Assembly (NCBI RefSeq): GCF_003151135.1
Contig: NZ_QEQK01000005.1
Location: forward strand, 1-64,000
From: Abyssibacter profundi
GTDB taxonomy: Bacteria > Pseudomonadota > Gammaproteobacteria > Nevskiales > OUC007
Direction: 5' to 3'
Length of the DNA: 64,000 nt
Below are positions 1 through 64,000 of this stretch, piece after piece. The notes under the pieces are model-generated. The model was not told the DNA's origin and made no database searches. It saw only the letters and a program-made list of their open reading frames with translations. The number at the start of each line of letters is the position of its first letter. The stretch's first letter is position 1. A program made the translations under genes and the position numbers.

Positions 1-2
1 TC

Positions 3-86
3 AGCCGGCGCTACATGAGTGCCGAAAGCCTGCAGGCCAATTGCAACGCCGATGACGGCGAGGCACTCTACCTACCGGCTGCATGA
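3..86 (+). CDS. 3' end of a gene cut by the window edge, unrecognised
   Basis: An open frame enters from the left edge and ends at a TGA at 84-86. It gives 27 residues ending in LYLPAA. The visible tail is too short to assign to a family. It lies just before the repeat block at 161-251, so it may be the end of whatever gene borders the accessory island. It could equally be a chance open frame. Confidence 0.25.
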   Translation, partial: SRRYMSAESLQANCNADDGEALYLPAA

Positions 87-160
87 AGCCATGCCTCAGA
101 CTGCCAACGGGCTCGGTGGCTTCTTACACCACGTCCGGGGACACGACCGGTATTTGTTGC

Positions 161-210
161 AGAGAGAGCAATAGGGGACAGACCAAGAGAGAGCAATAGG
201 GGACAGACCA
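161..210 (+). repeat. two tandem 25-bp direct repeats
   Basis: Positions 161-185 and 186-210 are identical 25-bp units, each starting AGAGAGAGCAATAGGGG and ending GACAGACCA. The second unit also forms the left arm of the palindromic element at 195-251. The first unit is therefore a duplicated half-element. Confidence 0.85.
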
Positions 211-251
211 CGTTTTCTGGAAGTGCTTTAAACCGTGGTCTGTCCCCTATT
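195..251. repeat. 57-bp palindromic element, copy 1
   Basis: The arms AATAGGGGACAGACCACG (195-212) and CGTGGTCTGTCCCCTATT (234-251) are perfect 18-bp inverted repeats around a 21-bp loop. A second copy at 1252-1308 differs by one loop base. The shape and sequence resemble the REP-like or MITE-like palindromes mobilised by REP-associated tyrosine transposases; I recall similar CAGACCACG-type repeats in such settings but did not check. The right arm supplies the premature TAG of the adjacent toxin gene. Confidence 0.85.
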
Positions 252-432
252 TCGCGTGGAAGTCCGAATCCAGCGTCACGATGGCAAAGCCGTTGTCCTT
301 GGCGTACTGCCAGATCGCCCGATCATCGGCGGTATCCAGATTGAGCAGCGCTACCTGACTGGAGCCGGGAAACAGGGGCTCCAGGGCAGGCAGCATCCGG
401 CGCGACAGATTCTGATCCAGCAGCACCTTCAA
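247..432 (-). pseudogene. truncated DUF5615 PIN-like toxin
   Basis: The 61 residues match the N-terminal half of the DUF5615 (Mut7-C/PIN-like) toxin family. An early acidic residue lies in MKVLLDQNLS, followed by the TADDRAIWQYAKDNGFAIVT segment and the second acidic pair in LDSDF. Full-length members run to about 110-120 residues. Here the frame stops two codons after DSDFHA, at a TAG formed by the palindromic element 195-251, so the C-terminal half is replaced by repeat sequence. The gene lies 14 bp downstream of the DUF433 antitoxin gene, the usual pairing. The product is probably inactive as a nuclease, though two acidic sites survive. Insertion of the repeat as the cause is inference. 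Confidence 0.75.
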
Positions 433-446
433 CGAGGACTTTTCCT

Positions 447-674
447 TTAGCTGCTGTGAATCGCCGTCAACTGATGCTCGCGCTTGGCCGCAAAGGCCAG
501 GCAGGCGCGGATGTCCTCCACGGCCAACTCCGGATAGTCGGCCAGGATGTCGGCCTCGCTCATCCCCTGGGATAGCCAGTCCAGCACGTCATACACGGCG
601 ATGCGCAGGCCCCGGACGCAGGGCTTGCCGCCGCGCTTGCCGGGCTCGAGCGTGATGCGAGATTGATAGTCCAT
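447..674 (-). CDS. DUF433 family antitoxin
   Basis: This 75-residue protein is a compact DUF433 domain. It has the typical GKPCVRGLRIAVYDVLDWLSQG turn-helix region followed by ILADYPELAVEDIRACLAFAA, the conserved DYPxLxxEDIxAxLxYA motif of the family. DUF433 proteins are VapB-like antitoxins that pair with DUF5615 PIN-like toxins, and that partner lies immediately downstream in truncated form. The start ATG overlaps the stop of the XRE gene by one base, so the three genes read as one operon. It presumably binds operator DNA and once neutralised the toxin; with a broken toxin it may be a remnant. Confidence 0.85.
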   Translation of the reverse strand: MDYQSRITLEPGKRGGKPCVRGLRIAVYDVLDWLSQGMSEADILADYPELAVEDIRACLAFAAKREHQLTAIHSS

Positions 675-1057
675 CAGGCTGCCTCCGCGCCGTTTTGGGC
701 CAGTAATGGGAAGCGATTCTTGAGGTTCGCCAGGTCCAGAATTTTTTTGGCCAGATGCTCTTCCGGCTCGGTCAGATGATCCAGCGCCTCGAAGCGACGT
801 AAGAATTCCCGATCCTGGATATTGATCGATGCCGGTTGGCCCTTGGCCTCGAAGGCTAGGTCGTCAAGCGTCACGTCGAACACCGCGGCCATCTTGATCA
901 GCACCTCGGTGGGCGGCAGATTGCCCCCGCGCTCGTAGGCGAACACTTGTTTTTGATGCACCCCCACGCGCTCGCCCAACTCGACTTTTGACCAGCGGCG
1001 GTCTTGGCGTATCTGCCGAATCCGGTCAACAACTGGCATGGCGCTGCTCTCGGTCAT
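674..1057 (-). CDS. XRE-family helix-turn-helix regulator
   Basis: This 127-residue protein has a Cro/C1-type HTH at about residues 10-65. The recognition part is WSKVELGERVGVHQKQVFAYERG, and the following PPTEVLIKMAAVFDVTLDDLAF is characteristic of XRE regulators. The C-terminal 60 residues are charged and helical, with an EFLRRFEALDHL segment, and probably mediate dimerisation. It heads a cassette with the DUF433 antitoxin and the truncated toxin, so it likely represses this operon. The cassette lies between two copies of the palindromic element. The start MTESSAMPV is the first ATG; a second at residue 7 is possible. Confidence 0.85.
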   Translation of the reverse strand: MTESSAMPVVDRIRQIRQDRRWSKVELGERVGVHQKQVFAYERGGNLPPTEVLIKMAAVFDVTLDDLAFEAKGQPASINIQDREFLRRFEALDHLTEPEEHLAKKILDLANLKNRFPLLAQNGAEAA

Positions 1058-1251
1058 CGAAAAGACAGTTTCGAACGCTCAACTCGCCATATTGCCTTCC
1101 TCCTGCTAGGCAGCGTAGCCCTCGACTATTAACGTGTCCAGCGTATCTCCTTAGGCTACACGCGACTCACTTTCTGCCCACCGGCAGGCCGCAGAGGGCA
1201 GCACATCGCCTGGATTGAAAGGTTGAAAGGTCGGGGGCAGCGTCGGCTAGC

Positions 1252-1308
1252 AATAGGGGACAGACCACGTTTTCTGGAAATGCTTTAAACCGTGGTCTGT
1301 CCCCTATT
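1252..1308. repeat. 57-bp palindromic element, copy 2
   Basis: The same 18-bp arms as at 195-251 occur at 1252-1269 and 1291-1308, in the same orientation. The 21-bp loop differs by a single base (TTTTCTGGAAATGC here, TTTTCTGGAAGTGC in copy 1). The two copies bracket the XRE-DUF433-DUF5615 cassette, with 1,000 bp between their inner edges. Confidence 0.85.
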
Positions 1309-1338
1309 TCGGTAATTTCGATCTCGGCGTAAAGTTGC

Positions 1339-1596
1339 TTATCTTTCTATCTTGACGCCGGCCAATGAATAGTGCCCTGCAAGCACAGAAAAAAATACCG
1401 ACCTAATAAAGTAAAGATAAAAAAGAAAGCTATACTCTTTTGGCGTCGAAACGGCTCCACTTCTCGTTACATACTGACCTTCAGATATGATGTTAAACGC
1501 ATGATTCGCAAAATAAAGTGCCACCAGCAGAAAGAATATTTTTAGCGGAACGGCGTAACGCATTGCAATCTTGAACGACAGGATCTTCGTTTTCAT
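1339..1596 (-). CDS. small hydrophobic protein, unrecognised
   Basis: An 85-residue open frame with two probable membrane segments, at about residues 18-35 (VPLKIFFLLVALYFA) and 58-76 (FLFYLYFIRSVFFSVLAGH). Its base composition is much richer in A and T than the surrounding high-GC sequence, so it was probably acquired by transfer. It belongs to no family I recognise. It lies in the accessory region next to palindromic element copy 2. No close Shine-Dalgarno sequence is evident, so expression is uncertain. Confidence 0.4.
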   Translation of the reverse strand: MKTKILSFKIAMRYAVPLKIFFLLVALYFANHAFNIISEGQYVTRSGAVSTPKEYSFLFYLYFIRSVFFSVLAGHYSLAGVKIER

Positions 1597-1985
1597 TTTA
1601 ATTGAGCTTCAAGCCTCATCCATGAAGGATTGGTATTCATAGTTCTTGGGGAGCTGGATCAGCGGGAGATTGACTGCCCTCGGCGGCCGAACTCAGAGAA
1701 TCACGGACGACCGTGTCAGCCAACTCCAGCGGTAAAGGGGGGGCGCCCTTTACGTGGAAGTTGGCTCGGCGTCCCCCCTTGGCGATTCCGGCCAGCCCTG
1801 TAAGCCGGAAGTCAACGGGCACAGGAGTTTGTTCTAAAAACCGCACTCTGTCCCCTGTTCCTGCGGATTACCTTGTTCCTCTCGTGACGGCTTTCCCGCT
1901 GCCTACAGCCGTTGGTACTGGGCTTGGAGATTGAGATTGCGCGGTGTGGCGCACATGAGCGCCATGAACGGGCGCTGACCCGGGT
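1597..1985. other. 389-bp region without a supportable gene; repeat remnant
   Basis: The region between the small hydrophobic ORF and cca has no convincing gene. It contains CGCACTCTGTCCCCTGTT at 1842-1859, a degenerate copy of the right arm of the palindromic elements at 195-251 and 1252-1308. Frames on both strands are open for about 70 codons but look like low-complexity Pro/Ala-rich chance frames. Confidence 0.5.
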
Positions 1986-3221
1986 TCAGCCTGCCGGATA
2001 GTCGGCACGCGCGGTTTCGATGGCCCGCTTGCGTCGACGGGACAGCTCTTGACCAAAGGCGGGCCCCTGGTGCCCGGCTTCGGCGATCTCCCGTGTGCTG
2101 ACGCTGCTGGCGGCATCGAACATGGCGGCCAGGTAGGCCGCCTGCGGGTAGTCCCTGTCCTCGAAGCCGGTGCGGCCGCGTGCATCGGCTTCGCAGGCCT
2201 GCATGAACTGTTCGACCCGCTCCGGTCGGCGGAATGCATCAAGACGCTCTAATAGACGCAGAACGGTTTCGGGGCGTAGTTCGAGCGCGCGGTGGGCGTT
2301 GAGGTGTTCGCGTGTGACCAGGATAGCCAGGTCGCGGCAGCTGTTGGGAACCTTGAGGCGCTCGCAAAGTGCCCGCGTCAACGGGACGCCGGCGGCTTCG
2401 TGGCCGCGGTGGCTGGGCAGGATATCGGCCGGTGTGATGCCCTTGCCTAGATCGTGGCAAAGGGCTGCGAAGCGGACTTCCAACGGGTGGTCCAGCCGGG
2501 CGGACTGCGCCAGCACCATCATCAAATGGACGCCGCAGTCGATCTCCGGGTGGTGCTTCGGCGGTTGCGGCACACCGAACAGGGCGTCGACTTCTGGAAA
2601 CAGCACGGCCAGGGCGCCGCAGTCCCGCAGCGTTTCGAAATAGCGCTGTGGTGCCGGTGACATCAGGGCGCGTCGAGTTTCTTGCCACAGCCGTTCGGCG
2701 GCCAGGGTGTCCAGTTCGCCGCTGGCGCTGAGCTGGCGCATGACCTCTCGCGTCTCGTCGGCCACTTGGAAGTCCCAGGGGGCGAGCTCCGCCATGAAGC
2801 GGGCGGCGCGCAGCACGCGTAGCGGGTCTTCTACAAACGCGGGCGACACATGCCGCAGGATGCGGGCCTGAAGATCGGCTTCGCCGCCATAGGGGTCGAC
2901 ACGCTGACCGTTCTGCGCCTGGGCAATGGCATTGACGGTGAAGTCGCGGCGGCGCAGGTCCTCTTCCAGTGTCACGTCGGGTGCGGCGTGAAATTCAAAG
3001 CCGTGGTACCCCCGACCGGACTTGCGCTCGGTGCGCGCCAGTGCGTACTCCTCCTGTGTCTCAGGATGGAGAAAGACGGGGAAATCCTTGCCAACGGGAC
3101 GATAGCCCTGGGCCAACAGCGCCTCAGGTGTGCTGCCCACGACCACCCAGTCGCGCTCGTGCACCGGGCGGCCGAGCAGCGCGTCACGGACCGCGCCGCC
3201 GACCAGCCAGGTCTCAGTCAC
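1986..3221 (-). CDS. cca: CCA-adding tRNA nucleotidyltransferase (multifunctional CCA protein)
   Basis: This 411-residue protein adds or repairs the 3' CCA end of tRNAs in the cytoplasm. The N terminus has the nucleotidyltransferase signature [10 protein letters not shown] and the acidic ERDWVVVGS motif, then the [15 protein letters not shown] block and the flexible head/neck region ([15 protein letters not shown]). A C-terminal HD domain is present (LCHDLGKG at about residues 255-262), as in the E. coli enzyme of nearly the same length, where it carries phosphatase and phosphodiesterase activity. The start is GTG at 3221-3219, overlapping the slt stop in a GTGA junction, so it is probably translationally coupled to slt. 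Confidence 0.96.
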
Positions 3222-5182
3222 TCAGCAACCTCGGTCTCGGCTTCGATATCGCCCAGGCGCAGGCTCACACGCATCGGATGGCCGGTGCGCTGCCAATGGA
3301 ACCCCGTGGCGTGCTTCAAGACTTTTTGGACATAGTCGCGCGTGGCATTGAACGGGATGTTCTCCGCCCAGATGGCAGTTTCGATGGGGTAGTCCGGCTT
3401 CCAGCGGTCGACCCGGTGCGGGCCGGCGTTATACGCCGCCGCAGCCAGCGCCAGGCTGCCGTCGTAGCGTTCCAGTAACTGCGCCAGATAGCGGGTGCCC
3501 AGTCGCAGATTGATATCCGGCGTGTAGAGATCATCGACCCCGCCGTAGCGCAGGCCGTCCTTGCGGGCGACTTCGCGGGCAGTGGCGGGCATGAGCTGCA
3601 TCAATCCGCGAGCGCCGGCATAGGAGCGGGCATCGCGCGCGAACAAACTCTCCGAGCGGGTGATGGCCCAGATGTCCTCTGGGGTGATGCCGAATTCGCT
3701 GGCCAGGCGAATGACCTCGTTGCTGTAGGGCAGGGGGTAACGAACATCCAGGTCGGCCCAGTACTTCGACTGGGCCAGGGTGATGATGGCCTGTTCATGC
3801 CAGCCCCAGCCGTGGGCGACGAGGGCGGCCTGCATCAAATCCTTGCGCTGCAGGTCTTTGGTGACCGCCTTCCATTCCTGCCGTGCTTCACGTGGGCGGT
3901 CGATGAGCCACCACTCGCGTGCGCGCACGGTGCCGGCCAGGCGGCGGAATCGGGCCTGCGCATCGGCGTCTACCGGCGCGCGGACATGGTTCATGGCGTA
4001 GGGCAGATCGAGTTCATCGGCCGCCAGATAGCCGTAGTAGCTGCGGTCTTGCGCCACTTGACGGAACCGATTGCGCGCCTGGGCTGCGCGGCCGGTGGCG
4101 GCTTCGGCGCGGGCCAGCCAGTACTGCCAGGTTTCGGATTCGCGCTGGTCCTCGGGCATGTCGAGAATCCAGCGGCGTGCCTGGTCCCAGTCTTGATAAT
4201 AAAGTGCCGAGCGGACGCGCCATTCGCGTGAGGACGGCCCCAGCGTGGACGTGGGCACGGAGCGGAACATCGGGATCGCGCGGGCATCGCGGTCGTAGGC
4301 CAGCCCCAGTGCGATGTCCCGTCGGGCACGGACAATGAGTGACTTGCGGTCTTCGAAGACCTGCGAGAAGGCGACAATCTCGTCCCAGGCGCGGGCCGAG
4401 TCGAAGCGGGACAGGCGGTTAAAGGCCTCGGCCACAATGGGTTCGTCAGCCTTCGGCAACCGGCCGCTGCGGATGACCTTGCCCAGGTATCGGGCAGAAC
4501 CCTGACGCATTTCCAGCCAGCTGTTGGCAAAGGCCCGGGTGCTGTCCTTGGCCGGAAGTTGTTTGACCAGGTAGCGCACCAGCCCCGGCTGGCCGGCATC
4601 AATGGCCAGCATGATGCGCTTGCGCAGCATCTCGACGGTCAGCTCGCCCTCGTCTTCCAACCAGTCGAAAACCGGGTCGCAGGCGTCTGGCTGACTCTTA
4701 CCCACCACGTATTGCGCCCGGGCATCGGCCAGCACGGCCGGCTTGGGCTCTAGGCGGATGCGGGCGTGCAGGTAGTGACAGTTGAGCGTGCCGCGCCGGG
4801 TGGGCTGGTAGTGCTGATGCAGGCGACCCCATTCTCCGCGCTTGGGCAGACTCATCAGCCAGTCGGCACGGAAATCATCGGCCAGCGGCAGATCACCATG
4901 GCGATCCAGCCAGTCGATAATGGCCAGATCGGTCGCATCGCCCGGACTTTTCCAGATCTGCCGGCGCAGCAGTTTTGACTCGAGATACGGGTAGAGCGGG
5001 TGCTCCTTGAGCCCGGTGGGCAGCGTTGTTCGCTCGCCTGACTCAATGGCCTCCAATGCTTGCGCAAAGGCTTGTCTGTCGGCATCGCTCACCGCCTGGG
5101 CGGTGAGGGGCAGCGCCATCGCGGTGGCCACGGCCACCCCAATCAGTCGCCGTATAAGCCGGTATTTCCGCGGACACGTCAT
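3218..5182 (-). CDS. slt: soluble lytic murein transglycosylase
   Basis: A 654-residue periplasmic enzyme that cleaves peptidoglycan glycan strands to 1,6-anhydromuropeptides. The chosen ATG at 5182 gives the signal peptide [20 protein letters not shown]. An upstream in-frame ATG at 5245 would add 21 residues that look unlike a leader. The long alpha-helical U-shaped and linker domains follow. The C-terminal SLT domain has [20 protein letters not shown], with the catalytic Glu in SES, then [10 protein letters not shown] and [10 protein letters not shown]. Length fits the Slt70 family. It is the first gene of a two-gene operon with cca and is divergent from the permease gene at 5248. Confidence 0.93.
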
Positions 5183-5247
5183 AGACCATCGCTTGCCGCT
5201 GACCGGGGTGAACCGGATACTCGCGGCGGGTAAAGAGGGCGTCAATA

Positions 5248-6045
5248 TTGCTCAGCATTCTACTGATCTATTTATTCATGGGTACCGTTGCAGGGGTGCT
5301 CGCGGGGCTGCTGGGTATCGGCGGCGGTGCTGTCCTCGTGCCCGGCCTGTTGGCCGTCTTTGCGTTGCAGGGCCTGGATGCACCGGCCATGGTGCACCAG
5401 GCCATCGCGACCTCGCTGGCCTGCGTGGTGTTCACCGCATTGTCGTCCATTCGCGCGCACCATCATCGTGGTTCGGTGGATTGGCCGTTGTTCCGGCGAT
5501 TGGCCCCAGGCTTGTTAGTGGGGTCGCTGGCGGGTGCGTTCATTGCCGACCTGTTCGACGGATTGATGCTGCAGCGCATATTCGGTGTGGCGGCCTTGCT
5601 CATCGGTTTTCGCATGGTTGTCCAGCAGCGCCGCGCCGAGGGACGCTTCGCATTGCCGGGCGCCGTGGGTTTGAGCACAGCCGGCGGGTTGATCGGCAGT
5701 CTGTCGGCGCTCATCGGGATTGGCGGTGGGTCGCTGACGGTGCCGCTTCTATCCGCCTGTCGTGTGCAGATGGTGCGTGCGGTGGGCACGTCGGCAGCCT
5801 GCGGCTTGCCGATCGCCGTCGCGGGCGTGGCCGGTTATCTGGTGACCGGCTGGGCCGAACCGGGGCGACTGCCGCACAGCCTTGGTTATGTGCTGTGGCC
5901 TGCGGTGCTGGGCATTACCGCCGCCAGCATGCTGGCAGCGCCCTGGGGTGCACGGTTGGCGCACTGGTTGCCGGCGGCCATGCTCAAGCGTGGATTTGGC
6001 GTGTTGCTCTGTGTCATCGGCCTGCGCTTGGCGTTGGCGGGGTGA
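5248..6045 (+). CDS. TauE/SafE family sulfite/anion exporter
   Basis: This 265-residue polytopic inner-membrane protein has the two-fold repeat of the TauE/SafE (DUF81) family. Glycine-rich GVLAGLLGIGGGAVLVPGL lies near residues 14-32 and the matching GLIGSLSALIGIGGGSLTVP in the second half; about eight membrane segments are seen. Family members move sulfite, sulfoacetate or related organosulfur anions, but the substrate cannot be read here. The start is TTG at 5248-5250 with the Shine-Dalgarno AAAGAGGG at 5232-5239; no ATG lies nearby. It is divergent from slt, with 65 bp between the starts, and no sulfur-metabolism genes are adjacent. Confidence 0.85.
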   Translation: MLSILLIYLFMGTVAGVLAGLLGIGGGAVLVPGLLAVFALQGLDAPAMVHQAIATSLACVVFTALSSIRAHHHRGSVDWPLFRRLAPGLLVGSLAGAFIADLFDGLMLQRIFGVAALLIGFRMVVQQRRAEGRFALPGAVGLSTAGGLIGSLSALIGIGGGSLTVPLLSACRVQMVRAVGTSAACGLPIAVAGVAGYLVTGWAEPGRLPHSLGYVLWPAVLGITAASMLAAPWGARLAHWLPAAMLKRGFGVLLCVIGLRLALAG

Positions 6046-6176
6046 TGCGAACGGGGGCACCCAGTGGCGTTAGTGCGGAACCTCTCGAAGATTCAATGTG
6101 TTGTGAACGCTCCGCCGTCCATCGACGGGCTCTGTAGACCTCGCTATAGTCCCCTCAAGTTCATGGAGAACCGCTG

Positions 6177-7466
6177 ATGGCGCGCGTTGAGGCGAGAACA
6201 ACCCGGTCCTGCCTGATGGTGGTGGGTGGACTGACTGCCAGCCTGCTGATGGGGTGTCAGACCACGGATGGCTGGGAACGTGATGCCTCCGAGTGGAGCG
6301 CGGTTGAGTCCGGCTACCCCACCTATGTCACCTCGCGTGATGTGGCCGATCGCTGGCAGCCATCCAATGCGGTGCCCCCACCCCCGGTCTACAACCCCCA
6401 GGGTACGGTGGAGGCCTATGAACGTCGCGCATTCCCGAACGAATCGGCAACCTCGGCGCCGGCATTTGAGCCGCAGACCTATGCTCGGCAGCAAGAGGCG
6501 CTGACAGCCCAGCGTCTGGCGGAGCAGCAGGCGATTCGTGCGCGCCAGGCGCGTCGCGATAGCTTCTTCGATCGACACCTGGCGGATGTGCCGCGTCAGG
6601 TCAGCCAGCCGAGCGCGCGGCCTGTCGGTTATCGCCGCGAAGACATTGTGCGCGAGCCGCGCATGGTCGCGAGTCAGACCGCCTCGACGCCGATTCTGCC
6701 GGCAGCAGATGCCGACCAGCGCTACTCCGTGACCGGAATTCCGCCGATGCCCACCGCCCGGGCGGGTGAGTGCTATGCGCTGGTGCGCAAGCCTGCGCGC
6801 TACCGCACGGTGAGTCGTCAGGTGGAGACTGCACCCGGCCACGAGCGGTTGGTGACGCAGCCGGCCCGAACCGTGACCGAGACGCAGCAGGTCGTGGTTC
6901 GTGAAGCTTACGAAGAGATGCGCACGGTACCGGCCCAGTTCCGCGACGTGACCGAACGCGTGCTGGTGCGTCCGGCGCGCATGGTTTGGAAGCGCGGACG
7001 TGGCCCGATCGAGCGGATTGATCACGCAACGGGCGAAATCATGTGTCTGGTGGAAGAGCCTGCCGAATACAGGACCGTGACCCGCCGGGTCATGGTGCAG
7101 CCGGCGCAGGTCCAGCGCGTGACGGTCCCAGCCGAGGTTCGCAATGTGCCGGTACAGCGGGTTGTGCAGCCTGCGCAGGCGCAGCGGGTGGCCGTGCCGC
7201 CCCAGTACGGCACGGTACAGACCGAGGAGTTGGTCGAACCGGCGCGGCTTGAATGGCGGCCCGTGCTCTGCGAAACCAACATGACCCCCGGCATGATCCA
7301 GCGCCTGCAGCAAGCGTTGCAGGCCCGTGGATTCAATCCAGGGCCCATCGATGGCGTGATTGGTCAGCGCACCATGGAGGCGGTGAATGCGTTTCAGCGC
7401 GCCAATGGTTTGCCGGTTGATCGCTACCTGAACATGGAGACCGTGCGCGCGCTCGGCATTGCCTGA
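6177..7466 (+). CDS. peptidoglycan-binding lipoprotein with YRTV repeats
   Basis: This 429-residue protein carries a lipoprotein signal (lipobox LLMG-C27). The N-terminal 180 residues are Arg/Gln/Pro-rich and low in structure. A central region holds two imperfect repeats, each opening with a Cys-containing segment and PAxYRTVxRxVxxxPA, with many PAQ and PAR turns. The C-terminal 55 residues form a PG_binding_1 domain (RLQQALQARGFNPGPIDGVIGQRTMEAVNAFQ). It probably tethers the cell envelope to peptidoglycan. The start has GGAG at 6164-6167, and a TATAGT -10-like element lies at 6143-6148. Similar PG-binding lipoproteins with such repeats occur in other proteobacteria; the repeat function is unknown. 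Confidence 0.75.
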   Translation: MARVEARTTRSCLMVVGGLTASLLMGCQTTDGWERDASEWSAVESGYPTYVTSRDVADRWQPSNAVPPPPVYNPQGTVEAYERRAFPNESATSAPAFEPQTYARQQEALTAQRLAEQQAIRARQARRDSFFDRHLADVPRQVSQPSARPVGYRREDIVREPRMVASQTASTPILPAADADQRYSVTGIPPMPTARAGECYALVRKPARYRTVSRQVETAPGHERLVTQPARTVTETQQVVVREAYEEMRTVPAQFRDVTERVLVRPARMVWKRGRGPIERIDHATGEIMCLVEEPAEYRTVTRRVMVQPAQVQRVTVPAEVRNVPVQRVVQPAQAQRVAVPPQYGTVQTEELVEPARLEWRPVLCETNMTPGMIQRLQQALQARGFNPGPIDGVIGQRTMEAVNAFQRANGLPVDRYLNMETVRALGIA

Positions 7467-7487
7467 GGCGGCAACGGGCAAGCCCCG

Positions 7488-7895
7488 TCAGTCGGTGTTG
7501 AGGTAGGCGTCGCGAATCGCCTCGATGCGCGAGCGATTAGCGCCGAGGTCGGAATAGCCCAGCCGCGAGCAGGAGCGTAGGTGGATCACGCCTTCCCCTG
7601 GAACCGGCAGGAATTCAACATCGTCGACAAAGCCGAGGAGACGCGTCGAGAACTCCGCGTGCAGATAGCCCGGTTGTTCGGTGATGAGTTCGGCGCCAGG
7701 CCACTCCAGTAGCAGATCGGTAATGCGGCGCATGCTGGCCTGCACTGATTCCCGGATCGGCAGTGGCGCAATGGTGTGGCGGCGGCTGGTTGATTGGGAC
7801 GACACGCACTTCGGCGCACGCGGGCAGGCCGCCAATCGTCCGTCTTGCACGCCGAGATGGTCAGGGCGTGGGGCGGCGAGTCGCAGCAGGGGCAT
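7488..7895 (-). CDS. DUF1499 family protein
   Basis: This 135-residue protein matches the DUF1499 family: a CVSSQS segment near residue 30, a central WPGAELITEQPGYLHAEFSTRLLGFVDDVEFL strand region and a terminal RSCSRLGYSDLGANRSRIEAIR motif, which is highly typical. The biochemical role of the family is unknown. I chose the ATG at 7895, because the upstream extension lies inside the preceding gene and has no DUF1499 similarity. This start overlaps the preceding stop by one base (TAATG), so it is translated from the same message as the gene at 7895-8872. It has no signal peptide. Confidence 0.85.
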   Translation of the reverse strand: MPLLRLAAPRPDHLGVQDGRLAACPRAPKCVSSQSTSRRHTIAPLPIRESVQASMRRITDLLLEWPGAELITEQPGYLHAEFSTRLLGFVDDVEFLPVPGEGVIHLRSCSRLGYSDLGANRSRIEAIRDAYLNTD

Positions 7896-8872
7896 TAGCA
7901 ATCTCTCCGGCGCATGCCCGGTCCGGACCGACGTGGGCCATGCTCGGTACACGTTGCTTCATCGCGATCGTCCTCGGCCAGATACCAGCGATCCGGTGCG
8001 CGCGTCGACAGCCGTAACTCCAGGGCCGCCGGGTCATATTGCGTGCTGTACGTCTGCGTCAGGTCGTCCGGTACCGCAAACCCCCGATCGACCGCCTCTG
8101 CCGGGACCGGTAGGCGCAGGGCCTGAAGGTCTTCAGGCGCCAATTGGGGCGTATTATCCGGGCCAAGGGCGGCAATCAGCACCCCGCGCGGCTGACCGTC
8201 GACGGACACCATGACCTCCGCCTGGCGGTAGGTGCGTGATGCGCCGCTGCTGGGCATCGGGGTGCTCAAGACCTCGGGCCAGGGCAGTTGATGTCTGCGC
8301 GTAACCGGCGGCGGTGCTGCGTCGAGCTCGGGTTCGAGGGCCAGGGTCGGCGCGGCCGGTGCCGGGGCAGGCGCCACGGCCAGCGGCTGGGTCTGGAACC
8401 CCGGTGCGCGATCAGGAATCGGTGCCAGGGCCGGCCTGCTCTCAGAGCGGCTAATGCCCGGGGTGCGATGCAGCGCCGTATCGACACCGGTTTGCATCAG
8501 CAGCTGGTTGCCCTGGATTTGCGCCCGCACGGCCGGCCGTAACTCATCCACCGGATAGAAAAAGCCCAGTTCCGGGACTGCGTCGCCGGGGCCGAAGCCG
8601 AGCCCGGCCAGACGCGCGCCTTCGCCGGAGACGAGAATGTCGTCGTTCGCCGTCATGATGACCTCGGCCTGCCCGCGCAGGCCACCGTTCATCACGATGT
8701 CCAGCACGGCATCCACGCGATGATCGCCGCGGCTCGCGGGCAGCATCGGTTGGGCCGGTTGTTCACGAACCGGCTGGTCCAGCGGCTCGTTCAGAATCAG
8801 ATAACGCCAATCGGCGTGCGCAGGCATCGCAAGGACGGCCGCCGCACCTACAGCCAGGACGATTTGTTTCAT
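7895..8872 (-). CDS. exported protein with two usher-N-like modules
   Basis: A 325-residue protein with signal peptide MKQIVLAVGAAAVLAMPAHA; a TTG three codons upstream (8881) is an alternative start. It has no family name I am sure of. Two modules look alike and like the N-terminal domain of fimbrial ushers. The first runs from VLDIVMNGGLRGQAEVIM to VRAQIQGNQLLMQTG. The second runs from AEVMVSVDGQPRGVLI to TQYDPAALELRLST. A Pro/Ala-rich linker (residues ~150-195) joins them. No beta-barrel follows, so this is not an usher. The last 25 residues are Arg- and Cys-rich. It is co-transcribed with the DUF1499 gene and divergent from the GH5 gene. The module assignment is inference. Confidence 0.5.
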   Translation of the reverse strand: MKQIVLAVGAAAVLAMPAHADWRYLILNEPLDQPVREQPAQPMLPASRGDHRVDAVLDIVMNGGLRGQAEVIMTANDDILVSGEGARLAGLGFGPGDAVPELGFFYPVDELRPAVRAQIQGNQLLMQTGVDTALHRTPGISRSESRPALAPIPDRAPGFQTQPLAVAPAPAPAAPTLALEPELDAAPPPVTRRHQLPWPEVLSTPMPSSGASRTYRQAEVMVSVDGQPRGVLIAALGPDNTPQLAPEDLQALRLPVPAEAVDRGFAVPDDLTQTYSTQYDPAALELRLSTRAPDRWYLAEDDRDEATCTEHGPRRSGPGMRRRDC

Positions 8873-8988
8873 GTAATTCAAGCGCTTCCAGCGTTGGATT
8901 GCAGTGTATCAGTCGTCTTGGCGGGATGTTGTGCACAATGCCGTGGAGTCGCAAACCCGTGTGTTGCTCCCCCGTCCCCAGGATTCGC

Positions 8989-10134
8989 ATGCTCTTCCAT
9001 CGTCCGCGTCGTTCACCTCATCGGTTCTGTCACTGGATTGTCCTGCTGCTGGGTGCCGCCTCGCTTGTTGGCTGCGACCGATGGCGCGCAGACACCGCGC
9101 CGTCGCCTGCCCTGGTCGCCGCGCTCGCCCAGGGTGTCAACCTGTCGCATTGGTGGACCGGGCCTGCGCCCAATGCGGTGATTCGCTCGGCCCATGCCAT
9201 GAGCCCGCAGGATCTGGCGGCCGTCAGGGCGCAGGGGTTTGGGCATGTCCGCTTGCCCATCGAACCGATGCGCATCTTCGATCCGGCCCGCCCGTCCGTG
9301 CTGCTACAGGACCGGCTGTCGAATCTGCGAGCCGATCTTGATCGCATCATCGCGGCCGATCTGGCGGTTATTCTCGCCATTCAGATGGATTCAGCGGCCA
9401 AGCAACGGCTGTTCGCCAGTGGGGGAAAGGCCTCGGTGCTGGCTGCGCAATGGGCTCAGCTGGCCAGCCAACTGTCCGATCTGCCCGTTGACCGGCTGGT
9501 CTTCGAGATTCTGAACGAACCCGAAATCGACAACCCCTGGGCCTGGGCGCCGATGCAGCGGCAGTTGCTGGAGACCATTCGCGGCGAGGCGCCACGTCAC
9601 ACGGTATTGGTCAGCGGCGCGCATTATTCCGATCCGGTGGACCTGGCCATGCTGGCCCCGCTGCCGGATCGCAATGTGATCTACGGCTTTCATTTCTACA
9701 CCCCGCACAATTTCACCCACCAGGGCGCGGACTGGGGTTGGGAGATGTGGCAACGGATGCGAGATTTGCCCTATCCCAGCTCGTTGGACGCGGTTGCAGA
9801 TGCTGCCGAGCGAGCCGACCCCGGCGCGCGTCCGCATGTCGAACACTACGGCCGGCAGCGCTGGACCCGCGACAAACTGGCGGCTCAGATCGAACTGGTG
9901 GCGCAGTGGGCCGGGCAGTACGACCTGGTCGTGCAATGCACCGAATTCGGCGTGATCCAACAAGCACCGGCGTCCGATAGGGCCCGCTGGTTGCGCGACG
10001 CGCGCGGGCTGATCGAGGGCGCTGGTTTCGGCTGGACGGTGTGGGATCTCACCGGCACGTTTGCCATTGCCAACCGGGACCAGGGGCAGCTGCGATTCGA
10101 TCCACAGGCGCTGGAGGCCTTGGCCGCCCGATAG
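8989..10134 (+). CDS. glycoside hydrolase family 5 (cellulase-like) lipoprotein
   Basis: A 381-residue protein with a lipoprotein signal ending in LLGAASLVG-C. The catalytic (beta/alpha)8 domain starts at GVNLSHWW and shows the GH5 hallmarks. These are RLPIEP after strand 2, the acid/base Glu177 in FEILNEPEID, YGFHFYTPHNF, and a probable nucleophile Glu319 in CTEFGV. GH5 enzymes hydrolyse beta-1,4- or beta-1,3-glucans and mannans; the exact substrate cannot be read. The chosen ATG at 8989 places the hydrophobic signal directly after HRPRRSPHRFCHW; upstream frames are open but lack signal features. No other carbohydrate genes are adjacent, so a role in remodelling an envelope or exogenous glucan is only a guess. 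Confidence 0.85.
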   Translation: MLFHRPRRSPHRFCHWIVLLLGAASLVGCDRWRADTAPSPALVAALAQGVNLSHWWTGPAPNAVIRSAHAMSPQDLAAVRAQGFGHVRLPIEPMRIFDPARPSVLLQDRLSNLRADLDRIIAADLAVILAIQMDSAAKQRLFASGGKASVLAAQWAQLASQLSDLPVDRLVFEILNEPEIDNPWAWAPMQRQLLETIRGEAPRHTVLVSGAHYSDPVDLAMLAPLPDRNVIYGFHFYTPHNFTHQGADWGWEMWQRMRDLPYPSSLDAVADAAERADPGARPHVEHYGRQRWTRDKLAAQIELVAQWAGQYDLVVQCTEFGVIQQAPASDRARWLRDARGLIEGAGFGWTVWDLTGTFAIANRDQGQLRFDPQALEALAAR

Positions 10135-10169
10135 CGACCTTCTGCAGGCGCGATCGGCGCGGGCGGAGC

Positions 10170-10841
10170 TTAGTCAGAGGGCAGCGTCCGCCCCCAGAAC
10201 CGCATGGTCTTGTTCGTCGACTGCACATCGCCGATATCCGGCCAGGCGTAGCGGCATTGCAGCGGCAGCGGTCGGTAGCCCCGGTTCTCCCAGAATCGCT
10301 CGTTGCCGATGTAGTGGGCGGGTCTGGCCGGGTGGGCGGCCGGACGCTCGACCGCGCAGAACGTGCAGTGCTGCAGGCCCAACGACAGGGCATGCGACTC
10401 GCGCTCCGCAAAGAATCCCAGACCGAGCCCCTGGCCGCGATAGGCCGGCAGGACGACGGATTCGCCAAAGTACAGCCATTCGTCCAGCGGGTGTCCCGCC
10501 TGCTGAAACGGCGCCTGCATGTCGGGCTCGGCGGCAGCCAGGGGCAGGGCAGTCGACGCACCGACGATCTTGTCGTTGTCCCTGGCGACAAGTACCAGGG
10601 CCTCTGCACAGTCGAAGTAGGTGGTCAGGTAGCCGCGCTCATACAACAGGCTGCCGTCGTAGAGATACGGCCATTCCCGAAACACGCGGATGCGGATCTG
10701 CGCCAACTCATCAACGAGTTCGCGCGCATCCGGGCCGGCTAGCGATTGGATTTTCAGGCTGCTCACCGCGGTATTTTCGCCGACGGTGCCGTCATGGGCC
10801 AGCACCGATGTCCGGTTCAAGCCGCGGTTTACGCATGGCAT
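10170..10841 (-). CDS. GNAT family N-acetyltransferase
   Basis: A protein of about 223 residues with the GNAT acetyl-CoA site ESVVLPAYRGQGLGLGFFAERE (RGQGLG loop) in its second half. The preceding strands (ALVLVARDNDKIVGASTALPL) and the C-terminal FWENRGYRPLP are typical. The acceptor is unknown. The start is uncertain: ATG at 10841, ATG at 10871 or a GTG just before SSLKIQSL (GTGAGC) are all possible, and similarity seems to begin near the last. It is divergent from the large lipoprotein gene at 10883 and convergent with the GH5 gene. Confidence 0.8.
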   Translation of the reverse strand: MPCVNRGLNRTSVLAHDGTVGENTAVSSLKIQSLAGPDARELVDELAQIRIRVFREWPYLYDGSLLYERGYLTTYFDCAEALVLVARDNDKIVGASTALPLAAAEPDMQAPFQQAGHPLDEWLYFGESVVLPAYRGQGLGLGFFAERESHALSLGLQHCTFCAVERPAAHPARPAHYIGNERFWENRGYRPLPLQCRYAWPDIGDVQSTNKTMRFWGRTLPSD

Positions 10842-10882
10842 GGTTAACCCTAATCGTTCGAGATCCAGCACGGAGCGCTTTG

Positions 10883-13795
10883 ATGTTCATCTCTGCCGAT
10901 ACGCGATTCACCTGCGGCCTGATCACCATGGCCTCGCTTCTCGTCTCAGCCTGCGGGGGTGGCGGGGGCGTCTCGGTCGACGACGGGTCGGCTGGCGATG
11001 TGCTGGCAGCGCCTCTGGGCGTCGAGACGGCCTGTCCGGCATTGAGTCTGTCGACCGCCCAGGCCGTTCCGGGTGCCCGGATCGACATGTCCGGCCTGCC
11101 CGACACCATGGGCGAGGCCAGTATCCGCGTGCTGGGCGAGGATGACGCCGGAGCGTCCGTCGTGAGCGGCCTGCTGCTGACAAGCCAGGGCGACGGATCG
11201 GCCAGTTTTGTCGTGCCGCTGCATCCGGCAGGGACCGCCGACGGTGGTGATGTGGCGCTGGAACTGGGGGACGGGCTGATGCACTGCCCGCCGCAGCCAT
11301 TCACGATCTTGCCGCTACCGCAGGCGCCGGCCGACTATGCGGAGACGGTGCAGGCCACCCTGGCCGACTGGGTGCGTGCCCAGATTCGCGCTCTGGGGCT
11401 GGACCCCGACACCCTGGCCGCTGCCGATGCTGATGACCTGTCGGTGCAGGAGCAGGCGCTACAGCTGGGGCTACAGTTTGCCGTCGATGCCGACCAGGAC
11501 GGCTCCTTTGCGCAGCAGGCATCTGCCGAGTCCGCCGATGGGGACGATCTCTTCGAGCGCTTGCTGATGGCCTCCGGCCTGGAGGCCGAGCTGCAGGCGC
11601 AAACCGATGCCGCCAATGCTTTGACCGGGACCAAGCTGCGTCCGGCTGCACCGGTTTGGAAGCGCCACCGGCACGACGATCACAAGATGGAGTGCGGCAG
11701 CCTGGAGTTCCCGCCGCGCGATATCCAGATCAACTCGGCCGCAGAACTGGCCGCGCGCATGACGGCGGTGCGCAACAGCACCTCGCGACAGGTGCTGGGT
11801 ACGCTGGGGACATTGTTCGGCTCCAGCGAAGTCGCCAATGTGGGCGGGACTGGCGGTGCCTTCGGTAAGGGCAATGCGGTGGTGTTTGTCGTCAACACCG
11901 TCAACGAGGCCCGGCTGGCCAGCGAGCCGCAAATTTTGGGCCGTATGACCGTCATGGCAGATACCGTGATGACCGAAGACCGTCCGGATACCTCGCCGGG
12001 CCAGTGGTCGGCCGAGATCACCGCAAACGGCCGCGCATTCAATCTGGCCAAGGCCAGTGCCCAGGGCATCATCCAGGCCTTGGGGCTGGTGCCGGGGCCG
12101 GTGGGCACGGCGGCCACGTTGGGTGGTTTCGCCTTTAGCAACCAGATCAACGCCGAACTGGACCGGGTCACCCAGGACAGTTGCTTCCGGGTGCGGGCGG
12201 CCGAGTATGGCCCGGTGGATGTGACCGATGAGCGCTACACGGAGGCGTCGCTGATCGGCTCGACCATCGCCTTTACGCGCCATGATGCCTATGTGCCGGC
12301 GGACATCGGCGCCACCGAGCTGCAGATCGACCTCAAGTCGGAGGCCTTTGGCTCGGCGCGGACCATCCGGGAGCTGACGACGGTCACCGTCCGGGAGCAG
12401 ATCATATCGCTGCTCTCCTCGGTCACGGTTGTGGGGCAGCCGGGCGAGACCGTTGAAATTTCGGCCACCGTGGCCAATTCGGAAGATGATCCGGCCGCCT
12501 TTACCGCCGAGACGCTGGGTGGTCGTGGGACCATCACCAACCGCCGATTCGAGGGGGACTTCTTCACCGTCACCGTCGAGACACCGACCGAACGCGAGCG
12601 CTACCCGGTGCTCGTGAAGTTCGTCAGTCAGAACAAGACCGTGCCGGCGGGCACCCCGCTGCGTGAGTCCATCGCCGAAATCACCCTGGACCCGACTGTC
12701 GAGATCAGTCCGTCGGGGGCCTGTCTATTGCCGGGTGGCAATCTGGCGTTGGAGGCGACGCTCAATGGATTCGATGAAACCGAACAGGCCGTGACCTGGT
12801 CCGCATCGGCCGGGCAAATCGTCAACGCGCAGGATTTGACGGCCACCTACGAGGCGCCGGGGTCGACGCAGTCGGTCACGATTACGGTTCGGGCGGATGC
12901 AGATCCGTCGGTGGAGGACAGCATCACCGTGACCGTGGGCAGCAGCTGTATCAAGAAGGTCTGGTACCCGGCGGCGGCCGCGTCGATTGCCGGCAACGGC
13001 ACTTACTCACCCGGTGGCGATGGGTGCCCGGAAGACAACCATGACGAAGACCAGACGATGGAGCTGCTGGTCAATGAAAACGACATTTACACGCCGCCTG
13101 ATGTGCCCCCCGAAAACGCGTTGTGGGCCAATCGGTCCGAGGGGTTCTCGGCCACCTACGGGCATCAGTCGACACGCTATTCGGTGGATGACCGTGGCAA
13201 CGACGATCCGTCGGACGATGTGTGTCGAAGCATCAGCCTGACCGGTGATGTGGATGCCGACGTCAATTATCAGGGGCAGTCGGATGGGACGCTGGCTGCA
13301 TCGTTCAGCCTGACCGGCTCCGGCGAATGCGCAACCTACGCCCACGGCGAAGTGGAATGTGTGAGCCCCGGCCTGCAGCAGGGCTTGCATGGCGTGTTCT
13401 ACACGAACATCACCGCCGAGACCGACATGCGGCTGCTGGGGGAACTGCGTTGCGAGAACTTCCAGGGCAATACCAGCCTGGGGCCGCTGAATATCGTCAT
13501 GACGCGATTCGAGGAGGGCCAGACGCCCTTCGAGCCCAGCGAGCAGCGGGGCACGTCGATCCGGGATCGCAATGGCAATCTGCGCAGCCCGCAGTTGTTC
13601 TCCGCCCAATGCGGTACGGGTAGCCAGGTTATTCCCATCGATGTGCCATTCACGCTCGACGCCCCGGCGGGCACGGAGGATCTGATCGTGTTCAACATCA
13701 CCGGGGCGGCCTTCTCGGCCCTGCAGGCGCCGGCCAATGGCCAGTTCTCGGTGGGCGGCGACATGGCGTTCTCGGTGCGGTTCGTCAACGAATAA
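10883..13795 (+). CDS. large Ig-like-domain surface lipoprotein
   Basis: A 970-residue protein. The ATG at 10883 has GGAG at 10872-10875 and gives a lipoprotein signal (ITMASLLVSA-C) followed by the flexible GGGGG linker typical of surface lipoproteins. The first third is acidic, with a helical region (DPDTLAAADADDLSVQEQAL). A central region resembles a compact globular domain (QVLGTLGTLFGSSEVANVG to NQINAELDRVTQDSCFRV). At least two Ig-like modules follow, including a BIG-like one (ITLDPTVEISPSGACLL to DSITVTVGSSC). The C terminus is Cys-containing and beta-rich. The overall function is unknown; display or adhesion is a guess. A strong hairpin lies 6 bp after the stop. Confidence 0.7.
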   Translation: MFISADTRFTCGLITMASLLVSACGGGGGVSVDDGSAGDVLAAPLGVETACPALSLSTAQAVPGARIDMSGLPDTMGEASIRVLGEDDAGASVVSGLLLTSQGDGSASFVVPLHPAGTADGGDVALELGDGLMHCPPQPFTILPLPQAPADYAETVQATLADWVRAQIRALGLDPDTLAAADADDLSVQEQALQLGLQFAVDADQDGSFAQQASAESADGDDLFERLLMASGLEAELQAQTDAANALTGTKLRPAAPVWKRHRHDDHKMECGSLEFPPRDIQINSAAELAARMTAVRNSTSRQVLGTLGTLFGSSEVANVGGTGGAFGKGNAVVFVVNTVNEARLASEPQILGRMTVMADTVMTEDRPDTSPGQWSAEITANGRAFNLAKASAQGIIQALGLVPGPVGTAATLGGFAFSNQINAELDRVTQDSCFRVRAAEYGPVDVTDERYTEASLIGSTIAFTRHDAYVPADIGATELQIDLKSEAFGSARTIRELTTVTVREQIISLLSSVTVVGQPGETVEISATVANSEDDPAAFTAETLGGRGTITNRRFEGDFFTVTVETPTERERYPVLVKFVSQNKTVPAGTPLRESIAEITLDPTVEISPSGACLLPGGNLALEATLNGFDETEQAVTWSASAGQIVNAQDLTATYEAPGSTQSVTITVRADADPSVEDSITVTVGSSCIKKVWYPAAAASIAGNGTYSPGGDGCPEDNHDEDQTMELLVNENDIYTPPDVPPENALWANRSEGFSATYGHQSTRYSVDDRGNDDPSDDVCRSISLTGDVDADVNYQGQSDGTLAASFSLTGSGECATYAHGEVECVSPGLQQGLHGVFYTNITAETDMRLLGELRCENFQGNTSLGPLNIVMTRFEEGQTPFEPSEQRGTSIRDRNGNLRSPQLFSAQCGTGSQVIPIDVPFTLDAPAGTEDLIVFNITGAAFSALQAPANGQFSVGGDMAFSVRFVNE

Positions 13796-13801
13796 CGCCG
13801 A

Positions 13802-13834
13802 CCGCCCCCGCCTGATCAGCGCAGGCGGGGGCGG
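13802..13834 (+). terminator. strong GC hairpin, probable terminator
   Basis: A perfect 13-bp stem (CCGCCCCCGCCTG at 13802-13814 and CAGGCGGGGGCGG at 13822-13834) with a 7-base loop starts 7 bases after the stop of the large lipoprotein gene. No U-run follows, so efficiency as an intrinsic terminator is uncertain. Confidence 0.6.
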
Positions 13835-13866
13835 GTCTGCGATACTCCGGGCCTCACCCGGATACG

Positions 13867-15144
13867 ATGGTTGTCATGCGCAGACTGCTGCTGCTCACCC
13901 TGTTACTGCCCTCGCTGGCTTCGGCCGAGACCCTGTTTTGCGAGTCCATGCTCGACGTGCGGCGTGGCCGTTTGGTGGACCAGGTACTCGTGACCATTGA
14001 TGCGGGACGGATCGCGTCGGTTGAGGTCGGCGCCGAGGCGGGTGATGCCCGCGTGCTGGAGGGTCTGACCTGCCTGCCGGGCCTGACCGACATGCACACC
14101 CATCTAACCGCGGAGTTCGGCCCCAGAACCTACCTGGAACGGTTCCAGCTCAACCCGGCGGATTATGCGTTTCGTTCGGCGGTCTACGCCGAGCGCACGC
14201 TCATGGCCGGGTTCACCACCGTGCGTGACCTGGGTGACAGCTACAACGTCTCCATCGCCCTCAAACAGGCGATTGCCCAGGGGCTGGTCACCGGGCCGCG
14301 TATTTTTACGGCAGGTAAATCGCTGGCCACCACGGGCGGGCACGCCGACCCCACCAATGGGATGCGGGCCGATCTGCAAGGTGACGCCGGTCCCAAGCAG
14401 GGGGTGATTAACGGTCCGGCGGATGCGCGAAAGGCCGTGCGCCAGCGCTACAAGGATGGGGCAGATCTGATCAAGATCACCGCGACCGGCGGTGTGTTGT
14501 CGGTGGCATCCAGCGGACAGAACGCCCAGTTCAGTGACGAGGAACTGGCTGCGATTATCGAGACGGCCAAGGACTACGGGTTCCACGTGGCCGCTCACGC
14601 CCACGGCACCGAGGGCATGAAGCGAGCGATCCGTGCAGGGGTGACCACGATCGAGCACGGCACCTACATGGATGACGAGACCATCGACTTATTCAAGCGC
14701 TACGGCGCCTGGTACGTGCCCACCATCATTGCGGGCAAGTGGGTGGAGGACAAGGCGCGTGTGGATGGCTTCTTCCCCGAAGTGGTCCGTCCGAAGGCGG
14801 CGGCGATCGGCCCGCTGATTCAGGACACCTTTGGCCGGGCCTACAAGGCCGGCGTCAAGATTGTCTTCGGGACCGATTCCGGGGTGTCCGCCCATGGGGA
14901 CAATGCCTGGGAGTTCGTCTACATGGTCGCAGCCGGCATGCCGCCTGCCGAGGCGATTCGCTCCGCCACCCTCAGCCCGGCCATCGTGCTGGGCCGCGAG
15001 GACCAGCAGGGGGCGATTGAAGCCGGGCTGGTGGCCGACATCATCGCGGTGCCGGGCAACCCGCTGGAAGACGTGGGTCTGCTCAGGGATGTGCGTTTCG
15101 TCATGAAAGATGGCGTGATTTACAAATCGCCAGACGCCAGCTGA
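13867..15144 (+). CDS. exported amidohydrolase (prolidase/imidazolonepropionase-like)
   Basis: A 425-residue metal-dependent hydrolase of the amidohydrolase superfamily. The signal peptide is [19 protein letters not shown] 13876 is an alternative start three codons downstream. The metal-binding HxH is in [11 protein letters not shown], the probable carboxylated Lys in [13 protein letters not shown], the second-shell His residues in [12 protein letters not shown] and [11 protein letters not shown], and the catalytic Asp in IVFGTDSGV. This combination matches the exported prolidase-like group that cleaves Xaa-Pro-type or N-acyl dipeptides, but the substrate cannot be read. It is flanked by hairpins on both sides and appears monocistronic. 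Confidence 0.88.
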
Positions 15145-15160
15145 TCGACAGCCGGTGGCG

Positions 15161-15179
15161 GCCCGCCGCTTCGGCGGGC
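15161..15179 (+). terminator. GC hairpin after the amidohydrolase gene
   Basis: Perfect 8-bp stem GCCCGCCG-CTT-CGGCGGGC, 16 bases after the stop codon. No U-tract follows. It is the only obvious structure in the 280-bp gap before sulP. Confidence 0.5.
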
Positions 15180-15424
15180 TGGACGCTGCCCCAGCAATCA
15201 CCGACAATGGTGCGGCGCACAATCGCGGCGTAACGTGCTCATCAGTTGAGACCCCCGCAGCCACGCAACGGTGGCTGTCCGGGCGGGTCCGGCATCGGAT
15301 CGGACCAGTACGTGACGTCTTACAGGACGCCTTCGGACGGGGCGGCTTGTCCAATCATCCTGCGGCCGGGCGGTGACAGCTTCACCGGTCCGGCCTGCTG
15401 CTGTTTTTCTGCCGGGAGTCTGTC

Positions 15425-16945
15425 TTGCTCAACCTGTCGCCTGCCGATCTCAAAACCAATTTGCTCAGTGGTCTGACCGTCGCCTTGGCCATGGTGCCCG
15501 AGGCCATTGCCTTTGCCTTGATCGCCCAGGTGTCACCGCTCACCGGTCTCTACGCCGCCTTCATCGTGTCGCTGATCACCTCGGCCTTTGGCGGGCGCCC
15601 GGGCATGATCTCTGGCGCGACGGGCGCACTGGCTGTCGTGATGGTCGCCCTGGTGGTCGAGCACGGTGTCCAGTATCTGTTTGCAACCGTGGTGTTGATG
15701 GGGCTGCTGCAGTTGCTGTTTGCTGCCGCCCGGCTCGGTAAGTTCATTCGGATGGTGCCGCATCCGGTGATGCTTGGCTTCGTCAATGGTCTTGCCATCG
15801 TGATCTTTCTGGCGCAGTTCCAGCACTTCAAGGTGCCGGCCGCCGACGGGGGCACCACCTGGATGGCGACCGGGCCATTGCTGCTCATGGGGGGGCTGAT
15901 CGCCCTGACCATGGCCATTATTTATTTGCTGCCCAAACTCACGCGAGCCGTGCCGGCCACGCTGGTGGCCATTGTTGTGACGTCGGTATTGGTGATTGGC
16001 GTGGGCATCGAAACCAAGACCGTGGGTGACCTGGGCTCCATCAAGGGCGGCCTGCCGGACTTCGCAATCCCGGCCGTCCCGATGACGTTGGAGACGCTTA
16101 AGATCATCTTCCCCTACGCGCTGATTCTCGCCTGCATCGGCCTGATCGAATCCCTGCTGACGCTGACGTTAATTGACGCCATGACGGACACGCGTGGTCG
16201 ATCCAACCGTGAATGTGCTGCCCAGGGCGCGGCCAATGTGGTCACCGGCTTCTTTGGCGGCATGGGCGGCTGCGCGATGATCGGCCAGAGCATGATCAAC
16301 GTGAACAATGGAGCGCTGCACCGGCTGTCGGGCATCGCCACCGCGCTGTTTTTGCTGTCGTTCATCCTCTTCGGATCGGCTTTGATCGAGCGTATTCCGC
16401 TGGCCGCCCTGATCGGCGTGATGTTCGTGGTGTCGGAAAAGACCTTTGAATGGGGCAGCTTCCGCCTGTTTGGCAAGGTGCCCAAGCCGGATGTCTTCGT
16501 CGGCCTGTTGGTCGCTGGGGTGACTGTGATTGCCGATCTGGCGATTGCCGTGATCGTCGGTGTGATCGTCTCGGCGCTGGTGTTTGCCTGGCAGCATGCC
16601 AAGCGCGTTCGGCTGTCCAGTTCAATTGCGCCCAATGGCCGCAAGATCTACGAGGTCGAGGGCACGCTGTTCTTCGCCTCGGTCACGACCTTTGCCGAAC
16701 AGTTTTCGCCGTCGGATGATCCCGAAGAAGTGGAGATCGACTTCCGCGGTGCGCGGTTAATGGATCACTCCGCCATCGAGGCTGTCAATGCGCTGGCAGA
16801 ACGCTATGACCGCGCCGGCAAGCGGCTGACGTTGCGCCACCTCAGTCCCGACTGTGTGCGACTGCTGGACAAGGCGCAGAAGATGATCGAGGTCGACTAC
16901 AAGGAAGACCCGCGCTACTACGTGGCGGATGACGCGCTGGCGTGA
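15425..16945 (+). CDS. SulP family anion permease with STAS domain
   Basis: A 506-residue inner-membrane protein of the SulP/SLC26 family. The first 390 residues hold about 11-14 membrane segments with the family motifs NLLSGLTVALAMVPEAIAFALIA near the N terminus and GMGGCAMIGQSMINVNNGA in the middle. A C-terminal STAS domain spans about residues 405-500 (EVEGTLFFASVTTFAEQF to ARLMDHSAIEAVNALAERY). Transported anion could be sulfate, bicarbonate or a dicarboxylate. The start is TTG at 15425 with GGGAG at 15414-15418; no suitable ATG precedes the first membrane segment. The 280-bp leader upstream shows no other gene. Confidence 0.9.
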   Translation: MLNLSPADLKTNLLSGLTVALAMVPEAIAFALIAQVSPLTGLYAAFIVSLITSAFGGRPGMISGATGALAVVMVALVVEHGVQYLFATVVLMGLLQLLFAAARLGKFIRMVPHPVMLGFVNGLAIVIFLAQFQHFKVPAADGGTTWMATGPLLLMGGLIALTMAIIYLLPKLTRAVPATLVAIVVTSVLVIGVGIETKTVGDLGSIKGGLPDFAIPAVPMTLETLKIIFPYALILACIGLIESLLTLTLIDAMTDTRGRSNRECAAQGAANVVTGFFGGMGGCAMIGQSMINVNNGALHRLSGIATALFLLSFILFGSALIERIPLAALIGVMFVVSEKTFEWGSFRLFGKVPKPDVFVGLLVAGVTVIADLAIAVIVGVIVSALVFAWQHAKRVRLSSSIAPNGRKIYEVEGTLFFASVTTFAEQFSPSDDPEEVEIDFRGARLMDHSAIEAVNALAERYDRAGKRLTLRHLSPDCVRLLDKAQKMIEVDYKEDPRYYVADDALA

Positions 16946-16979
16946 CAGGCTGGCGCTTGGCCGGTGAGCTGGGGATGGC

Positions 16980-17309
16980 GTGAGCGCGTTTGTCGATTAC
17001 CTGCATGAAGTGTTCGCCGAGTTCGGCGCCATCCGCATGCGGCGCATGTTTGGCGGCTACGGCGTGTATCACGCTGATCGCATGTTTGCGCTCATCGCCG
17101 ATGACACGCTGTATCTGAAAGTCGACGCGCAAACCCAGGCGGATTTCGACGCATTGGACCTACCCGCGTTCGAATTTGCACAGCGGGGTCGTGTGGTACA
17201 GATGTCCTATCGGCTGGCGCCAGATGAGATTTTCGATGATCCCCAGCTGGCCGCCGAGTGGGCGCGTCGAGCCTATGGCGCAGCGGTGCGCGCGTCGGGC
17301 ACGGGTTGA
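16980..17309 (+). CDS. TfoX/Sxy N-terminal domain protein
   Basis: A 109-residue protein that is essentially a lone TfoX-N domain, with the signature RMRRMFGGYGVYHADRMFALIADDTLYLKVDA and the late MSYRLAPDEIFDDP segment. TfoX/Sxy proteins co-activate competence genes in gammaproteobacteria, but the single-domain forms are mostly uncharacterised. The start is GTG at 16980 with GGGGA at 16971-16975 just upstream. It runs convergent into the GGDEF gene and shares its last 37 bp with the end of that gene. The competence-related comF gene is in the same window but 15 kb away. Confidence 0.85.
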   Translation: MSAFVDYLHEVFAEFGAIRMRRMFGGYGVYHADRMFALIADDTLYLKVDAQTQADFDALDLPAFEFAQRGRVVQMSYRLAPDEIFDDPQLAAEWARRAYGAAVRASGTG

Positions 17310-18316
17310 TCGATCAGAACCTTGACCGGCGCGAGCGCCCGATTGCGCCCGGCCTGCTTGGCTTCCCGCAGGGCGTGTTCGGCCTGCTGGATCAGGCCTT
17401 CATAGCCTTTTCGCAAATCCTGCTGCGTTTCGGCTATGGCGATTCCAGCGCTAACGGTGACCACGCCGAGTTCGGAGCCCGGATGCGGAATGGCCAATGC
17501 TGCGATGGCTTGTCGTGCGCGGTTGGCCAAACCTTCGGCCTCTACGCGGTGAGTCAGGGGCATGACGGCAACAAATTCCTCGCCACCATGACGGCCAAGC
17601 AGGTGTCGCTGTTCGCGGCTTTGCTGCTCCAGCGCCTCTGCCACCTGGCCGAGCACGGCATCCCCGGCAGCATGGCCATGCGCGTCGTTGAAGCTGTGAA
17701 AGTGGTCCATGTCGTAGAGCACTAACGCGACGGGCAGGCACTCTCGTAGCGAGCGTCGCCATTCATAGTTCACGATCTGCTCAAAATAGCGCCGGTTGAA
17801 CAGGCCGGTTAGCGGGTCGGTGATCGATGCCGAGCGCATGACCAATTCGGCTTCGAGTACACCACGCAAATCCTCCATGGCTGCACGTTCCTGATCGCTA
17901 AGCGTGCGGGCGCGTCGGTCGATCGCGCAGATCGTCCCCACCTTGCGCCCCATGGGGGATCGGATCGGGATGCCGGCATAGAACCGAATGCCGGGGTCAC
18001 CCGTGACCAGCGGGTTGTCGGCAAAGCGATCATCTTCCAAGGCGTTTTCGACGACCATGATGTCGTCCTGGAGAATGACGTGCCCGCAGAAGGAGATGTC
18101 CCGCCCGGTTTCACGGACGTCGAGACCCTGGATGGACTTGAAGAACTGGCGCTCGTTGTCCAGCACCGAGAATGCCGTGATCGGCACCTCGGTGATGGTT
18201 TGCAGCAGGCGGGTGATCTGCTCAAAGCTGGCCTCGACCGGCTCGGTCGTCAGCCGCAGTCGCTCCACGTCACCCTGACGAATCACCTCGTCGGTCGGTA
18301 GTTCGGGCTTTTGCAC
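17273..18316 (-). CDS. GAF-GGDEF diguanylate cyclase
   Basis: This 347-residue cytoplasmic protein has an N-terminal GAF domain (about residues 20-165, with SFCGHVILQDDIMVVENALEDDRFADNP, typical of this sensor type) and a GGDEF domain (from DPLTGLFNRRYFEQ near residue 168). The active-site motif reads GRHGGEEF, a functional variant, so it should make cyclic di-GMP from GTP. Two features are odd. The DxDxFKxxND element reads DMDHFHSFND, with His for Lys, and the RxxD product-inhibition site before GGEEF reads REQR, so feedback inhibition is probably lost. It is downstream of typA on the same strand after a 110-bp gap with a hairpin. Confidence 0.9.
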   Translation of the reverse strand: MQKPELPTDEVIRQGDVERLRLTTEPVEASFEQITRLLQTITEVPITAFSVLDNERQFFKSIQGLDVRETGRDISFCGHVILQDDIMVVENALEDDRFADNPLVTGDPGIRFYAGIPIRSPMGRKVGTICAIDRRARTLSDQERAAMEDLRGVLEAELVMRSASITDPLTGLFNRRYFEQIVNYEWRRSLRECLPVALVLYDMDHFHSFNDAHGHAAGDAVLGQVAEALEQQSREQRHLLGRHGGEEFVAVMPLTHRVEAEGLANRARQAIAALAIPHPGSELGVVTVSAGIAIAETQQDLRKGYEGLIQQAEHALREAKQAGRNRALAPVKVLIDQPVPDARTAAP

Positions 18317-18375
18317 GGGCAGGCTCCGCGAACCGGATGGTCCGCCCCGGTCGCCGGGATCAATGAAATGTCCCG

Positions 18376-18400
18376 GTTTAGCGGCCGGAGCCCGCTAAAC
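18376..18400. terminator. hairpin between typA and the GGDEF gene
   Basis: Perfect 9-bp stem GTTTAGCGG (18376-18384) and CCGCTAAAC (18392-18400) with a 7-base loop, 27 bases downstream of the typA stop on the minus strand. No clear U-run follows, so it may be an RNA-stability element rather than a terminator. Confidence 0.45.
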
Positions 18401-18426
18401 TTTAGTCGTGGTCTAGCCCTCGCGGT

Positions 18427-20244
<1,818 letters not shown>

Positions 20245-20397
20245 GGGGACAGGGGTGCAGACAGAAAGGCGCGCAATTCTAACGGTGTCGGCATCGGCGC
20301 GTACGATTTTGTTGCGTTGCGTCATGCCAAGCGGTTCTCGCCGCGTTCACCTGTTGCGGGGTAAGGTACGCCCGCTCCCCACAACCGAGGCTGGTCC

Positions 20398-21129
20398 ATG
20401 CGCCTGATTTTCTGTCTTGTTCTTTCGTTGGTGGCCGGGACGGCCCAAGCAGGTTGGGCGGATTGGCTCAACGACCTGCTGGGCGGCGCTGATTCGGATG
20501 CTCCATCAGCGGCGGCTCCGCTAACGGCCGAGACGGCGGCCAAGGGCATTCGGGAGGCGCTGGCCGAGGGCACGCGGACAGCCGTGAACACCCTGGGCCA
20601 GACCAATGGCTTCTGGGGGAATGAGCAGGCGCGGATTCCACTGCCGCGCGGTGTTGAACGGCTGGGCGAAACGCTGACCAAGCTCGGTGCTGGCGATCTG
20701 GTCGACGAGTTTCACCTCACGCTGAATCGGGCGGCCGAGGCGGCGGTCCCCGAAGCGGCCGATTTGCTGGCCAGCGCCGTGCGACAAATGAGTGTGGCCG
20801 ACGCCCTGGAGATCGTGCAGGGCACCGATGACGCGGCGACCCGTTACTTTCGAGCCAATGCTGGTGATGCGCTCTATCAAAAGCTGCATCCCATCGTGGT
20901 CAATGCCACACAACGTGTCGGCGTGACCCAGGACTACAAGGCCCTGGTGCAAAAGGCCGGGCCATTGATGGCCATGGCCGGGCAGGATGTGCCGGATTTA
21001 GATGATTACGTCACCTCGCAGGCGCTGGACGCCTTGTTCACCGAAATCGCGGCGGAGGAAAAGCGCATCCGCGACAATCCCGCGCAGCGGACAACCGACA
21101 TTTTGCGAGAAGTCTTCGGTAGCAGCTAA
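20398..21129 (+). CDS. DUF4197 family exported protein
   Basis: A 243-residue protein with signal peptide MRLIFCLVLSLVAGTAQA. The body matches DUF4197: TAAKGIREALAEGTRTAVNTLGQTNGFW, the RIPLPRGVERLGETLTKLG block, AAxDLLxxAVRQMSVADALEIVQGTDDAATRYFR and the C-terminal YVTSQALDALFTEIAAEEKRIRDNP. It is predicted to be all-helical and periplasmic. The family is widespread in proteobacteria and has no assigned function. It lies 9 bp upstream of ubiA and is probably co-transcribed with it. Confidence 0.88.
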   Translation: MRLIFCLVLSLVAGTAQAGWADWLNDLLGGADSDAPSAAAPLTAETAAKGIREALAEGTRTAVNTLGQTNGFWGNEQARIPLPRGVERLGETLTKLGAGDLVDEFHLTLNRAAEAAVPEAADLLASAVRQMSVADALEIVQGTDDAATRYFRANAGDALYQKLHPIVVNATQRVGVTQDYKALVQKAGPLMAMAGQDVPDLDDYVTSQALDALFTEIAAEEKRIRDNPAQRTTDILREVFGSS

Positions 21130-21138
21130 ACCTTTCCG

Positions 21139-22014
21139 ATGATGCGTTTTGCCCGCCAAAAGCTGCTCGACTACGCCCTGCTCATGCGGCTGGATCGGCC
21201 CATCGGCATCTGGCTGCTGCTCTGGCCCACGCTGTGGGCCTTGTGGCTGGCGGCGGGCGGACCACCGGATCGCGATGTGCTGCTGATCTTTGTCGCCGGC
21301 GTGGTGTTGATGCGCTCTGCGGGCTGCATCATCAACGATGTGTCGGATCACGATATCGATCCGCATGTGCAGCGCACGGCCAATCGCCCCATCGCCGCCG
21401 GACGGGTGAGCCGGCGTGAGGGTGTCATGCTGTTTCTGCTGCTGGCGTTGGTGGCGTTTGCGCTGGTCTGGCAGACCAACTGGCTGACCATGCTGCTGTC
21501 TGTCCCTGCCGTGTTGATCGCCGCGTCCTACCCTTTGGCCAAGCGCTGGCATCACCTGCCCCAGGCGCATCTAGGCATTGCGTTCTCGTGGGGGATACCG
21601 ATGGCCTTCGCGGCGCAAACCGGTACCGTGTCTTGGATCGCCTGGCCGCTGTTTCTGGCCAACCTGCTCTGGACCGTGGCCTACGACACCTTCTACGCCA
21701 TGGCCGACCGCGAGGAAGACCTGAAAATTGGTGTGCGCTCCTCGGCGATTCTGTTCGGGCGGGCCGACCGGCTCGTGACCGGCCTGCTGCAGTTTGCCAC
21801 GCTCTGGGTGTTGTTCATGCTAGGGCTGAGCCTGGATTACGGGCTGTTCTACAACCTGGGCTTGGCAGCGGCTGCGGCGATGGCGCTGCAACAGCAATGG
21901 CAGATTCGTCACCGCGAAGCGCCGGCCTGTTTTGCTGCCTTCCTGGCCAATCATCGCTTTGGCGCGGTGATTTTCGCGGGCTTGTTGCTGGAGACTTGGC
22001 CGGCAGCAGCCTAG
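21139..22014 (+). CDS. ubiA: 4-hydroxybenzoate polyprenyltransferase
   Basis: A 291-residue inner-membrane enzyme that attaches the polyprenyl tail to 4-hydroxybenzoate, the second step of ubiquinone synthesis. It has about eight membrane segments and both Asp-rich motifs of the UbiA superfamily: NDVSDHDIDPHV followed by RTANRPIAAG, and DTFYAMADREEDLKIG. The N terminus (LMRLDRPIGIWLLLWPTLWALW) is typical of bacterial UbiA. ubiC, which often precedes it, is not here; instead the DUF4197 gene is upstream. A hairpin about 92 bp downstream may end the transcript. Confidence 0.95.
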   Translation: MMRFARQKLLDYALLMRLDRPIGIWLLLWPTLWALWLAAGGPPDRDVLLIFVAGVVLMRSAGCIINDVSDHDIDPHVQRTANRPIAAGRVSRREGVMLFLLLALVAFALVWQTNWLTMLLSVPAVLIAASYPLAKRWHHLPQAHLGIAFSWGIPMAFAAQTGTVSWIAWPLFLANLLWTVAYDTFYAMADREEDLKIGVRSSAILFGRADRLVTGLLQFATLWVLFMLGLSLDYGLFYNLGLAAAAAMALQQQWQIRHREAPACFAAFLANHRFGAVIFAGLLLETWPAAA

Positions 22015-22105
22015 CGCTGCATCTCGTAGTGGCTTGCGATAAAGCCCTGTTGGCGTACACGCTCGGATGCGCGCCAGCGCTGAACGGATCATTGCGCCAG
22101 CGACC

Positions 22106-22137
22106 GGTTCTGCCCAGAGCGCACGGTCGGCAGAACC
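22106..22137. other. hairpin in the 289-bp gap before the acyl-ligase gene
   Basis: A 9-bp perfect stem (GGTTCTGCC at 22106-22114, GGCAGAACC at 22129-22137) with a 14-base loop lies between ubiA and the ligase gene. It could be a terminator-like structure for ubiA or a leader element for the downstream genes. No gene is visible in the gap. A possible -10 (TAGACT) lies about 80 bp before the ligase start; no convincing -35 was found. Confidence 0.4.
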
Positions 22138-22303
22138 CAGGCGACGGAGCGTCGATCCAGGGCCGGTTGAGCCCTCCGGCTGCTCGTGGATCGGTGCCCG
22201 AGGGCAGCCGCTTGTCCGTATTGGCTAGACTCATGCTGGGAGCGCGGTGCAGGGGAAGGGGCGTGCTGGAGTACGCGGTTCAAGCGATTGGGAGGCCGTT
22301 GCG

Positions 22304-23707
22304 ATGACACGCGCGACGCATGGTTTGGTTGAACGCGTGTTGGAGGTCGCAGCGTCGGATCCCACAAGGCCGGCGCTGCTGTCGCTGGATCATGAGTGCT
22401 CGTATGGGGCGCTGGCCGAGCGGGTGGGTGCCTGCTGTCTGGCGCTGCGACATCGCGGGGTCCAGCCCGGGACGACCGTGGCGTTCCAGTGTGCCGACGA
22501 GTTTCCGCACCTGACGTTGAGTCTGGCCCTGATGGCGCTTGGGTGTCGACAGCTGGCGGTGGCGTCGCATGAGTCGGGACAGGCCGGGCAGTCGCTCGCC
22601 CTTCAAGCAGGTGCTTCGCTGTTCCTGCAGGACGGGGATGCCGTTGAACTGGCTGCTCACAACCCTGCCAGCCCCGCCTCGGGCGCACCGGCAAACGCCG
22701 GATGGCTTTATCTCAGCACATCCGGCACGACAGGACGGCCCAAGGTCGTGATGATGCAGGAGCAGGACCTGGTGGCCCAGGCACCTCGACACATCCTCGG
22801 GCCTCAGGAACGCTTTGCCTGCATGGCGTCGGTCGAGCACAACTTTGCCAAACGGCATCGGTTGTACTGCCTGGCGATGGGAGCGACCACGGTGTTCCTG
22901 CCGACGGATCGCAAACGGTTCGTGGACGCCTGTCTCTTACTTGGCGTGACCACACTGCATGTGTCCGTATTTCAGGCGCAGGAGCTATTGGGGCTCGATC
23001 AGGTGGCGCGGCTGCGCGGTATCCGGCTCAAGCTGGGCGGGTCTCATGCTTCACACGCCTTGCGCCAGGCATTGATCGAGCAGGTCACGCCCGCGCTCTA
23101 CGCCGGATACGGGACCACAGAAACCGGCGCCATCGGTTTCGCCGAGCCCGACGAGCATGCATCCGCGTCGGTGGGCCGGCCGCTGCCGGGGCTGCAGGTG
23201 CAGATTGTGGATGCGCTGCGACAGCCCTTGCCGCAGGGCGAACGCGGTGAAGTTGCGGTCTGCGGTCAAGGCCTATTCCGGGGCTATCTGAACGAGCCGG
23301 AACTGACCCGACAGCAGTGCGAGGCCGGCTGGTTTTACACGGGCGATATCGGCGAACTCGATGCGAAGGGGCGTTTGACACTGAGCGGCCGCGCCGATGA
23401 CATGTTTGTGTTCAACAGCATGAACATCTACCCGCAGGAGCTGGAAGCCGTGATTCGCGAGTTCCCGGGGGTGCAGGCTGCAGCGGTCTTTCCACGGCCT
23501 TCGGCAACGCATGGCGGGATTCCCGTTGCCCTTGTGGAGAGCGCAGACCCCGCACTGGACCTGAAAGCCTTGCGTCGGTTTGTTCAAGAGCGGGTTGGAT
23601 TGCGATGCCCACGCCAGTTTTTGCGCGTTCATGACATTCCCCGGAACTCGGCCGGCAAGATTCGCCGAGAACGGTTATCGGTCATAGCTGGCGGCGGATC
23701 GCCATGA
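22304..23707 (+). CDS. AMP-forming acyl/amino-acyl ligase (ANL superfamily)
   Basis: A 467-residue enzyme of the acyl-CoA synthetase/NRPS adenylation superfamily. It activates a carboxylate as its adenylate. Seen motifs are YLSTSGTTGRPKV (A3 phosphate loop, near residue 140), YAGYGTTETG (A5), GWFYTGDIGELD (A7), GRADDMFVFNSMNIYPQELE (A8) and NSAGKIRR with catalytic Lys452 (A10). The ATG at 22304 has GGGAGG about 8 bp upstream. Its stop overlaps the start of the carrier-protein fusion by 4 bp (ATGA), so its natural acceptor is probably that carrier domain rather than free CoA. At 467 residues it is short for the family. The substrate cannot be read from sequence. Confidence 0.87.
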   Translation: MTRATHGLVERVLEVAASDPTRPALLSLDHECSYGALAERVGACCLALRHRGVQPGTTVAFQCADEFPHLTLSLALMALGCRQLAVASHESGQAGQSLALQAGASLFLQDGDAVELAAHNPASPASGAPANAGWLYLSTSGTTGRPKVVMMQEQDLVAQAPRHILGPQERFACMASVEHNFAKRHRLYCLAMGATTVFLPTDRKRFVDACLLLGVTTLHVSVFQAQELLGLDQVARLRGIRLKLGGSHASHALRQALIEQVTPALYAGYGTTETGAIGFAEPDEHASASVGRPLPGLQVQIVDALRQPLPQGERGEVAVCGQGLFRGYLNEPELTRQQCEAGWFYTGDIGELDAKGRLTLSGRADDMFVFNSMNIYPQELEAVIREFPGVQAAAVFPRPSATHGGIPVALVESADPALDLKALRRFVQERVGLRCPRQFLRVHDIPRNSAGKIRRERLSVIAGGGSP

Positions 23708-24921
23708 AGGTGCTGGCAATCCGGCAGACCATTGCCGAGGCGCTGGAATTCGCCAACGCACTCGAGCATGTCACCGCGCAGGATCTCGCGGCATTCGTGG
23801 CCGGCAGCCAGGCGTTGACCATCGAGCAGATCAGACTCGACAGTCTGGCCCGTATGGAACTGCTCATTGCGCTGGAGACGGAGCATGGGGTCGCGGTCAC
23901 GCCCGCGGCGTTCGAGCGTTTCGAGAGTCTGGCCGCGCTGGCGGATGCCATCGCCACGGGAGCATTCGCAGCCGCGGCGTCGGTCTCGCCGGATGACCCG
24001 GCGCCATGGCGACAGGATCGGCGTCAGCCTCGCATCGCTCGACTCTATGAGCGACTGACCCGACACCCGCGGACGGCCAATCAGCTCAATCAGCTACATA
24101 TTGCGCTGGAGAATCGGATCACCCCTGCGGAGCGCGATGGACTCTGGGCCGCGATGCGGTCTGCGGGCGCGGAGGCAGCGACCACTTGGCTGGAAGGCTT
24201 GTGCGAGCAAGCGGGTATTGCAGGCCAGGCGGCGACTGCTCCCGATTTCAGCCGGCAGTCACTTGGATGGGGGCTACGGCTTTATCAGGGGGGCGGAGAC
24301 CCGGCCGACAAGGTGCTGATACTCGCATTCTCGACGCGGGGCGAGCGGCTGATGATGCCGATGCCGAGCCTGCTGCAACAGCTCGACAGCCAGCGCTTTG
24401 ACCTGTTGCTGGTGCCGGACCGGAGCCGTTCGAGCTATGAGCGGGGATTGCCGCCGCTGGCCGAGTCCACGCAAACCCTGATTGAGTACTTGGCGCGTCT
24501 GCCGGTGTTGAAGGCTTATGGGTCGGTGCGATCAATGGGGTCTAGCGGAGGTGGATACGCCGCCCTGCTGGCGGCCGCGACCTTGGGCTTGGAGATGGGG
24601 GTTAGTTTCGCTGGCCGGTTTCCGGCCGGGCGTCACTGGCTCCGTTTGCAGCGTGTCTGGGCACTACGCCAGGCGCGCAGCCGATCCGGCGGAGCCCCGT
24701 TGCTCGCGGTATTCGGCGGCCCCAAGACGCGCGATCGCAAGTTTGCTCAGGCTTTCGTACGGGGTGTCGGTGCGCGGTCGCTTGCAATCGACTACGTGGA
24801 GGGCGAGGCAGGCCATCTCATCCTGGCCGAGGTGCTGGAGCGCGGTCATCTCGAAACGCTGATCGGGCAGACAATCTGCGCTGAGGCGAGCGCCCACTGG
24901 CCGGAGGCACTGCGGTTATAG
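23704..24921 (+). CDS. acyl-carrier domain fused to alpha/beta-hydrolase-like domain
   Basis: A 405-residue two-part protein. Residues 1-90 look like an acyl/peptidyl carrier domain: the helix-II motif LDSLARMELLIALE places a phosphopantetheine Ser at residue 47. Residues about 195-400 look like an alpha/beta-hydrolase: a KVLILAFSTRG strand, the nucleophile elbow GSSGGG (Ser281), then Asp363 and His371 (EGEAGH) as possible triad partners. The carrier domain is probably loaded by the ligase whose gene overlaps it by 4 bp, and the hydrolase probably releases or transfers the tethered product. The middle 100 residues are Arg-rich and helical and not recognised. I know no named family with this exact architecture. 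Confidence 0.6.
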   Translation: MKVLAIRQTIAEALEFANALEHVTAQDLAAFVAGSQALTIEQIRLDSLARMELLIALETEHGVAVTPAAFERFESLAALADAIATGAFAAAASVSPDDPAPWRQDRRQPRIARLYERLTRHPRTANQLNQLHIALENRITPAERDGLWAAMRSAGAEAATTWLEGLCEQAGIAGQAATAPDFSRQSLGWGLRLYQGGGDPADKVLILAFSTRGERLMMPMPSLLQQLDSQRFDLLLVPDRSRSSYERGLPPLAESTQTLIEYLARLPVLKAYGSVRSMGSSGGGYAALLAAATLGLEMGVSFAGRFPAGRHWLRLQRVWALRQARSRSGGAPLLAVFGGPKTRDRKFAQAFVRGVGARSLAIDYVEGEAGHLILAEVLERGHLETLIGQTICAEASAHWPEALRL

Positions 24922-24924
24922 CCG

Positions 24925-25680
24925 TCAGCGCTTGCGGATCCGCACGGCCAGATGAAGCGGGATGTCCTGCACGGGGCCGAAGAAATCCGAGTCTAGTGCC
25001 ATGTGCTCCTGGCGCACACCAAGTTCTCGAATCTCCGGCAGGCAAGAGAAGCCCGCCTGACCGAGGGCCTCGAAATAGTGGCTCAAGGTCTTGTGGACCA
25101 TTTGCACCGGGAGCCGGGTGCCATCGCGGCGCCAAATTTCACCCTGAAACTGGCGATCGGTCCCGGAGAAGTAGCCGGCATCCAGCGTGTCGAAATAAAA
25201 CGGGGCCGCGTGCTGCGTGCGAATAAAGCCCAGTGCTGGGTGGGGGACCGAAAATACAAACGCGCCACCGTCGCGGAGTACGCGGTAGACCTCGGCAAAT
25301 GAGGCTTGCATCTGCTCCGCCGTCAGGTAGTTGTACAAGAACACCGCAGTGACCAGGTCGAAGCCGGCACTGGGCACGCCGGTTAGCGCCACGGCATTGC
25401 CTTGTCGATACCGGATGCCTTGCCCGAGGCTGGCTTCCTGCTGCCGCGCGATGTCGACCATTTCGGCCGAGAGTTCGATGCCTAGCATGGAGCCAGCGCC
25501 ACGTCGCATCAGTTCCCGGCTGCAGTAGCCTTCGCCGCAGCCCAGGTCCAGTACGTCCAGTGCCGTGACGTCTCCACAAAGCTCGAAGACTGCAGGGCGC
25601 CCGGTGAAATCCGACAAGCTGGATGGCTTGTTTCGCGCCCACTTGGCGGCGTTGTCATCGTACAGCGACCTAGTGTCCAT
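24925..25680 (-). CDS. class I SAM-dependent methyltransferase
   Basis: A 251-residue Rossmann-fold methyltransferase. Motif I is VLDLGCGEGYCSRELMRRG (around residues 43-61), the acidic post-I residue is in GIELSAEM, motif II/III are FDLVTAVFLYNYL and RVLRDGGAFVFSVPHPAL. The PHPAL segment resembles ubiquinone/menaquinone-type and small-molecule O- or C-methyltransferases. Its start overlaps the end of the diiron-oxidase gene by 11 bp, so both are translated from one message. It converges on the carrier/hydrolase gene with only 3 bp between the stops. The acceptor is unknown; context suggests the product of the adjacent ligase/carrier system. Confidence 0.88.
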   Translation of the reverse strand: MDTRSLYDDNAAKWARNKPSSLSDFTGRPAVFELCGDVTALDVLDLGCGEGYCSRELMRRGAGSMLGIELSAEMVDIARQQEASLGQGIRYRQGNAVALTGVPSAGFDLVTAVFLYNYLTAEQMQASFAEVYRVLRDGGAFVFSVPHPALGFIRTQHAAPFYFDTLDAGYFSGTDRQFQGEIWRRDGTRLPVQMVHKTLSHYFEALGQAGFSCLPEIRELGVRQEHMALDSDFFGPVQDIPLHLAVRIRKR

Positions 25681-26434
25681 GCTGGGTATCCTCGCCGATT
25701 TGCGCCCGCGCCAGCATCACGTCCCAGAACGCGACGCGCAGATTCAATGAAGAGAACACCCCAAAGCGGACGGCCTCCCGGACGTTGGGGGTGTCACTCA
25801 GTTCCTCGGTGATGGCGATCAGGTCCTGGGCGTGCTCGTCATCGCAGTCGATGTGCAGGGAAAAGAAAACATGGTGCTCTTCCGGAATCGTCGTGTGTTC
25901 TCTGATCCCCCGCAGAATGTAGCGATAAATGTCAGAAACGAGGAGTTCCGTGGCCAGGCCGATCGCGCCAAGTCCTACGCCTAACTGACTGGACTGACAC
26001 TTTTGCAGAAACAGGTCGCGCCACACGCTGACGGTCGTCGTTGGCACGAACTGCGCCTCATCAGCAGCACTGACGCCAGTGGCGCGCCGGAATCGATCGA
26101 ACAACACGGCGTGTGGCGTGTGCTGGCCGTCGACACCCGTCAACCCCTGCTCTTCCTGGAGGTTCTCCGTCAGGACATCGCGATGCCTTCGTTGTGGCAA
26201 CGAATTGATCACGCCCTGCAAATAGCTGGTGAAGCCGGCGCTGTAGACGGCGTACTGCTGGGCAAAATCACGAACGGCAAAGGCCATGGACGGAAAATCG
26301 CCCGCCGCGAAGCGCTCTAGATACTCATGCCGCACCGCGACATGGGCCTTGGCCTCGTGGCGCAACGCAGCCACAAATTCGTTGGGAGAACCCCGATAAA
26401 GCAATTCGCGTGATGGAACCGATGGGCCGGCCAT
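25670..26434 (-). CDS. heme-oxygenase-like diiron oxidase (HDO) family enzyme
   Basis: A 254-residue all-helical protein of the TenA/PqqC/heme-oxygenase-like fold with a full set of candidate metal ligands. Glu94/95 (NLQEEQG), His105 or His108 (GQHTPH), Glu163 (LATELL) and the C-terminal HxxxDxxH motif His194-Asp198-His201 (HIDCDDEH) correspond to the pattern in CADD, SznF and UndA-type enzymes. Such enzymes use O2 and iron for N-oxygenation, decarboxylation or C-C cleavage of acyl or amino-acid substrates. The start ATG 26434 has AGGGGAG upstream. It is coupled to the methyltransferase gene by an 11-bp overlap. The reaction cannot be deduced. Confidence 0.8.
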   Translation of the reverse strand: MAGPSVPSRELLYRGSPNEFVAALRHEAKAHVAVRHEYLERFAAGDFPSMAFAVRDFAQQYAVYSAGFTSYLQGVINSLPQRRHRDVLTENLQEEQGLTGVDGQHTPHAVLFDRFRRATGVSAADEAQFVPTTTVSVWRDLFLQKCQSSQLGVGLGAIGLATELLVSDIYRYILRGIREHTTIPEEHHVFFSLHIDCDDEHAQDLIAITEELSDTPNVREAVRFGVFSSLNLRVAFWDVMLARAQIGEDTQHGH

Positions 26435-26542
26435 CCTGAGCTCCCCTGACGCAAGCCGAGCGGACAGTCTACAAGTTGGAGGCAGGCGAAATCGGCTGCA
26501 GTGCGTCCAGTCTCCGGTCAGGCCGCGACCGGGCGAAGCAGA

Positions 26543-27889
26543 TCAGTCCGCGCTTGCCTGGCGCTCATCACAAAACCGGTACGGGTTCGGGGCGGGCACG
26601 ACTTCTCCCGTTGCCTGTCCGCGCAGGTCGCCGTACGCCTGCCGGCGGCGCATCTGCTGCGCCATATAGTCGCAATAACCCGGGTCCTTGCTGCGTGTGG
26701 GTGACCCAAAACCAAGATGGGCCAGCGTTTCGTCCACCACGCCCTTGCTAGGTTCGGTGGTCAGGTGCCCCCACGCCAGTTGCAGCCAGGGTGCGACGGG
26801 ATTGATCGGTAGTGCGCTGATAGGAAGAAAGTCGATTTCGGGTTCCGGGGCGACATAATCATCCGGGTCGTAATCCACGAATGCGGCTTCTTCCAGCGCG
26901 CGGCGCAGGTCCCAGTTGGTGATGCGCAGGTCACCCGCCACGACCATTGCGGGTGCATCGTCTCCAGCGCCCAGGTCGATTCCGCCGCGGTGGCCTACCT
27001 GGCGGCGGGCTTCGAGCAGCACTTTAGAGGCCAGGCCCGTGGCATGTGGTGTTGAAATACTCGTGCCGCCGATGGGCACCAATTCCGATTCGCAGTCGTT
27101 ACAGAACGGCAGGGTGTCGGTGAATCCTGCGATGAAGTCCGGTAGCAGGGCGCCTGTGGACGACTGACCGTTGGCGGCTTCGTCGATGCCAGAGACGCCG
27201 ATGGTCCACCAGCTGCCGGGACCACCCTGGTATTCCACCGGCACCAGGAAGTTGCCCGCAGCCTGGAACATCAGCTTGCCCAGCTCGACCACCGCCCGGT
27301 AGGCCCCCGTCTCGGTAATGGGCAGCCCCAGGTTGTAGCTGAAGGCCATCATATCGACTGCCGGGTGTTCCAGCGCGTAGGTCATTTCATGCGGCTCGGG
27401 CTCTGCGCAGGATTCCACGAATAGAATCACCGCTTCCGGATTGGCTTTGAGCACCGAGGCGCTGACGCCCGTGCCGTGTGGGCTCTTGTCCACGTCCGGT
27501 TGCAGCGGAACAAACGGTTCTTCACAAAAGGACACAGCCACCACATTGGTGCCTGTGAACCAGTACGGCGTGCCGTGTTCGACGCGGTCCCAGAACGCCG
27601 CATCAGCGACCTTGTCGGCGTCGATGTCACCGCTGCGGGTCAGGGTGACATGGTTGTCGGACGCGACGCCGAGTTCCATCAGGACCGCCGGGGTCACACT
27701 CGATGGCGCGACACCCGGGTAGATGCTGCTGTCGGCGTAGAAAAAGTCGTGGTAGAGGTTGATGGATGTGTCCACCACGGTGACAACCACGCGGGCGGGC
27801 TCGCCCGAGTCAGCGTCTTGTTCGCTGCAGGCAGACAGGATGAGGCCACAGGCAATGGCCAGCAGCGTGCGGAACGTTGAGTCGATCAC
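26543..27889 (-). CDS. subtilisin-like (S8) protease lipoprotein
   Basis: A 448-residue secreted serine protease. The GTG at 27889, with GGGG just upstream, gives a clean lipoprotein signal (TLLAIACGLILSA-C); an ATG at 27955 would add a leaderless 22 residues. The catalytic triad is recognisable: Asp in VVVTVVDTSIN, His in KSPHGTGVSASV, the oxyanion Asn in QAAGNFL and Ser in IGGTSISTPHATG. The C-terminal 110 residues are not catalytic and carry a DPDDYVAPEPEIDFLP segment. It is 108 bp upstream of the HDO gene on the same strand and could share its transcript, although no functional link is obvious. Confidence 0.85.
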   Translation of the reverse strand: MIDSTFRTLLAIACGLILSACSEQDADSGEPARVVVTVVDTSINLYHDFFYADSSIYPGVAPSSVTPAVLMELGVASDNHVTLTRSGDIDADKVADAAFWDRVEHGTPYWFTGTNVVAVSFCEEPFVPLQPDVDKSPHGTGVSASVLKANPEAVILFVESCAEPEPHEMTYALEHPAVDMMAFSYNLGLPITETGAYRAVVELGKLMFQAAGNFLVPVEYQGGPGSWWTIGVSGIDEAANGQSSTGALLPDFIAGFTDTLPFCNDCESELVPIGGTSISTPHATGLASKVLLEARRQVGHRGGIDLGAGDDAPAMVVAGDLRITNWDLRRALEEAAFVDYDPDDYVAPEPEIDFLPISALPINPVAPWLQLAWGHLTTEPSKGVVDETLAHLGFGSPTRSKDPGYCDYMAQQMRRRQAYGDLRGQATGEVVPAPNPYRFCDERQASAD

Positions 27890-28324
27890 GGTGAACCCCA
27901 AAAAAGAATCGTGCGTCGTCGGGCGTTGACCCAGTAGCAGGAAGTGATCCGGCAAAGGGCGGCCGCAGACAGGTTGCGGTGTCTATGTTTTTTATTGGAT
28001 GCGCCTGCCCCGCTGGGGATCGTGGCCGACGCCTGGTCATTATGGCTGCCGAATGGCGGGGCGTCGACGGTTGGTGACGAGCCTTCATAGTGCGCATGCG
28101 GATTATTCGGCTCGCGGAAGGCCACTTTGCAGCGCTGCGCATGAGCAGCGAACCGTGTGCCCCGCGCGCATCACCCGAATCTGTCGGCATTCGGGTTACA
28201 ACGCGCATCCATTGGGCCAGGCGATGAATGCCTTCAGGCTTGTTCCGCAAAACACGGCTGCCTGAGTTCGCAGTCGGGCCCAGCAATATCCAGCGCCGTG
28301 TCGCGTGTCAGGGCTTCCTGAATG
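27890..28324. other. 435-bp intergenic region, no gene supported
   Basis: Between the end of the S9 peptidase gene and the start of the S8 protease gene, both on the minus strand, no frame with coding character or known RNA gene was seen. A T-run (GTTTTTTATT) lies near 27987-27996. It is the longest gap in the 22-36 kb segment and could hold a promoter for the protease/HDO/methyltransferase genes. Confidence 0.4.
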
Positions 28325-30397
28325 TCAGGGCGCTTCGGCCGTCTCAGGCTGGGTGTCGTAACGGCTAAACCACCCCATGATGTTGTCGGTCTTGGCGATG
28401 AGCCGGCTGGGTCGGCTGGCGATGGAGTGGGGGGCTTCGGGAATGCGAATCAGCGCGGTATCAATTTTTCTGAACTTAAGCGCGGTGTAGAACTGTTCCG
28501 CCTCCCAGGTCGGGGTGCGCCAGTCCTGCTCGCCAACCATGACCAGCGTCGGGGTGGAGACGTTGCCGACCAGGCTGATGGGGGATCGCTCAAAGTAGGC
28601 TTGCGGGTTCTCCCAGGGGTCTTCCCGGATCCAGTGCCGCCACACATAGGCTGCGATATCGCCTGTGAGGGCCTCGGTGAACCAGTTGATCACGGGCTTG
28701 ATGGTGGCGGCGGCCGCAAAGCGGTCGGTCTTGCCGACGATCCAGGCCGTGAGTACGCCGCCGCCCGAGCCGCCGGTGACAAACAGGCGCTGGGGATCGA
28801 CATAGTTTTTTGCGATTACGGCGTCGACCACGCTCATCAAGTCGTCGTAGTCATACCCCGGATAAGCGCGGTCGATAGCCTGGGCGAAGGCCTCGCCGTA
28901 GCCGGTGGAGCCGCGCGGATTGGCCCAGACGGTGACGTAGCCTTCGGCCGCGTAGCGTTGGATCTCGGCCGCGAACGTCGGCCCGTACATGGTGTGGGGG
29001 CCACCGTGAATCTCCAGCAGCAGCGGGAAGCTGCCATCGGGTTTGAAGTCCGGCGGCCGCGCGATCCAGGCCTCGATGGTCTGGCCGTCGTGGTTGGACT
29101 CGACCTGGATCTCCTCGACGGTGGCCAGGTCCAGATACGGCAGTACATCGGCATTGAGGGCCGTCAAGGTACGGGTTTGGGTCCGCGGTCCGGTGACCGC
29201 AACATCGGCTGGCTTGTCGGGTGAAGCGACGGTGTAGGCGATGACGGGGCGGCCCGCTGTGGTCACGGAGAAGTCGCCACTGGCATAGGGGCGGCCAATG
29301 GAGGTGCCGCCCAGGTCATCGGCCACGACCTTGACCCGGCCGCGCAAGGAGATGTTCAGCAGCTCGATATGGCCGGCATTCTCTGCTTGCACGTAGAGGC
29401 TGCGGCCATCGGGCGCCCAGACGGTTTTGCCCATGGCCAGATCCAGGCCTGTCTTGAGTTCGCGCTGGTTGCTGCCGTCAGCGTCCATCAGGTACAGGCG
29501 ATTCTGCTGGTAGGTCAGAACCGCGTCGTCAAAGCCTCGAAAGGCAATGGTCTGACCGTCGGGCGAGACGACGGGGGCAAAGTCGGGGCCATCGCGATCG
29601 GTGAACGCCGTGAGGCTGCCGTCGGCCAGGCGCAGGCGGTATAGCTCGCTCTCAATTGGATCCAGGTCGCGGTCCTCGGCCAGGTTGCCGCTGACGATGA
29701 GTGTTTCGTTGTCCAGCCAGGCCGGTTCGCCCAGGTCGGCTTGGCCGTGCGTCAGCTGACGCGGCGAACCGCCTTCGGCGGAGAGTACGAAAATCTGGTC
29801 CACACCCTCGTCGAGATAACCCTGGCCGTCGAAGCGGAAAGTCAGATCGTCGAATACGCGTACGGGCTGATTCCAATCGGCGCCCTCCGGTGCCTTGGGC
29901 GGCTTAGCAAAGCTTGGCGGCTCGCCGGGGACGAACAACGCAAAGGCGATGTGCTGGCCATCCGGGGACCACACGGGGCTTTGGGGTGCGCGCTCGAACT
30001 GGGCCAGCGAAAAACTTCGGCCGCTGTCCAGGTACAGCACGCGTAGTTCAGGCTTGCCGTCTGCGCTGCTGCGATAGAGCAGACGCTCGCCGTCCGGCGA
30101 CCAGGCCGGGCTGCTGGCGGAGGCGCCGCCGGTGACCAGGGGACGGTGCGCGCCGCTGTCGAGGTCGATGATCCAGAGATCGCCGCGGTTTTGGTCGGCG
30201 CGTCGGTCCATGGAATGGCGCACATAGACGATGGAGTCGCCATCCGGTGAAATGCGTGGCGCGGCGGCGTACTCGATGTCGAAGACGCGCTCTGCGGTGA
30301 AGCGATTCAGGGCGGAGGCGGGTTCGTCGGCGGCACTGGCCAGCGGGGGCAGGCCGATGAGCAGCAAGGCGGCCACGACGTGAAATGCTCGATGCAC
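28325..30397 (-). CDS. S9 family (acylaminoacyl/dipeptidyl-type) peptidase
   Basis: A 690-residue exported serine peptidase with signal peptide RAFHVVAALLLIGLPPLASA. Residues about 30-390 form a beta-propeller of PD40-like repeats (for example RISPDGDSIVYVRHS, PAWSPDGERLLYRS, PVWSPDGQHIAF). The C-terminal alpha/beta-hydrolase domain has the nucleophile Ser544 in TGGSGGGVLTAW, an Asp near 626 in MVGEQDWRTP and a His near 655 in APHSIASRPS. The propeller filters access, so substrates are short peptides. It is divergent from the AbgT transporter gene; peptide degradation outside the inner membrane and uptake of products is a plausible but unproven link. Confidence 0.93.
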   Translation of the reverse strand: MHRAFHVVAALLLIGLPPLASAADEPASALNRFTAERVFDIEYAAAPRISPDGDSIVYVRHSMDRRADQNRGDLWIIDLDSGAHRPLVTGGASASSPAWSPDGERLLYRSSADGKPELRVLYLDSGRSFSLAQFERAPQSPVWSPDGQHIAFALFVPGEPPSFAKPPKAPEGADWNQPVRVFDDLTFRFDGQGYLDEGVDQIFVLSAEGGSPRQLTHGQADLGEPAWLDNETLIVSGNLAEDRDLDPIESELYRLRLADGSLTAFTDRDGPDFAPVVSPDGQTIAFRGFDDAVLTYQQNRLYLMDADGSNQRELKTGLDLAMGKTVWAPDGRSLYVQAENAGHIELLNISLRGRVKVVADDLGGTSIGRPYASGDFSVTTAGRPVIAYTVASPDKPADVAVTGPRTQTRTLTALNADVLPYLDLATVEEIQVESNHDGQTIEAWIARPPDFKPDGSFPLLLEIHGGPHTMYGPTFAAEIQRYAAEGYVTVWANPRGSTGYGEAFAQAIDRAYPGYDYDDLMSVVDAVIAKNYVDPQRLFVTGGSGGGVLTAWIVGKTDRFAAAATIKPVINWFTEALTGDIAAYVWRHWIREDPWENPQAYFERSPISLVGNVSTPTLVMVGEQDWRTPTWEAEQFYTALKFRKIDTALIRIPEAPHSIASRPSRLIAKTDNIMGWFSRYDTQPETAEAP

Positions 30398-30580
30398 GGA
30401 GAGTCTCTTCGCAAGGTTTGTCCCGGACTCTACCGCCTTCGCTGCGGGCCTGCGTGGCCGCGTGTCGCCGTTGCGAGGGTGGGTGCTGCTGCGGCGTCCG
30501 GGTCACCGACGCTTGCCGTCGCCGGTCAATTCCGCTCTGATGCCCCCATCGCAGGTGATTTAACAACAAGGGGCATGCGG

Positions 30581-32182
30581 GTGAGTCAGACCAAGACCGC
30601 AATGAATCAAAAGGGGTTTCTGGGGTTCGTGGAACGTGTGGGCAATGGCCTGCCCGACCCGGTTTTTATCTTCTTTTATCTAATCCTGATCCTGGTCGGG
30701 GTTTCCATCGTCTGTGCGCTGGCCGGGGTGACAGCGCCGCATCCGACGCTCACCACCGCCGACGGCAGTCCGCTGCTGTTGCAGGCACAAAGCCTGTTAT
30801 CGGCCGAGAACATCCAGAAGCTCTGGGTGGAGATGCCGAAGACCTTCACCCACTTTCATCCGCTGGGCTACGTGCTGGTGGTGATGCTGGGTGCGGGTGT
30901 GGCCGAGCGCTCGGGGCTGTTTGCCAGCGGCATCCGGCAGGCTGTTCGCAATGCGCCCAAGGGCTTGTTGACGCCTGTGGTGGCGCTGGTTGCGATGTTG
31001 TCCAACCACGCGGCCGACGCCGGCTATGTGGTGATGATTCCGCTGGCAGCCATTATTTTCGCTGCGGCGGGGCGTCATCCCATGGCCGGTATCGCTGCGG
31101 CCTTCGCCGGTGTGTCGGGTGGCTTTTCGGCGAATATCTCTCCGGGGCAGCTCGATGCGTTGCTGTTCGGGATCACGGAGGCCGCCATGGACGCCTCACA
31201 GATCGACGCCGGGTGGTCGATGAACATCGCGGGCAACTGGTATTTCATTACCGCTTTGCTGGTGATTTATCTGCCGGTGATCTGGTGGGTGACCGACAAG
31301 GTGATCGAGCCCCGGCTGGGCGAGTGGACGCCCGCCGGCGACCAGGCGGCGGCCTATGGAGACGAGAGCGCACCGCTCACCGATGACGAGCGCAAGGGCC
31401 TGCGCTGGGCCGGCTATGCGATTCTGGGTGTCTGCCTGGTCTGGGCGCTGATGACATTCGGGCCCGGTACGCCGTTGCTGAACGATGAGGCCGCGGTGGA
31501 CGGCCAGCCCTGGTATGTCACGGCGACGCCGTTCTTCCGGTCGCTGGTGGCGGGCTTTCTGGTGTTGTTCCTGGCCGCCGGCTGGGCCTATGGCGCGGCT
31601 GCCGGGACTATCAAGACCCATCGCGATCTGGTCGACATGATGTCCGAGGCGATGAAGGACATGGGGTACTACCTGGTGTTGGCCTTCGCAGCCGCGCATT
31701 TCGTGGCCATGTTTAACTGGTCAAACCTGGGCCTGATTACGGCGGTGCACGGTGCCGGGGCCATCGAATCCAGTGGGCTGCCGTTGCCGATCGCCCTGGG
31801 GTTGATCGTCATCTTCGCCGCCTTCCTGAACCTGTTCGTCGGGTCGGCCAGCGCCAAGTGGGCGCTGCTGGCGCCGGTGCTCGTGCCGATGCTGCTGCTG
31901 CTAGGCATCAGCCCGGAGGGTGCGACCGCAACCTACCGGGTCGGTGATGCAGCCACCAACATCATCTCGCCGCTAATGGTGTACTTCCCGCTGGTGCTGA
32001 TTTTCGCCCAGCGTTGGCAAAAGGATTTCGGCATCGGCTCGCTGACCGCAATGATGATCCCGTATTCCATCTGGATGCTGATCACCGGTGTGCTGCTGGT
32101 CATGGGCTGGATTCTGTTCGGCTTGCCGCTGGGGCCGGGCGCGCCCATTGGCTTTGATCTGGGTGCGGTCACCGGCGGGTAG
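30581..32182 (+). CDS. AbgT family (p-aminobenzoyl-glutamate type) transporter
   Basis: A 533-residue inner-membrane transporter of the AbgT family. The N-terminal GFLGFVERVGNGLPDPVFIFF, the AGVAERSGLFASGIRQAV segment, the SNHAADAGYVVMIPLAA region and the late GSASAKWALLAPVLVPMLLLLGISP with RVGDAATNIISPLM are highly typical. Members import p-aminobenzoyl-glutamate or export sulfonamides and PABA. The start is GTG at 30581 with AAGGGG at 30568-30573, 7 bp upstream; ATG codons at 30575 and 30602 fit less well. It is divergent from the S9 peptidase gene. No abgA or abgB hydrolase gene is adjacent. Confidence 0.93.
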   Translation: MSQTKTAMNQKGFLGFVERVGNGLPDPVFIFFYLILILVGVSIVCALAGVTAPHPTLTTADGSPLLLQAQSLLSAENIQKLWVEMPKTFTHFHPLGYVLVVMLGAGVAERSGLFASGIRQAVRNAPKGLLTPVVALVAMLSNHAADAGYVVMIPLAAIIFAAAGRHPMAGIAAAFAGVSGGFSANISPGQLDALLFGITEAAMDASQIDAGWSMNIAGNWYFITALLVIYLPVIWWVTDKVIEPRLGEWTPAGDQAAAYGDESAPLTDDERKGLRWAGYAILGVCLVWALMTFGPGTPLLNDEAAVDGQPWYVTATPFFRSLVAGFLVLFLAAGWAYGAAAGTIKTHRDLVDMMSEAMKDMGYYLVLAFAAAHFVAMFNWSNLGLITAVHGAGAIESSGLPLPIALGLIVIFAAFLNLFVGSASAKWALLAPVLVPMLLLLGISPEGATATYRVGDAATNIISPLMVYFPLVLIFAQRWQKDFGIGSLTAMMIPYSIWMLITGVLLVMGWILFGLPLGPGAPIGFDLGAVTGG

Positions 32183-32249
32183 GCGCGGGGCCTGCCCGCG
32201 ACCGGTAGCGCGTACCGACCTTGGTGGACGGCGATCCCGGTTGGTGGCG

Positions 32250-33029
32250 TCACTTGGACGCAGTGGTTGAGCTGTTTGCGTTCTGATCGCTGTCCGCATG
32301 AGGAGTCCGTGCGGCGGCAATGACCACCACATCCGCTGCGCCGGCTTGGTGCAGCGCATGGGCCAGGCTTGATGTGGTTGCCCCGGTGGTCACGACGTCA
32401 TCGATCACGAACACTCGGGCGCCTTCGACGGTTTGATTCAAGGCAAACGCATTCCGCAAATTACGACGCCTGGCGGCGGCGTCGAGTCGGGTTTGCGCCG
32501 CGGTGGATCGGACACGCCTGACCCCATCTGGCACCAGGGTCCAGCCGCGGCGTCTGCACAGGGGGCGAGCAATTTCCAGCGCTTGGTTAAAGCCGCGTTC
32601 GCGGGTGCGCGCGGCATGGAGCGGGACGGGTATCGCAAGGTCCGGCGACCCGATGTCGGGCAAGGTTCGATGCAGCCAATCGGCGAGGCGGCGCCCCGCA
32701 GAGATGTCCTGCCGAAATTTTAGAGCCTGGATCGCGGTCGAGACCGGTGGGGCGTACAGCAATGGCGCCAGCACCCGATCAAACGCCGGCATCTGTGTCA
32801 GGCAATGAGCGCAGAACACCGGGCCTGACGGCGGGGTTGGAAAGGGCTCGGCGCAGCGGATACAGCCCCAGCGGTTCAGCGGTAGGTCGGCGAGACAGGC
32901 CGCGCATAGCGGCCCGGTGCTGCTGGGCCCCCGGCAAGTCTCACAACGGCGAAGCAGGGCGCCCGTCAACCTGCCTAGGCTGCGCAGGTTGACAGCATCC
33001 CATCTCGTCGCGAGCCTAGGCCGTCTCAT
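32250..33029 (-). CDS. ComF family phosphoribosyltransferase-like protein
   Basis: A 259-residue protein. The N-terminal double zinc ribbon has four CxxC-type pairs (CETCRG, CAACL, CIRCA, CAHCL). The C-terminal phosphoribosyltransferase domain has [23 protein letters not shown] and the PRPP loop [21 protein letters not shown]. ComF helps single-stranded DNA uptake in competent bacteria; in many others it is also called a PRPP-dependent double zinc ribbon protein. The start at 33029 puts 19 codons over the candidate BirA operator; a TTG at 32967 (TTGACGGGC) is an alternative that begins just before the zinc ribbon. It is divergent from bioB, with 17 bp between the two starts. Confidence 0.9.
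32965..32993. promoter_or_regulatory. candidate BirA (biotin) operator
   Basis: The half-sites GTCAACC (32965-32971) and GGTTGAC (32987-32993) form a perfect inverted repeat with 15 bp between them. The stem extends to 10 bp per arm. The layout matches the BirA site, TTGTAAACC-N14 to N16-GGTTTACAA. It lies 53 bp upstream of bioB and inside the 5' end of comF, so biotin-bound BirA would repress bioBFD and perhaps affect comF. Confidence 0.75.
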
Positions 33030-33046
33030 TGGAGGAGTACCGCGAC

Positions 33047-34033
33047 ATGACGACCCTGCGTCACGACTGGACCGCCGACGAAGTCCATGCCTTGTTCGAC
33101 CTGCCGTTTGCCGATCTCATGCATCGGGCGCAGACCGTTCACCGCGAGCATTTCGATGCCAACGCGGTGCAGCTGTCGACCTTGTTGTCGATCAAGACCG
33201 GGGCCTGTCCGGAGGATTGCAAGTACTGCCCGCAAAGCGTGCGCTACAACACCGGCCTCAAGACCGAAGCACTGATGGCGGTGGAGCAGGTTGAGCAGGC
33301 AGCGCGCACGGCCAAGGAAGCCGGCGCGACGCGATTCTGCATGGGCGCGGCCTGGCGCAGCCCCAAGGACCGCGATGTCGATACGCTGATCCAGATGATC
33401 GAAGCCGTGCGCAGCCAGGGGCTGGAAACCTGCATGACGCTCGGCATGTTGAGCGAATCCCAGGCTGAACGCCTGGCCGATGCCGGGCTGGATTACTACA
33501 ACCACAATCTCGATACCTCCGAGGAACACTACGGGGAGATCATCGGCACCCGGACATACGATGACCGGTTGGAAACCCTGGAGAACGTGCGCAAGTCCGG
33601 CATGAAAGTGTGCTGCGGAGGCATCGTCGGGTTGGGCGAAACCCGACAGGATCGGGTGGGCCTGCTGCGTACGCTGGCGAATCTGGAGACCCATCCGGAA
33701 TCGGTCCCCATCAATCAGCTGGTGGCCGTGCCCGGTACACCAATGGCCGATGCTGATCCGGTGGACCCCTTCGAATTTGTCCGCACGATTGCGGTGGCGC
33801 GCATCCTGATGCCGAGCTCGCATGTCCGCCTATCGGCCGGGCGCGAGTCGATGGATGATGCGCTGCAGGCCTTGTGCTTCCTCGCGGGCGCGAACTCGAT
33901 TTTCTACGGCGAGCAATTGCTTACCACGGGCAATCCGGTCACCGACCGGGACCGTGCCCTCTTTGAACGCTTGGGTATCGAGCCGGAAGGGGCGCAGGCC
34001 GTGGAGCAGCGTCGGTCATGTCAGGCCGCCTGA
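33047..34033 (+). CDS. bioB: biotin synthase
   Basis: A 328-residue radical SAM enzyme that inserts sulfur into dethiobiotin, the last biotin step. The [4Fe-4S] motif is [11 protein letters not shown] (CxxxCxxC). Downstream are the [27 protein letters not shown] and [28 protein letters not shown] blocks that hold the [2Fe-2S] Cys and Arg ligands. The ATG 33047 has GGAGGAG 9 bp upstream. It is the first gene of bioBFD and overlaps bioF by 16 bp. A candidate BirA operator lies 53 bp upstream. Confidence 0.98.
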
Positions 34034-35175
34034 ATCACCGGGTCCGCGAGGCGCTCACGGCACTGCATCAGCGGGATCGCCATCGCCGGCGTCGGGTCAT
34101 CGAGCCGGTCGGTCCGGGTTTGTCGCGCGTCGATGGACAGGTCTGCGTCAATTTCTGCAGCAACGACTACCTGGGGCTGGCCCAGGATCCGCGTCTGCAG
34201 GCGACCTGCGGCGCTGCCGGTTCTGGCGCCTCGGCGCTGGTGACTGGCTACAGTCCCGCTCACGCCGAGTTGGAGGCCGCGCTCGCCAACTGGCTGGGGC
34301 GCGACCGGGTCTTGCTGTTCCCGAGCGGGTTCTCCGCCAATGTCGGCTGTCTGGATGCCCTGTTGCGTCGCGGTGATCAGGCGGTTTGCGATGCCCTTAA
34401 TCACGCGTCGCTGATTGACGGCGTGCGCCTGTCCGGCGCGACCAAGGCGATCTATCCGCATGCCGACGTGCAGGGCGCAGAGGCGCAGCTCAAAACGGCC
34501 CCTGAGGCCGTGAGCGCCCTCGTCACCGACAGCGTGTTCTCGATGGACGGGGATGTCGCGCCGCTGGAGGCTTTGGCCACGCTGGCACGGAGCCGGGACG
34601 CGCTGCTGTATGTGGATGATGCCCACGGTTTGGGCGTGCTAGGCGATGACGGCGCCGGCGTGGCCGCGCAGCATGGTCAGGACAGCATCCCGATGCTCAT
34701 CGGCACTCTTGGCAAGTCGCTGGGGGCGGCGGGTGCTTTTGTGGCGGGCCCGGCGGAGTTGATCGACTACCTGGAGAATCGTGCGCGGACGCAGATCTAC
34801 TCGACCGCCTGCCCGCCAGTGGCCGCGCAGGCGGCGCTGTCCGCGCTGCATATCGCCCGGGTCGAACCCTGGCGGCGCGAGCGCATTCGCGAGCTGATCA
34901 CGCATTTGCATCAGTCACTGGCGGCAGCGGGGCTCCCCGTTCCGCAATCGCAGACTGCCATCCAGCCGATTGTGCTGGGTACGGACGCCAGTGCGCTGCG
35001 GGCCTCGCAGGATTTACAGGCGCGCGGATATCTCGTAACAGCGATTCGGCCACCCACCGTGCCCGAAGGCTCGGCGCGGCTGCGGATCACGTTGACGGCG
35101 GCTCACTCGAAGTCACAGGTCAGTGGCTTGGTGGAGGCGCTGGCCGATTCGCTGCTGGAGTCGCGCGTTGCCTGA
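34018..35175 (+). CDS. bioF: 8-amino-7-oxononanoate synthase
   Basis: A 385-residue PLP enzyme that condenses pimeloyl-ACP (or CoA) with L-alanine, the first ring-forming step of biotin synthesis. Typical motifs are [12 protein letters not shown] near the N terminus, the [12 protein letters not shown] segment, [26 protein letters not shown] and the PLP lysine in [17 protein letters not shown]. The C terminus ([21 protein letters not shown]) is typical. It overlaps bioB by 16 bp and is followed 4 bp later by bioD. bioA, bioC and bioH are not in the window. Confidence 0.96.
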
Positions 35176-35179
35176 GCCA

Positions 35180-35944
35180 ATGGCGCTGCCCGGCGTTTTC
35201 ATCACGGGCACCGATACCGAGATCGGCAAGACGGCGGTGACGGCCGCGTTGCTTCGCGATTACGCGGCGCGCGGTGTGGATGCGGTGGGCATGAAGCCGA
35301 TTGCGGCTGGCGCCGACGAGACACCCGACGGTTGGCGCAACGAAGACGCGCTGGCCCTGCAGGCCGCATCGATGCCTGGCGTCGCCTACGAAGACATCAA
35401 CCCCTGGTGTCTGCCACTGCCCATTGCGCCGGAGTTTGCCGCTCGCAGTGCGGGGGTGACCTTGAGCTGGCCACCGGTGCGCGATGCCTATGCTCGGTTG
35501 CGTGCCGGCGCGCAGCGGGTGTTAGTGGAAGGAGCGGGCGGTTGGCGATTACCGCTGAGCGCCGGTGCGGAGATGCCCGATTGGGTGGAGGCTGCGGGCT
35601 GGCCCGTCGTGCTCGTCGTCGGCATGCGTCTCGGCTGTCTCAATCACGCATTGCTCAGCGCGGAGTCGATTGCTCGTCGTGCGCCGTTGCTCGGGTGGAT
35701 TGCCAATACACTGCCGCCCGTCCAACGCCGTCTGGAAGAGAATCTGGACTGTCTTCGGGCGCGAATGCCCGTGCCCTGCCTGGGTCAGCTGGGTTGCGGG
35801 CAGCAACGTCTGGCAACGAATTTGCTGGATGACGCCTTGTTCTGCTTTGCGCGGGAATCGTCGCATCGCATACAATCTGCGGCCGATTCGATGGAGCGCA
35901 TCTGTCCGGAACCGCGCCGTGGAACCCTCCCCGAATCCATCTGA
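35180..35944 (+). CDS. bioD: dethiobiotin synthetase
   Basis: A 254-residue ATP-dependent carboxylase that closes the ureido ring of dethiobiotin. The P-loop is TGTDTEIGKTAVTAALL, with GMKPIAAG, WCLPLPIAPEFAAR and VEGAGGWRLPL as the biotin-precursor and ATP sites, then VGMRLGCLNHALLS. The ATG at 35180 is 4 bp after the bioF stop; an in-frame TTG at 35168 could add four residues and overlap bioF. The last 40 residues (SSHRIQSAADSMERICPEP) are not conserved and overlap the next gene by 26 bp, so the true end of the functional domain is earlier. Confidence 0.94.
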   Translation: MALPGVFITGTDTEIGKTAVTAALLRDYAARGVDAVGMKPIAAGADETPDGWRNEDALALQAASMPGVAYEDINPWCLPLPIAPEFAARSAGVTLSWPPVRDAYARLRAGAQRVLVEGAGGWRLPLSAGAEMPDWVEAAGWPVVLVVGMRLGCLNHALLSAESIARRAPLLGWIANTLPPVQRRLEENLDCLRARMPVPCLGQLGCGQQRLATNLLDDALFCFARESSHRIQSAADSMERICPEPRRGTLPESI

Positions 35945-36416
35945 AACCCGATTCGTCATTCGTCCAAACGGATCCTTGAGCTGGGGACAGGCCATGACGT
36001 TCATGGTGTTCATCAGCACGGTTTCGCTGGGTATCGGATTGGCATTCGCATGGATGGGTTTTTGGGTCATCCTGCCGTTTGCCGGGCTGGAGTTGCTGGC
36101 GCTGGGCGCGGGTTTGTATGTCAGCCTGCGTGGGAATGATTACCGAGAGGTCGTCACGGTGTCCCAGGGGCGCGTCACCATCGAGTACGGACGAGTCGGC
36201 GATCCGGAGCGGATCGTCAGGGAATTTGCGCGCGCTTGGGCGCGCATTCGGCTGGAACCGCCGCAGGGCAAGACGGGACATGCCCGCTTACTGGTCGGTG
36301 CCAGCGGACAGTTTGTGGAACTGGGTCGTTGCCTGACCGACGCTGAGAAGCGCCGTTTGGGCCAGCGCCTGCAAAACGTACTGGCGACGCCGGTCGCTAC
36401 GTGGAGAAGCGAATGA
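35919..36416 (+). CDS. DUF2244 membrane protein
   Basis: A 165-residue protein with two membrane segments (TFMVFISTVSLGIGLAFAWM and VILPFAGLELLALGAGLYVS) followed by a soluble domain with EVVTVSQGRVTIEYGR and the C-terminal VELGRCLTDAEKRRLGQRL. This is the DUF2244 family, often found beside cytochrome oxidase genes in proteobacteria. The start GTG at 35919 lies 26 bp inside the end of bioD, and the stop overlaps the coxB start by 4 bp, so it probably belongs to the oxidase operon. The function is unknown. Confidence 0.85.
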   Translation: MEPSPNPSETRFVIRPNGSLSWGQAMTFMVFISTVSLGIGLAFAWMGFWVILPFAGLELLALGAGLYVSLRGNDYREVVTVSQGRVTIEYGRVGDPERIVREFARAWARIRLEPPQGKTGHARLLVGASGQFVELGRCLTDAEKRRLGQRLQNVLATPVATWRSE

Positions 36417-37591
36417 AACGAGCAGTTTGCGCGAGCCTTCTGGGTCTATTGCCCGGGTCAGCTCTGGCCTTGCAATGGAATATGCCGGAGGGCGTCACGG
36501 AAATCAGTCGCGAAGTCTATGGGCTTCACATGCTGATCTTCGGGATTTGCGTGGTCATCGGTATTGGCGTCTTCGGCGTCATGTTCTATTCCGTGTTCAA
36601 GCACCGGAAGAGTCTCGGTGCCAAGCCGGCCAATTTCCACGAAAGCACGACGGTCGAGATTGTCTGGACGCTCATCCCCTTCCTGATCCTGATCGGCATG
36701 GCGATTCCTGCTGCCGGGACACTGATCAAGATGGAAGATGCATCCAACGCCGAGATGACGGTCAAGATCACCGGCTATCAGTGGATGTGGGAGTACGAGT
36801 ATCTCGATTCCGGCATCCACTTCTACTCGCGGCTGGATGCTGATTCAGACCGCGCGCGCCAGACCGGCGCCGGGGTGGATGTCTCTGCCGTGGACAACTA
36901 CCTCTTGGAGGTGGACAACCGCGTCGTGCTGCCGGTGGGCAAGAAGATTCGCTTCCTGTTGACCGCGAACGACGTGCTGCATGCTTGGTGGGTGCCCGAC
37001 CTGGCCGTCAAGAAGGATGCCGTGCCGGGTTTCGTGCGTGAGATGTGGACCAAGATCGACGAGCCGGGTGTTTACCGCGGTCAATGCGCCGAGTTGTGTG
37101 GCCGTGACCACGGTTTCATGCCCATCGTTGTCGAAGCGCTGCCGCAGGACGAGTATGACCAGTGGGTCGCAGCTCAAACCGGTGGTGCCACCACTGACGT
37201 GCCGGCTGACTCTGCAGCTGCCACGGCCGAGCCAACCGAGGTTGCAATGGCCGATGCGGCCGCTGCCGAGGCGGATGCGGAGCCCGCCGGTGATCTGAGC
37301 CAGGATGCGCTCATGACGGCCGGTGAGAAGGTCTACAAGAGCAACTGCACCGTCTGCCACAAGGATGCGGGCACCGGCATGCCGCCGGCCTTCCCGTCGT
37401 TGGTCGGCAGTCCCGTGGTGACCGGGGATCCGGCGACCCAGATTGCCCAGATCATCAGTGGTAAGAACGCCATGCCGCCTTTCGGGCACCTGTCCGATCA
37501 GGATATCGCGGCGGTCGTGACCTATACGCGTAACTCCTGGGGCAACGACACCGGTGTCGTTCAGCCCGCCGACGTCGCTGCCCAGCGCTAA
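36413..37591 (+). CDS. coxB: cytochrome c oxidase subunit II with fused cytochrome c domain
   Basis: A 392-residue subunit. After signal peptide [19 protein letters not shown] come two membrane segments, the periplasmic cupredoxin domain with CuA ligands ([17 protein letters not shown], then [12 protein letters not shown], i.e. CxxxCxxxHxxM), an Ala/Glu-rich linker (residues ~255-300) and a cytochrome c domain with [17 protein letters not shown] (CxxCH). This is the caa3-type layout: electrons go from cytochrome c through the fused heme domain to CuA. The ATG 36413 has GGAG 7 bp upstream; it overlaps the DUF2244 stop. Confidence 0.96.
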
Positions 37592-37602
37592 GAGGACTCA
37601 AA

Positions 37603-39243
37603 ATGACTGCATCTGTGGACCATCACGACGACCACCACGGCCCGGTCACGCTGAAGGACGGCTTCGGCAAGTGGGTCATGCGGTGGATTTCGACCACCAA
37701 CCATAAGGACCTCGGGACGCTGTACCTGTGGTTCGCCTTCATCATGTTCTTCGTCGGCGGCGCCATGGCGCTGGTGATCCGCGCCGAACTGTTCGAGCCG
37801 GGCATGCAGTTTGTCCAGCCCGAGTTCTTCAATCAGATGACGGCAATGCACGCTCTCATCATGATTTTCGGCGCCGTCATGCCGGCGTTTGTCGGGCTTG
37901 CGAACTGGATGATCCCGATGATGATCGGCTGCTCCGATCTGGCGCTGCCCCGTGTCAACAACTGGGGCTTCTGGATTCTGCCGTTCGCATTCACCATCCT
38001 GCTGTCGACGTTGTTTGTCCCGGGCGGTGCGCCTGCAGCCGGGTGGACGATGTATCCGCCGCTGTCGCTGCAGACATCCAATGCGTTCCCGATGTTGATC
38101 TTCTCGGTCCATTTGATGGGGATTAGCTCGATCACGGGTGCCATCAACGTCGTGGTGACGATTCTGAACATGCGGGCGCCGGGCATGACCCTGCTCAAGA
38201 TGCCGCTGTTCGTCTGGACCTGGCTGATTACGGCCTATCTGTTGATCGCGACCATGCCGGTGCTGGCTGGTGCCGTGACGATGCTGCTGACCGATAAGTA
38301 CTTCGGCACCAGCTTCTTCTCGGCCTCTGGTGGCGGCGACCCGGTGATGTTCCAGCACATCTTCTGGTTCTTCGGGCACCCCGAGGTGTACATCCTGATT
38401 CTGCCGGCCTTCGGCATCGTCTCGACGATCATCCCGACCTTTGCCCGGAAGACCTTGTTTGGCTACGACTCCATGGTCTACGCCACGGCCTCGATTGCCT
38501 TCCTGTCGTTCATCGTGTGGGCCCACCACATGTTCACCGCAGGCATGCCGCTGGCCGCTGAGCTGTTCTTCATGTTCTCGACCATGCTGATCGCCGTGCC
38601 GACGGGCGTGAAGGTCTTCAACTGGGTGGCGACCATGTGGCGGGGCTCGATGACCTTCGAGACGCCGATGCTCTTCGCGATTGCCTTCGTGTTCTTGTTC
38701 ACGATCGGCGGCTTCTCTGGGCTGATGCTGGCCATCGCGCCGGTGGACTTCCAGTACCACGACACCTACTTCGTGGTGGCGCATTTCCACTACGTGCTGG
38801 TTCCGGGTGCCGTCTTCGCCATCATGGCGGGCGTGTACTACTGGCTGCCGAAGTGGACTGGCGTCATGTACAGCGAAACCCTGGGCAAATGGCATTTCTG
38901 GCTGACGTCGATTTTCGTCAACGTGACGTTCTTCCCGATGCACTTTTCGGGTCTGGCCGGCATGCCCCGCCGTATTCCGGATTACGCCGTGCAGTTCGCC
39001 GATTTCAACATGTGGTCGTCGGTTGGCGCCTTTGGCTTCGGCTTTGCCCAGCTGATCTTCCTGTACATCGTGATCCAGTGCTGCCTGAAGAAGGGTGAGG
39101 CTGCCACGTCCCGTGTTTGGGAAGGTGCGCATGGCCTGGAGTGGACCGTGCCCTCGCCGGCGCCGTACCACACCTTTGAAGAGCCGCCGCTGGTCAGCGA
39201 TGCAGAAATCACTGCGGTGCACGACGAGCCGGCCAAGGCCTGA
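37603..39243 (+). CDS. ctaD: cytochrome c oxidase subunit I
   Basis: A 546-residue, 12-helix catalytic subunit that binds heme a, heme a3 and CuB and pumps protons. Seen are the heme a His in [12 protein letters not shown], the CuB site [18 protein letters not shown] with the His-Tyr pair, WAHHMFT, and the distal [11 protein letters not shown]. The N-terminal part is [21 protein letters not shown]. It follows coxB by 11 bp and is the core of the oxidase operon. Length is normal for alpha/gammaproteobacterial type A oxidases. Confidence 0.98.
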
Positions 39244-39253
39244 GCGCATCGCC

Positions 39254-39352
39254 GTGAGTGATCGTCTGGCCAAAAAGAACATCATCACCGCACTGCTGCT
39301 CGCAGCGGTTGCGGTGGGGTTCTACGGCGCCTTCTTTCTCGTGATGAGCTAG
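39254..39352 (+). CDS. cytochrome oxidase small assembly protein
   Basis: A 32-residue protein with one hydrophobic helix (NIITALLLAAVAVGFYGAFFL). The start is GTG at 39254, ten bases after the ctaD stop, and the stop is five bases before ctaG. Small single-helix proteins in exactly this position (between ctaD and ctaG) are conserved in beta- and gammaproteobacteria under the name cytochrome oxidase small assembly protein. Position and sequence both fit. The exact function is unknown. Confidence 0.7.
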   Translation: MSDRLAKKNIITALLLAAVAVGFYGAFFLVMS

Positions 39353-39357
39353 CCTCG

Positions 39358-39915
39358 GTGACGGAGCAGCGAGATAACTCGACGGGCGCATCCTGGTGGC
39401 TGGCCGGCAAGTTGTTCGGCATTACGGCCGTGATGTTCGCGTTCGGCTTCGCGCTGGTGCCGTTGTACGAGGTGGTCTGTGAGATCACCGGATTTAACGG
39501 CCAGAACGAGGGGCTGACGCTGGTGTCCAGCGTCGAAGAGGCGCCGGTCGATGATCGCGTCGTGCGGGTGGAATTCCTGACCAGCGTGCACAGTGGCCTG
39601 GACTGGAGCTTCTCGTCCGAGCGCGATTCGATTGATGTGCACCCCGGTAAGCTCTATACGGTGACGTTTACCGCTGCGAATCACGAAGGGCGTGCCATGG
39701 TGGGCCAGGCACGGCCGAGCGTCGCACCGTGGCAGGCCGCCAAGCACCTGCGTAAGACAGAATGTTTTTGCTTTGACCAGCAGCCCATGGAGGCTGGCGA
39801 AGAGAAGTTAATGCCGGTTCGGTTCATGGTCGATCCGGAATTACCCGACTCGGTCGATACCGTGACCCTGTCGTATACGTTTTTTGAAGTTCAGGACGTC
39901 GCGCAAGCGAACTAG
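39358..39915 (+). CDS. ctaG: cytochrome c oxidase assembly protein CtaG/Cox11
   Basis: A 185-residue protein with one membrane segment (LFGITAVMFAFGFALVPLYEVVCEITG) and a periplasmic Ig-like copper-binding domain. The copper-binding motif is KTECFCFDQQPMEAGEEKLMPVRF (CxC). It delivers copper to CuB of subunit I. The start is GTG at 39358, in the gap after the small assembly protein gene. The order ctaD - small protein - ctaG - coxC is the standard one. Confidence 0.95.
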   Translation: MTEQRDNSTGASWWLAGKLFGITAVMFAFGFALVPLYEVVCEITGFNGQNEGLTLVSSVEEAPVDDRVVRVEFLTSVHSGLDWSFSSERDSIDVHPGKLYTVTFTAANHEGRAMVGQARPSVAPWQAAKHLRKTECFCFDQQPMEAGEEKLMPVRFMVDPELPDSVDTVTLSYTFFEVQDVAQAN

Positions 39916-39923
39916 GGGAAGAG

Positions 39924-40790
39924 ATGTCAGCTACCGCCTCTGCAGACCATTACTACGTGCCCGCGCCCAGCTGGTGGCCCTTCGCGATGACCGCAGGCAT
40001 TTTCGCCCTGCTGCATGGCGTCTTCGGTTACCTCAACGGGTCGGGTTTCGTCACGATTCCGGTCATCATCGGCAGCATCATGCTGATCGCGATGATGGTG
40101 ATCTGGTTCCGGGACATCATTCACGAGTCCGAATCTGGACTGTACAACCAGCAGGTGGATGCGACGTATCGTTGGGGTATGGGCTGGTTCATCTTCAGCG
40201 AGGTGATGTTCTTTGCCGCGTTCTTCGGCGCCCTGTACTACGCGCGGATGATCTCGGTGCCCTGGCTCTCGGGCGACTTGGTGCTGACCAACGAGTACCT
40301 GTGGAAGGGCTTTGAAGGTGGCTGGCCCACCAATGGGCCGGCGGCGCTGGGCGGCGAGTTTTCCACCATTCCTGCCTGGGGCATCCCGTTCCTCAATACA
40401 TGCCTGCTGATCGCGTCGGGCTTCACGTTCGAAATCGCGCATCACGCACTGAAGGAAGACAAGCGCGGCAAGTGTCTTGCGGCCATGGTTGCGACCATTG
40501 CCTTGGGCCTCGTCTTCCTCTACTACCAGGCTGCTGAGTACGTGGAAGCCTACGGCCACCTGAACCTGACGCTGGAATCCGGCGTCTACGGGTCCACGTT
40601 CTTCATGTTGACCGGCTTCCACGGCATGCATGTGACGCTGGGCGTGATCATGCTCATCGTCATGGCCTTCCGCATCGCAAAGGGTCATTTCACCAAGGAC
40701 AAGCACTTCGGTTTCGAAGCGGTTGGCTGGTACTGGCACTTTGTTGACGTGGTGTGGATCGGCCTATTTATCTTTGTCTACGTGGCCTGA
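39924..40790 (+). CDS. ctaE: cytochrome c oxidase subunit III
   Basis: A 288-residue, seven-helix subunit. It has the N-terminal YYVPAPSWWPFAMTAGIFAL, the lipid-binding FIFSEVMFFAAFFGALYYAR, and the C-terminal STFFMLTGFHGMHVTLGVIML and GFEAVGWYWHFVDVVWIGLF blocks, all typical of CoxC/CtaE. It stabilises the catalytic core. It follows ctaG by 8 bp and ends the rightward oxidase operon, with a perfect hairpin beginning 18 bp after the stop. Confidence 0.97.
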   Translation: MSATASADHYYVPAPSWWPFAMTAGIFALLHGVFGYLNGSGFVTIPVIIGSIMLIAMMVIWFRDIIHESESGLYNQQVDATYRWGMGWFIFSEVMFFAAFFGALYYARMISVPWLSGDLVLTNEYLWKGFEGGWPTNGPAALGGEFSTIPAWGIPFLNTCLLIASGFTFEIAHHALKEDKRGKCLAAMVATIALGLVFLYYQAAEYVEAYGHLNLTLESGVYGSTFFMLTGFHGMHVTLGVIMLIVMAFRIAKGHFTKDKHFGFEAVGWYWHFVDVVWIGLFIFVYVA

Positions 40791-40807
40791 GGCCGGGTAG
40801 ATCACCG

Positions 40808-40839
40808 CAACAACGCCCGCTATGACGCGGGCGTTGTTG
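40808..40839. terminator. bidirectional terminator between ctaE and the DUF2909 gene
   Basis: A perfect 13-bp stem (CAACAACGCCCGC at 40808-40820, GCGGGCGTTGTTG at 40827-40839) with loop TATGAC. It serves the rightward oxidase operon and covers the last codons of the leftward DUF2909 gene. Confidence 0.75.
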
Positions 40840-41065
40840 TCTGTGCCGCAGGTGGTGCATCCAGCGGCCCACCGTGGGGTTCGATCCACCCCATGAAGTA
40901 GGCCAGCACCAGGAACAGAATCAGGGTGATCTGCAACCCGACGCGCCAACTCAGGGCTTTGAACAGGTTGCGCGACGAAGTGCCACCTTCCTTCATCAGG
41001 AAGTAAAAACCCACCGCCAGTGATGTGACGATGGCCAGAAAAAACAGCGTCAGAATCCAGTTCAT
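40820..41065 (-). CDS. DUF2909 twin-transmembrane protein
   Basis: An 81-residue protein with two membrane helices (WILTLFFLAIVTSLAVGFYFLM and VGLQITLILFLVLAYFMGW) joined by EGGTSSRNLFKALSWR. This is the DUF2909 family, found next to cytochrome oxidase genes in proteobacteria and of unknown function. The gene is on the minus strand. Its ATG is separated from the SURF1 ATG by only 15 bp, so each promoter must lie inside the other gene. Its 3' end forms the shared hairpin. Confidence 0.85.
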   Translation of the reverse strand: MNWILTLFFLAIVTSLAVGFYFLMKEGGTSSRNLFKALSWRVGLQITLILFLVLAYFMGWIEPHGGPLDAPPAAQTTTPAS

Positions 41066-41080
41066 GCGCCGCAGTTTGAC

Positions 41081-41776
41081 ATGAAACTACGCCATGTCCT
41101 GATCGCTGTTCTGGTGCTGACGCTCTCGGCCATCATGATCAGCGCCTGCCTATGGCAGCTTCAGCGGGGGCTGGCTCGTAGTGCCCAGTTGGAGACGGAT
41201 GCCGCGGTAGCGGACGCCGACCCAGCACCTATGTCCATCGGCGAGGTACCTGCGACGCAAGGCGATCAGCGTGTTCAGGTCCGGGGCGTCTTTGATGCTG
41301 AGCGACAGATTCTGCTGGATAACCAGACCCGTGATGGCCAGTTCGGCTATCGCGTCTGGACCGTCTTGCGAGACCAAGGCCAGGCGCTGCTCGTGGATCG
41401 CGGTTGGATTCCTGGGCGGGCCGACCGGCGCAGTCTGCCTGAGTGGATCACGCCTGCCGGCCCGGTGGTTCTCATTGGGCGCTGGGCTTCGCTGCCGCAA
41501 GCCGGTTGGGCGACCGCCGGCAATCCCTGCCCGGTGACGCGGTGGCCGGTGCGCCTGAACTACCCGAACCGTGACGACCTGCGCTGCTCGTTGGGGGAAG
41601 AGATCCAGCCGGGGCTGCTCCGCCTGGACCCGGCCTCCGATCACGGATTTGCACGATCGGTACAGTCCTACGGGCTGTCCCCGGAACGACACTACGGTTA
41701 TGCCGGCCAGTGGGCTGGCTTAACCCTGGCGCTTTGGATATTGACCTGGATGGTTTGGAGACGTCGTGAGCGATAA
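41081..41776 (+). CDS. SURF1 family heme/oxidase assembly protein
   Basis: A 231-residue protein with two terminal membrane helices (HVLIAVLVLTLSAIMISACLW and YAGQWAGLTLALWILTWMVW) around a periplasmic domain with the family blocks QLQRG, QRVQVRGVFDAERQILLDNQ, GYRVWTVL and LLVDRGWIPG. SURF1 proteins insert heme A into subunit I. The C-terminal YGLSPERHYGYAGQWAGL motif is typical. It overlaps the next gene by 11 bp. Confidence 0.93.
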   Translation: MKLRHVLIAVLVLTLSAIMISACLWQLQRGLARSAQLETDAAVADADPAPMSIGEVPATQGDQRVQVRGVFDAERQILLDNQTRDGQFGYRVWTVLRDQGQALLVDRGWIPGRADRRSLPEWITPAGPVVLIGRWASLPQAGWATAGNPCPVTRWPVRLNYPNRDDLRCSLGEEIQPGLLRLDPASDHGFARSVQSYGLSPERHYGYAGQWAGLTLALWILTWMVWRRRER

Positions 41777-42356
41777 ACCCGTAAATCGTGGCCCGTTCCT
41801 GTTGCTGGTGGCCTTGTTCTTTGGGCCGATGGTGGTGGCTATGTGGCTTTACTTCGGGACGGATATACGGCCCAGCGGGCAGACGCACCATGGGCACTTG
41901 CTGGAGCCGGTCCGGCCCTTGCCGGCCGACACGCAGTGGCGTTCTCCGCAAGGCGAGATCGCCGATGAGCTCGAGGGTGACCTGTGGACCTTGCTGCAGT
42001 TCGTTCCCAGCCCCTGTGAGGATGCCTGTCAGAACGACCTGTACCGATCCAGGCAGGTGTGGCTGGCCTTGGACAGGCGGCGCACCCGGGTGCAGCGTAT
42101 CGCGGTCGTGGCGGATGCAGAAGAGGCGCGGGCGCTGGCAGCGATTGCTGCCGACGCCGACCCCAACCTGAAGCTGCGCATCGTCGATAAGGCCGACCCG
42201 CTACGCGCTTTTCTTCGCGACCCGGCCCATGGGCCAGGCACGTTCTACGTGATCGACCCGATTGGCAACTGGGTGCTCTGGTACGACCGCGAGACGAACT
42301 TGCGAGATATCCACACCGACTTCAAGAAGCTGTTGCGTTTATCCAAGATCGGATAA
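41766..42356 (+). CDS. SCO-like membrane-anchored oxidase-cluster protein
   Basis: A 196-residue protein with one N-terminal anchor (PFLLLVALFFGPMVVAMWLYF) and a thioredoxin-like periplasmic domain. A CxxxC motif (Cys84 and Cys88 in PSPCEDACQN) sits where SCO1/SenC copper chaperones have theirs, but the rest of the SCO signature is weak. Proteins like this lie between SURF1 and ctaA in many gammaproteobacterial oxidase clusters. The start is GTG at 41766, overlapping the SURF1 stop. A role in copper or thiol delivery is inferred from motif and position only. Confidence 0.7.
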   Translation: MSDKPVNRGPFLLLVALFFGPMVVAMWLYFGTDIRPSGQTHHGHLLEPVRPLPADTQWRSPQGEIADELEGDLWTLLQFVPSPCEDACQNDLYRSRQVWLALDRRRTRVQRIAVVADAEEARALAAIAADADPNLKLRIVDKADPLRAFLRDPAHGPGTFYVIDPIGNWVLWYDRETNLRDIHTDFKKLLRLSKIG

Positions 42357-42374
42357 TCAGGCGCCGCTGTGTCC

Positions 42375-43256
42375 CTAGTTTGCGACGACGATGAGCACGC
42401 CGGCCGCCGCCACGATGCTGCCCAGCCATTGATGCGCGCGGAGTCGTTCCTTGAGGAACAGCGCCGCAAGAATCAGCACGAACACGGCCGAGGTTTCGTT
42501 GAGTACGGCGGCAATTGAGGCATCGGCGTACTTGTAGCCGGCCAGCCAAAGCAGCATGGCGACATAGGTACCCATGAAGGAAGCGGCCACCGTACGGGGC
42601 CAGGCGCGCGCTCGCCGGAACTCCTCGGTCACGGCCAGCAGTCGGCCTTGAACCAGCATGAGCAGGACCATGCTGGCCACGCCCCCGATGACGCGAATCT
42701 GAACCGCCCAGACGAAGGGATCGGACTCGAGCATGGGTTTGGCCATCACAATGCCCGTGGCCATCAAAGCCATGGCGGCAACCAGCGCGATCAGCCCCCG
42801 TTTGTCTGCAACCTGCTCCAAGGGGTGAGCGCGGCGCCAGTTGACCAACGTGACGCCCGCAAGCGTGACGGCCGCGCCCAGCCATTGCCAGGCGCTGAGC
42901 CGCTCTCCGAGAAACACGAAGGACAGCAGAATCACAAAGGGTGATAACAGCATGCTGCCAATGGCCGTGCGTGAGGGGCCCAGTGCGTTCAGCGCGCGAA
43001 AGAACAGGGTGTCGGCCAGTCCGATGCCGACAGCGCCAGACAGCAACAGAATGAGCCAGTGCTCCAGCTCGATCGCCGGCCAGTGCGAGCCGTGCGCAAA
43101 CACAATGGTCGGCACCAGCAACACCAGCAACAGAACATTCTTGAATAGATTGAGCGAAAAGGGGCCCAGCTGCTGGCCCGAGAGTCGGAACAGGATGACC
43201 GCAACGCCCCAGGCAAAGGCGCTGGTCAACGCGAAGCTTTCACCGATTCCGATCAT
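42375..43256 (-). CDS. EamA/DMT family permease
   Basis: A 293-residue protein with ten membrane helices in two EamA repeats, each ending in the typical GERLSAWQWLGAAVTLAGVTLVN or LKERLRAHQWLGSIVAAAGVLIV block. The family exports or imports metabolites such as amino acids, nucleosides or drug-like compounds; the substrate cannot be read. It is on the minus strand, convergent with the SCO-like gene and divergent from ctaA, so it interrupts the oxidase cluster. This position is unusual compared with the compact arrangement in related clusters. Confidence 0.9.
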   Translation of the reverse strand: MIGIGESFALTSAFAWGVAVILFRLSGQQLGPFSLNLFKNVLLLVLLVPTIVFAHGSHWPAIELEHWLILLLSGAVGIGLADTLFFRALNALGPSRTAIGSMLLSPFVILLSFVFLGERLSAWQWLGAAVTLAGVTLVNWRRAHPLEQVADKRGLIALVAAMALMATGIVMAKPMLESDPFVWAVQIRVIGGVASMVLLMLVQGRLLAVTEEFRRARAWPRTVAASFMGTYVAMLLWLAGYKYADASIAAVLNETSAVFVLILAALFLKERLRAHQWLGSIVAAAGVLIVVAN

Positions 43257-43442
43257 GTTCGGGCTGTGTGCAAGGGGCGCGTAGTCTAGGGCTTTGATGG
43301 CGCGGCTGCAGGTCTAGGCCGTGGGCCGAGGAGGGGGCGGTCTAATCGCCTACTCAATCGATGTTCGCTGCAACATTCCTGGCGCTGCAACGGTACAATA
43401 CGCGGCCGCGCAATCCTCGGTCGTTTCAGGCCGCAAAGCCAC

Positions 43443-44435
43443 ATGTTTCGTCACCTGTCTGTTACTGCATTCGGGCTGTGCTTCTGCGTCGTCGTTCTGG
43501 GCGCTTTCGTCCGGCTGACTGATGCCGGCCTGGGCTGTCCCGACTGGCCGGGTTGTTACGGCCATCTCGACGTACCGTTGACCAGCGAAGAAGTTTCCGC
43601 CGCGAACGAAGCGTTCCCCGAGCGGCCCGTCGAGGCCGGCAAGGCTTGGAAGGAAATGATCCACCGCTACGCGGCGGCCATTCTGGGATTGCTGATTCTG
43701 GGTATGTCCCTGCTCTCGGCCATTAAGCGGCGCGGGCGCAAGCTGCCTCATGTGCTGCTCGGGCTGGTCATCTTTCAGGGCATTCTTGGCATGTGGACGG
43801 TGACCCTGCTGCTCAAGCCGCTGGTTGTGACGAGCCACTTGTTGGGCGGCATGACGATTCTGGCTTTGCTGGCATTGGTCAATCTCCGCGAGCGGGACTG
43901 GATGGCCGGTTGGCCCGTTCCCACGTCGAATCACATGCCCCACTTCGCCGTCGCAGCGCTTTGCATGGTGATCGTCCAGATTTTTCTTGGTGCCTGGACC
44001 AGCACCAATTACGCCGCGTTGGCCTGTGTTGACTTCCCGACCTGTCATGGCCGCTTCGTGCCCGAGATGGATTTTGCGCAGGGCTTCACGCTCTGGCGTG
44101 GCCTGGGGATTAACTACGAGTTCGGGGTGCTCGATGGCCCGGGACGCACGGCCATCCACTTCACCCATCGCGTGGGTGCGTTGTTGACGGCCATCATCGT
44201 GGGCGCGCTCATCGTCCGGCTGCTGCGCGAGTCGGGGGCCTCCAACCGTTGGCGCCGCATGGGGCTGGTATTGCTGGTTGCGCTGCTGACCCAGATCGGT
44301 ATCGGCATCGCGACCGTCGTGTTCCACCTCCCGCTGGCCGTGGCCACGGCGCATAACGCCGGGGCAGCATTGTTACTATTGGTGATCGTTTCGATTAACT
44401 GGGCCGTCTTCAACAGCAGGCGGATCCGGCAGTGA
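43443..44435 (+). CDS. ctaA: heme A synthase
   Basis: A 330-residue, eight-helix COX15/CtaA enzyme that oxidises the C8 methyl of heme O to make heme A. Conserved His residues appear in [37 protein letters not shown] and [13 protein letters not shown]. The N-terminal [21 protein letters not shown] is the family signature. Direct repeats CGCTGCAAC occur at 43366-43374 and 43383-43391, with TACAAT at 43394-43399 as a possible -10. Its stop overlaps the ctaB start region. Confidence 0.95.
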
Positions 44436-45346
44436 GCAGTATGACCACCACCGCCACGCAGGCCGGTTTGTCCGATCGCCTCCATGACTACTACGAGCTC
44501 ACCAAGCCTCGTGTCGTCATGTTGATCGTTTTTACGGCCATCGTCGGGATGTTTCTGGCGACGCCGGATCTACCGCCGTTGAATCTGTTTCTGCTCGGTA
44601 CGCTGGGCATTGCGCTGTGCGCGGCCAGCGCCGCCGTGATCAATCAGGTGGTGGATCGGCAGATCGATGCGCGGATGGCGCGGACCAGTCAGCGGCCGAT
44701 CGTGCAGGGGCATGTGGGCGTCGCCCAGGCCTATGCATTTGCTGCTGTGCTGGGTGTGCTGGGTGCTGCGGTCCTGGTGATCTGGGTGAACGCGCTCACC
44801 GCCTGGCTGACGTTGGCGTCCCTGGTCGGCTACGCGCTGGTCTACACCTTGTACCTCAAGCGGGCGACGCCGCAGAACATCGTGATCGGTGGTGCTTCGG
44901 GCGCGGCACCTCCCGTGTTGGGCTGGGTGGCTGTGACCGGCGAGATCCACGCACACGCGCTGCTGTTGTTCCTGATCATCTTCGTCTGGACGCCGCCCCA
45001 TTTCTGGGCGCTGGCCATTGATCGCCGTGAAGATTACGCCAGGGCCGGCATTCCGATGCTGCCGGTGACGCATGGTGATCGGTATACCCGTTTGCAGATT
45101 CTCTGCTACACGGTGCTGTTGACGCTGGTCACCCTGTTGCCGTTTTTGACCGGCATGAGCGGTCTGGTGTATCTGATCGCCGTGCTGGGGCTAAACGGGG
45201 GCTTTCTCTGGTATGCCGTGCGGCTTTACACCACGCCGTCCTCGCCGTTGCCCATGCAGACATTCGGCTACTCCATCCTCTATCTGATGGGGTTGTTCAC
45301 AGCGTTGCTGGTGGACCACTACGTGCCGATTCTCGTGCTGGGCTGA
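44432..45346 (+). CDS. ctaB: protoheme IX farnesyltransferase (heme O synthase)
   Basis: A 304-residue UbiA-superfamily membrane enzyme that adds a farnesyl group to heme B, making heme O. The motifs are [20 protein letters not shown] at the N terminus, [20 protein letters not shown] (first Asp motif), [28 protein letters not shown] (second), and nine membrane segments. The GTG at 44432 overlaps the ctaA stop by 4 bp; an ATG at 44441 is an alternative. With ctaA it completes the heme A pathway for the oxidase encoded to the left. Confidence 0.95.
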
Positions 45347-45414
45347 GAGCCGGCTCGGCACGCCCCGACGGCGGGGTTGTTGGTCTGAGTTTTTTTCTTG
45401 GGGCAGAAACAAAC

Positions 45415-45438
45415 TGGCCTCCGCAATTGCGGAGGCCA
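45415..45438. repeat. 24-bp perfect palindrome between ctaB and rpoH
   Basis: A perfect 24-bp palindrome: the half-site TGGCCTCCGCAA is directly joined to its reverse complement. No loop is present. It lies about 70 bp after the ctaB stop, in a stretch with a T-run on the left (TTTTTTT at about 45391-45397). It may be a terminator stem for ctaB or a protein-binding site. No U-run follows on the plus strand. Confidence 0.6.
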
Positions 45439-45592
45439 AACAAGACTATCCCCAGTTATTATTATGAATTCATTGCCATGGCACTCGGCATTGCCGTCAC
45501 GCGCCACTGAAGTTGCGTTGTCGCGACTTCGTCGCCAATGGGAACTTTTTACCGAAACTTGATGCCGGGCGCAACATTTTCTTTACGTGCAC

Positions 45593-45616
45593 AAAAAACC
45601 CGGCATGAAGCCGGGC
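45593..45616 (-). terminator. intrinsic terminator of rpoH
   Basis: On the minus strand a GCCCGGC-TTCAT-GCCGGGT hairpin (45599-45615) is followed by a run of six T, 21 bp after the rpoH stop. This is a textbook rho-independent terminator. Confidence 0.85.
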
Positions 45617-45636
45617 TTTTCGTAGGGTGTTGAGTC

Positions 45637-46503
45637 TCAGGCTGCGATGGCTTTGCGCAGTTTCTTAATAGCCGCTGCTTCGATTTGTCGGACGCGTTCT
45701 GCAGAGATGCCATAGACCTCTGCGAGTTCCTTGAGCCCGGTCTTGCTGTCTTCGGACAGCCAGCGCTGATTGAGGATGTCGCGGCTGCGCTCATCCAGAT
45801 GTTCCAGTGCAGCAGCCAGCTGCTTGCGCTGGCGGGTGTCCCAGTCCGCGTTCTCCAGTGCAGTGGCCGGGTCGGCATCTTCCGAAGCGAGGTACTGTTC
45901 CGGCGCGTACGCCGTACCCTCTTCATCATCGCTGGCCGTCGCCGCAAACGAGACATCTTGCCCGGACAGCCGGCGCTCCATTTGCAGCACGGTTTCGGGT
46001 TTGACGCCCAGGTCTTCGGCAACCGCATTGACCTCTGCCTGGTTCATCCAACCCAGGCGTTTCTTGGAGCTGCGCAGGTTAAAGAACAACTTGCGCTGGG
46101 CCTTGGTGGTCGCGACCTTGACGATGCGCCAGTTGCGGAGAATGAACTCGTGAATCTCTGCCTTGATCCAGTGCACGGCAAAGGAGATGAGCCGAACGCC
46201 GACTTCTGGGTCGAAGCGCTTGACGGCCTTCATGAGGCCGATGTTGCCTTCCTGGATCAGGTCAGCCATCGGTAGGCCATAGCCCATGTAGCCGCGGGCA
46301 ATGTGTACGACAAACCGCAGGTTGGACATGACCAACTGCTGCGCTGCGGAGAGGTCGCCATCATCGACATAAGCACGCGCAATCGCCCGCTCTTCCTCGG
46401 GCTCGAGGACGGGGATGCTGTTCACAGAATGGATGTAGGCATCCAGACTGCCTGTCAGCGGGACCAAATTGGCCTGATTTGAAAGCGCCAGAGCTTGCGT
46501 CAT
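45637..46503 (-). CDS. rpoH: heat-shock sigma factor RpoH (sigma-32)
   Basis: A 288-residue sigma-70-family factor. Region 1.2/2.1 is [22 protein letters not shown], region 2.4 [46 protein letters not shown] (with the RpoH box) and region 4.2 [27 protein letters not shown]. The ATG at 46503 has an ideal AAGGAGG at 46510-46516. Length fits E. coli RpoH (284). It follows ftsX in the usual ftsY-E-X-rpoH order, with a 170-bp leader that has its own promoter-like elements. Confidence 0.97.
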
Positions 46504-46609
46504 GGGGACCCTCCTTGCGGCCGATAAGTTTACCACGCTCACCAGGCTGCGAGCGTCGTTGAATACGGCTCTTCAGACGCTCGCGCGCGGTGAAAAGTTC
46601 CCGCCGAAA

Positions 46610-46635
46610 CTGGGGGCTACAGGGCGAAATTCAAG
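46610..46635 (-). promoter_or_regulatory. candidate sigma-32-type promoter upstream of rpoH
   Basis: On the minus strand, CTTGAA (46630-46635) and CCCCCAG (46610-46616) are spaced by 13 bp, resembling the sigma-32 consensus CTTGAA-N13 to N17-CCCCAT. It lies 107 bp upstream of the rpoH ATG and just outside the ftsX stop. The -10 match is partial. Confidence 0.4.
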
Positions 46636-46673
46636 AGCGGTTTGTAGCGACCTGGCCCGACAGCAGGGGGGGG

Positions 46674-47588
46674 CTAGCGCGGAACGATGGCACCGAGGTG
46701 GCGGGCGACGGTCCAGGCGGCGCCAAACCAGCCGAGTCCGATTCCCAGCACTAGCAGGAGCAGGCTGCGTCCGAACCCCAGTCCGCTGATGACGAAACTG
46801 GATTGATACAGCGCGGCCAGCTGCCCGGCGGGGCCTGCCATCAGACCCACGCCAATGCCCAGCAGGATCAGGGCCGTGACCCCACCCAGTAGGCCATACC
46901 AGAAGCCGGTATACAGAAACGGTCGCCGAACAAAGGCGTCCGACGCCCCGACGAGCTTCATGATCACAATCTCGTCCCGTCGATTCTCGATATCCAGGCG
47001 GATGGTATTGCCCACGGTGAGTACGACGGCAACGCCCAGCAGGCCCGCAATCAGTACCGCGGCGCGCTGCACCGTTGCCAGAATCGCAAACAGGCGATCC
47101 AGCCACTGATGATCGAGCTTCGCCTGGACGACATCAGGCAGATCACTGATCTCGCGCATGACGGCGTCAATCACCTCGGGTGACTGGGTGGTCTTGAACT
47201 GCACGACGATCACCGCGGGTAGCGGATTCTCTTCCAGCAGTTCAAGCGCTTCGCCGAAGCCGGACAGGGCCTGGAATTCCTCCAGGGCCTGCTGGCGGGA
47301 AATATATGTCGTGCCGCGAACACTCTCGCGAGCCCGAATTTCCGACGCGATCTGTCGGGCGCGCGACTCGTCGGTGCTGTCTGCAAGAAACAGTGATGCG
47401 TTTAGCGTGCCCTCCCAGCTGTAGCCGACGGCATTGATATTCTGAATGACCAGATGCAAGCCGGCCGGCAGGGCGAGCGTGATGCCGATGACCAGAACGG
47501 TGAGCCCGGTGGCAACCGGGCGTTGGTACAGCCGCCCGAGCGTAAACACCAGCGTCTGGGCATGGCGTTTGAAATACTCCGCAATCAT
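46674..47588 (-). CDS. ftsX: cell-division ABC transporter permease FtsX
   Basis: A 304-residue inner-membrane protein with four membrane helices and a periplasmic loop after the first. FtsX together with FtsE activates septal amidases through EnvC-type partners. Typical parts are the N-terminal VLVIGITLALPAGLHLVIQNI, the extracellular KTTQSPEVIDAVMREISDLPDVVQAKLDHQWLDRL region and LTVGNTIRLDIENRRDEIVIMKLVGASDAFVRRPFLYTGFWYGLLGG. Its ATG overlaps the ftsE stop by 4 bp. Eight consecutive G bases lie directly beyond its stop. Confidence 0.94.
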   Translation of the reverse strand: MIAEYFKRHAQTLVFTLGRLYQRPVATGLTVLVIGITLALPAGLHLVIQNINAVGYSWEGTLNASLFLADSTDESRARQIASEIRARESVRGTTYISRQQALEEFQALSGFGEALELLEENPLPAVIVVQFKTTQSPEVIDAVMREISDLPDVVQAKLDHQWLDRLFAILATVQRAAVLIAGLLGVAVVLTVGNTIRLDIENRRDEIVIMKLVGASDAFVRRPFLYTGFWYGLLGGVTALILLGIGVGLMAGPAGQLAALYQSSFVISGLGFGRSLLLLVLGIGLGWFGAAWTVARHLGAIVPR

Positions 47589-48286
47589 GACGCGCCACCG
47601 GACTCGAACGGCGCGGCGGCCGCTCGATCCAGAACCTGGCCGCTTTGCAATGCGATCTCGCGGTAGGGCATCGAGCGGATCAGCTCCACATCATGCGTGG
47701 CGATGAGCAGGGAGACCCCCACTTCGTTGAAGCGCTGGAACAACTCCATGATCTCGGCCGACAGCGCCGGGTCGAGGTTGCCCGTGGGTTCGTCGGCGAG
47801 AATCAGCGGTGGTTTGGCCACGATGGCGCGGGCAATGCCCACCCGCTGCTGCTCGCCACCCGACAGCACCATCGGATACTGGCGTTCCTTGTCGAGCAGG
47901 CCCACCGTATCCAATGCTGCGCGTACACGTCGGGCAATGGTGTCGCGGGTTTCGCCGCGAATCACCAGTGGCAGTGCGACATTGTCGAACACCGTCCGGT
48001 CATTCAGCAGATTGAAGTTCTGGAAAATGACACCGACGTTGCGTCGGTACCGGGCCACCTGATGGCGTCTGACCTGGGCGATGTTCTGGTTGTTGACGAC
48101 GACCTGCCCTCGGCTGGGTCGCTCGATGAGTGCGATCAACTTGAGCAGGGTGGATTTCCCGGCGCCGGAATGCCCGGTCAAAAAGGCCATCTCGCCCTGC
48201 TCCAGGGTGAGTGTCACGTCGTTCAACGCATCGTGACCGCCGGGATAGCGTTTGGAAACCCGGTGCAGGTAGACGATATCACCCAT
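47585..48286 (-). CDS. ftsE: cell-division ATP-binding protein FtsE
   Basis: A 233-residue ABC ATPase. Walker A is [13 protein letters not shown], the Q-loop region [24 protein letters not shown], the signature [16 protein letters not shown], Walker [14 protein letters not shown] and the switch His in LLIATHD. The start motif [11 protein letters not shown] is typical of FtsE. It forms the FtsEX complex with the product of the next gene (4-bp overlap) and follows ftsY after 41 bp. Confidence 0.96.
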
Positions 48287-48327
48287 GTCGATTCATCCCT
48301 GAGCCTTCCTGGCGTCAGTGCCGAGCG

Positions 48328-49266
48328 CTAGGCGGCAGGTTCAAACAGCGCGTTGATGAAGCTCTGGGCGTTGAACTCGCCCAGATCCTCTGCGGACTCG
48401 CCCACGCCGACGAAGCGGATGGGCAAACCCAGTCGTTTGGCGATCGCAAAGACAATGCCGCCGCGCGCGGTCCCATCGAGCTTGGTCACGGTAATCCCGG
48501 TCAAACCCACGGCTTCGTGAAACTGAACCGCCTGATTAAGCGCATTGTTGCCGGTTGTCGCATCGACGACCAGCATCACTTCGTGGGGGGCGTAAGCATC
48601 ATGCTTTTGCACCACGCGTTTGATCTTGCGCAGCTCTTCCATAAGGTGGCCCTGGGTGTGCAGCCGGCCGGCGGTATCGGCGATGATCACATCAATGCCG
48701 CGACCCTTAGCGGCCTGCACGGCGTCGAAAATCACCGATGCAGAATCGGCGTTCTGGCCCTGGGCGATAACCGGGACATTGTTTCGCTGGCCCCAGGTCT
48801 TGAGCTGTTCGACCGCCGCGGCGCGGAAGGTGTCGCCGGCAGCCAGCATCACCGATTTGCCTTCCTGTTGCAGGCGCCGCGCCAGCTTCCCGATAGTGGT
48901 GGTCTTGCCGGCGCCGTTCACCCCGACCATCAGGATGATGTAAGGCCGGATGAACTCGGGGATGTCCAGCGGCTGTGATACGGGCTCCAGCAGTCCACCC
49001 ATGACGTTGGCAATCGCCTTACGCAACGCCTCTGCGTTGCGAATACGGCCTGCATTGGCTTCGGCACGCAGGTGGTCGACGATGGCCATCGTCGCCTCCA
49101 CACCGACATCGGAGGTCAGCAGGCGGGTTTCAAGCTCTTCCAGGGCGTCGTCGTCCAGTCCCTGGCCGGGCAGCAGGTTGGCCAGATCGTAGGTGAGCCA
49201 CGAATCACCTTTGTTGAGTTTGGCGCGTAGCCGGGTAACAAACCCGCCGCCGTTGTCTGCACTCAT
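48328..49266 (-). CDS. ftsY: signal recognition particle receptor FtsY
   Basis: A 312-residue SRP-receptor GTPase. The N domain ([21 protein letters not shown]) is followed by the NG domain: [15 protein letters not shown] (G1), the [11 protein letters not shown] block, [22 protein letters not shown] (G3), [10 protein letters not shown] (G4) and GVGESAEDL. The acidic A domain present in E. coli FtsY (197 extra N-terminal residues) is missing; the protein starts with [17 protein letters not shown]. The ATG 49266 overlaps the hemL stop by 4 bp. Membrane targeting probably uses the N-terminal helix. Confidence 0.96.
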
Positions 49267-50537
49267 GCCGTCCACGCCTCGCGTGCGGCCTCGATGGTCT
49301 GGTCGATGTCATCGCGGCTGTGCGAGGCCGAAACGAATCCAGCCTCGAAGGCCGATGGTGCCAGGTAGACGCCGCGATCCAGCATGGCGTGGAAGAAGCG
49401 ACCGAACCCGTCGGCATCGCAGGCCACCACGTCGTCATAGCTGCGGACCGGGCGGTCGGTCATATACAGGCCGAACATGCCGCCCTGCCAGTCGCCTCGC
49501 AACGCAACACCGGCCCCAGCGGCGTGGGTCACCAGACCCTGGACCAAGCGGCTGCTGCGTTCGCTGAGGTCATCGTAGAAGCCGGGCGCCTGCAGCAGTC
49601 GCAATGTGGCCAGACCTGCCGCCGTGGCCAGTGGATTGCCCGACAAGGTACCGGCCTGGTACACGGGTCCGGTCGGTGCCAATTGCTCCATCAGGTCGCG
49701 GCGACCGCCCAGCGCGCCGACCGGCAGCCCGCCGCCGATGACCTTGCCCAACGTGGTGAGGTCGGGGCGCACACCGTAAACCGCCTGGGCGCCGCCCAGG
49801 GCGACGCGAAATCCAGTCATGACCTCATCGAAAATCAGCACGCTGCCGTGGGCATCGCAAAGGGCGCGCAGCCCCTGAAGAAAGCCGTCGTCCGGTTTGA
49901 CAAAATTCATGTTGCCGGCGATGGGCTCGACGATGATGCCGGCAATATCCTGGCCTCGCGCATCGAACAGTGCACGAACCGAGTCCAGGTCGTTATAAGT
50001 TGCGGTCAGCGTATGTTGGGCGATGTCTGCCGGAATGCCCGGTGAACTGGGCACGCCCAGCGTGAGCGCCCCGGACCCGGCCTTGACCAGCAGCGAGTCG
50101 GCATGGCCGTGGTAGTTGCCTTCGAACTTGACGATGGCGTCGCGGCCGGTCGCGCCCCGGGCCAGTCGGATCGCCGTCATCGTGGCCTCGGTCCCGGAAT
50201 TGACCAGGCGGACCTGCTCCATCGAGGGTACGCAGGCACAGAGCTGCTCGGCCAGGTCGCATTCACGTTCGGTCGGCGCTCCGTAAGACAGGCCTCGGCC
50301 CGCCTGCTCACGGACGGCTTCAATCACCTCAGGGTGTGCGTGGCCAAGAATCATGGGCCCCCAGGAACCCACGTAGTCGATGTAGCGCTGGCCGTCGGCA
50401 TCCCAGATATAGGCGCCGGCTGCGCGATCGATGAAGCGTGGCGTGCCGCCGACGCCCTTGAAGGCACGGACCGGAGAGTTCACGCCTCCGGGGATCACGC
50501 GCTGTGCGCGTTCGAACAGGGATTCGGATTGCGTCAT
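49263..50537 (-). CDS. hemL: glutamate-1-semialdehyde 2,1-aminomutase
   Basis: A 424-residue PLP enzyme of the C5 heme pathway that converts glutamate-1-semialdehyde to 5-aminolevulinate. Motifs: [47 protein letters not shown], the PLP lysine in [18 protein letters not shown] and the [20 protein letters not shown] segment. Its start is 2 bp after the thiE stop. It lies between thiE and ftsY in one minus-strand gene run. Confidence 0.97.
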
Positions 50538-50539
50538 GA

Positions 50540-51157
50540 CTATCCCAGCAGGGCTTGAAGTGAGTGCACGGCTTGGGCTGGGTCCGGGGCGGCGAAAATG
50601 CCCTCCACGGATGCCAGCAAGTCGGCGCCATGCGTGACGAGTTGCGCTGCATTATCCACGGTGATGCCACCAATGGCCGCAACCGGGACCGGCAGGCGAG
50701 CCCGCGCGGCGGCAAGAATATCAGGCTGGGCTGGTGTGGCCGATGGCTTGGTGCGAGAGGGGAAGAACCGGCCGAAGGAGACATAGTCCGCACCGGCCTG
50801 TATGGCGGCTTCTGCCCGTGCCATATCCGCATAAACCGACACGCCGATGATGGCCTCGGGGCCCAGCGTGGCGCGGGCGTCGGCCACCTCGCCATCGTCC
50901 CGCCCCAGGTGGAGGCCGACGCCGAGCCGGCGCGCCAGCGGGATATCGTCATTAATGATCAGGGGCACACCGGCGCGGGCGCAGCATTGCTGTAGTTGCC
51001 GGGCCAAGGCCGGGTCGGGAGACGGTTTGGCCCGGTACTGAAGCAGGGCGGGCGCAGCGGACAAGATGGTTTCGCAGGTCGACAGCAGCTCGGCATCAGC
51101 CCAGCCGGTCGGGGTGATCGGATAAGCACCTCGGAGCCGGCGCATGGCGGCGTTCAC
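50540..51157 (-). CDS. thiE: thiamine-phosphate synthase
   Basis: A 205-residue TIM-barrel enzyme that joins HMP-PP and thiazole phosphate. Seen are [11 protein letters not shown] at the N terminus, [81 protein letters not shown] and the phosphate-binding [20 protein letters not shown] chose GTG 51157 because its codon overlaps the thiD stop (GTGA); an ATG at 51145 is an alternative. The order thiD-thiE is the usual one. Confidence 0.95.
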
Positions 51158-51912
51158 CGGAATCGGCGGGGGATCGACTGGCCCTGTCCGGGACGCAGGG
51201 CGCTGGCCAGTGCGCGATCCACAAACTGTTGGGCGCCGAGTGCAGCCTCCGGGACCGAACGGCCCAATGCCAGGCCAGCGGCCAGGGCGGACGCCAGCGT
51301 GCAGCCCGTGCCATGAAACGACCCTGCGCGCCGCGGCCAGCGCGTGGTGACGGTCTCGGCGCCGATCAGGTGATTGCACACATCGTGGGTTGGCGCATCC
51401 CCTCCGGTGACCAGTGCCCATCGGGCGCCCAGCGCCACGAGGGCGTGCCCCGCAGTCGCTGGATCATCCTGTCCGGTGAGCGCCCGGGCTTCGGGTGTGT
51501 TTGGAGTGACAACCGTGGCCCGGGGAATCAGGGCATCGCGTAACACCGGTACCAGGTCGGCCTCCGCCAGCGAGCCGCCGCCGGATGCGACAAGTACCGG
51601 GTCCAGTACCACCGGGACGTCCTGCAGGCGGTCCAGCAAGGGCAGCAGCGCCTGCGCGCTGGCCGGGCTGGGCAGCAGGCCGATTTTGATGGCTTGCGGG
51701 GGGATGTCCGCCACCACGCGATCCAACTGTGCCAGGAGCTGATCGGCCGGGACTGGAAAGACCGCATAGGCGTTGGCCGTGTCCTGTTCCGTGATCGCGG
51801 AAATCGCCAGGGTGGGATGCGCGCCGCAGGCCGAGATGGTTTGAATGTCTGCGACCAGACCTGCGCCCCCGCTGGGATCGTGGCCCGAAATTACTAGCAC
51901 GTTGGGCGTCAT
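51154..51912 (-). CDS. thiD: hydroxymethylpyrimidine/phosphomethylpyrimidine kinase
   Basis: A 252-residue ribokinase-like enzyme that phosphorylates HMP twice in thiamine synthesis. Motifs are SGHDPSGGAGLVADIQTISACG, the QLDRVVADIPPQAIKIGLLPS region, VVLDPVLVASGGG and the ATP/anion-hole GSFHGTGCTLASALAAGLALG. It heads the thiD-thiE-hemL-ftsY-ftsE-ftsX run. No TPP riboswitch could be recognised in the region upstream. Confidence 0.95.
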   Translation of the reverse strand: MTPNVLVISGHDPSGGAGLVADIQTISACGAHPTLAISAITEQDTANAYAVFPVPADQLLAQLDRVVADIPPQAIKIGLLPSPASAQALLPLLDRLQDVPVVLDPVLVASGGGSLAEADLVPVLRDALIPRATVVTPNTPEARALTGQDDPATAGHALVALGARWALVTGGDAPTHDVCNHLIGAETVTTRWPRRAGSFHGTGCTLASALAAGLALGRSVPEAALGAQQFVDRALASALRPGQGQSIPRRFR

Positions 51913-52401
51913 GGCGCGCAGTCTAGCACTAGTGTGCGGCTTGACTTATGCACAGTGTTGCGCTGCAACATGCAGGCGAGGCACCGCGCTGGTGCGCCCG
52001 TCTGTCGCCTTTGGGGTGGACAAAACTAACTTGTTGTTTTTACTTGGCCATTTCAGATTGGTTACAAGTTGACCGACGTGGAGGATTGCCTGAAAACAAG
52101 CCGGTTTCGGCCACTTGCTGAAGTTCTTTCCACACAGTTATCCACAGCTTCTGTGGGTAGCGCGGAAAATGTTCGTTGTAGCAGTGACTTAGCGCCGTTT
52201 TGTCAGGATTTACTTCGAGTTTGTGATGCAAGCGACTTCGCCCATCGGGTTCCACGGCGGTGCGCGGATCGCGCTGTGCTACCGTCGCGCCATGTCGCCG
52301 AACCCGTTGTCGTATTCGCATCCATCGCAGGGTCTACCGTCCAGGCAGCCCAGCGTCGTGGCTGATGGCGTCCAGGACTGATCCGGCCGGACCAGACCCG
52401 C
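51913..52401. other. 489-bp intergenic region with one DnaA-box
   Basis: The divergent region between thiD and the small lipoprotein gene has no convincing coding frame. It is richer in A/T in the middle (52020-52220). It holds one perfect DnaA box TTATCCACA at 52138-52146, partly overlapped by CCACAG-CTT-CTGTGG, a 6-bp stem. Promoters for both flanking genes must lie here. No tRNA, riboswitch or repeat was recognised. Confidence 0.5.
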
Positions 52402-52638
52402 ATGCGTGAAACGCTCTTGATCGTCGGGCTCAGCCTGTTGATGCTTTCGGCTTGCGAGTTGGTCAGAGACGATGTCGCTCGGGCCGAGCGCAACTGTCAG
52501 CGCGCGCAGCAGGAGCAGGCCGATGCGCAGGAGAATGAGGGCGCGCCCTCGGCCCGCCGATGTGGCTTGATCCGCGCGACCTGTGACATGGATCGACGTG
52601 GCCCCGCCTGCCAGGCCTTGCTGGAGCGTTATCAGTGA
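52402..52638 (+). CDS. small lipoprotein, unrecognised
   Basis: A 78-residue protein with a lipoprotein signal (TLLIVGLSLLMLSA-C). The mature part is polar, Glu/Gln/Arg-rich, with Cys residues in RNCQRAQ, RCGLI, TCDMDR and ACQALL that may pair as disulfides. No family is recognised. It ends in a GTGA overlap with the Popeye-like gene, so the two genes are coupled. The start ATG has no clear Shine-Dalgarno. Confidence 0.6.
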   Translation: MRETLLIVGLSLLMLSACELVRDDVARAERNCQRAQQEQADAQENEGAPSARRCGLIRATCDMDRRGPACQALLERYQ

Positions 52639-53318
52639 TTACGTTGGACAGCGTGTACGTCAATCTGGGCTACGGGCTGATGTTGTTGGCCCTGCTGGCC
52701 CGGGACATGCTCTGGCTGCGGGCAACCCTGATCGTGGCCCAATCCCTACTGTGCACCTATGCCCTGCATACGGGGGCGCCGAATGTCGCCGCATGGAACG
52801 CGTTGTTCGTGGCGATCAACATCATCCAGGTCATCCGAATTTTGATGGAACGCCGCAGGATTATCCTGGCCGAGCCCCTGGCATCCATCCATGCGCTGAA
52901 CTTCGATGTGATGACCGTGCCGGAATTCCTGGGACTCTGGCGGCGCGCCGAGGAGTGCCGTGATGTCACGGGCGAGTTGCTGGCCGAAGGCGTCGCCAAT
53001 GAGCGCCTGATTCTGCTGGTAGCTGGCCAGGTGCGGGTGCTGGTGCAGGATCAGGAGGTGGCGCGCCTGGGGCCCGGTCGGCTGGTCGCCGAAATGAGCT
53101 ACCTGACCCAAGAGCCTACCTCGGCATCGGTGGTCGCGGACGAGCCGGTGACTTATCGAGCCTGGTCGCGCGACACGCTGGATCGCATCAAGCGCAACAG
53201 GCCGGCGCTTTGGAGCAAGTTGCAGGCCGCCATTGGTCGCGACCTGGTCCGTAAAATCCGACAGGTCGACGCTCAGGCCGGCACGGCTCCGGCATCCCGT
53301 GGAAATACGACTACGTGA
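52635..53318 (+). CDS. Popeye-like membrane protein with cyclic-nucleotide-binding fold
   Basis: A 227-residue protein. Three N-terminal hydrophobic segments (LGYGLMLLALLARDMLWLRATLIVAQSLL, then WNALFVAINIIQVIRIL) are followed by a cytoplasmic domain that looks like a cNMP-binding jelly roll: EGVANERLILLVAGQVRVLVQDQEVARLGPGRLVAEMSYLTQEPTSASVVADEPV. This arrangement matches bacterial Popeye-domain proteins. The typical PBC Arg is not obvious, so the ligand is uncertain. The start is GTG 52635, overlapping the small lipoprotein stop. Its last 46 bp overlap the 3' end of fbpC on the other strand. Confidence 0.75.
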   Translation: MITLDSVYVNLGYGLMLLALLARDMLWLRATLIVAQSLLCTYALHTGAPNVAAWNALFVAINIIQVIRILMERRRIILAEPLASIHALNFDVMTVPEFLGLWRRAEECRDVTGELLAEGVANERLILLVAGQVRVLVQDQEVARLGPGRLVAEMSYLTQEPTSASVVADEPVTYRAWSRDTLDRIKRNRPALWSKLQAAIGRDLVRKIRQVDAQAGTAPASRGNTTT

Positions 53319-54331
53319 TCGGTGGCCATGCGAATCCCAATGGGTTCGCCGATTTGGTGATTGTGGTGGCTGGGCACCAGCGAGAGGATGCGGGCCCCAC
53401 TGGGTAGTTCCAGCGTGTACAGGATCTGGGCGCCGCGGAAGGCCTTGCGCCTGACGATGGCCTGCTGCGGGCTGGCGTCATCGTGGATGATGTCGTCCGG
53501 CCGCAGGAGCACGTCCACCTCCTCGCTGGTCGCGCCGACACGTTCGCCGCGCAGGCGCCCCAGTTCGGTATCCACGCCATCGTTGTCCACCGGCCGTCCG
53601 GGGAGCAGCACCCCTTCACCGACAAAACGGGCGACGAAGCGATTCGCCGGTCGATGGTAGAGGTTGTACGGCGTGTCCCATTGCTGAATTTGTCCGGCCG
53701 ACATCACGGCGATACGGTCAGCCACCGCGAAGGCCTCTAGCTGGTCGTGGGTCACCATCAGCGCAGTCATGCCCGCCGCCTTGAGAATTTCACGGACCTC
53801 TTGCGACAGCCGCTCTCGAAGCTCCGTGTCGAGGTTGGAGAACGGCTCATCCAGCAGAATCATCTGCGGTTCGGGCGCCAGCGAACGCGCCAGCGCCACG
53901 CGTTGGGCTTGTCCGCCCGATAGGGCATGGGGAAAGGCATCGGCGTAGGCGGCCAGCCCGACCAGTTCCAGTGCCCAGCGGATGCGTTGTTCGCGGCTGC
54001 GTTTATCCAGATGCCGGAGTCCGAAACCCACATTGCCGGCAACGCTGAGGTGGGGCAGCAGGGCATGGTCCTGGAACACCATGCCGATGCGGCGCTGCTC
54101 GGGTCGCATCATCTGTTCGCCGTCGGCCAGCAGATGGTTGCCGCTGGTAATCCGGCCGGTGTCCGGCTGCTCGAAACCCGCGATCAGACGAAGCAGCGTG
54201 GTCTTGCCGCAGCCGCTAGGTCCCAGCACACAGCCAATTTCGCCGGCCCCGAGTTCAAGGGTCACGTCGTGTAGCACTGGGGTCGCGCCGTAGCGCTTGT
54301 GAACTGCGGTCAGGCTAAGCGGCATGGGCAT
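53273..54331 (-). CDS. fbpC: iron(III) ABC transporter ATP-binding protein
   Basis: A 352-residue ABC ATPase. Walker A is GPSGCGKTTLLRLIAG, Q-loop MVFQDHALLPHLSVAGNVGFGL, signature LSGGQAQRVALARSL, Walker B MILLDEPFSNLDTELR and the switch His in LMVTHDQ. A C-terminal TOBE-like domain follows (VLLPGRPVDNDGVDTELGRLRGE). This is the FbpC/CysA-type layout. It overlaps fbpB by 17 bp and belongs to a minus-strand operon starting at fbpA. Confidence 0.93.
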   Translation of the reverse strand: MPMPLSLTAVHKRYGATPVLHDVTLELGAGEIGCVLGPSGCGKTTLLRLIAGFEQPDTGRITSGNHLLADGEQMMRPEQRRIGMVFQDHALLPHLSVAGNVGFGLRHLDKRSREQRIRWALELVGLAAYADAFPHALSGGQAQRVALARSLAPEPQMILLDEPFSNLDTELRERLSQEVREILKAAGMTALMVTHDQLEAFAVADRIAVMSAGQIQQWDTPYNLYHRPANRFVARFVGEGVLLPGRPVDNDGVDTELGRLRGERVGATSEEVDVLLRPDDIIHDDASPQQAIVRRKAFRGAQILYTLELPSGARILSLVPSHHNHQIGEPIGIRMATDHVVVFPRDAGAVPA

Positions 54332-55982
54332 CGGCCAATGGTGTCAGGGCCGGTTCCTGTTGGCGCTGTGCCGGCTCGGAGCCGCGCACCAGCCAGAACA
54401 CCGGTATCAGGCCTGCGAGCACGATGCTCAGCCCCGGCACGGCCGCGCGCGACCATTCGCCCTCGGCGGTCATTTCGAAGACACGGACGGCCAGCGTGTC
54501 CCAGCCATAAGGACGGGTCATGAGGGTCAGCGGCAACTCTTTCATGACGTCCACGAACACAAGGATGGCGGCGGTTACCAGGCTGCCGGAAATCATCGGT
54601 GCGTGCACCCGGCGCGCGATCTGCCAATTGTTGCAGCCCAGGCTGCGGGCCACGTCTTCCATGGCTGGCGACACGCGCATTAGCTGTCCTTCGATGGGGT
54701 GGGTGGCGACAGTCAGGAAGCGGGCGACGTAGCCTAGCAGGACCGTGGCCAGGCCCGTGTGCAGGGCGATACGCCACGGGCTGCCGACGGCTTCGACCGC
54801 GCTGGTCAGCGTCGCCGACAAGGCTGCAAGCGGCACGAACAATGCCACCGCCAGCACGGTGCCAGGAATTGCGTACCCTGCGGTGGCCGTGCGCCCCAAC
54901 AGGCGAGTGCCGGGGCGGGGGTCTTGCCGCAGCACCCAGGCCAGGCCGAGGCCGAGCACCGTGAGCAGTCCGGCCGCCATGCCGGCCAGCATCAGTGAAT
55001 GGGTGGCAAAGCCCAGCAGGCGGGCGTCCACGTCAGCCCGGTGGAGCCATGACCAACTGGCCAGCTGGGCCAGCGGGGCAGCAGCCCCTGCCAGCACCAC
55101 CAGGCCGCAGGCCGCCGTGGCCGTCCAGCCGCGCCACCCGGCTAGCACTGTTCGGCGCGCGGCGCGCATGCTGGCATCGCCGACGTAGCGTTGGTCGCGT
55201 CGCTGTCGCCGTTCCAACGTGGCGACCACCAGCGCGATAGCGACCAATACGGCGGCTAGCGCCAGGGCACCATCCAGTGAGAACAGCGCGAACCAGCTCT
55301 GGTAGATGGCGGTGGTCAGCGTCCGGACATTGAATGCGGACACCGCGCCGAAGTCCGCGAGGGTTTCCATCATGACCAGCAATGCGCCGCCGGCGATCCA
55401 GGGCCGTGCCAGCGGCAGACCGATGCGCCAAAAGCCGCCGACCGGTCCAAGCCCAAGCGAGGCGGCGACCTCCAGTGCGCGCCGACCCTGCGACATGAAT
55501 GCATTTCTGGCGAGCAGGAAAACGTATGGGTAAAGGCCCAGGCCCAGGACCAGGGCCGCACCTCCAACAGAGCGAATCGGCGGGACGTTGAAGTCCGCGC
55601 CCAGCCAAGCACGCAGACGAGTCGGGACCGGGCCCGCGTAGTCGAACCAGCCGATGTACACCGTGGCCAGCAGATAGCCGGGAATTGCGAGTGGCAGCAC
55701 CAGCGCCGGGGTTAGCCAGCGCCGACCCGGGAACTCATACAGGCTGGTCAGCCAGGCGCAGGCGACGCCCAGCACCACCGCCAGACCCACGGTCATGACC
55801 ACCAGTGCGGCCGTGGTCGGCAGCACCTGGGGAAGCATGGTCTGGCCCACAAACGCCCAGACCTGGGCATCCGGTTGCAGCAGCGAGAGCAGCATGGTGC
55901 CCAGCGCCGCCAGCACCGGCAGGGCGATCAGCGCGGTGAGTGGGTGGGCGGGCAAACGCCGCCGTCGCAGGCTCGTGGCCAT
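54315..55982 (-). CDS. fbpB: iron(III) ABC transporter permease
   Basis: A 555-residue inner-membrane protein with about 12 helices and two BPD_transp_1 modules, as in the double permeases of the Fbp/Fut family. The EAA loops are ALEVAASLGLGPVGGFWRIGLPLARPWIAGG and MEDVARSLGCNNWQIARRVHAPMISGSL. The second module contains FVDVMKELPLTLMTRPYGWDTLAVRVF, characteristic of iron permeases. It forms the channel for iron released by FbpA, powered by FbpC. Confidence 0.93.
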   Translation of the reverse strand: MATSLRRRRLPAHPLTALIALPVLAALGTMLLSLLQPDAQVWAFVGQTMLPQVLPTTAALVVMTVGLAVVLGVACAWLTSLYEFPGRRWLTPALVLPLAIPGYLLATVYIGWFDYAGPVPTRLRAWLGADFNVPPIRSVGGAALVLGLGLYPYVFLLARNAFMSQGRRALEVAASLGLGPVGGFWRIGLPLARPWIAGGALLVMMETLADFGAVSAFNVRTLTTAIYQSWFALFSLDGALALAAVLVAIALVVATLERRQRRDQRYVGDASMRAARRTVLAGWRGWTATAACGLVVLAGAAAPLAQLASWSWLHRADVDARLLGFATHSLMLAGMAAGLLTVLGLGLAWVLRQDPRPGTRLLGRTATAGYAIPGTVLAVALFVPLAALSATLTSAVEAVGSPWRIALHTGLATVLLGYVARFLTVATHPIEGQLMRVSPAMEDVARSLGCNNWQIARRVHAPMISGSLVTAAILVFVDVMKELPLTLMTRPYGWDTLAVRVFEMTAEGEWSRAAVPGLSIVLAGLIPVFWLVRGSEPAQRQQEPALTPLADAHAA

Positions 55983-56003
55983 GGAGGTCGCCGGTCCGGT
56001 TGC

Positions 56004-57038
56004 TTAGTGGTAGCCGACTCGCTCCATCAGCTTGACCGCGGCCGGCTGCAGTTTGCCCGCTTCCGACACATTGATGACATTGGGGACAAAGTCGCCCCAG
56101 GCCTTGACCAGCGGATCCGACGGCACGGCCGGGTTCGCGGGGTATTCGAGGTTTCCGTCGGCCAGAAGATCCTGTGCCTCCTGACCTGCCATCCATTCCA
56201 GAAACGCCCGGGCCGCCTCGAATTGGTCCGTGGCCGCGGTGATGCCGGCGCCGGACACATTGACGTGCACGCCGCGCAGCTCACCCAGTGACTCCGCCTG
56301 ATTCGGCCAGAACAATGCCAGCGGGATGTCGGGATCCTGACGCTGTAGTCGCCCGAAATAATAGGTGTTCACGATGCCCACGTCGCACTGGCCGGCCAGG
56401 ATCGCCTCCATGACGGCCGTGTCATTGGAATAGGGTTCGGCGGCCAGATTGTCGACCCAACTGCGCACCACGGCTTCGGTGGCCGGTTCGCCTTGGGCCG
56501 AGATCATCATCGCCACCAGTGACTGGTTGTAGACCTTTTGCGAGGTGCGCAAACACAGGCGGCCCTGCCAGGCCGGATCTCCCAACGCGGCGTAAGTGCT
56601 CAGCGCATCCGGGTCCACGCGTTCGGTGGAGTACACGATGGTGCGCGCCCGGACCGACAGCCCAAACCAGCGACCGTCCGGGTCCCGTAAATGGGCCGGA
56701 ATCCGCTCGTCCATGACGTCGGACCGGGCTGGCTGCAGCAGGCCATCGTCAGCGGCTTTCCAGAGATTGCCGGCATCAACCGTGATGAGCAGATCGGCCG
56801 GGCTGTCGGCTCCTTCGCTGCGCATGCGCTGTAACAGCGGGCCTTCCTTGCCGGTAATGAACTGAATGGCTTGTCCGGTCTCCGCCGTGTATCGATCGAA
56901 CAGCGGTTTGATCAATTGCTCATTGCGGGAGGAGTAGATGACCAGCGGGGCATCCGCACCGGTCTGGTCGGAGGATTTCGAGCAGGCGGACAACACAAGT
57001 CCGGTCGCAACCAGCAGCAAAGCGGAATGGCGCAGCAT
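56004..57038 (-). CDS. fbpA: iron(III) ABC transporter substrate-binding lipoprotein
   Basis: A 344-residue binding protein of the FbpA/FutA family. The ATG at 57038 gives a lipoprotein signal (LLVATGLVLSA-C), so it is probably lipid-anchored rather than free in the periplasm. Family features include APLVIYSSRNEQLIKPLFDRYTAETGQ, the LLITVDAGNLW segment and the paired iron-ligand Tyr in VGIVNTYYFGRL. A perfect Fur box lies at 57052-57066, so the operon is iron-repressed. The 17-residue longer frame from 57089 would run over the Fur box. Confidence 0.93.
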   Translation of the reverse strand: MLRHSALLLVATGLVLSACSKSSDQTGADAPLVIYSSRNEQLIKPLFDRYTAETGQAIQFITGKEGPLLQRMRSEGADSPADLLITVDAGNLWKAADDGLLQPARSDVMDERIPAHLRDPDGRWFGLSVRARTIVYSTERVDPDALSTYAALGDPAWQGRLCLRTSQKVYNQSLVAMMISAQGEPATEAVVRSWVDNLAAEPYSNDTAVMEAILAGQCDVGIVNTYYFGRLQRQDPDIPLALFWPNQAESLGELRGVHVNVSGAGITAATDQFEAARAFLEWMAGQEAQDLLADGNLEYPANPAVPSDPLVKAWGDFVPNVINVSEAGKLQPAAVKLMERVGYH

Positions 57039-57049
57039 GTCGGAATTCA

Positions 57050-57068
57050 ATTGAGAATGATTCTCATA
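57050..57068. promoter_or_regulatory. Fur box upstream of fbpA
   Basis: TGAGAAT-G-ATTCTCA at 57052-57066 is a perfect 7-1-7 inverted repeat matching the Fur consensus core (GATAATGATAATCATTATC-like), with flanking A/T bases. It lies 14 bp upstream of the fbpA start. Fur-Fe2+ would repress fbpABC. Confidence 0.85.
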
Positions 57069-57221
57069 TCTTAAGGCATCACCGATCAACTCGCACGAAT
57101 GGCGTCACCCCCAGCCGGTACTTCTCGCTCAAATCGCGACCTATCCCTCAAATGGCGTAGAGCGCAGCGTCGTAACCGTGCGCAATGTCCGGTTAGTGCA
57201 AGAAAGCTCGTCTTAACTGAG

Positions 57222-57266
57222 GCGGCCACCGACATAGAGGGACATAGGAATGCCCTGGGTGGCCGC
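57222..57266 (+). other. 5' UTR hairpin before the first VWA gene
   Basis: A perfect 9-bp stem GCGGCCACC (57222-57230) and GGTGGCCGC (57258-57266) encloses 27 bases that contain GACATAGAGG and GACATAGGAA, a short direct repeat. It ends 24 bp before the VWA start codon. It may act as a leader RNA structure. Confidence 0.45.
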
Positions 57267-57290
57267 GACATTTAATCAGGAGAGGGAATC

Positions 57291-59288
57291 ATGATGATCG
57301 AAGTACACCGTCGAGTGCTCACCGGGCACCGCTGCTTGGCGGTCGCAGCGGCGACCGTGTTCATGGTGGGCTGTTCCAGCGACGATGACGCCGAAGCGCC
57401 TCCGGCCGAACTCACCGCAACCATTGCGACGATCGCGCAGGAGGATGCGCGCTGTGATTTTGGCGGTGCCATTGTGCGTCGGGGAACAGACACCAATCGC
57501 AACGGCACCCTGGACACCGACGAGGTCGAGGCCGAGGAGGTGGTCTGCAATGACTCGGCCGCCGATGCTGCGCCGGCCGCGTTGATCTCCTCTCTGGTTG
57601 CCGGTGATGCCATGCCGGGGCCGGGCGAATCCACCACGCTGACGGTGACCGCGGTCGATAGCGCAGGTGGAACGGCCGTGACTTACGCTTGGTCGAACGC
57701 GACCACGGAAACAGCGTTTGCCGAGACGTCTAACGTGCTGACGATCGAGATACCGGAAAGCGCCACGGTTGGAGACGAGATCACCTACCGCGTGACCGTG
57801 ACGGATTCGGCCCAGGTGCAACAGATTCGCGACATCACGCTGACGGTCGGTGAGCCGGCCACAGCCCCGGTGACGACGGCGTCGACGACCAACCACCAGA
57901 TTTTCCTACCGGAAGGACTCGAAGCGCCTACGGAGCAGCCGACGGGCGACTTCGACGGTGTCGTGTTTTTTGCGGGCGAGGGTTCCGTCGAGTCGCGCAA
58001 GCGGCGTTCGCTCCGTGATCTGGCCGGTTTCGGCGCGCAGCGTCGAGCACTTAGCCAGGCGTCCTCGCAATCGCAGGATGAATTCGACCAAATGCGTAAC
58101 GCGATCAGTTCCGAAGCGGGTTATACGCTAACCAATATTTCCACCGCTTTGACCAATGCCTGTGCGGTTGGGCGTTTTTCACTGGAGTTGGACGCGGGAA
58201 CCACCCCGACGGATCTGGTCAAAGCATTGCTGGAACTCGTTGGCCGGAGCACGGGTGAGGGAACGCTAGGCAATCTGCCCGAGTCGCTAGAGGACGAACT
58301 GGCGGCCCTGCTCTACGAGATGCGCCTGTCGGTGTGCTATTTCTCGCAAGAGGACGTGGTCGTCCTACTGTCGCTGGTGATCGACGACGTCGCCGATCTT
58401 TACGAGAACGTCAGCCGCGGTGTGACCGATGGCACCAATGTCGGCGACACCCAGTCCACGCGTGAGCAGCAGACGGATCAGTTCACGGGCACTGGGTCCG
58501 GTGGCCAGGCGGACTTCCTGTTCGTCATCGACAACAGCGGCAGTATGGGCAACGAGCAGGAGGCACTGTCCCAGGCAGCCGCCGAGTTCATCAACGTGAT
58601 CACGAGTTCGGGCCTGGACTTCCAGATCGGAACGATCACCACGGACAGCCAGACGCTGCAAGGCCAAGGCTATACCAACGACACCAACCAGTTCGCGGCG
58701 GATGCCAGCCCGGGGACCGGTGGTAGCGGCACCGAATCCGGGGTGTACTTCGCCGAACGCTCGCTGTTGTCGACCGCGCTGGGTGATGCCGAGGACGGTA
58801 GCAGCACCACCGCGGGTTATCCGCGTGCCGGTGCCAGCCTGTCGGTGGTGATCATGAGCGACGAGCCAGATCAGTACTCCCGGTATGCTAGCTCGACGTT
58901 CGATGTCCAGAACAACCTGTTCGTCGATCGCAGCTACCCCGTCTACGCCATCATCAACGAGGGTAGTCCCGGTGACTATGACGACCTGGCGCTGGCCACC
59001 GGCGGTTCGACCGCAAGCATCGCTGATACCAGCCAGTTCCCGCCGATCATGAACGAGATCGCCCGCAACGCGGGAGGCGCTGCAAGCCTGTTCCAACTCT
59101 CCGAGGAGCCCATTTCCAGCACCATTGTCGTGGAGGTGGATGGAACGCGTGTCCAGGCCGATGGCATGGATGGCTGGCAGTACGTGGCCGGCAGTAACTC
59201 AATCGTGTTTCGCGGGTCGGCGGTGCCGGCCAGCGGCGCCGTGATTGATGTGACCTACCAGTACATCGCCGAAGCTGAAGCACGCTAA
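57291..59288 (+). CDS. VWA-domain lipoprotein 1 with DUF7151-like motif
   Basis: A 665-residue protein with a lipoprotein signal (VAAATVFMVG-C). Residues ~55-85 hold a DUF7151-like CxFGG...GTDTNRNGTLDTDEV...VCND segment, followed by an Ig/PKD-like module (TVTAVDSAGGTAVTYAWSN). A von Willebrand A domain starts near residue 408: the MIDAS motif DNSGS (Asp414, Ser416, Ser418) is intact, and MSDEPDQYSRY supplies a later acidic site. A short C-terminal beta module follows (DGWQYVAGSNSIVFRGSAVP). The RBS is GGAGAGGG. A very similar protein is encoded at 60193. Adhesion or complex assembly at the cell surface is plausible. Confidence 0.78.
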   Translation: MMIEVHRRVLTGHRCLAVAAATVFMVGCSSDDDAEAPPAELTATIATIAQEDARCDFGGAIVRRGTDTNRNGTLDTDEVEAEEVVCNDSAADAAPAALISSLVAGDAMPGPGESTTLTVTAVDSAGGTAVTYAWSNATTETAFAETSNVLTIEIPESATVGDEITYRVTVTDSAQVQQIRDITLTVGEPATAPVTTASTTNHQIFLPEGLEAPTEQPTGDFDGVVFFAGEGSVESRKRRSLRDLAGFGAQRRALSQASSQSQDEFDQMRNAISSEAGYTLTNISTALTNACAVGRFSLELDAGTTPTDLVKALLELVGRSTGEGTLGNLPESLEDELAALLYEMRLSVCYFSQEDVVVLLSLVIDDVADLYENVSRGVTDGTNVGDTQSTREQQTDQFTGTGSGGQADFLFVIDNSGSMGNEQEALSQAAAEFINVITSSGLDFQIGTITTDSQTLQGQGYTNDTNQFAADASPGTGGSGTESGVYFAERSLLSTALGDAEDGSSTTAGYPRAGASLSVVIMSDEPDQYSRYASSTFDVQNNLFVDRSYPVYAIINEGSPGDYDDLALATGGSTASIADTSQFPPIMNEIARNAGGAASLFQLSEEPISSTIVVEVDGTRVQADGMDGWQYVAGSNSIVFRGSAVPASGAVIDVTYQYIAEAEAR

Positions 59289-59305
59289 GCGGCGTGATCG
59301 ACCGG

Positions 59306-59338
59306 GGCCCGGCTGTTGTGAAACGGCCGGGCCTTTTT
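59306..59338 (+). terminator. intrinsic terminator after VWA gene 1
   Basis: GGCCCGGC (59306-59313) and GCCGGGCC (59326-59333) form a perfect 8-bp stem, followed by TTTTT (59334-59338), 18 bp after the stop. A clear rho-independent terminator. Confidence 0.9.
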
Positions 59339-59365
59339 GATTGGGGCGCTGGCGGCCGGGTGGGC

Positions 59366-60001
59366 TTATGCGGAGAGCTGGGCGCCTAACGCCTGGCCGT
59401 AGAGCATCAACGGCGGCAGCTGCAGCGGAATCAGTAATGCATCCCGGCGCTGCTCGTGGTGTGCGATGGAGTCGGGAAGGCAGAAGCGTGCGATCGCTGG
59501 CGCCAGCGCGGCCAGCGCTAACGCGGCCCAGGCGTCGGTGGACGGCCACAGCGAAACCGCAGCCCCGGGACTGATCCAATGAAACAACAAGGCCAACAGC
59601 AAGAACCCCTGGAGAGGCAGCACCGCGCCCGGCACACGTTCGAGTGTGGGGAGTAGCGGGAGCAGCATGGAGGCCGCAAAACCCAGATTCAGCAGATGCG
59701 ACCAGCGCTCATCGGTCTGCAGCACGGCGGCCAGGGGCGGGGCTTGGGACAGGCCGAAGATAGCGGGATAGCCGAGCAGGATGAACGCCAGCACGCAGGC
59801 CGATCGTGCAAGAGGCAGCATCACGTGTTGAACGGACCAGGCCGCCCAACGCGGCTGGGCGAATTGCTGCAGCAGCCACGATTCGATGGAGACCAGTGCG
59901 AATAACAAGCCCAGGCATGTGATGACGGCCGTCCCCATGCGTGGATTATTGCGCAATGACGCCAGCGGGTGGCCCACCACCGTTCGTCGGTCTGCCAGCA
60001 A
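59366..60001 (-). CDS. polytopic membrane protein, unrecognised
   Basis: A 211-residue hydrophobic protein with about five membrane segments (for example TAVITCLGLLFALVSIESWLL, ARSACVLAFILLGYPAIFGL, AVLPLQGFLLLALLFHWI). The N-terminal GHPLASLRNNPRMG is polar. I do not recognise the family. The start is TTG at 60001; an ATG at 59938 that skips 21 residues is possible. It lies on the opposite strand between two paralogous VWA genes, convergent with the first. Confidence 0.55.
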   Translation of the reverse strand: MLADRRTVVGHPLASLRNNPRMGTAVITCLGLLFALVSIESWLLQQFAQPRWAAWSVQHVMLPLARSACVLAFILLGYPAIFGLSQAPPLAAVLQTDERWSHLLNLGFAASMLLPLLPTLERVPGAVLPLQGFLLLALLFHWISPGAAVSLWPSTDAWAALALAALAPAIARFCLPDSIAHHEQRRDALLIPLQLPPLMLYGQALGAQLSA

Positions 60002-60192
60002 GATTGGCCCGACAACCGACGGCGGGACTTGATCCTTGCTTCAATCCGCAGGAGGCTGTTCGCTGCTTGACATCGCCCGCTTACGTAACAGTAGCCGTCG
60101 GATGGTTTTGGGGGCGCCTGCAGCAGCAGGGCTGCGACCAGGTGTCGGCCATCCGGAGCCTGCGGGCCGGGAATCAGACAGGGAGCATCAGC

Positions 60193-62187
60193 ATGGACAG
60201 CAACGTGCAACGCGTCATTTGTCGCGCGGGATTGGGGGTCGGCTTGTCAGTCATGGGGCTGCTCGCCGGATGTAGCGAGTCGGAGGTCGACATCGTGGCC
60301 TTTGAACAACTGACGGCCGTGGCGGCGACCATTGCGCCGGAGGATCGGCGCTGCGCCTTTGGTGGCGCGGTGATCCAGACCGGCATTGATGACAACCGAA
60401 ACGGCACGCTGGATACCGAAGAGGTCGATGACGCTCGGGTGTCCTGCAATACCAGCCTACCGTCCGGAGCCAGTCCGCTGATCTCGTCCTTTGTGGCCAG
60501 CAATGGCATGCCTGTGGCGGGTGAAACGGTGACGTTGACGGTGGGTGCCAGCGACAGCGCTGGCGGTTCGGCGCTGACCTACAGCTGGTTCAACGTGACG
60601 GAGCAACTGCTGCTGGCCGAGACCGGTGCGGCGCTGACCGTGGTCATTCCTGACACCGCCGAGGTCGGCGACACGATCGTCTACCAGGTCACGGTCACGG
60701 ACAGTGCGCAGGTGGAGCAGATTCGGCGCATGACATTGGTCGTCAGCGAGACGGTTGTCCGGCCGGTCACCGCTGTGAGCACCGAATCACACCAGATCTT
60801 TCTGCCGGATGGCCTGGAAGCGCCGGTCGACCAGCCCACCGGCGACTTTGACGGTGTCGTGTTCTTTGCCGGAACCAACAGCCTGCCGGATGCGCAGAAG
60901 ATGCGGTCGCCCCGCGACCTCGGTGGCTTTGCCGCGCAGCGTCGCAACTTTGGACGCGGATCGAATGCGCGATCTGAGCTAGACCAACTCCGCAATGTGG
61001 TCAGCACCCAGAATGGCTACTCACTGACCAACATCTCCACCGCGGTGACCCGGGCCTGTGCCGTGGGTCGGTTCGCATTGGATCTGGCAGACCCGGCCAC
61101 ACCGACATCGCTGACACGATCATTGGTTGAGCTCATCGGCCTGAACGCCGAGGGCGGACAGCTGACCGCTTTCCCCGCGCCGGTTGCCTCGGAGGGTGAA
61201 TCCACGGCCTACGAGTTCCGCTTGTCTGTGTGCTTCTACTCGCCGGACGATGTCGTGGTGCTGGTGTCGACGGTCATCGACGAGGTCAAGCAACGCTATG
61301 AGGCCGTGACGCGTGGCGTCACCGACGGCACCAATGTCGGTACGGCCGAATCCACCCGCGCTGAGGCGGCTGACGAATTCGTCGGGAGCGGATCCGGCGG
61401 ATTGGCAGACTTCCTGTTCGTCGTCGACAACTCCGGCAGCATGGGCAATGAACAGGCTGCGTTGTCGCAGGCGGCTGCCGACTTCATCAGCGTCATCACC
61501 GCATCGGGACTGGATTTCCGGATTGGCACCATCACCACCGACCGTCAGACCCTGCGCGGTCAGGGGTACACGGCAGACACGATGCAGTTCGAGCAGGACG
61601 CCGTGGCCGGTACCTCCGGGAGTGGCCGTGAGTCCGGCATTTACTGGGCGGAGCGTTCCCTGTTGTCCACCGCCCTGGGCGATGCCGAAGACGGTTCCAG
61701 CACCCTGGCAGGTTATCCGCGGGCCGGTGCCAGTTTGTCGGTGGTCATGCTGAGCGACGAGCCGGATCAGTACTCACGGTATGCTGGCACCGCGTTCGAC
61801 CCGACCGACAATCTGTTCATCGACCGGTCGTATCCGGTGTACTCGATCATTAACGAAGGCAGTCCGGGGGACTATGACGACCTGGCATTGGCCACGGGCG
61901 GCTCCACGGCCAGCATCGCCGATACCAGCCAGTTCCCGGCGATCATGAATGCCATTGCCACCAATGCCGGCGGCGCTGCCAGTCTCTTTCAACTGGATGA
62001 AACGCCCATTTCCAGCACCCTTGTGGTGACCGTCGATGGGGTCGAAGTGCCCGAAGACGTCGACAACGGCTGGCAGTACGTGGCCGGTAGCAACAGCATC
62101 GTGTTCCGCGGCACGGCGGTGCCCGGTGAGGGCGCGGCGATTGTGGTGCGTTACCAGTACGTCGAGTCAGGCGAAGCGGCGGGCTAA
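60193..62187 (+). CDS. VWA-domain lipoprotein 2, paralogue of the gene at 57291
   Basis: A 664-residue protein with the same domain order as the gene at 57291: lipoprotein signal (VMGLLAG-C), DUF7151-like CAFGG...GIDDNRNGTLDTEEV...VSCN, an Ig-like module, the TGDFDGVVFFAG block, a VWA domain with intact MIDAS (VVDNSGSMGNEQ) and the same C-terminal module (NGWQYVAGSNSIVFRGTAVP). The ATG 60193 has GGGAG at 60181-60185. Large stretches are identical to paralogue 1, the closest in the VWA domain and the least in the 40 residues after DGVVFFAG. TTGACA at 60067-60072 is a possible -35, but no good -10 follows. Confidence 0.78.
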   Translation: MDSNVQRVICRAGLGVGLSVMGLLAGCSESEVDIVAFEQLTAVAATIAPEDRRCAFGGAVIQTGIDDNRNGTLDTEEVDDARVSCNTSLPSGASPLISSFVASNGMPVAGETVTLTVGASDSAGGSALTYSWFNVTEQLLLAETGAALTVVIPDTAEVGDTIVYQVTVTDSAQVEQIRRMTLVVSETVVRPVTAVSTESHQIFLPDGLEAPVDQPTGDFDGVVFFAGTNSLPDAQKMRSPRDLGGFAAQRRNFGRGSNARSELDQLRNVVSTQNGYSLTNISTAVTRACAVGRFALDLADPATPTSLTRSLVELIGLNAEGGQLTAFPAPVASEGESTAYEFRLSVCFYSPDDVVVLVSTVIDEVKQRYEAVTRGVTDGTNVGTAESTRAEAADEFVGSGSGGLADFLFVVDNSGSMGNEQAALSQAAADFISVITASGLDFRIGTITTDRQTLRGQGYTADTMQFEQDAVAGTSGSGRESGIYWAERSLLSTALGDAEDGSSTLAGYPRAGASLSVVMLSDEPDQYSRYAGTAFDPTDNLFIDRSYPVYSIINEGSPGDYDDLALATGGSTASIADTSQFPAIMNAIATNAGGAASLFQLDETPISSTLVVTVDGVEVPEDVDNGWQYVAGSNSIVFRGTAVPGEGAAIVVRYQYVESGEAAG

Positions 62188-62200
62188 GGTCCATGCAAGC

Positions 62201-62224
62201 GACGGCAGGCGCCCGCCTGCCGTC
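62201..62224. terminator. hairpin shared by VWA gene 2 and the LON-domain gene
   Basis: Perfect 10-bp stem GACGGCAGGC (62201-62210), loop GCCC, GCCTGCCGTC (62215-62224). It lies between two convergent genes and overlaps the LON-domain gene stop by two bases. No U-run follows. Confidence 0.6.
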
Positions 62225-62822
62225 AGCTGCCCGGACGCGCCCGCACCATCTGCTGGACGAAGCAGGCAATCTGATGCAGCCGGGCGATGGGGTCTCGCAG
62301 CTCCAGGAGCTGTTGCTTGGCCGACCCGGGGATCGGCAATAGCTCCGTGAGTCGGCTGCCAACCCAGCGCGCGTTCTGTGGCTGCGGGGCATCCAGATCG
62401 AAAGGCGGGCCGAGCTCGGTCACCAGTTGCAGGGCGAGGTCGGCGAGGTGTTCATAGGATTCCGGAACCGCGCCGTCTGGCTCGTCGCCATAGGGCGCGG
62501 TATCACCCAGCCACAGACCGGCCCGGGTTTGATGCGGCGTCAGAATGCGTACGCGTTGCTGCCCTCGGCAAACAATGCCCAGAAACCCGTGGTCCAGCGC
62601 CTCAAAATCGATGATCTCGACATAGGTGCCGATCTCCTGGGGGCGGACGTCTCGCCCGGTTTCCTGGCCGGAGGCCGACAAGGTCACCACGAAGCCGGTG
62701 CCGCTGCGCATGCAGTCGCGCACCATGTCGTGATAGCGCGTCTCGAAGATGCGCAGGGGCAGAAGCCCACCCGGCATCACGAGCCCGGAGAGCGGGAATA
62801 GCGGAACGTCCGTGGTAACCAA
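62223..62822 (-). CDS. LON peptidase substrate-binding domain protein
   Basis: A 199-residue protein corresponding to the N-terminal substrate-binding (ASCH/PUA-like) domain of Lon without the ATPase or protease parts. Motifs: DVPLFPLSGLVMPGGLLPLRIFETRYHDMVRDCMRSGTGFVV, IGTYVEIIDFEALDHGFLGIVCRGQQRVRI. A terminal helical segment ends in LLPIPGSAKQQLLELRDPIARL. Stand-alone LonSB proteins are common in proteobacteria and have no defined role. The start is TTG 62822 (TTGGTTACC) with GGAGGG at 62832-62837; no ATG fits. Confidence 0.85.
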   Translation of the reverse strand: MVTTDVPLFPLSGLVMPGGLLPLRIFETRYHDMVRDCMRSGTGFVVTLSASGQETGRDVRPQEIGTYVEIIDFEALDHGFLGIVCRGQQRVRILTPHQTRAGLWLGDTAPYGDEPDGAVPESYEHLADLALQLVTELGPPFDLDAPQPQNARWVGSRLTELLPIPGSAKQQLLELRDPIARLHQIACFVQQMVRARPGS

Positions 62823-62989
62823 GGCGCCGAGTCCCTCCAGCAGTAACCGCCGGCAGTGTAGAACGTGGGGCAGCACAACAGAAATGTCGCAAAGAGTCGA
62901 GTGAGCCGGGGCGGCTGCTGCGGGTTTCGTGACTTTTGAGCAGTCTTTGCCTAGCCTCTGAGCGAACCCTTCCTGAAGGATCCATCGGC

Positions 62990-63775
62990 ATGAACCGCGT
63001 TGCCCTCGGCTGGCTCTGGTCAGCGTTGATTGTGGGCCTGACGGCTTGTGGCTCGAAGCCGGCAGAGCAGCCGCCACCGCTGTTTCCGGGCGTGCCGACA
63101 TTTGAACTCGTCGCCGATGAATTCCCCATCGAAGCGCTGTTCGGCCCCGTTCCAGCGGCTCGTTTCTCAAAGCTGAGCTATTTGCAGGACATCGAATCGC
63201 CGGAACACCCGGTGCCAGTCGAACATCTGTTCGAGCTGGTGATTCGGCAGGGGGCCCGGGCGGGGATGCAGCGTGTTCGATCGGAGTACACCTTTGCGGA
63301 TTCCAATCGCCACGCCATCGAGGAGTCGGTGCAGGTGGCTGACTTGTTCGACTTGTTCACCTACGCCTACACGCCCGAGACCGACACCGCTCCGGAAACC
63401 GTGACGCGCAGCTATGTTGCGGAGGTCTCGCAGGTCAGGGGCGTGCTATTCCCGCTGGCGGTGGGCAACCACCTGCAGTTCGAGGCCACGCGGCATTATC
63501 AGGTCGAGCGCGATGGTCAACGGGCCGAGGCCCAGACCCTGGAGTTTGCCTACGACCTGCGCGTGGACCGCCAGGTGGCGCCGGGCAACTACAGCGGCGT
63601 CGAGTTGCAAGAACCGGTTTGGGTGATTCAGCTGCTGGAGGTTGATCCCGATGGTGTGGAGCATCGTCGGGAGGCGCACTTCTCTGCCGAGGTCGGTATG
63701 CCCGTCTTCGACGCCCGCCGCCACGACAGAACCATTACCACCCGTCGCCTCGTGCGCTGGGAACGCGACGCCTGA
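62990..63775 (+). CDS. lipoprotein, unrecognised
   Basis: A 261-residue protein with a lipoprotein signal (LWSALIVGLTA-C). The mature part is beta-rich (YVAEVSQVRGVLFPLAVGNHLQFEATRHYQVERD and VELQEPVWVIQLLEVDPDGVEHRREAHFS). No family recognised. The ATG 62990 has AAGGA at 62976-62980. It is divergent from the LON-domain gene, with 167 bp between the starts. Its stop TGA abuts the GNAT stop on the other strand as TGATCA. Confidence 0.65.
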   Translation: MNRVALGWLWSALIVGLTACGSKPAEQPPPLFPGVPTFELVADEFPIEALFGPVPAARFSKLSYLQDIESPEHPVPVEHLFELVIRQGARAGMQRVRSEYTFADSNRHAIEESVQVADLFDLFTYAYTPETDTAPETVTRSYVAEVSQVRGVLFPLAVGNHLQFEATRHYQVERDGQRAEAQTLEFAYDLRVDRQVAPGNYSGVELQEPVWVIQLLEVDPDGVEHRREAHFSAEVGMPVFDARRHDRTITTRRLVRWERDA

Positions 63776-64000
63776 TCAAGACGGCGGCTGCCGCGACAGT
63801 GACAGCAGCATCCATCGGTCGCAGCCATGGTGGCCGGTTTGTCCAAGCGGCTGTTGCAGGGGCTGGAATCCAGCCGCGCGATAAAGCCTGCGCGCCGCGG
63901 TCATGCTCTCCAGCGTTTCCAGGTAGAGCTGGGCATAGCGCATGGCACGGGCTGCGGACAGACAGTGATCCAGTAAGGCGCGACCCACACCCTGGCCGCG
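63776..64000 (-). CDS. GNAT family N-acetyltransferase, 5' end outside window
   Basis: The visible 75 residues include the acetyl-CoA-binding GQGVGRALLDHCL loop and the YLETLESMTAARRLYRAAGFQPL block typical of GNAT enzymes. The gene enters from the right edge, so its N terminus and start are missing. Its stop abuts the lipoprotein gene stop at 63775. The acceptor is unknown. Confidence 0.85.
   Translation of the reverse strand, partial: RGQGVGRALLDHCLSAARAMRYAQLYLETLESMTAARRLYRAAGFQPLQQPLGQTGHHGCDRWMLLSLSRQPPS

Follow-up and report, generated by a model that had tools for sequence, protein, structure and literature searches.

The window analysed here is a stretch of 64,000 nucleotides from Abyssibacter profundi (contig NZ_QEQK01000005.1), and it raises the question of what is made by four adjacent genes, one of which encodes a heme-oxygenase-like dimetal oxidase (HDO). 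When a 2026 review was written, about a dozen members of this superfamily, estimated at more than 10,000, had been functionally validated, and most of their oxidative reactions were unprecedented for diiron catalysts (PMC13108848). The original prediction was that the four enzymes form a minimal, linear pathway, in which an acid is loaded on a carrier, oxidised, methylated and finally released. Based on the results described below, we favour, with about an even chance of being right, a co-inherited cassette which makes a modified small acid and hands it on.

The four genes (positions 22304–26434) are arranged as two pairs, tail to tail, and the predicted layout, strands and junctions are exact to the base. 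On the forward strand, an ANL-superfamily adenylating ligase (22304–23707, 467 aa) overlaps by 4 bp a fusion of a carrier domain and an α/β-hydrolase (23704–24921); on the reverse strand, the HDO (25670–26434, 254 aa) overlaps by 11 bp a class I SAM-dependent methyltransferase (MT; 24925–25680, 251 aa). The two convergent stop codons are separated by a gap of 3 bp (24922–24924), while in relatives they overlap by 11–21 bp or have 30 or 972 bp between them. Since the pairs are convergent, they are not one operon, which counts against the cassette favoured here. As predicted, no condensation or ketosynthase domain adjoins the cassette (by HMM, the flanking genes are DUF4197, UbiA and subtilase), and so the locus is not an NRPS/PKS cluster. 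The subtilase-like lipoprotein gene (26543–27955), lying mostly inside the range first delimited (which ended at 27889), was rejected as a fifth member, given that it is absent beside the cassette in relatives.

The families of the ligase, carrier domain, MT and HDO were all confirmed by HMM, and that of the hydrolase half by structural modelling only. The HDO matches Haem_oxygenas_2 (PF14518, 4.7e-23), and the modelling that had been proposed as a check yielded a confident prediction (AlphaFold, pLDDT 92.4) with the seven-helix heme-oxygenase fold and a complete ligand set, the nearest structures (VIA Z) being HrmI (26.8), CtCADD (26.2), FlcD (24.0) and BesC (23.9). Of the ligands initially suggested, only H105 is not conserved; E94, E95, H108, E163, H194, D198 and H201 are the same in each of 14 HDOs, the most distant at 34% identity. 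The choice of E95 and H108 comes from the alignment with CtCADD, in which E95, H108, E163, H194, D198 and H201 correspond to E81, H88, E142, H174, D178 and H181. As judged from sequence, the HDO keeps one complete 3His/3carboxylate set of candidate metal ligands and, from fold and ligands together, it is probably a dimetal enzyme using O2. The lysine N-oxygenases HrmI and BelK, themselves HDOs, are the nearest structures and belong to the same ligand class; nevertheless, the window HDO is 18% identical, and the comparison covered the fold and the ligand class. With the BesC equivalog model, the HDO reaches 23.3 bits, far below the cut-off of 500.

The MT matches Methyltransf_25 (1.7e-21), and the ligase matches both AMP-binding (1.2e-42) and AMP-binding_C (8e-8) above their cut-offs, as an ANL ligase does, with its motifs (HNFAKRHRLYC and the catalytic Lys452 among them) invariant in five orthologues. 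At the position of GrsA Asp235, located using an LgrA alignment, the ligase has Asn180, also invariant in the five orthologues. This position is Asp in the NRPS domains activating α-amino acids; the ligase does not conform to that type, and because of this Asn a plain α-amino acid is not the obvious acid to be loaded. In the fusion, the carrier domain (residues ~37–85; PF00550 PP-binding at residues 43–83, 9.6e-7, 29.4 bits, cut-off 20.8) contains the phosphopantetheine-bearing Ser47, which, together with the GxSxG serine (Ser281), is invariant in five fusions. The hydrolase half (residues ~180–400) has no Pfam match in the HMM search and is modelled as an α/β-hydrolase (VIA Z 15.6 to the thioesterase DcsB, rmsd 2.9 over 186); the nucleophile Ser281 and the candidate residues Asp344 and His371 do not vary among five orthologues. 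The modelled fold and this nucleophile-acid-His set identify it as a predicted thioesterase/acyltransferase-type domain. Activation by a standalone ANL enzyme and a carrier occurs outside NRPS systems, as in DltA/DltC, where adenylation is followed by carrier loading. The window pair shares this logic, but differs in the fusion of the carrier to an α/β-hydrolase, in the coupling to an HDO and an MT, and in the Asn described above.

The same convergent cassette is found in all four genomes examined from the family (that of the window and three others) and, additionally, in the Planctomycetota MAG OFTM165. In this MAG a contig break runs through the MT, with the ligase, the fusion and MT residues 89–249 on one contig, and the HDO and MT residues 1–88 on another. 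The suggested search for co-occurrence of the four families thus finds them together in five genomes in total. Identity among the orthologues is 32–52% for the ligase and the fusion, versus 51–70% for the HDO and the MT, and this lower conservation, a point against the favoured cassette, may mean that the ligase and the fusion serve an acceptor that varies, or another step. In plasmids, neither the fusion nor the ligase had a match, and the HDO-MT pair was found only in Indioceanicola; viral contigs held generic methyltransferases only. In Gammaproteobacteria outside the family, the HDOs are no more than weak and CADD-like, and those of the three loci looked at have unrelated neighbours; the only MT in a sample of 398 Pseudomonadota genomes is the window's own.

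The idea that HDO and MT are confined to a few genomes was rejected when an MT profile search revealed a wider spread. With related genomes treated as independent, all 11 MT-bearing Planctomycetota genomes tested carry the HDO (E ≤ 1e-97; in four at an unlinked locus), while none of the 65 MT-negative genomes does, having no match better than 2.7e-26 (Fisher p 1.7e-13); counted in the same way, and leaving the seed genome out, the MT is present in six of the eight HDO genomes of Myxococcota (p 3.4e-9), four times on separate contigs. The exceptions in Myxococcota are two genomes with an MT and no detectable HDO (G577 and G618) and two with an HDO and no MT. In Myxococcota, Planctomycetota and Indioceanicola, both orthologues occur, often at separate loci, with no ligase/fusion pair nearby, and a close ANL orthologue is absent from the Myxococcota genome of locus L033. 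Among the genomes in which partner genes were tallied, HDO and MT stand elsewhere with a 2-oxoglutarate oxygenase (with or without a cupin), or with an ATP-grasp protein and a dideoxy-aminosugar transaminase. The unit is nested: HDO and MT are the core, linked or unlinked, and the ligase with the carrier-hydrolase is the activation and hand-over module of one lineage. In the streptozotocin system, too, a methyltransferase (SznE) is paired with an HDO (SznF). Some Myxococcota relatives resemble this system in two further respects: a cupin stands next to them, and the loop from the first Glu to the His ligand is longer and rich in Glu. SznF-type enzymes are 3H/4C N-oxygenases with a fused cupin and an extra Glu ligand on an auxiliary helix. 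The window protein consists of the HDO domain only, with no cupin domain, and its sequence lacks the Glu-rich insert of these relatives in the 14-sequence alignment.

As HDO and MT are found without the carrier module in other phyla, they probably work without a carrier. In the cassette that we favour, they would act on a free compound, converting a small acid, most likely derived from an amino acid, into an oxidised and methylated one; the ligase would then adenylate this product (or a derivative) and charge the phosphopantetheine arm of the carrier domain with it, and the fused hydrolase would take the acyl group via Ser281, either to hydrolyse it or to transfer it to an acceptor. We infer here that HDO and MT share a substrate, and likewise its amino-acid origin, the order of the steps and the role of the hydrolase. 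The substrates of characterised HDOs are mostly amino or fatty acids (PMC13108848), and for the characterised one found beside ATP-grasp ligases it is a peptide (PMC13185094).

The neighbourhoods of some relatives, with glycosyltransferase and aminosugar genes, indicate that the label "minimal pathway" may be too narrow, and they bring in a possible, although unlikely, alternative: that the modified acid is put on an LPS-core or flagellar sugar, at one of its hydroxyl or amino groups, the activating or transferring enzyme being the hydrolase domain or, in relatives, an ATP-grasp-like protein. In genomes G001 and G003 the cassette has glnE on one side and glycosyltransferase genes on the other, and in G002 it is beside glycosyltransferases, but that of the window's genome is not in this locus, and such loci collect transferred genes of any kind. 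Similarly, in Myxococcota (L033) and in Indioceanicola profundi (L088), the HDO-MT pair is accompanied by an ATP-grasp-like protein and, above the family cut-off, by a WecE-type transaminase; the L088 locus comes immediately downstream of the genes flgK and flgL and one for a glycosyltransferase. However, many HDO-MT loci of Planctomycetota and Myxococcota have no recognisable glycan genes. For the window's own genome, a link to dideoxy-aminosugars was rejected, with the WecE-type transaminase absent from G000, G001 and G002. The ATP-grasp relatives resemble the clusters of mangotoxin MboA and other HDO/ATP-grasp systems (PMC13185094), from which the window differs in using a ligase and a carrier-hydrolase, and in having no visible MboB-like redox partner.

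The originally proposed order, with oxidation and methylation of the acyl-carrier between loading by the ligase and release by the hydrolase, seems to us improbable. A ligase followed by a carrier-thioesterase is a textbook order, and five genomes have kept all four genes together, but the proposal does not agree with the HDO and MT orthologues that have no ligase/carrier pair nearby, nor with the L033 genome. A self-sacrificing p-aminobenzoate synthase of the CADD type, with unrelated neighbours, is very improbable: CADD is the family that the HDO matches best in NCBIfam (52 bits, with a cut-off of 200), and CtCADD/NePabS have the same fold (Z 26.2, rmsd 1.8) and the same six metal ligands, but in place of the sacrificed Tyr27 and Lys152 the HDO has Leu39 and Ile173, for which this reading was rejected, and it goes together with an MT and stands near a ligase gene. 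Nothing was found in favour of a chance neighbourhood of four unrelated genes, which is scarcely credible given the cassette repeated in another phylum and the strong unlinked co-occurrence of HDO and MT.

In the collection of papers searched, nothing was found on HDOs combined with polysaccharide genes, cyclic-nucleotide domains or such a partner set. It is conceivable, if doubtful, that HDO and MT form an undescribed diiron-oxidase/methyltransferase system of at least three phyla, making an acyl or aminoacyl group of an unusual kind, which exchangeable activation modules (ligase and carrier-hydrolase, or ATP-grasp) coupled to it attach to cell-surface glycans; if true, HDO chemistry would here be at work on the bacterial surface for the first time. 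The HDO subfamily of the window, having a near-obligate MT partner and three alternative partner modules, offers testable hints about the substrate. Its compact version with the ligase and the carrier-hydrolase is small enough for full reconstitution, and the product might then be read directly from the carrier by intact-protein mass spectrometry.

In the window, two gene pairs converge: an ANL ligase (22304-23707) and a carrier/alpha-beta-hydrolase fusion (23704-24921) on the plus strand, and a methyltransferase (MT; 24925-25680) and a heme-oxygenase-like dimetal oxidase (HDO; 25670-26434) on the minus strand. The ORF coordinates bear out the original prediction, with overlaps of 4 bp (ANL/fusion) and 11 bp (MT/HDO) and 3 bp separating the stops of the two pairs. 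Pfam supports every assignment except the hydrolase half of the fusion, the sole part of the four genes without a match, which was assigned from its model. The identical four genes, in identical convergent order, are present in the three other genomes of the family; in two of these the junction between the pairs remains tight, with overlaps of 21 and 11 bp, and in the third (G002) a BD-FAE hydrolase gene (L020:1926-2828) lies between the pairs. A Planctomycetota MAG also carries the cassette, split over two contigs: one holds ANL, the fusion and the 3' portion of MT, the other HDO and the first 88 MT residues. Many of the compared loci lie on draft MAG contigs, any one of which may have been assigned to the wrong phylum. 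HDO and MT share 67-70% identity with those of the window within the genus, and 51-66% in the two remaining genomes, versus 32-52% for ANL and fusion. The HDO gene is preceded, on its own strand, by a subtilase-like lipoprotein gene (weak PF00082; 26543-27955, minus strand), which is not retained beside the cassette in relatives.

The HDO model, built with a 14-sequence alignment (mean pLDDT 92.4), is structurally nearest to HrmI (Z 26.8), CtCADD (26.2), FlcD (24.0) and BesC (23.9). The candidate metal ligands, mapped through the CtCADD alignment (E95, H108, E163, H194, D198 and H201), are all invariant among 14 homologues with identities down to 34%, and therefore the predicted 3His/3carboxylate set, the one described for most HDOs (PMC13108848), is complete; the originally proposed alternative H105 is not conserved. 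The residues that CADD sacrifices are missing from the window HDO. It also lacks the Glu-rich loop that the Myxococcota relatives have between their first Glu ligand and their first His ligand, which suggests, without proving it, that the enzyme is of the 3H/3C and not the 3H/4C type.

The ANL contains both the AMP-binding and C-terminal domains, with Lys452 and the HNFAKRHRLYC stretch (spanning the A4 motif) invariant. Its Asn180 occupies the position at which amino-acid-activating NRPS domains carry Asp. The fusion (mean pLDDT 79 overall) carries the Ppant-site Ser47 in its carrier domain, followed by a predicted alpha/beta-hydrolase fold (Z 15.6 to both the thioesterase DcsB and GrgF) with invariant S281, D344 and H371.

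The HDO-MT pair extends beyond the cassette. In a Myxococcota locus (L033; HDO 54% and MT 59% identical to the window) and on an Indioceanicola profundi plasmid (39% and 53%), it adjoins an ATP-grasp-like protein (which in one of the two weakly matches CPSase_L_D2), a possible Fe/2OG enzyme without a Pfam match and a WecE-type transaminase. The plasmid pair lies downstream of flgK, flgL and a glycosyltransferase, and the whole locus (L088:7055-17634) looks like a flagellar glycosylation locus with an HDO inside. In Myxococcota and Planctomycetota, a TauD-family oxygenase usually follows MT, and the HDO adjoins this locus or sits elsewhere. In all three examples scanned, that HDO has a cyclic-nucleotide-binding domain fused to its N-terminus (PF00027 + PF14518; L136:10149-11285, L140:10488-11666, L081:9191-10432); such a diiron oxidase may be ligand-regulated. 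Three tandem AIM24-like genes adjoin the Planctomycetota HDO gene (L140:11764-13874; L174:4512-6539), an arrangement that is conserved with or without MT nearby.

Counting related genomes as separate cases, HDO occurs in 11/11 MT-positive Planctomycetota genomes and, as a strong match, in 0/65 MT-negative ones; the association is also strong in Myxococcota, with a few exceptions in both directions. Since the two co-occur at unlinked loci, neighbourhood alone cannot explain it. The HDO and MT trees both group mainly by neighbourhood type, with cupin/TauD-type members separate in each, most inner branches being weakly supported.

HDO genes also occur in other settings. A 398-aa ORF of another gammaproteobacterium (L022:6982-8178) apparently joins an HDO-like to a cupin-like domain among mobile-element-like neighbours. 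The Pseudomonas tremae cluster (L034:4680-10690; hydrolase, ThiF-like, MFS, FeeM-like acyltransferase, class III aminotransferase, HDO) is a different HDO pathway. A Burkholderia stagnalis plasmid cluster (L089:138-17228), similar to those that form hydrazones, combines an HDO of 28% identity with a separate diiron oxygenase, ACPs, ketosynthases and a C45 peptidase.

Because the pair recurs without ANL/carrier genes nearby, HDO and MT most likely act jointly on a free small acid, whose modified product the ANL/carrier-hydrolase, probably an add-on of this lineage, would activate and hand on. Relatives with an ATP-grasp-like protein instead fit this scheme too, HDO systems with ATP-grasp (PMC13185094) being the comparison case. 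A surface glycan is one possible acceptor: glnE and glycosyltransferases flank the cassette in two family genomes (G001 and G003) and glycosyltransferases adjoin it in G002. However, the window cassette is not among such genes and WecE is absent from its genome, so this acceptor stays a rival reading. In the literature searched, with most subscription papers outside its scope, we found neither the four-enzyme combination, nor a near-obligate HDO-MT partnership, nor cyclic-nucleotide-binding HDO fusions. As all four enzymes come from known superfamilies and their combination was not found there, we take the cassette to be a new variant within HDO-containing tailoring systems.
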